This document shows, one piece after another, positions 1 to 19,619 of a stretch of 19,619 nt of DNA. A program made the translations under genes and the position numbers. The stretch's first letter is position 1. Each line of letters begins with the position of its first letter. The notes beneath the pieces are model-generated. The model saw nothing but the letters and a program-made list of their open reading frames with translations, made no database searches and was not told the origin of the DNA. This DNA is from Candidatus Freyrarchaeum guaymasense (GTDB taxonomy: Archaea; Asgardarchaeota; Jordarchaeia; Jordarchaeales; Freyrarchaeaceae): contig JAUQZD010000058.1 in NCBI GenBank assembly GCA_030587405.1, positions 1 to 19,619 on the forward strand, given 5' to 3'.

Positions 1-651
1 TTTTACAGGGTCTGTTCTAAACTTGTCGTCTTGGACTAGAAGTGCGTATTCAAAAAGGACATCAGAAATACGTATTTGGTCGCCTAGCTTTCTACCCTGA
101 CGGAAGGCTGCGATCCTGTATGCCTCGTATAGTCTCGACAGAAACTCGTGGTCATCAAATTCCCGCTGTGTAATTTTTTTATGTTCGCTTACCAACTTCC
201 TAGCTACTTCGTTAGGGTTAAGGTTGCACATTCCCAACTTTTCCTGCTGGGGACCATACCATATCAAAACTTTAAAATCCTCTAGACTCATTTTAAGGGT
301 ATAGAAGGCTACCTTAAGGAAAGGATATTGTCCTCTCAGCTCAAACCCCGACTTCCTTAACTCTTCATCCAGTTTCCGCCCAAAACTATCCTTTACCTCC
401 TCCTCCCACCCCGGAATCCTCGACTTTACACCTTCTACATACCGCAGAATCTCCTTTTTGAGAGAATGCTCCAACCTACATTGAGGCAGCAGTTTCTCAA
501 TCCCGCTTATTCTCTTTTTTATCTTATTTAAGTTATCATGAGGGTTGGAAGATAAGTTCTTAATCTCCTTCAAAGAGTTTAATAGTCTTTGAATAGTTTT
601 CCTCTCGCTTGAAAGTAACTCTATACTATACTCTCCCGTGTCTCCATCCAC
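1..651 (-). CDS. Unrecognised charged protein, C-terminus cut off by the left window edge
   Basis: The minus strand is open from a stop at 697-699 to the window edge. The chosen start is a GTG at 651, preceded by GGAGGG (661-666) about nine bases upstream, which gives 217 visible residues with no stop. The first 120 residues or so are rich in Lys, Glu and Leu and probably helical or coiled-coil. They are followed by a more globular part with a Phe-Tyr-Thr-Leu-Lys stretch and a Trp-Tyr-Gly-Pro stretch, and the visible part ends in Ala-Leu-Leu-Val-Gln-Asp-Asp. I see no signal peptide or membrane segment. A TATA-like AT run lies upstream at about 708-718. I do not recognise the family and assign no function. 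Codon use is AT-rich, unlike the GC-rich genes after 2100, which fits acquired DNA. Confidence 0.75.
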   Translation of the reverse strand, partial: MDGDTGEYSIELLSSERKTIQRLLNSLKEIKNLSSNPHDNLNKIKKRISGIEKLLPQCRLEHSLKKEILRYVEGVKSRIPGWEEEVKDSFGRKLDEELRKSGFELRGQYPFLKVAFYTLKMSLEDFKVLIWYGPQQEKLGMCNLNPNEVARKLVSEHKKITQREFDDHEFLSRLYEAYRIAAFRQGRKLGDQIRISDVLFEYALLVQDDKFRTDPVK

Positions 652-705
652 GTCTTCCTTCCCTCCAAGCAGAGTTGAACTCCACTTTTTAAGAGTTCAA
701 ATTAA

Positions 706-720
706 TAGTTTAAAAACTTT
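706..720 (-). promoter_or_regulatory. Probable TATA box of the left-edge gene
   Basis: Read on the minus strand this is an AT-rich AGTTTTTAAAC element about 60 bases before the GTG start at 651. It would give a leader of about 30 bases carrying the GGAGGG site. The assignment rests on composition and spacing only. Confidence 0.35.
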
Positions 721-1307
721 TAGGAATTAAATTTCATACCAACTACTTTAAGACATTAAAGGTGGAGTTTCTCCCTTCTCTAATGCAGAGAATCTCTCTT
801 TTCCACTAACCGCTAATTTTAGGTTTCTATGCTCCTTTAATGAGTGCGGTCATACGAGTATGCTCGAAATTATTACAAATAACGAGCGTGGACTTTCATA
901 GTAGCTTCGTGAGGGGTTCTCTCTAACCTAATGAAGGCGGCGAAGATAGAAAAGTCACATAGAGAATTTCTTGAAGAGAGCATCCAGACTTAATAATAAT
1001 AAAACTTAAATCTGATGATGTCTACAGTCTGAGGGTCGTCTAAATTAACTGTTTTTATTTAATAGACGCTGAAAAATAGCTTAATCATGGTGAGGGTATT
1101 TAATAGTATTTATCTTTAGAAGTTTGGGTAAAATTTATGCAATTTAGCGGTTTTTCAATTAATAGTTTTAAATGATTGTGCTGATCTTAAATTTCAGTAA
1201 TGTAAGTCTTGCTAAGTCTAGGTTTAGAAACAGAGAAAAAAAATAATTAATGAATGGTATGAGTGTCTAAGTTAAAAATCTTTAATAAAGAGTAAGGGAG
1301 TGTTAAA
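721..1307. other. AT-rich gene-poor stretch
   Basis: No convincing gene is visible. The stretch contains a perfect 12-base palindrome CATACGAGTATG at 851-862, a 20-codon ORF starting near 930 that I do not trust, and a possible C/D-box-like arrangement at 1013-1072 (reported as a finding). The motif AATTAATAGTTTAAA near 700 recurs with a one-base difference near 1157. Confidence 0.5.
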
Positions 1308-1409
1308 ATGAAGCGTACATCTCATCAGAATCGCATTATCCGTAGAAACACCTTAAGAACGCTGTGGCCTCTAATTCTTACGAAATTAGTCTATCAAAAA
1401 AACAATTAG
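1308..1409 (+). CDS. Possible 33-residue micro-protein, LWPLI family copy 1
   Basis: An ATG at 1308 follows a GGGAG site at 1296-1300. The 33-residue product has a strongly basic N-terminus and then Leu-Arg-Thr-Leu-Trp-Pro-Leu-Ile-Leu-Thr, after which it stops. The same block (Leu-Arg-Arg-Thr-Leu-Trp-Pro-Leu-Ile-Phe-Thr) recurs in the ORF at 1791, where it leads into a hydrophobic helix. At the DNA level 12 bases are identical (1365-1376 and 1845-1856). The short tail suggests that a frameshift may have separated this N-terminus from the hydrophobic ORF that overlaps it in the +2 frame (1364-1741). Function is unknown. It could be a genuine micro-protein or the 5' half of a broken small membrane protein gene. 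Confidence 0.35.
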   Translation: MKRTSHQNRIIRRNTLRTLWPLILTKLVYQKNN

Positions 1410-1741
1410 TGACCGTGAAGCAAAAACACATACTCTCCTTGAGGAATATCGGCAACTTAATGAAGCTGTTCGAAACCGTGGCCAAACATTCGCCCTTGTT
1501 CAGTCTATTTTTAATTACTAGCTCAATTCTAATTTTCACAACCACTCTTAATCATTCAACCCAAATTATTAATGTGGTTTTGGCAAACCCGCTTCCCCCA
1601 TCACTAATAATTTCAATGTTATATTGCATTAAGTCCAGTATCCTCTCGTCTTGCATCAGCGTACTTGTAGCGTCCTCACTAGTACTAATCGCTTGTTTCA
1701 TGGAATACACTACAAGAAAACTCGACGACATCTTTTTTTGA
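1364..1741 (+). CDS. Possible small membrane protein, start uncertain
   Basis: This 125-codon ORF overlaps the micro-ORF at 1308 in another frame. Its listed start is a GTG with no ribosome site. An internal ATG at 1460 would leave a 93-residue protein. From about residue 44 it is very hydrophobic, with one segment at about residues 44-64 and one or two more between residues 70 and 115, then a short charged tail ending Lys-Leu-Asp-Asp-Ile-Phe-Phe. That layout fits a two- or three-helix membrane protein. It may be the frameshifted continuation of the LWPLI-type ORF that starts at 1308. I recognise no family, and low-complexity AT-rich DNA can produce such hydrophobic ORFs by chance, so confidence is limited. 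Confidence 0.35.
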   Translation: MASNSYEISLSKKQLVTVKQKHILSLRNIGNLMKLFETVAKHSPLFSLFLITSSILIFTTTLNHSTQIINVVLANPLPPSLIISMLYCIKSSILSSCISVLVASSLVLIACFMEYTTRKLDDIFF

Positions 1742-1790
1742 ACGAATACATGAACTCGAAGAACAATTATCAATAATAGGTGGACATCAT

Positions 1791-1934
1791 ATGCTTAAGG
1801 AGAAAATAAAAAAGGAGTGGTATTACAAACTGAGAAGGACACTATGGCCTCTAATTTTCACTACACTACTACTTTACTATTTATGCCATTTATGTTATCT
1901 TATTTTATCATGCATGTTCTTTCTACTTAAGTGA
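1791..1934 (+). CDS. 47-residue putative single-pass membrane micro-protein, LWPLI family copy 2
   Basis: An ATG at 1791 follows an AGGTGGA site (1778-1784) at good spacing. The product has a basic N-terminus of about 16 residues with many Lys and Arg, then Thr-Leu-Trp-Pro-Leu-Ile-Phe-Thr, and then about 25 almost wholly hydrophobic residues with Cys and Tyr, ending Leu-Leu-Lys. This suits a single transmembrane helix with its N-terminus on the positive-inside side. The shared block with the ORF at 1308 and the presence of a ribosome site in both copies argue against pure chance. It lies between the hydrophobic ORF and the surface-protein gene. Function is unknown. A membrane micro-protein of a mobile element or a toxin-like peptide is possible but unproven. 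Confidence 0.45.
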   Translation: MLKEKIKKEWYYKLRRTLWPLIFTTLLLYYLCHLCYLILSCMFFLLK

Positions 1935-1990
1935 TATTTTATTGTGTGTATCATTAATTTCTTTTTCCTCAGGATCAAGCAAGTAAACCA

Positions 1991-2016
1991 TTAATAATAG
2001 CTTTTAATAATAGCTT
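1991..2016. repeat. Two tandem copies of a 13-base AT-rich unit
   Basis: TTAATAATAGCTT occurs twice back to back with no mismatch. It lies about 155 bases before the chosen start of the surface-protein gene, at the point where AT-rich sequence gives way to GC-rich sequence. Confidence 0.9.
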
Positions 2017-2105
2017 TTCCTTGGATGTGAAGATTCACCTGCATGCTGCCTCGAGGCCTCGGCGAATTTTCTCAGGGGACGCCCTTAACAGTTTGCCCAT
2101 TTCAG

Positions 2106-2144
2106 AATATATTTATCCCCTGACTTTCATAAGTGACTTTAAAA
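2106..2144 (+). promoter_or_regulatory. Candidate TATA boxes of the surface-protein gene
   Basis: Two candidates are visible: AATATATTTA at 2106-2115 and TTTAAAAATA at about 2138-2147. The first would start transcription near 2137 and keep the ribosome site at 2159-2164 in the leader. The second would give a nearly leaderless message starting close to the TTG at 2172. Sequence alone does not decide between them. Confidence 0.4.
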
Positions 2145-2171
2145 ATAGGTTCGTGTGTGGAGGGACTGCTT

Positions 2172-5100
2172 TTGCACGGGAGAGCTTTGCTGGCGGTCCT
2201 TCTGGCAGCCTTTGTGGTGAGTGTGGTCGCCGCTGGTGCTGGCACGGCAGCGGCCAGCCAGCAGCTTCAAGCCCCCGTGTACGCCGTTCAAGACCTGCCC
2301 ATGATGAACGTCACGTGGACGACGCTGAACGGGAGCACCGTTGAAAGCGGGAGCTGGGAGGTTAACGCCTGGGAGTTCGGCCCCGTCCCAGTGCTCAAGG
2401 TGTACGATGCCTCGGGGGGCGAGGTTGGAGCTGGGGCAGGAGGCTACGAAGTCGCAGTCGAGAGAGGTGTGGACTACACCCTCTCCGTCGTGGTCCCGGA
2501 GGAGCTGTTCAGCGAGCTAGGGCTGGATGCCGGCTACATAGGGGTGGAGGTCTTCGGCGGCATTGGGGGAACGAGGGTGCGCGTGAAAGCGGGCTACAAC
2601 TACACTACTGGCACATGGGAGAAGAAGGCTGTCATGATCTACTTTAACGGGACGGAGGCTGAAATCCCGTTCTCCTTCACGGGGACAAGCGAGGATAGGA
2701 GCGGCGGCTTCTACACGGTCAATGTGACCGGCCACTTCACGGACGCCGCCCCGAGGGGTAGCTACTACTGCACCGTCAAGATCTTTGACAGCGATGGGAA
2801 AGAGGTCAAGCTGGGCGCCGTGGGGTGGCTTCCCCATAGCATGTTTAGGACGTTCAGGGTGCTGACGCTTGAGGGGGTCAGCGGCTTCACGGTTCAGCTC
2901 CTGGACAGTAATGGGCAGCTGCTCAAGTACGTTACGAGTGGGGAGGAGTTCCAGATCGTGCTGAACACAACCTCGCCCATAAACTACGCAGTGGTAGGCA
3001 TAGACAAGGGTAACGGGACATGGATAGTGCTGAAGTTCGATCAGGGGAACTTCACCGTCGAGGAGGGCGTCAGGCTCTCGGAGTTCGAGTACATGGTGGC
3101 GCGTGAGGGATCTGACAACTTCACACTGGACGAGGACGCGTGCTCCAGTTCGAACACCAACGTCACGTTCGTGGGCAGCCTCAACCTGGCAGAGGGCAAG
3201 TACAGGTTCACCGTGGTCAACGTCCTGGACGAGTACGGAAACGTCCTGACGTGGCTGAACATGCCGCCGGATCCAAAGATCATAGTCGGTGAACCCTACA
3301 TACGCGTGGAGTCCTACTGGCCTTCGGCGGCTGAGTGGTTGGAGCCGTACGAGCTCCCAGAGCTCCCGGTTGGGACTGGCGACGTGTTCAGCATCCTAGT
3401 GGACATCTACGGAGAGAAAATAGGAGAGGTGGACAAGGTATGCATGAGGCTGGTGCCATTCTCCCTTGAGCTGGTAGAAGGAGAACCTCCAGAATTCTTC
3501 ATCAACCTATTATACAACATCAGTAGTGGAAGCTACGCCGCTGAGGGGTTCTGGGTCACGGGGCCAGGCAGCAACACGCCGATGGACGAGCTGCCGGTTG
3601 AGCTGCTTAGCGTCGCCTCCGCCACCCCTGGAGACCACCTGCATTTGAACTTCACGCTGAAGTTTAACACGTCTAACTCCGACTTCTACGGCCCATACGT
3701 CGTTGTCCCAGGGTTCTTCAAGAACGCGTCCGGCCAACCAGTATGGAACGTGAAGCTTCAGGATCACGCCGATATTATGAGGCTGATCGCCTTCAACACG
3801 CCGACGTTCAACTGGTTCAGCTACTCGGTGGGCGAGGACGGCTCACTCGACCTAGACGATAACCCGCAGACGCCAAACTACTACGTTAGGATGCACAGCA
3901 ACGGGACCATCGAGCTCAAAATCACTTACAACTTGCTCAGGACGGTTATCACGTCCCCTCCAGGGATGACCGTGGTGGCTAGGGTCGGATACATCCACTG
4001 CACCGCTACCTTGAAGTGGAACAGGAGCTACATCTGGACGCACAGTGACGGGACGCCGGTCAGCGACGCCGAAATGCAGCAGATTAACAGCACAATATGG
4101 CTTGACGATAACGTTGAGAAGCTGGGATACATCGGCCTCGGCCACCTGACCATTAACGCCTCCATAGACGACCTGATAAGGAACCCGAAGTACTGGTGGA
4201 TTACCAGTAATGTTCTTGATTGGGCGTGGCTTGCCTTCGACGTGCGTGAGGTATACGCGACCAGCCTGCCGGGAGGCGGCCTGTCCTGGAGCACCGTTGA
4301 GGCTGCGTTCGCCGGCATACTGCTCTACGTGGATCAGGACGCAGACGGAGTCCTGGACATGGGGGTTAGCCCGCTCTTGGGAGCAGCTGACCCGGAGGAG
4401 GCAACCCACGTCTTCTTAATAAGCAACGCGGACAGCGTCAACCTGTCGCTTCCCTTCAATGGTGAGTACGGGGTTAATGGCAGCGTCACGGTTCCCGGCG
4501 GAACCCAAGTTGACTTTGGAGTCGGGCTTACCGGTGTTAACGGAACATTGTTCCCTCTCAAGGTTGGGAATGCTAGGAGGGTGCACAGTGTCTGGCACTT
4601 CATGAGGGAGATCCCCCTCTACATTGACCCCGACGACTTCGATAAGTCGCCCTCTCACGCCGACGTGACGGAGTTGTCACTGGTGGGCCACTTCTACCTG
4701 GAGGCTGGGCAGGACAACTACAGGGGGGTTCTCAAGGTTGACCAGGCGGTGGGAGACTGGAACGTGACGACCGGCGGGAGCGGCGCCCAAGTCGACCTCA
4801 CGAATAGGAGCATGGCGATAGCCTACTATGGAAGGTTCGTCGAGGGGAACTACACCGCCACGTTCATGGCTGAGGGTGTAGGAGCGGTTGACCCTGACAG
4901 CGACTCCATGATGGCAAACAAGTTCAGCTTCAAGGTTGGCAACGCGTCGATAGGAGACTTCCAGATGGGTGGGTCAACGTACACGCTGGACGGTACGCAG
5001 AATTACACGGCGTACTCCTCCACGACCCCGGTTTCAGCGTTCAAGGCGATGTACGTGGCAGAGACGGAGGAGAGTATAGCGAACATAACGATCACAGGTG

Positions 5101-5342
5101 AGACCTACTTCATGGCCTCGTGCTTCCCGGTGTGGGGCGGGGAGGACGTGGACAACGACCCGTCGTACATATCATACATTTCGACAGGGATTTATGAGTC
5201 TAAGCCTCAGAACCTGCTTCCACTGCTATTCCTACTCGTGTTAACGTCGTCTAACCAGGGAAACACCGGCGTGGTGGCGGCGGTAGCCATAGTGGCGGGA
5301 GCTGGAGCAGCAACTCTAATTTACTGGCGGAAGAAGAAGTAA
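2172..5342 (+). CDS. Large secreted, membrane-anchored surface protein (S-layer-like)
   Basis: This encodes about 1056 residues. I chose the TTG at 2172 because GGAGGG (2159-2164) precedes it by seven bases and it places a short basic start directly before a hydrophobic signal sequence (residues about 3-25) ending in an Ala/Ser/Gln-rich cleavage zone. The frame is open upstream to a GTG at 2133, but that start would sit inside a likely TATA box. The ectodomain is beta-rich, with more than 20 Asn-X-Ser/Thr sequons. A calcium-loop-like Asp-Gln-Asp-Ala-Asp-Gly-Val lies near residue 721. The C-terminus has hydrophobic segments from about residue 1014 onward and ends Tyr-Trp-Arg-Lys-Lys-Lys, a typical membrane anchor with a cytoplasmic basic tail. 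Archaeal S-layer and surface glycoproteins share this plan, but I recognise no specific domain family. The gene is monocistronic. Confidence 0.85.
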   Translation: MHGRALLAVLLAAFVVSVVAAGAGTAAASQQLQAPVYAVQDLPMMNVTWTTLNGSTVESGSWEVNAWEFGPVPVLKVYDASGGEVGAGAGGYEVAVERGVDYTLSVVVPEELFSELGLDAGYIGVEVFGGIGGTRVRVKAGYNYTTGTWEKKAVMIYFNGTEAEIPFSFTGTSEDRSGGFYTVNVTGHFTDAAPRGSYYCTVKIFDSDGKEVKLGAVGWLPHSMFRTFRVLTLEGVSGFTVQLLDSNGQLLKYVTSGEEFQIVLNTTSPINYAVVGIDKGNGTWIVLKFDQGNFTVEEGVRLSEFEYMVAREGSDNFTLDEDACSSSNTNVTFVGSLNLAEGKYRFTVVNVLDEYGNVLTWLNMPPDPKIIVGEPYIRVESYWPSAAEWLEPYELPELPVGTGDVFSILVDIYGEKIGEVDKVCMRLVPFSLELVEGEPPEFFINLLYNISSGSYAAEGFWVTGPGSNTPMDELPVELLSVASATPGDHLHLNFTLKFNTSNSDFYGPYVVVPGFFKNASGQPVWNVKLQDHADIMRLIAFNTPTFNWFSYSVGEDGSLDLDDNPQTPNYYVRMHSNGTIELKITYNLLRTVITSPPGMTVVARVGYIHCTATLKWNRSYIWTHSDGTPVSDAEMQQINSTIWLDDNVEKLGYIGLGHLTINASIDDLIRNPKYWWITSNVLDWAWLAFDVREVYATSLPGGGLSWSTVEAAFAGILLYVDQDADGVLDMGVSPLLGAADPEEATHVFLISNADSVNLSLPFNGEYGVNGSVTVPGGTQVDFGVGLTGVNGTLFPLKVGNARRVHSVWHFMREIPLYIDPDDFDKSPSHADVTELSLVGHFYLEAGQDNYRGVLKVDQAVGDWNVTTGGSGAQVDLTNRSMAIAYYGRFVEGNYTATFMAEGVGAVDPDSDSMMANKFSFKVGNASIGDFQMGGSTYTLDGTQNYTAYSSTTPVSAFKAMYVAETEESIANITITGETYFMASCFPVWGGEDVDNDPSYISYISTGIYESKPQNLLPLLFLLVLTSSNQGNTGVVAAVAIVAGAGAATLIYWRKKK

Positions 5343-6222
5343 CCCACCCCCCTCCATTTTTCCCCGCTTCAACCCGGCAGTAAGGTTCTCCGTTTAGGTG
5401 AAGGCTCCCTTGCCGGCTGGCAACTTCCACATAGTACCAATGTTTTAGAAGCCCTAGGTGCTTCCACCACAAATTTATGGGGGAAAGTAGAGAAAAATTG
5501 AGGATGTGAGGGTCGCTGTGTATTCCGCAGGGAATCGGATGAGGTGAAAGGGGCTCCAAGAGCGGCTGCACGTCAAAGTTAGCGGCGGCCACGTCTTCTT
5601 CCTCTCTTCCAAGAGGGGCGGCTGGTTGGGAGGGAGGCGGGGATTTACGTCTCTAGTGGTGTTTTTTGCATTTTACTTGTTCTCTGTTTTTTCTGGTTAT
5701 GCACTTGTTATTCCCCCTTGTGAACGTTTGCTTTTCTCGACCTGCCTTAGTGAACTTTGTAGTTCCTTTTTTCGTTATGAAGGGCTGGTGTTTTCTCCGT
5801 TTACGAGGTTTGAGGTGGGTTTTCCACCTTTAGGGGTGCCTTCAACTCTAACTTGCAGCCTATCTCCACTCTTTTAGCAAGTTTTAATGCTCTTTTAATG
5901 CTCCTCCACTTAGAGTACTGGATGTCTCCCGCGCCGGAGGATACATAGCATTCACGGCAGGATGGCGTGTGTCGGATGCCGGGTGGCTTGAGGCCTTAGG
6001 CACCCGGCAACTACCTTCTTAGCACACTTATCTGCAGCGCATACGGGAAATCTCGTTCACGTAAACTTTAAAGGCGGAGTGTGCGGCCACCCTACAGCCT
6101 CCGAGTATTTCCTGTTTTCTGGTTATGGCTGATTCCCTTAAAACCTTAGAAACTCTCATATGCTCTAAATAACCAAATAACTATGAGAGGAGGTGCAGGT
6201 TTAACGGTTCCTAGCTTAGGGA
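5343..6222. other. Long intergenic stretch, partly hairpin-rich
   Basis: I see no convincing gene. A plus-strand ORF at 5626-5877 has a Phe/Leu/Ser-rich, low-complexity product and no ribosome site, so I do not call it. The notable content is a GC-rich, hairpin-forming segment around 5912-6009, listed separately. An AAACTTTAAAGG element near 6063 and an AT-rich element near 6161 resemble archaeal TATA boxes. Confidence 0.5.
5912..6009. ncRNA. Possible structured RNA: consecutive hairpins
   Basis: A perfect 9-base stem TGCCGGGTG (5977-5985) pairs with CACCCGGCA (6001-6009) around a 15-base loop. Upstream, ATGTCTCC near 5919 can pair with GGAG...ACAT near 5935-5946. CACG/CGTG can form a small stem between them. 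No run of T follows, so a simple intrinsic terminator is unlikely. Strand and identity are unknown, and it matches no RNA family I can recognise by eye. Confidence 0.25.
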
Positions 6223-6522
6223 ATGGTTACCAGAGGGGGTAAGTTGCCTTTCTGTAAAGTATGTGGTTGCGAAACTCCTGAGGGGGCGAGGTACTGTCCT
6301 TACTGTGGCAGCCCCCAACCGGCTGGCACCGTGCAGCCATGCTGGGTGACCCTCACTTGCCCGCGTTGCGGCGGGGAAATGGAGCGGGGCTACCTGTCAC
6401 ACGTAGGCTTCAAACCTGAGAGGAGCCTTTACGGCCGCTGGGTAAAAATCGCCTTACCCTCGTTCAGGCCAGCTAAAGCCGTTAAATGCAAGAAATGCGG
6501 GTACATACAGTTATACGAATAA
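6223..6522 (+). CDS. Small double zinc-ribbon protein (DUF6487-like C-terminal part)
   Basis: The 99-residue protein has two Cys4 sites. The first is a classical zinc ribbon with Cys11, Cys14, Cys25 and Cys28, followed by a Pro-rich linker. The second uses Cys46, Cys49, Cys89 and Cys92 and has the Cys-Pro-X-Cys-Gly-Gly-Glu-Met-Glu-X-Gly-Tyr opening and Lys-Cys-Gly-Tyr-Ile-X-Leu-Tyr ending that I associate with the DUF6487 type of zinc ribbon. There is no signal peptide, so it is probably cytoplasmic, and the partner or substrate is unknown. The start is uncertain. The ATG at 6223 has no nearby ribosome site, whereas a TTG at 6244 lies just after an AGAGGGGG run and would remove only seven residues without affecting any Cys. 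The gene stands alone between long non-coding stretches. Confidence 0.8.
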   Translation: MVTRGGKLPFCKVCGCETPEGARYCPYCGSPQPAGTVQPCWVTLTCPRCGGEMERGYLSHVGFKPERSLYGRWVKIALPSFRPAKAVKCKKCGYIQLYE

Positions 6523-7714
6523 TTAGAATTCCACCTTCAAGGTTCGGAAGGCAGCGTCCCATAGAGGACACGGATACCGATGAGCAGGCCACTGCATTAA
6601 AGGGTTTAGAGAATTTTACTAGACGAAACAAACCTGCACGCCGCCTACATGAACCCCCATACAAATCTAACAAAAATTAGAGACCCAACCAAATCAAATT
6701 CCAACTTCCCACCAACGCTAGAAGACCCGTCCCGCTTCCTTAAGAGATCTATAAAACGTCATTAAGAGGGTAGACTTTTATGGAAAAATGGAACCTTAAA
6801 CCCTTACGAAGCCATCGAACCCTCGTTTGGGTCGGGAGCCTCGACCGAGGCAAAATCCCGCCCTAACGCTACAGACAACCCAAGTGTCGCCTTTCACATC
6901 TCTAAGTGTGGCAGGAGGAAATCACACAAGGACAAAGCAAAACCTTTACGGGCAATTTAATGAATGGAGGTGGTCGAACAACAGTGTGAATTTCCTCGTC
7001 AAGTGTACTCAAGACTAATTTCATAGGAGACTTCATGAACGACCCTCTTATCCTGACGTCAACATTCTACCACCCTACACTCCTTTACTTGCGGGCGACG
7101 AAGGCGAGGTCGAGGCACCATGATGCCTTAGAGGTGGAGTATTGGTAGAGCCAGTACGAGTAATGGACACGAGCTATGTTATCCCAGTATTACACGTGGT
7201 TTATCTCGGTCAGCGAGGTATCGGCCAAAACTATTTCTATCTTTCAATTTCCACTTTAGCCGTCAGGTTAGGAGCGGCAACCCTTCTAGCTAGAAGGAAC
7301 GGAGGCGGTGACGGTGAGGGTTATTGCTGCCATTAGGTGGAAGGACTGTGACGTTTGAAGTGTAGAGGTCGAATGCAAGATTGGCGGGTATTAAGTTCTT
7401 AGGCTCTTCTGGTGGGGCAGCGCTGGAAAAGTTGAAGCATGAATAGGTGGGAAACCTGACCGCAAACTTTCTTTTATCGCTCACTAACAGCTTAAAACAA
7501 CAGACCATTAAAGGTGAAGACCGTCCATAGCTTTCCCAGCTCTATTCCTGTAGAAGAATGGGAACTGAAACATAGCATATTAAAAACCCGGTTTCTAAGA
7601 GATAGGTAATCTCCGCCTTTTAACTCTTAATGAGCCTATTTGACCTCGGGTAACAGCTTTCAAAGGGATGGGAAACAGATGAAGTTGGAGCTTTCATCTA
7701 AAAAGTTACTTTCA
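6523..7714. other. Gene-poor stretch with traces of decayed coding sequence
   Basis: No intact gene is evident. Between about 7142 and 7500 on the plus strand, protein-like stretches appear in changing frames, listed as a possible remnant. The rest (6530-7140 and 7510-7714) shows only short ORFs without ribosome sites. The DUF3782-type gene ends at 7715 on the other strand. Confidence 0.45.
7142..7500 (+). pseudogene. Possible decayed gene, family not recognised
   Basis: A TTG at 7142 directly after a GAGGTGG site (7131-7137) opens 64 codons containing a plausible amphipathic/hydrophobic stretch (Tyr-Val-Ile-Pro-Val-Leu-His-Val-Val-Tyr-Leu). Near 7290 a different frame continues protein-like (Glu-Ala-Val-Thr-Val-Arg-Val-Ile-Ala-Ala-Ile), and near 7370 yet another (Gly-Ser-Ser-Gly-Gly-Ala-Ala-Leu-Glu-Lys-Leu). 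Frame changes and stops between these pieces suggest a gene remnant. It is equally possible that they are chance ORFs. No family can be named. Confidence 0.25.
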
Positions 7715-8467
7715 CTAACTTATTTTTGCTGGTGTTACGTCTCCTATTGCTTTTACCACCCACACCCCTTTCTTTTTTGCCTTCTCCACTGCTTCAGGCG
7801 TAATCCAAGACGTATACACGACGAGTATTTTTTTCGGCCTAACCTTCTCAGGATACTTCCTGCTGAGAAGGCTGGCTTTCCCAACCACCTCGTCTATCAA
7901 CTTGGCTCCGGCCCTGACGGTCGCCTCCCCTATGACGCACAGGTCATCTGTGACACCGTAAAGGTTTACCTCGGCCTCAGGAACACTCAGCACCCCCAGG
8001 TTCACCTCGTAGCCCATCTCGCGAAGCCTCCACCCCACAACCGACCTAGCCTCCTCCTCAATGTCCAACGTAAGCTTTTCCAAAGTCGCCTCAATCCTTC
8101 CGAGACGGCCATCCAAACGGCCATACAAAACCTCCAACCTCTCAATCCTTCCAAGCATCCTATTAAAATCCTCCCTGAGCTTGACCTGCTCCTCTCTGAT
8201 CCCCCTAAGCTCTTCCCAGATTTTTGTTTGCTCCTCCCTGAGGCCCCTGACCTCCTCCCAGATCTTCGTCTGTTCTTTCCTTATTTGTGTTCTTTCTTCT
8301 TCTGCTCTTTCCAGTCTTTCCAGTATTTTTTGTATTGTTTGCTGTTGCCTGTCCATTCTCTTTATTACTTCGTCTAGTCCCAGGTAGCCCAGGACTGCGT
8401 ACCTGAACTCCCTATCCTTCTCCAGCAGGTCCAAGAACTCGTCCTTAAGGGTCAACGCGGCCACCAT
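7715..8467 (-). CDS. Coiled-coil protein with PD-(D/E)XK nuclease-like C-terminal domain (DUF3782 type)
   Basis: The protein has 250 residues. Residues 1-35 form a short helical domain. Residues 36-140 are a long coiled coil containing a 14-residue unit, Glu-Gln-Thr-Lys-Ile-Trp-Glu-Glu-(Val/Leu)-Arg-Gly-(Leu/Ile)-Arg-Glu, repeated at 65-78 and 79-92 with a third degenerate copy after it. Residues 140-250 form an alpha/beta domain with Glu-Val-Asn near 166, an acidic pair at 174-175, Gly-Glu-Ala-Thr at 180-183 and Leu-Val-Val-Tyr-Thr near 215. This matches archaeal DUF3782-type proteins, which are often considered PD-(D/E)XK-fold relatives. The canonical catalytic Lys is not evident, so activity is doubtful. 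The ATG at 8467 lies about 26 bases from a TATTTAAAG box, which suggests a leaderless message. It is not in an operon. Confidence 0.8.
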   Translation of the reverse strand: MVAALTLKDEFLDLLEKDREFRYAVLGYLGLDEVIKRMDRQQQTIQKILERLERAEEERTQIRKEQTKIWEEVRGLREEQTKIWEELRGIREEQVKLREDFNRMLGRIERLEVLYGRLDGRLGRIEATLEKLTLDIEEEARSVVGWRLREMGYEVNLGVLSVPEAEVNLYGVTDDLCVIGEATVRAGAKLIDEVVGKASLLSRKYPEKVRPKKILVVYTSWITPEAVEKAKKKGVWVVKAIGDVTPAKIS

Positions 8468-8488
8468 GATAATTTTTACTTGAAAAGT

Positions 8489-8496
8489 ATTTAAAG
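8489..8496 (-). promoter_or_regulatory. TATA box for the DUF3782-type gene
   Basis: CTTTAAAT on the minus strand is centred about 26 bases before the ATG at 8467. No ribosome site lies between them, so this placement fits a leaderless transcript and supports the chosen start. Confidence 0.55.
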
Positions 8497-8816
8497 TGTT
8501 TTCAGTAATATTTGCCAGATATTAACTTCTTAAGTTTGCTTCTTTTATGGTGTCGTTCAATTACGCTCGGATGGTGGAGGGCGAAGGCTACTTTTCCGTC
8601 ATCATTCTGTCTAGCAGTAATGCCCTTTTCATCTTCTAGCATAAAGAAGACCACTGGTCATGAAGTTGTCATTGAGGGAAAGAAGGGGGAATGATAATCG
8701 TGGGGCTGATCCTCTGATACTGCCGTGCTTGTTAAAGAGGGGCGCTAGCATGGCCTGGTGCTTCTCTCCATGGAGGAGGCATTGGAGTCGCTGAGGAAGC
8801 TTGCCTGAACCATCTT
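8497..8816. other. Intergenic stretch with a possible small-gene remnant
   Basis: There is no intact gene. On the plus strand, 8713-8808 reads as a protein-like C-terminus interrupted by one stop (Ala-Val-Leu-Val-Lys-Glu-Gly-Arg, stop, then His-Gly-Leu-Val-Leu-Leu-Ser-Met-Glu-Glu-Ala-Leu-Glu). The ORF at 8512-8694 lacks a ribosome site and looks spurious. Confidence 0.4.
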
Positions 8817-9215
8817 TCATATTTGGACTGAAGTGTACTTGACCTGTTGCACTCCCTTTATCGCCCTCACTCTGCCTATTAGCTTGTATATTTCTTCGAG
8901 CTCTCCCTCAGCAACCAGTATTTCGAGGCAATACGTTCTTGCCAGGTGCATGTGCATGTTTCCTGTTACTATTTCGTCGTACTCGTGGCGTAGCCTTGCA
9001 AGCTGCTCGTCGACCTCCCTTCTCTCATACTCCCACATTATTATTATCGCTGAGATCACCTTTCCTCTCTCAGCTCTTCTTATCTCATACTCGGAGAGGA
9101 AGTTTCTGACGGCGTCCCTTATAGCCTCGGACCTGCTAGAGTAGCCCCTTTCCGCTATGAACTGGTCGAGCCTTTTGAGAAGGATCGGGTCTAGGGAGAC
9201 GCTTATCACGGTCAA
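8817..9215 (-). CDS. nikR: Nickel-responsive transcriptional regulator, NikR type
   Basis: The protein has 132 residues, against 133 in E. coli NikR. Residues 1-45 form a ribbon-helix-helix DNA-binding domain (Ile-Ser-Val-Ser-Leu strand, then Ser-Ser-Arg-Ser-Glu-Ala-Ile-Arg-Asp). Residues 50-132 form the ACT-like metal-binding tetramerisation domain. His77, His88, His90 and Cys96 line up with the E. coli high-affinity nickel ligands His76, His87, His89 and Cys95, in the context Met-His-Met-His-Leu and Tyr-Cys-Leu-Glu-Ile. I chose the TTG at 9215 because GGTGA precedes it by five bases and it gives the family length. An ATG at 9233 would add six residues. It is divergent from the metal ATPase pseudogene and probably controls or once controlled it. 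In this family nickel binding enables operator binding and repression. Confidence 0.9.
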   Translation of the reverse strand: MTVISVSLDPILLKRLDQFIAERGYSSRSEAIRDAVRNFLSEYEIRRAERGKVISAIIIMWEYERREVDEQLARLRHEYDEIVTGNMHMHLARTYCLEILVAEGELEEIYKLIGRVRAIKGVQQVKYTSVQI

Positions 9216-9245
9216 CCAGATCACCATCCACATGTTTGATAAAAG

Positions 9246-9316
9246 AATTTATTAACATTTAATAATTTCCCCCCATTGCTTAGCATTAAATTAATAACAT
9301 TTCCCCCTCATGCTTA
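9246..9316. repeat. Imperfect direct repeat in the nikR / metal-ATPase divergent promoter
   Basis: Copy 1 (9246-9282) and copy 2 (9288-9316) share, in order, an AT-rich block (TATTAACATTT versus TAATAACATTT), a run of five or six C, and (AT)TGCTTA. Copy 1 carries eight extra bases before the C-run. Copy 2 overlaps the ATG of the ATPase gene at 9310. The region should also contain both divergent promoters. The repeat may be an operator pair or simply a small tandem duplication. Confidence 0.6.
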
Positions 9317-11533
9317 CGTGGGTGTGCCGCTTGCACCTGCTTGAAGCCGAGTGCCCCGTTTGCAGGGTTGAATTGGAGGAAGCAGGAGAGGAGAAGCATT
9401 TAGGTAGGCAGGTAGCTATCATAGCCGTCTCCGCCGTCCTGATGGGGGCAGGGTTCCTGCTTGAACACTATTATGCCAACTCGTACATTCTCCTTCCCCA
9501 GCGAGTCTACCTTCAACTGCTAGAGTACTTATCGTCAACCCTTTCCCTTCCGGCGCTTGCCCCCTGGGAGCCTTTAATGGTGAAGTTGCCCTTCGCGGCG
9601 GCAGCAGCCACTTCAGGCTGCCAGATCGTCGTGGCGGGTGTCAGGGATCTGGTTAAGGGGAGGCGTGTCACGATTAACCTTCTCGTCACCGTCGCCATAG
9701 TTGGGGCTTTCGCCATAGGACACCTTGAGGAGGGTGCATCCGTAGCAATACTCTTCATGCTGGTTGAACTGCTGGAGGAGTACGCTGAGGGGCGCGTTAA
9801 AGGCTCTGTTAAGAAGCTTATGGAGGCCGCCCCCGACGTTGTAACGGTGCTAAGGGACGGTGAGCAAGTGCTCATGCACGCTCACAGTGTAGGCGTTGGG
9901 GAGGTGATCTTGGTTAAGCCTGGAGAGAAGATCCCTCTGGATGGGGTGGTTGTTGAAGGCGAGACAAGCGTCGACCAGTCATCGATAACCGGCGAGTCCG
10001 TCCCGGTCAGGAAGGCTGTTAGCGACGAGGTCTACGCCGGGACAATGAACAATGAGGGCTACATTAAGGTTAAGGTGACGAAGCCTGCCAGCGAAACCCT
10101 ATACTCGAAAATAGTGAAGATCATCGAGGAAGCAGAGAAGAGGAGGGCTCCAACTGAAAGGTTCGTTAACAAGTTTTCCCGCTACTACACCCCACTCGTA
10201 ATCCTCACAGCCTTCCTAGTGGCAGCGGTCCCCCCGCTGGTGCTTGGCCATCCGTTAACGCCGTGGATTTACAGGGCGCTCATCCTCCTAGTCGTATCTT
10301 GCCCGTGCGCCCTAGCCATATCAACCCCCGTAACGATGGTTTCATCCATCACCGGGGCTGCAAGGGAAGGCGTACTGGTTAAAGGCGGAGCCTACGTTGA
10401 GACCTTATCCCGGATTAAGGCTTTCGCCTTCGACAAAACTGGAACGTTAACGGAGGAAAGGCTGAAGGTGTCCAGGGTCATCCCGTTAAACTCCGACGGC
10501 AACCTAGAAGATGTTTTAAGGGTTGCAGCCTCCCTCGAGTTCTTCTCGGAGCACCCGATAGCCAAAGCGGTGGTGGAGGAGGCTTCCCGGCTCGGGGTCA
10601 CCCTCGGAAAGGTCGAGGAATTCACGGTCATCCCGGGTAAGGGTGTCGCGGGGAAGGTTGACGGTGTACGTTACCTTGTAGGCAACAGGAAGCTCTTCGA
10701 GGGGGTGACCATCCCAAGCATTGACGGCGGAACCATGGTGTTCGTCGGGTCAGACAGCACCCTAATGGGCGTAATAGTTCTCGAGGACACCATTAAGGAT
10801 GACGCATACTACCGTGTTACGGAGCTTAAGAGAAGGGGAATGAAGGCCGTTATAATGAGTGGTGACAACGAGAAAGCTGTTAGAACCGTGGCTAAAGAGC
10901 TCGGAGTCGACGAGTACTACGCCTTGCGAAACAGTTAAATATTTGGTAGGTGTTTGTGGGTGCTGGTCTGGCCACAGGGTGGCCTATGGGTGGAGTCTTC
11001 GGATGTGGGGCTCCGGGATTACCCCGAAAGCCCAAACAGAGGCGCACGCCTCGATGACGGGGAAACGCCTGATAGACCAAAACCGTTTACCCATAAAAAC
11101 CCTATCAAGCGTGAACCCCGACTTGCTACCCCACGAGAAGGTTAGGGTAGTAGAGGGGTTAGATGGGAAATATGGTGTTGTGATGGTTGGCGACGGGGTG
11201 AACGATGCTCCAAGCCTCGCAAGGGCGTCCGCCGGGATAGCGATGGGGGCGATGGGGAGCGACGTTGCACTCGAGACAGCCAGCATAGCGCTGATGGAAG
11301 ATAGGCTCTCAAAGATAGTTTACCTGTTAGATTTAAGCAGGAAGACGATGAGGGTGGTGAAGGAGAACGTCGCCGCGTCGATTATTATAAAGCTGGCTCT
11401 CGTAGCGTTAACCATCATAGGGCTAACAACACTCTAGATAGCCATAGGTGTAGGAGACCTAGGGTTAAGCCTGGCGGTGGTGGCTAACGCGCTGACAGTA
11501 CCTGTAAGGGCGGGTGCACACTACCCCGGCTAG
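9310..11533 (+). pseudogene. P1B-type heavy-metal-transporting ATPase, disrupted
   Basis: The reconstructed protein of about 675 residues is a P1B metal-efflux ATPase. It has an N-terminal Cys6/His9/Cys15/Cys18 cluster, hydrophobic helices, Thr-Gly-Glu-Ser near 227, the transmembrane Cys-Pro-Cys near 331, Asp-Lys-Thr-Gly-Thr (phosphorylated Asp) near 374, Ser-Glu-His-Pro near 414, and then Gly-Asp-Gly-Val-Asn-Asp-Ala-Pro at 11188. A Lys in helix 7 and Gly-Asp-Leu-Gly in helix 8 resemble the zinc/cadmium (P1B-2) group. The gene is broken twice. About 196-199 foreign bases after Tyr-Tyr-Ala (from about 10923) introduce a TAA at 10936 and shift the frame. Further on, a Trp codon is TAG at 11435-11437, cutting off helix 8 with its Asp, although 31 sensible codons follow. 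The rest is well preserved, so the loss is recent. Neighbouring nikR suggests a link to nickel. Confidence 0.85.
10924..11119 (+). other. Foreign insert with a predicted multi-arm RNA fold inside the ATPase gene
   Basis: The flanking frames and the family pattern Tyr-Tyr-Ala-X-Leu-Leu-Pro place the insert between about 10923 and 11120. Its ends form a long helix: 10943-10962 pairs with 11088-11108 (about 19 pairs, three of them G-T, with one mismatch and one bulged base). Next come 10964-10969 with 11074-11079 (perfect), a hairpin at 10970-10984 (GGCCAC/GTGGCC), a two-part hairpin at 11008-11033 (GGGCT/AGCCC outside CGGG/CCCG) and a hairpin at 11039-11052 (GAGGC/GCCTC). A small stem with a TTCG loop is possible at 10995-11004. 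AGTTAAATATTT just before the helix could serve as a TATA box. It carries no gene. It may be a miniature inverted-repeat element, a mobile structured RNA, or both. Confidence 0.6.
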
Positions 11534-11909
11534 CCTTCCCCTGAAATCTTATCCATGACCTCCCTCATGAGCTACGCCACATTTCCATGCTCCCCCTGTG
11601 GATGGCCGTTGAAACCTTAAACATCGACGCCTTAACGTTAACTCTCCTGAAGAACGTGTTCATGATAGTAAGCGTAAGCGTTCGTGACGATCCGTGAACC
11701 TAGAACGTTGAGGAGAGCCATGTAAAACCTTTCGGGGGTCCCTTACAATGATCCAAGCGAGCTCCTCGTCCTCGTAAGCGCTAAGCTCATCCCCCACTAT
11801 TAAGCAGAATCCTCATCCCTGGAGAGTTCTCCCTTAGAAACCTAAAGGTGTAAGAAAAAGCCTCAGCAACCGAAGCAATCAACTCTTCCGACATCTGCAA
11901 CAACACCAT
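11530..11909 (-). pseudogene. Multiply frameshifted small gene, family not recognised
   Basis: From an ATG at 11909 the minus strand reads 40 sensible codons (Ser-Glu-Glu-Leu-Ile-Ala-Ser-Val-Ala-Glu-Ala-Phe). It then breaks at a run of five G, continues in another frame (Asp-Glu-Leu-Ser-Ala-Tyr-Glu-Asp-Glu-Glu-Leu-Ala-Trp-Ile-Ile), and breaks again around a run of five C to give Phe-Tyr-Met-Ala-Leu-Leu-Asn-Val-Leu-Gly-Ser. Further frame changes lead to Met-Phe-Lys-Val-Ser-Thr-Ala-Ile-His and finally Met-Arg-Glu-Val-Met-Asp-Lys-Ile, ending with a stop at 11530-11532. The original protein was about 120 residues, soluble and mainly helical. A TTTAAATA box at 11936-11943 lies at leaderless distance. 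Two of the breaks are at homopolymers, so assembly error must be excluded, but the number of breaks favours decay. It converges on the ATPase pseudogene. Confidence 0.55.
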
Positions 11910-11943
11910 GCCATATCTAAGCCGATTTATTATCCTTTAAATA

Positions 11944-12602
11944 CTTAAAAAATTTCTCCAAGTTACTTCTTTAATAATCACAATGTTCTAAGTCGGAATT
12001 ACCTTATTACCCCTAAAGGGTTCTAGGAGCCCTCCATATCCTCCATACTCTCAAGCGACTTCTTTTAGCAGAGAGAACTTAAAAAGGAGAAAATTTCCTT
12101 CCAATGCGAACTCGACACCACTACTCGCCTGCTTGGCGGAGAAGCCCGAACCTTTCCGTATTCCACGTAATTCTGTGTGGCGGTAATATGACTGATTTGC
12201 CCCGGTGGCATCATGGACTTCGCATCTTCCTCCTCTCTTTTCTTACTTCATTATGGCTGATGGCTTTGGCATCGAACTAAGCTTAACTCCCATTGGTTCT
12301 TGCTGGTATTCCACTAACTCTGCTTATGGCACCTTACTTTGTCGGAGCCGTCCTTGACTTTTCTCTCCTAGGGCTGGATGATTAAATGGTTAAGTTTCTC
12401 TCTTACGTGTGACGAAGGCGTTGCGGAAACGGGGGTAGGGTGGCGGCGACGGGGAGGAGGTGGGTTCTAAATGGTGGAGGGGCTTCCGGCTTTAACATTT
12501 CAACCTTTTTGGTGGCCGTATGGTTTATGAGCGGGCTGCGAGTTCCACCCTAAAGGATCATCCCATGCAGGCGGTGCTGGTCAAGGTTTTAATTTTTATT
12601 TA
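11944..12602. other. Intergenic stretch without a recognisable gene
   Basis: I see no ORF with a plausible start and ribosome site here and no clear RNA gene. An AT-rich part (about 11944-11990) is followed by mixed sequence. An AT-rich run at 12587-12602 lies just after the aldolase stop on the minus strand and could help termination, but there is no clear hairpin. Confidence 0.45.
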
Positions 12603-13250
12603 TCATGTTGCTTTCCTGAGTAGTTCGTAGACTGCTGCTCCGTCCTTTAGCGTTTTCTCTGGTAGCATGTGGGGTTCTCCTAGGATTGACGCTATAACGT
12701 ACACTTTCGCCGTTCTCTCGAGGCTTTTGGCTAGTTCGAGTGCGTGGGTTGGGCTTTTCCCGCAGCACAGCGCGCCGTGGTTTGCCAGGAGCACCGCCGC
12801 CCTGTTGCCCAGCGCCCTGACAGCGTTCTCGGCCAGCTCCTCGCTCCCCGTGAGCCCGTAGTCTGCAACCTCTATCCTCCCTCCAAACTTGAATATGAAC
12901 TCGTCGATCAGCGGTGGGAGGGGCTTCCTGAGCACCGCCAGGACCGACGCGTAAACCGAGTGGGTGTGGATCACGGCTTTAACGTCCCCTCTAGCCCTGT
13001 AAACCCTCAGGTGCATGGGCTTCTCGCTTGAGGGAGCCCTCACACCCTCAACAACTTCTCCTTCAAGGTCGAGCAGGACGAGGTCGCCAACAGTCATCTC
13101 CATGTAATCCACAGAGCTCGGAGTTATCAGAACCCTATCCCCCACCCTAGCACTGACATTGCCAGAAGTCCCCTCAACCAGCCCACTCCGAAGCATATCC
13201 CTAGCAACCCTAACAATCTCCTCACCAACCCTTCTCACTTCTTCATCCAC
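12603..13250 (-). CDS. Class II (zinc) aldolase, L-fuculose/ribulose-phosphate family
   Basis: The 215-residue protein has the full aldolase class II set: Gly-Thr-Ser-Gly-Asn (27-31) and Thr-Pro-Ser-Ser (43-46) for phosphate binding, Ser-Ser-Glu (74-76) with catalytic Glu76, His95 and His97 in His-Thr-His-Ser, and His158 in Asn-His-Gly as the third zinc ligand. Positions run three higher than E. coli FucA. Such enzymes split phosphorylated ketoses into dihydroxyacetone phosphate and an aldehyde, but family members also include epimerases and dehydratases, so the substrate is not certain. The GTG start at 13250 follows a G-rich GGGGGGTT site. The gene stands alone on the minus strand, but the FGGY kinase and D-2-hydroxyacid dehydrogenase downstream in the window make a shared sugar or sugar-acid route plausible. 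It is probably cytoplasmic. Confidence 0.85.
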   Translation of the reverse strand: MDEEVRRVGEEIVRVARDMLRSGLVEGTSGNVSARVGDRVLITPSSVDYMEMTVGDLVLLDLEGEVVEGVRAPSSEKPMHLRVYRARGDVKAVIHTHSVYASVLAVLRKPLPPLIDEFIFKFGGRIEVADYGLTGSEELAENAVRALGNRAAVLLANHGALCCGKSPTHALELAKSLERTAKVYVIASILGEPHMLPEKTLKDGAAVYELLRKAT

Positions 13251-13867
13251 GCTAGAACCCCCCAGTCACGTATAGTCCCACCTAAAGTGGAAGCCCGCCT
13301 CTCTTATTTTTTCCGGTAGGTGACGAGCCGTCCCCGCCCGGTCGCCCTCGGAGCGTCATCCATCTCAGCCATAACCCAGGACACCCTCGGCCTCCACCCC
13401 CTCATGGGAGGCTTCGTAGAGTGTCCTGTAACGGAATGGCTGGACGGTGGCTTAGCAGCACACCCTTCACCTGCGAGCAGAACACCTCCTCCAGTCGGGT
13501 TGCTGCCTCCCACCGCCCCTTACACCGTCAAGGGGGTAAGGGGAGAGCTACGTACGGGCAAGGCCTCCTCCTCAACCCGGGCTTCACTCTGCGCGAACCT
13601 ACCTTCAGCTGCTCCACCAGCTTACACTCTTCCTGAACGTTGCGTTACCGTCCATGGTGAACCGTTTAACCCTGCGGTGCTTAAGCGATAAATTGGCCGT
13701 GCAACCGGCCGCCTCAAGTCACCGACAGCAATACTAGCTACCTCTCGTAATAGGGAGTCCTCTCCTGCAGAAGCATTCACATTATGTTTACAGTGCTTCA
13801 GTTGGGTGATGGCTTGGCGATGATAACGGTCAGGGTCGACGAGGACGCCGCCTTTCAACTCTCAGGA
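13251..13867. other. Intergenic stretch with only doubtful ORFs
   Basis: ORFs on both strands between 13304 and 13858 overlap each other, have low-complexity Pro/Arg/Ser-rich products and no ribosome sites, and I do not call them. A T-run (TTATTTTTTCC, near 13303-13314) lies upstream of the aldolase start. I see no RNA gene. Confidence 0.45.
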
Positions 13868-14758
13868 TCACGGCTCCTTCCCGAGAAGGTTTTCTCTTAG
13901 AAACTCGGACTCCATCTTTACGACCTCGCTGAAGACGGGGTCGAAGTAAACGTCAAAGTGTCCCACGTCCAAGCCTACCACTTTCACGTTTCTCATTTTA
14001 CTTGCGGCCTTCTCGACGGCTCCAGGCGGAATCAGCGTATCCCTCTTCGCGTAGACGACGAGCACAGGACACCTAATCTTGGAAGCATGTCTTACCGGTC
14101 TGTAAAGGGGCACCGATAGGAGCGTCCTTGCGGGACACTTGTTCTGCCAGGTGGAGCCCTCAGGTACAAGTGACAGGTACCCCTCCTTCGACCCCGGAGT
14201 GTTCATGACCGCGAACTCGTCCGGGTCTGATACCACAGGCACGTGATGCACTCTGCCGATGAGCGATGCCAGAGCGTCAGCTAAGCCGTGGGCTACCGCC
14301 CTCAGAGTGAACCCTAAGCCGAGGAGGGACGCCGTAGCCAGCCCGTCCACGAAGGGGACTTGGGATACGACCGCTGAGACATGGTGATCCCGGGCTGCCG
14401 TGACCAGGACGTGACCCCCGCTGAAAGAGGTCCCCCAGAGCGCCACCCTCCCCCCGTCAACCTCTTCTAGGCTGCGTACGTGGCTGAGCGCCGCCTCCCA
14501 GTCCTCCAGCTGCCTCTTAGGGCTCACAAGGTTCTTCGGCTTCCCTTCACTACCCCCGAAGTGCCTGTAGTCGAAGAGGAAAACAGCTAGACCCTCCCTG
14601 CAAAACACCTCAGCGAAAGCTGGGAGGCGGAAGCTTCTCTCCGCAGCGAAGCCGTGAGCCATGACGACAACAGGGGGCCTCCTTACTCCTTCAGGAATGT
14701 AGAGCCACCCGGCACACCTCAAACCACCACTAACAAAGTCTGAATCTAACCTTTTCAA
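13868..14758 (-). CDS. Alpha/beta hydrolase, esterase/acylpeptidase-like
   Basis: The 296-residue protein has an alpha/beta-hydrolase core: Val-Val-Met-Ala-His-Gly-Phe (31-37, oxyanion region), Phe-Asp-Tyr-Arg-His-Phe-Gly-Gly-Ser (62-70), the nucleophile elbow Gly109-Thr-Ser111-Phe-Ser113-Gly-Gly with Ser111 as likely nucleophile, Asp240 in Ala-Lys-Arg-Asp, and His267 in Val-Gly-His-Phe. The second Gly of the usual Gly-X-Ser-X-Gly is Ser here, a variant seen in this branch. A lid-like insert spans roughly 140-225. There is no signal peptide, so it is probably a cytoplasmic hydrolase of unknown ester or amide substrate. The TTG start at 14758 is preceded by GAGGTG (14766-14771) at seven bases. 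An AACTTTTTAAGTT palindromic AT element near 14811-14823 probably holds its TATA box. It is divergent from the HAD gene. Confidence 0.85.
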   Translation of the reverse strand: MKRLDSDFVSGGLRCAGWLYIPEGVRRPPVVVMAHGFAAERSFRLPAFAEVFCREGLAVFLFDYRHFGGSEGKPKNLVSPKRQLEDWEAALSHVRSLEEVDGGRVALWGTSFSGGHVLVTAARDHHVSAVVSQVPFVDGLATASLLGLGFTLRAVAHGLADALASLIGRVHHVPVVSDPDEFAVMNTPGSKEGYLSLVPEGSTWQNKCPARTLLSVPLYRPVRHASKIRCPVLVVYAKRDTLIPPGAVEKAASKMRNVKVVGLDVGHFDVYFDPVFSEVVKMESEFLRENLLGKEP

Positions 14759-14912
14759 TCACTAACACCTCGCAACCATCTCCACCCCCTAACCAATAAA
14801 AAACAGTTTTAACTTTTTAAGTTGTCCACGCTAAACACTTCTAGAAGGGGTAAACTGCTAGGTGGCTCTGAGGCTCTAACCGGCGGCGTCCTACGAATCC
14901 CTCCCCAGGAAA

Positions 14913-14922
14913 CTTTTTAATA
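14913..14922 (+). promoter_or_regulatory. TATA box of the HAD gene
   Basis: CTTTTTAATA lies about 40 bases before the TTG start at 14958. It would start transcription close to the GGAGGTG ribosome site at 14946-14952, giving a very short leader. Confidence 0.5.
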
Positions 14923-14957
14923 TTTCACGCTTTAGGTTAACGACTGGAGGTGTGTTC

Positions 14958-15623
14958 TTGCCTGTTAGGGCTGTTGTGTTTGACGTTGAGGGGACTCTCT
15001 TCAAGTCTAAGAGTTTGACGGATGCTTACCGTGACCAGGTTTTGAGGCTTCTATCAGAGAAGAAGGGGTTAAGCGGGGAGTCGCTCATCAGCGAGCTTCG
15101 GAGGGTTATGGAGGAGCTTAGAAGGGAGGGCTACGTTGAGCGTCCCCCCTCAACCCTCATAGCGGAGAAGCTCGGCGTGACGAGGGAGGAGTTCTACGGA
15201 GCCATAGACAAGGTTGACCCCGCCGAGCACGTTGCCCCCGACCCAGAGCTCGCGTCGACGCTTAGAGAGATGAAGAACTCGTTTAAACTCGCCGTGCTAA
15301 CCAACCTCAGCCGTAAGGGGTTAAGGGGGGTGTTCAGCGCGCTGGGCTTAGGCGAGGAGCTGTTCGATGTCGTCTTGACAGCCGACGACCTTGACCTCTT
15401 GAAACCTCACCCATCAGCCTTCAAGAAGGTTCTTGAAAGCCTCGGGGTTAAGCCGGAGGAAGCCGTAATGGTGGGCGACATGGTGGAGTCGGACCTTGCC
15501 CCAGCGAAGGAGCTGGGCATGAAGACCATCCTTGTAAGTGACAAGCCAGCAGACTCCCCACACGTCGACCTCACGGTTAAGCGGGCAGCGGAAATAAAGG
15601 ACAGGATACGCCTCCTCCAATAA
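14958..15623 (+). CDS. HAD-superfamily hydrolase (phosphatase-like)
   Basis: The protein has 221 residues. The TTG at 14958 is chosen because GGAGGTG (14946-14952) lies five bases upstream. A GTG at 14952 overlaps that site and is unlikely. HAD motifs are in order: Phe-Asp9-Val-Glu11-Gly-Thr (motif I), Leu-Thr-Asn-Leu-Ser (motif II), Lys-Pro-His-Pro (motif III Lys) and Val-Gly-Asp-Met-Val-Glu-Ser-Asp-Leu (motif IV). A helical cap lies between motifs I and II (about residues 18-90). The usual second Asp of motif I is Glu11, as in enolase-phosphatase, so acid/base catalysis probably still works. A phosphatase acting on a small phosphorylated metabolite is likely, and the substrate is unknown. 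It is the only plus-strand gene in a mostly minus-strand metabolic region. Confidence 0.85.
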   Translation: MPVRAVVFDVEGTLFKSKSLTDAYRDQVLRLLSEKKGLSGESLISELRRVMEELRREGYVERPPSTLIAEKLGVTREEFYGAIDKVDPAEHVAPDPELASTLREMKNSFKLAVLTNLSRKGLRGVFSALGLGEELFDVVLTADDLDLLKPHPSAFKKVLESLGVKPEEAVMVGDMVESDLAPAKELGMKTILVSDKPADSPHVDLTVKRAAEIKDRIRLLQ

Positions 15624-15656
15624 CCTTCTCGTCGCCGCCCCCCAACCTCCTCCACC

Positions 15657-17174
15657 TCAGAACCCTAAACCTACGACCTTACCATAGAAACGTCTCCATC
15701 TGGAGTACAACTCCTCGTACTCCTTGCTTCTCTCCCGTGATGGATGGATGCTCTCCCCCTCTTTCACCATCCCCTCCAACGCCTCATCGAAGCTCTTGTA
15801 GACTCCCGCCCCCTTAGCGACGCAGACGGCGCATCCAAGCGAGCTTCCCTGCTCCACGAGGGGGCTGGAGACAGGTAGCCCAGTAACGTCCGAGATAAGC
15901 CTCAGGAAGAATCTGCTCCTTGCCAGCCCACCGGTCACCTTTAACTCCTCCACCTCCCTCCCCGAAACCTCCTGAAGCTGCTCGCAGTTCCCCCTAACGG
16001 CGAATGCCATGTTTTCGAGGAGAGCCCTGAAAACCTCCCCCTTGGTGACTGTTCCTCCAACCATGATGAAGGGGGGGAACGATATTGTTGGAGGGAAAAC
16101 CCTGATTCCCCCGCTATAATCCATCACTTGCGGCCCCATGGACGCCATTATCCCGCCAGCGCCAACAGGCGCCTCCTCCGCCATCCTGAATAGCTCATCG
16201 TAAGGGTTTAACCCTTTCCCCTCCGCTTCCTCCATTTCTTTCCCCGCCAACTCTTCCTTGAACCACTCGACAAGCCTGCCCATGACTCCTGCGTTGCTCT
16301 CGAGAACCCATCTGCCAGGAAGAACGTGGCAGCTAGTCCAAATCCTCATTTCCGGGTCTATAAGCGGGCTGGAGAGCACCATCTGAATCGGCGCCGTGGT
16401 TCCAGCAACAACGCATACGTCCCCGTCATCCTTCGCCTTAGACGCTAGGACGGCGCACTGGGTGTCCCCTCCACCCATCACGACGGGTGTCCCCTCCGGT
16501 ATCCCTGTTTCCCTGCTCGCCTCCTCCGTCACCTCCCCCACCACCTCGCCCGCACTAACAACCATTGGAAGCTGCTCGACGTCAACCCCCAGCTCGTCCA
16601 GCATCCTCCTCGACCACTCAAGCCTTGAAACGTCGAACATAACCGTTTCAGCCGCGTTTGAGAGGTCCGTAGCATATTCCCCACAGAACTTGAAGGTAAC
16701 CCAGTCGTTCAAGTTGAGGAACCTGCTAATCCTAGCGTAGACGTCCGGCCTCTCCATTTTAAACCATAGGATCCTTGCAGGCATGAATAGTAGGGGGGGC
16801 CAGTGACCAGTTATCCTGTGGAGGTCCCGTCCAACCTTCTCGATGATGAGGTGCTGGACTGTCAGCCCCCTTGCATCCGTGTTTGGCCCGGCGTAAACCG
16901 GCTTTCCCTCCCTATCCGTGAAGACGGTTGCGTACCTCTGGCTGGTGACGCCGACGCCGACAACCCTTCCCCCCATCCCGCTCCTATTGATCATTGATGC
17001 AATGCTCCTCCAGAGGGCCTCAGCGTCCAGCTCCATCCCAACCCCCATGAGATCCTCCGGAAAAGAGTAGCTCATCCTAACGGATGAGAAGTAAGCGTAC
17101 TCTCCCTCCCCGCTTACTAACGCAACCCTAGCTGAGCCGCCTCCAACATCTACGACAGCCAGCAACTCCTTCAA
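15657..17174 (-). CDS. FGGY-family carbohydrate kinase (xylulokinase-like)
   Basis: The protein has 505 residues from the TTG at 17174, chosen because GGTGGTGAGAGG directly precedes it and it puts the first strand at the family position. An ATG at 17219 would add 15 unlikely residues. The N-terminal motif is Val-Asp9-Val-Gly-Gly-Gly-Ser, where most relatives have Asp-X-Gly-Thr. The FGGY catalytic Asp is Asp237 in Gly-Gly-Gly-Asp-Thr-Gln. The ATP-binding Ala-Gly-Thr-Thr is near 257-260, and Thr-Gly-Gly-Leu-Ala-Arg-Ser near 414-420 matches the C-terminal nucleotide-binding motif. The enzyme phosphorylates a sugar or polyol in the cytoplasm, and xylulokinase, fuculokinase or related kinases are all possible. 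It lies downstream of a D-2-hydroxyacid dehydrogenase on the same strand, with the class II aldolase nearby. Confidence 0.85.
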   Translation of the reverse strand: MKELLAVVDVGGGSARVALVSGEGEYAYFSSVRMSYSFPEDLMGVGMELDAEALWRSIASMINRSGMGGRVVGVGVTSQRYATVFTDREGKPVYAGPNTDARGLTVQHLIIEKVGRDLHRITGHWPPLLFMPARILWFKMERPDVYARISRFLNLNDWVTFKFCGEYATDLSNAAETVMFDVSRLEWSRRMLDELGVDVEQLPMVVSAGEVVGEVTEEASRETGIPEGTPVVMGGGDTQCAVLASKAKDDGDVCVVAGTTAPIQMVLSSPLIDPEMRIWTSCHVLPGRWVLESNAGVMGRLVEWFKEELAGKEMEEAEGKGLNPYDELFRMAEEAPVGAGGIMASMGPQVMDYSGGIRVFPPTISFPPFIMVGGTVTKGEVFRALLENMAFAVRGNCEQLQEVSGREVEELKVTGGLARSRFFLRLISDVTGLPVSSPLVEQGSSLGCAVCVAKGAGVYKSFDEALEGMVKEGESIHPSRERSKEYEELYSRWRRFYGKVVGLGF

Positions 17175-17248
17175 CCTCTCACCACCAACAATTCCCTGAA
17201 AGGAGCGGAAATCCAGCATCAGTCCAGAATCATTTCTCCTCGAGCCTT

Positions 17249-17389
17249 TTAACTCTTGCCGGGTTGCACCCTCGCATCTGCCTCCACGCCTCCCAGGGGA
17301 AGCCTCAGCCTTCCGTCACCCTCGAAGACCAGCTCCCCCTCCTCGACCCGTGAAAGAGGCTTCAATCCCGGATTAAGTTCCTCCGCCAC
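17249..17389 (-). CDS. Possible 46-residue protein between dehydrogenase and kinase
   Basis: A GTG at 17389 with an AGGAG-type site close upstream opens 46 codons. The product begins Val-Ala-Glu-Glu-Leu-Asn-Pro-Gly-Leu-Lys, then has an acidic beta-type stretch (Gly-Glu-Leu-Val-Phe-Glu-Gly-Asp-Gly-Arg-Leu-Arg-Leu-Pro) and ends Gln-Pro-Gly-Lys-Ser. Codon use resembles the neighbours. It fills most of the gap between the dehydrogenase stop (17428) and the kinase start and runs on the same strand. It may be a small conserved protein or the C-terminal remnant of a lost gene. No family is recognised. Confidence 0.35.
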   Translation of the reverse strand: MAEELNPGLKPLSRVEEGELVFEGDGRLRLPLGGVEADARVQPGKS

Positions 17390-17427
17390 CTCTCCTCTCC
17401 ATGCCCCAATGGATAACCTAACCTAAT

Positions 17428-18456
17428 CTATGGCCTTCCTTGGTTGCCTCCACTCCTCCTTAACACTTCCGGGTTGAGCACATTTTTTGGTTTGCCTCCC
17501 TTTATGATCTCCCTTATGTCTTCTGCTACCATCACACTCTGCCTTCTCACCACGTCGTACGTGTTCCCTCCTATGTGAGGGGTTAACACGACGTTGTCTA
17601 GGGTCAGGAGCCTGTTGTCCGACTGTGCAGGGTCCTGCTGGACGACGTCTAGACCTGCGCCGGCTATCCATCCCTCCTTCAGTGCCTTGAAGAGTGCGTC
17701 CTCGTCCACTATTCCACCCCTTGCAAGGTTCACGAAGAAGGCGGTGGGCTTCATGGCTGCAAAGTGCTCCTCCCTTATCATCCCGGCGGTCTCCGGTGTG
17801 AGCTTGCAGTGGACTGTTACGATGTCCGACTCCTTGAACAGCTCCTTCAGCCCCACCATCCGCCCATCGACGGCTTTAACCCTCTCTGGGTCGACGTACG
17901 GGTCGTAGATTAGTAGTTCAACATCGAATGCTTTAAGCCTCTTGGCGACCTCGAACCCTATCGCCCCAAGCCCTATTATCCCAACCTTCTTGCCCTTAAG
18001 CTCGAACCCTATGGTGGCGTTGTAGACGTCTAAGAAGTCTCTTTCACTAGTGTACTTCACCCTCCCAGACCTTAGGAGCCTGTCGGCTTTAACAATTCTC
18101 CTCATGGCCGCGAGCATCAGGGCAATCGTGAGCTCGGCGACGGAAACCGTGTTCCTCCTTGGAGCGTAGACCACAGGGATCCCCTTCGCGGTAGCTGCTG
18201 CAACGTCGACGTTGTAGGGGTCATCCCTACATGAAGCTATAACCTTTAAGTCGCACCTTTCAATGGTGTCCCTGGTGACGAAGTCGGCCTCGACGACTAG
18301 CACGTCCGCCCCGACATTCTCGATCAGTGATGCAAGCTCACCGCCATCTAAGTATATCTTCTTGGTCTCCCTCCAGCTTCTATACTCGACGTCCATGAGC
18401 TCCCTGAGAACCTTTAACCCGTCCTCGTGGAAGGCGGCAGTAACCAAGCACTTCAC
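17428..18456 (-). CDS. D-isomer-specific 2-hydroxyacid dehydrogenase (phosphoglycerate-dehydrogenase-like)
   Basis: The 342-residue protein has the two-domain D-2-hydroxyacid dehydrogenase plan. The catalytic domain is formed by about residues 1-105 and 300-342, and the Rossmann domain in between has Gly162-Leu-Gly-Ala-Ile-Gly167 and Asp185 for NAD preference. Arg246 (Asn-Leu-Ala-Arg-Gly-Gly) and His294 (Pro-His-Ile-Gly-Gly) are two of the three catalytic residues. The third, normally Glu in a Glu-Pro pair, is Asp275 in Gln-Gln-Asp-Pro. There is no C-terminal ACT domain, unlike many serine-pathway enzymes. It interconverts a 2-hydroxy acid and a 2-keto acid using NAD(H). The GTG start at 18456 lies four bases after GGTGGGGTGG (18461-18470), with a TATA-like element at 18494-18504. 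The FGGY kinase follows, so a sugar-acid substrate is plausible. Confidence 0.85.
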   Translation of the reverse strand: MKCLVTAAFHEDGLKVLRELMDVEYRSWRETKKIYLDGGELASLIENVGADVLVVEADFVTRDTIERCDLKVIASCRDDPYNVDVAAATAKGIPVVYAPRRNTVSVAELTIALMLAAMRRIVKADRLLRSGRVKYTSERDFLDVYNATIGFELKGKKVGIIGLGAIGFEVAKRLKAFDVELLIYDPYVDPERVKAVDGRMVGLKELFKESDIVTVHCKLTPETAGMIREEHFAAMKPTAFFVNLARGGIVDEDALFKALKEGWIAGAGLDVVQQDPAQSDNRLLTLDNVVLTPHIGGNTYDVVRRQSVMVAEDIREIIKGGKPKNVLNPEVLRRSGGNQGRP

Positions 18457-18493
18457 AAAACCACCCCACCACTAGAACAAAGGTGTTGGTAGT

Positions 18494-18504
18494 AAAAATA
18501 TAAT
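18494..18504 (-). promoter_or_regulatory. TATA box of the dehydrogenase gene
   Basis: An ATTATATTTTT-like element on the minus strand sits about 40 bases before the GTG at 18456 and upstream of the G-rich ribosome site. It suggests that transcription of the dehydrogenase and possibly the kinase starts here, separately from the thiolase-DUF35 pair. Confidence 0.5.
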
Positions 18505-18653
18505 TTCTCCCCTCCCTGGCTAGGAGCGTTCTCAAGGTTTGCCTGGGGGGGGAGGATGGATCCAGCCTCCAAGTGAGGCTAAACCCCTCCTCGAAGCATC
18601 CCCCATAATCGTTGACAGCGACCTGTGTCCCCCATCGCGGCGCCGTAGCACCC

Positions 18654-19058
18654 TCATAGAGGTGCGAAGTAAACCTTCCAGACCCCTGCTTCGTCCCTCC
18701 CTGCCTCCGCTTTAACCTTCATCCCAACCCTTGGAAGGTCTTCCCCCTTAAACCATCCCATCACCCTGAACTCTCCGAACCTGGCTATAACTATGGTGTA
18801 TGGTTCCCCGGTGAACTCGAACCCCTGAGGGGGGCGATGGATCTGGGTGAAGCACTCCACCACTCCCTCCCCTCCAACCTCAACCCACTCCATGTCGCTC
18901 GAGTAACAGTTGCTGCAGTCCGCTTGGGGAGGGTAGAAGCTCGCCCCACACGCCCTACACTTCGTCCCGTATATTTTCCCCTCCTCCAGCCCCCTCCAGT
19001 ACCTTTCAACCCTTGCAACGGGCAGCTTATGCTCTAATACGAGGGTTCTGCTCTCCAT
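18654..19058 (-). CDS. DUF35 zinc-ribbon / OB-fold protein, thiolase partner
   Basis: The 134-residue protein starts at the ATG at 19058, two bases after the thiolase stop (19061-19063), with GAGGTG inside the thiolase end as the ribosome site. An in-frame start nine codons upstream overlaps the thiolase and is less likely. After a helical N-terminus (Tyr-Trp-Arg-Gly-Leu-Glu-Glu-Gly-Lys) it has a rubredoxin-like zinc ribbon, Cys-X2-Cys-X10-Cys-X2-Cys, and then an OB-fold with Phe-Thr-Gly-Glu-Pro-Tyr and Lys-Val-Tyr-Phe. Archaeal DUF35 proteins sit beside thiolases and bridge thiolase and HMG-CoA synthase in mevalonate synthesis, or act with thiolases of other acyl-CoA routes. No HMG-CoA synthase is visible here. 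Translational coupling with the thiolase is evident. Confidence 0.88.
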   Translation of the reverse strand: MESRTLVLEHKLPVARVERYWRGLEEGKIYGTKCRACGASFYPPQADCSNCYSSDMEWVEVGGEGVVECFTQIHRPPQGFEFTGEPYTIVIARFGEFRVMGWFKGEDLPRVGMKVKAEAGRDEAGVWKVYFAPL

Positions 19059-19060
19059 GC

Positions 19061-19619
19061 TCACACCTCGAGGATGAAGACCCATCCAAAATGGCCTGTT
19101 CCACCTATGTTATGGGTTAGCCCCCTATAACTCTTAAGGTCCACTTGGAGGCTTCCAGCCTCCCCGCGAAGCTGCTTAACAACTTCGTACACCATCGCTA
19201 CGCCTGTGGCGCCTAGAGGGTGTCCCTTCGCCTTTAACCCGCCGAAGGTGTTCACCGGGAGGCTCCCCCCAAGGTCGGACTCTCCTTCCTCAACGAACCT
19301 TCCCCCCTCCCCCTTCCTGCAGAATCCAAGATCCTCGTAAGCCATTATCTCGGCTATGGTGAAGCAGTCGTGGACCGAGGCAACGTCAAGCTGCCTTAAA
19401 GGGTCCTCTATGCCAGCCATCCTGTAGGCCATACGTGCAGCCTCAACGCTCGCCTTCAACCCACCATAATACTTCCTCCTTGAAAGGTTGGCAGTGTCAC
19501 CGCTATAACCCACCCCACTTATCCAAACAGGGCTCTCCGCCCCAAGCTCCCTCACCCTCCGCTCACTAGCCAGCACGGCCGCCGCTGCCCCATCACTTAT
19601 AGGGCTGCAGTCGAAGAGT
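19061..19619 (-). CDS. Thiolase (acetyl-CoA acetyltransferase / SCP-x type), N-terminus outside the window
   Basis: The last 185 residues or so are visible. The frame is open to the right edge and begins Leu-Phe-Asp-Cys-Ser-Pro-Ile-Ser-Asp-Gly-Ala-Ala-Ala-Ala, typical of archaeal and SCP-x-like thiolases. Then come His-Asp-Cys-Phe-Thr-Ile-Ala-Glu, the Asn-Thr-Phe-Gly-Gly-Leu-Lys-Ala-Lys-Gly-His-Pro-Leu-Gly-Ala-Thr-Gly motif with its active-site His, and a C-terminal Gly-Gly-Thr-Gly-His-Phe-Gly-Trp. The nucleophilic Cys lies beyond the edge. In the usual Cys-X-Gly position the protein reads Gly-Gly-Thr-Gly-His, as in related archaeal enzymes without a second Cys there. It condenses or cleaves acyl-CoA. 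It is translationally coupled to the DUF35 gene. The substrate (acetoacetyl-CoA or a longer 3-ketoacyl-CoA) is not resolved. Confidence 0.9.
   Translation of the reverse strand, partial: LFDCSPISDGAAAAVLASERRVRELGAESPVWISGVGYSGDTANLSRRKYYGGLKASVEAARMAYRMAGIEDPLRQLDVASVHDCFTIAEIMAYEDLGFCRKGEGGRFVEEGESDLGGSLPVNTFGGLKAKGHPLGATGVAMVYEVVKQLRGEAGSLQVDLKSYRGLTHNIGGTGHFGWVFILEV

Follow-up and report, generated by a model that had tools for sequence, protein, structure and literature searches.

The locus lies in a stretch of 19,619 nucleotides (hereafter the window), where a heavy-metal P-type ATPase gene on the plus strand is interrupted by a structured insert. The 5' open frame of the gene (9310-10938, +) runs into the insert and terminates at a stop codon at 10936-10938. 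The ATPase homologue search scored 7,999 proteins, and among the best 120 of these, the closest ATPase was P0002 (669 aa; 68% identity), followed by P0003-P0006 (58-62% identity). P0003 and P0006 carry the name Candidatus Jordarchaeales, an Asgard group. The 16 ATPase loci found in the genome-collection scan were all titled as bacteria, and a search of viral contigs with a related protein, P0122 (see below), yielded 18 ATPase loci. A NikR-type regulator (RHH_1 and NikR_C) is encoded divergently from the ATPase gene at 8817-9233 on the minus strand, and this neighbor suggests that the ATPase is a nickel-linked metal exporter. Elsewhere in the window, a 1069-aa open frame (2133-5342, +) with no Pfam match bears a C-terminal hydrophobic stretch and a basic end, resembling the anchor of a surface protein. 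The features of the interrupted gene are as follows.

9310..10923, +, heavy-metal P-type ATPase gene, 5' part (Pfam E1-E2_ATPase and Hydrolase; 68% identity to P0002)
10924..11119, +, insert of 196 nt, excision of which restores frame and spacing (limits ambiguous by 2 nt)
10934..10943, +, GTTAAATATT, TATA-box-like stretch before the folded domain
10943..10962, +, closing helix, 5' arm, in the minimum-energy fold (ordinary strength on its own)
10964..10969, +, perfect 6-pair helix, 5' arm, in the minimum-energy fold (partner 11074-11079)
10970..10984, +, hairpin 1, GGCCAC/GTGGCC, in the minimum-energy fold
11008..11033, +, hairpin 2, GGGCT/AGCCC with an inner 4-pair stem, in the minimum-energy fold
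11039..11052, +, hairpin 3, GAGGC/GCCTC, in the minimum-energy fold
11074..11079, +, perfect 6-pair helix, 3' arm, in the minimum-energy fold
11088..11108, +, closing helix, 3' arm, in the minimum-energy fold
11120..11533, +, ATPase gene, 3' part, a single frame ending with the TAG at 11531-11533 and broken by one internal TAG
11435..11437, +, internal TAG (Trp in P0122 and P0002-P0005)

The limits of the insert were examined through the spacing between the SGDN and GDGVND motifs, which are 331 nt apart in the window. Subtraction of 196 nt leaves exactly 45 codons, the spacing also found in P0002-P0006, the five closest ATPases, and this spacing is fitted by 196 nt, not by 199 nt. Among the 119 listed homologues, the spacing was 45 in 5, 46 in 100, and 47 in 10, and could not be measured in the remaining 4. 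P0002-P0005 are continuous across the site (EYYA-E/G-LLPH-E/D-K); in the window, EYYA is followed by the 196 nt and then by D-LLPHEK in a different frame. The dinucleotide CC at both junctions leaves the position of the insert ambiguous by 2 nt, and the limits given in the original prediction (10924 and 11119) are correct within that margin. No target-site duplication beyond chance was found at the junctions: the best 7-mer direct repeat matched at 6 of 7 positions, which was equalled by 18% of 2000 shuffles, while a duplication of the 2-nt CC is possible. A duplication of TTGC was ruled out, as it would leave 44 residues.

The search with the open plus-strand frame of the insert scored 3 candidates, and P0122, a protein of 175 aa from a 1279-nt metagenome contig, was the sole protein found. 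The first 39 codons of P0122 correspond to the end of the insert with 3 differences and are followed by the ATPase through to its C-terminal end, the junction between the two being the same as that in the window. As P0122 possesses the end of the insert at the same junction, an assembly artefact can be ruled out, and the insert is not confined to a single strain. The proposal that a structured insert interrupts a metal ATPase gene is thus borne out by the exact 196-nt excess and the shared junction, and P0122 contradicts the absence of homologues that had been named as an outcome against it. The insert combined with the ATPase part as the query gave 258 scored candidates (158 at E <= 0.001), of which the best 120 were examined. 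Among 241 collected proteins, the insert was present in P0122 only, beyond the window itself, and blastp of the translated insert against the same proteins recovered P0122, the best other match having an E-value of 5.1.

Three further proteins, P0197, P0198, and P0226, cover no more of the ATPase than its final ~92 residues. P0197 and P0198 (102 aa) align with the C-terminal ~92 residues of P0122 and have an unrelated N-terminal reading, which would fit a small upstream deletion, and P0226 (92 aa) starts near the same point and bears unusual changes. Judging from the protein ends, the three are probably broken genes in sister strains. The altered upstream reading in P0197 and P0198 suggests independent decay of the gene. 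In the window, the TAG at 11435-11437 is treated as either a second lesion or a sequencing error. A reading of this codon as pyrrolysine was rejected, since P0122 has Trp at this position and PMC9723677 reports pyrrolysine recoding among Asgards only in Sifarchaeia.

Fold strength was assessed by comparing the minimum-energy structure with dinucleotide shuffles (200 per test). The same plus-strand fold was obtained from the insert alone, from the insert in 276 nt of context, and from the domain 10941-11108. The z-score was -2.28 for the whole insert (4 of 200 shuffles were equally good), -3.00 in the 276-nt context (0 of 200), and -3.19 for the domain (0 of 200), the limits of which were picked after the fold was seen. 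The minus strand folds fairly well too (z of -1.84 for the insert and -2.42 in the second test). When 398 same-length combinations of stretch and strand from the window were given 40 shuffles apiece, 20 had a z at or below -2.28; the z of the insert itself on this 40-shuffle scale was -2.96, and 7 of the 398 combinations were lower. Altogether, the fold appears to beat shuffled sequence to a moderate degree, and the outcome "no better than shuffled" was not obtained (z of -2.28 to -3.19). The lowest folding z in the window (-5.2, 40 shuffles), below that of the insert, belongs to 11173-11368 (+), a stretch of ATPase coding sequence that follows closely after the insert.

The internal arrangement of the fold agrees largely with that predicted originally. 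The closing helix of about 19 positions was reproduced exactly by the minimum-energy structure, with 19 pairs formed by 10943-10950 and 10952-10962 with 11088-11095 and 11098-11108. The inner perfect 6-pair helix (10964-10969 with 11074-11079) and all of the three strong interior hairpins were also recovered, although the possible TTCG-loop hairpin is absent from the minimum-energy structure. The end-to-end pairing taken alone is ordinary, as pairing of this strength was seen in 14.9% of 2000 shuffles and in 304 of 2775 stretches of the window, and the closing helix was dropped as stand-alone evidence on these grounds. An element preceding the fold had been predicted as well, and a TATA-box-like stretch is indeed located there, but such matches are common: the TATA-like 8-mer with at most one mismatch occurs 54 times in the window.

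The claim that the insert has no coding capacity stands in part. One plus-strand frame (10859-11437) crosses the insert and continues into the ATPase without interruption, and this frame stays open in 4.75% of mononucleotide shuffles of the insert. On the other hand, no protein family in Pfam, PHROGs, or NCBIfam matched the tested insert frames, and such open frames are common in the window, where on average about one of the six frames is open in a 196-nt stretch.

The suggestion of a mobile or self-standing structured RNA is partly supported: the structured insert is shared with P0122 at the same site, but searches of the window, of plasmids and phages, and of viral contigs by pattern detected no additional copy. 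The absence of further copies, an outcome named against the suggestion, applies to these collections. The insert searched by blastn gave one 41-nt match (E of 0.3) in plasmids and none in phages, and its open frame searched by tblastn gave five plasmid matches at E-values of 2-10 and none in phages. In viral contigs, back-translated patterns of the insert hit 17 stretches, 0 of which were confirmed, and two DNA patterns gave 0 and 1 matches, the single match (L051) aligning over 20 nt only; blastn against the loci L001-L051 gave a best E-value of 0.22. A covariance-model search matched no Rfam family to the insert at the gathering score, and at E <= 5 only SNORD94 was found, outside the insert. 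No known self-splicing intron class in Rfam was matched. A strict scan for bulge-helix-bulge motifs detected 1 weak candidate near the junctions, compared with a mean of 1.13 at 300 random places, and scans for tRNAs, sigma-70 promoters, and terminators found none.

The window and P0122 were compared for selection after the insertion. Downstream of the insert, 13 of the 131 compared codons differ, the TAG not counted. The mean BLOSUM62 score of the 13 changes was 0.85, against -0.34, -0.24, and -0.17 for simulated random single-base changes (P of 0.003, 0.011, and 0.018 for three transition weights). The changes are thus more conservative than the simulated ones, and the quartile of columns with the highest conservation held none of the 13 differences (P of 0.019). 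Other measures were weaker or pointed the other way: 3 of 52 near-invariant columns were changed, and the mean column entropy without the variable tail gave a P of 0.058. A P of 5e-5 for the entropy including the tail was discarded, since the variable C-terminal tail accounts for it. Also among the weaker or contrary measures, residues rare at conserved positions number 6 in the window and 6 in P0122, the highest count for the 119 listed homologues (mean of 1.05), although the intact close relatives P0002-P0005 have 3-6. The 3 differences within the insert are not conservative as protein (P of about 0.6), and all of them are at unpaired positions of the fold (P of about 0.03, in a test conceived afterwards). 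On balance, these results, from one sequence pair with 13 differences, weigh against outright inactivation of the gene ahead of the lineage split; they would also be explained by late death of the gene or by recombination that spread the insert afterwards.

The ATPase gene possesses a precise insertion at a site shared with P0122 and a further stop codon. For these observations, we propose a small, non-autonomous structured insertion into an ATPase gene that is now dead here, with its TAG at 11435, and seemingly disrupted in sister strains, an explanation that we hold to have about an even chance of being correct. An insertion of ~196 bp, with the capacity to form a closed and branched structure as RNA or single-stranded DNA, would have entered the ATPase gene before the lineages of the window and P0122 split, leaving no clear target duplication at the site. 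The broken frame would have disabled the pump or put it on the way to loss, and the TAG in the window and the broken upstream frames in sister strains would have been later lesions. Against this order of events, the protein-conserving differences between the window and P0122 would not be expected had the gene already been inactivated by the insert when the lineages separated. Mobility of the insert is likewise presumed, despite neither a link to a transposase nor a second genomic copy in the collections searched, and no terminal inverted repeat reaches the junctions. If true, a plain insertion would contribute one small element of no known class to a lineage with kinship to the Asgard archaea, and would record how a metal pump beside a NikR-type regulator decays.

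The absence of a target duplication would also suit a copied or captured non-coding RNA gene of the host, itself non-mobile, that was pasted in with its TATA-like element during DNA repair. The TATA-like stretch ahead of the folded domain and the compact closed fold are consistent with such a capture; nevertheless, we regard it as doubtful, considering the 54 TATA-like matches in the window and the lack of a known RNA family in Rfam. The selection results bear more on a different possibility, in which the insert is an intron-like RNA that is cut from the mRNA or bypassed, the ATPase stayed functional, and the copy in the window died later by the TAG. Excision restores the exact frame, the downstream differences conserve the protein though both lineages carry the insert (P of 0.058 for the entropy without the tail), and the 3 insert differences, non-conservative as protein, are all unpaired (a post hoc result). 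The bulge-helix-bulge signal is at background (1 weak candidate versus 1.13), however, the Rfam search leaves no known self-splicing class, the sister strains look broken, and the signal, drawn from a single pair of sequences with 13 differences, would be mimicked if recombination had spread the insert. Thus, an intron-like or tolerated insert is less likely a priori, yet the selection test leans to it, and we consider it unlikely overall. Its particular version, a compact structured RNA absent from Rfam that acts as a removable intron-like element, with the fold kept, both halves of the gene evolving as protein, and later death in some strains, seems quite unlikely. Were the insert excised at the RNA level, it would represent a type of archaeal intron that lacks the customary splicing-endonuclease motif.

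Two readings retain a coding role around the insert. The gene may have been split into two cooperating proteins, with the insert as intergenic space aiding the start of translation of the second half: the upstream half ends soon past the junction, P0122 was called as a protein that begins within the insert and extends to the normal ATPase end, and the downstream half looks constrained. The split point inside the phosphorylation domain and the internal stop in the second half in the window make this very unlikely. Translation of the insert as an extra protein loop, via a frameshift near 10936, is hardly credible, even though one frame crosses the whole insert in the window, stays open for at least 39 codons in P0122, and remains open in 4.75% of the mononucleotide shuffles of the insert; the peptide matches no family, its 3 changes are not conservative, and the window has many open frames as long as this one.

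Among known systems, the insert resembles miniature inverted-repeat elements (MITEs), which are derived from DDE transposases, in being short, non-coding, paired near both ends, and located inside a gene. On the other hand, its pairing is of ordinary strength and stops 19 nt and 11 nt before the junctions, so the arms (10943-10962 and 11088-11108) lie inside 10924 and 11119 and make no terminal inverted repeats, and no target-site duplication is evident. Archaeal bulge-helix-bulge introns in pre-mRNA (Cbf5 type) likewise interrupt a protein gene precisely and restore the frame on excision, but the bulge-helix-bulge of the insert is not above background.

The IS200/IS605 family is not known to make a target duplication, a trait that the insert appears to share, albeit a weak one common to other processes. 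The translated insert seems reminiscent of a TnpB segment made up of the second zinc knuckle and a tail behind it. The pattern MWGxG[IV]TPK was found in 0 viral contigs, N[IL]xLRMWG hit 16 stretches, none of which was TnpB by eye, and the tail of the insert gave one plasmid match (E of 3). The knuckle-plus-tail query retrieved 146 plasmid and 126 phage records at E-values up to 10, and many, not all, of the 30 best matches per set were annotated as transposase or TnpB. PF07282 was detected in 0 of the 12 bacterial genomes reached through ATPase loci, a search that concerns bacterial, not archaeal, TnpBs. No homology of the insert to a tnpB 3' end or an omega-RNA was found in Rfam, Pfam, PHROGs, or NCBIfam, nor any homologue supporting an IS200/IS605 origin in the collections searched. 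According to PMC12558985, haloarchaeal sotRNA transcripts overlap tnpB (Rfam RF02656 and RF02657). The insert differs from such right-end omega-RNAs in having neither an Rfam match nor, when translated, a tnpB match, and in adjoining no tnpA or tnpB, but it resembles them, as described there, as a structured RNA of similar size, which in their case is linked to a mobile element. By analogy, the likeliest source of the insert would be an end fragment of an IS200/IS605-like element, with a structured RNA overlapping its right end.
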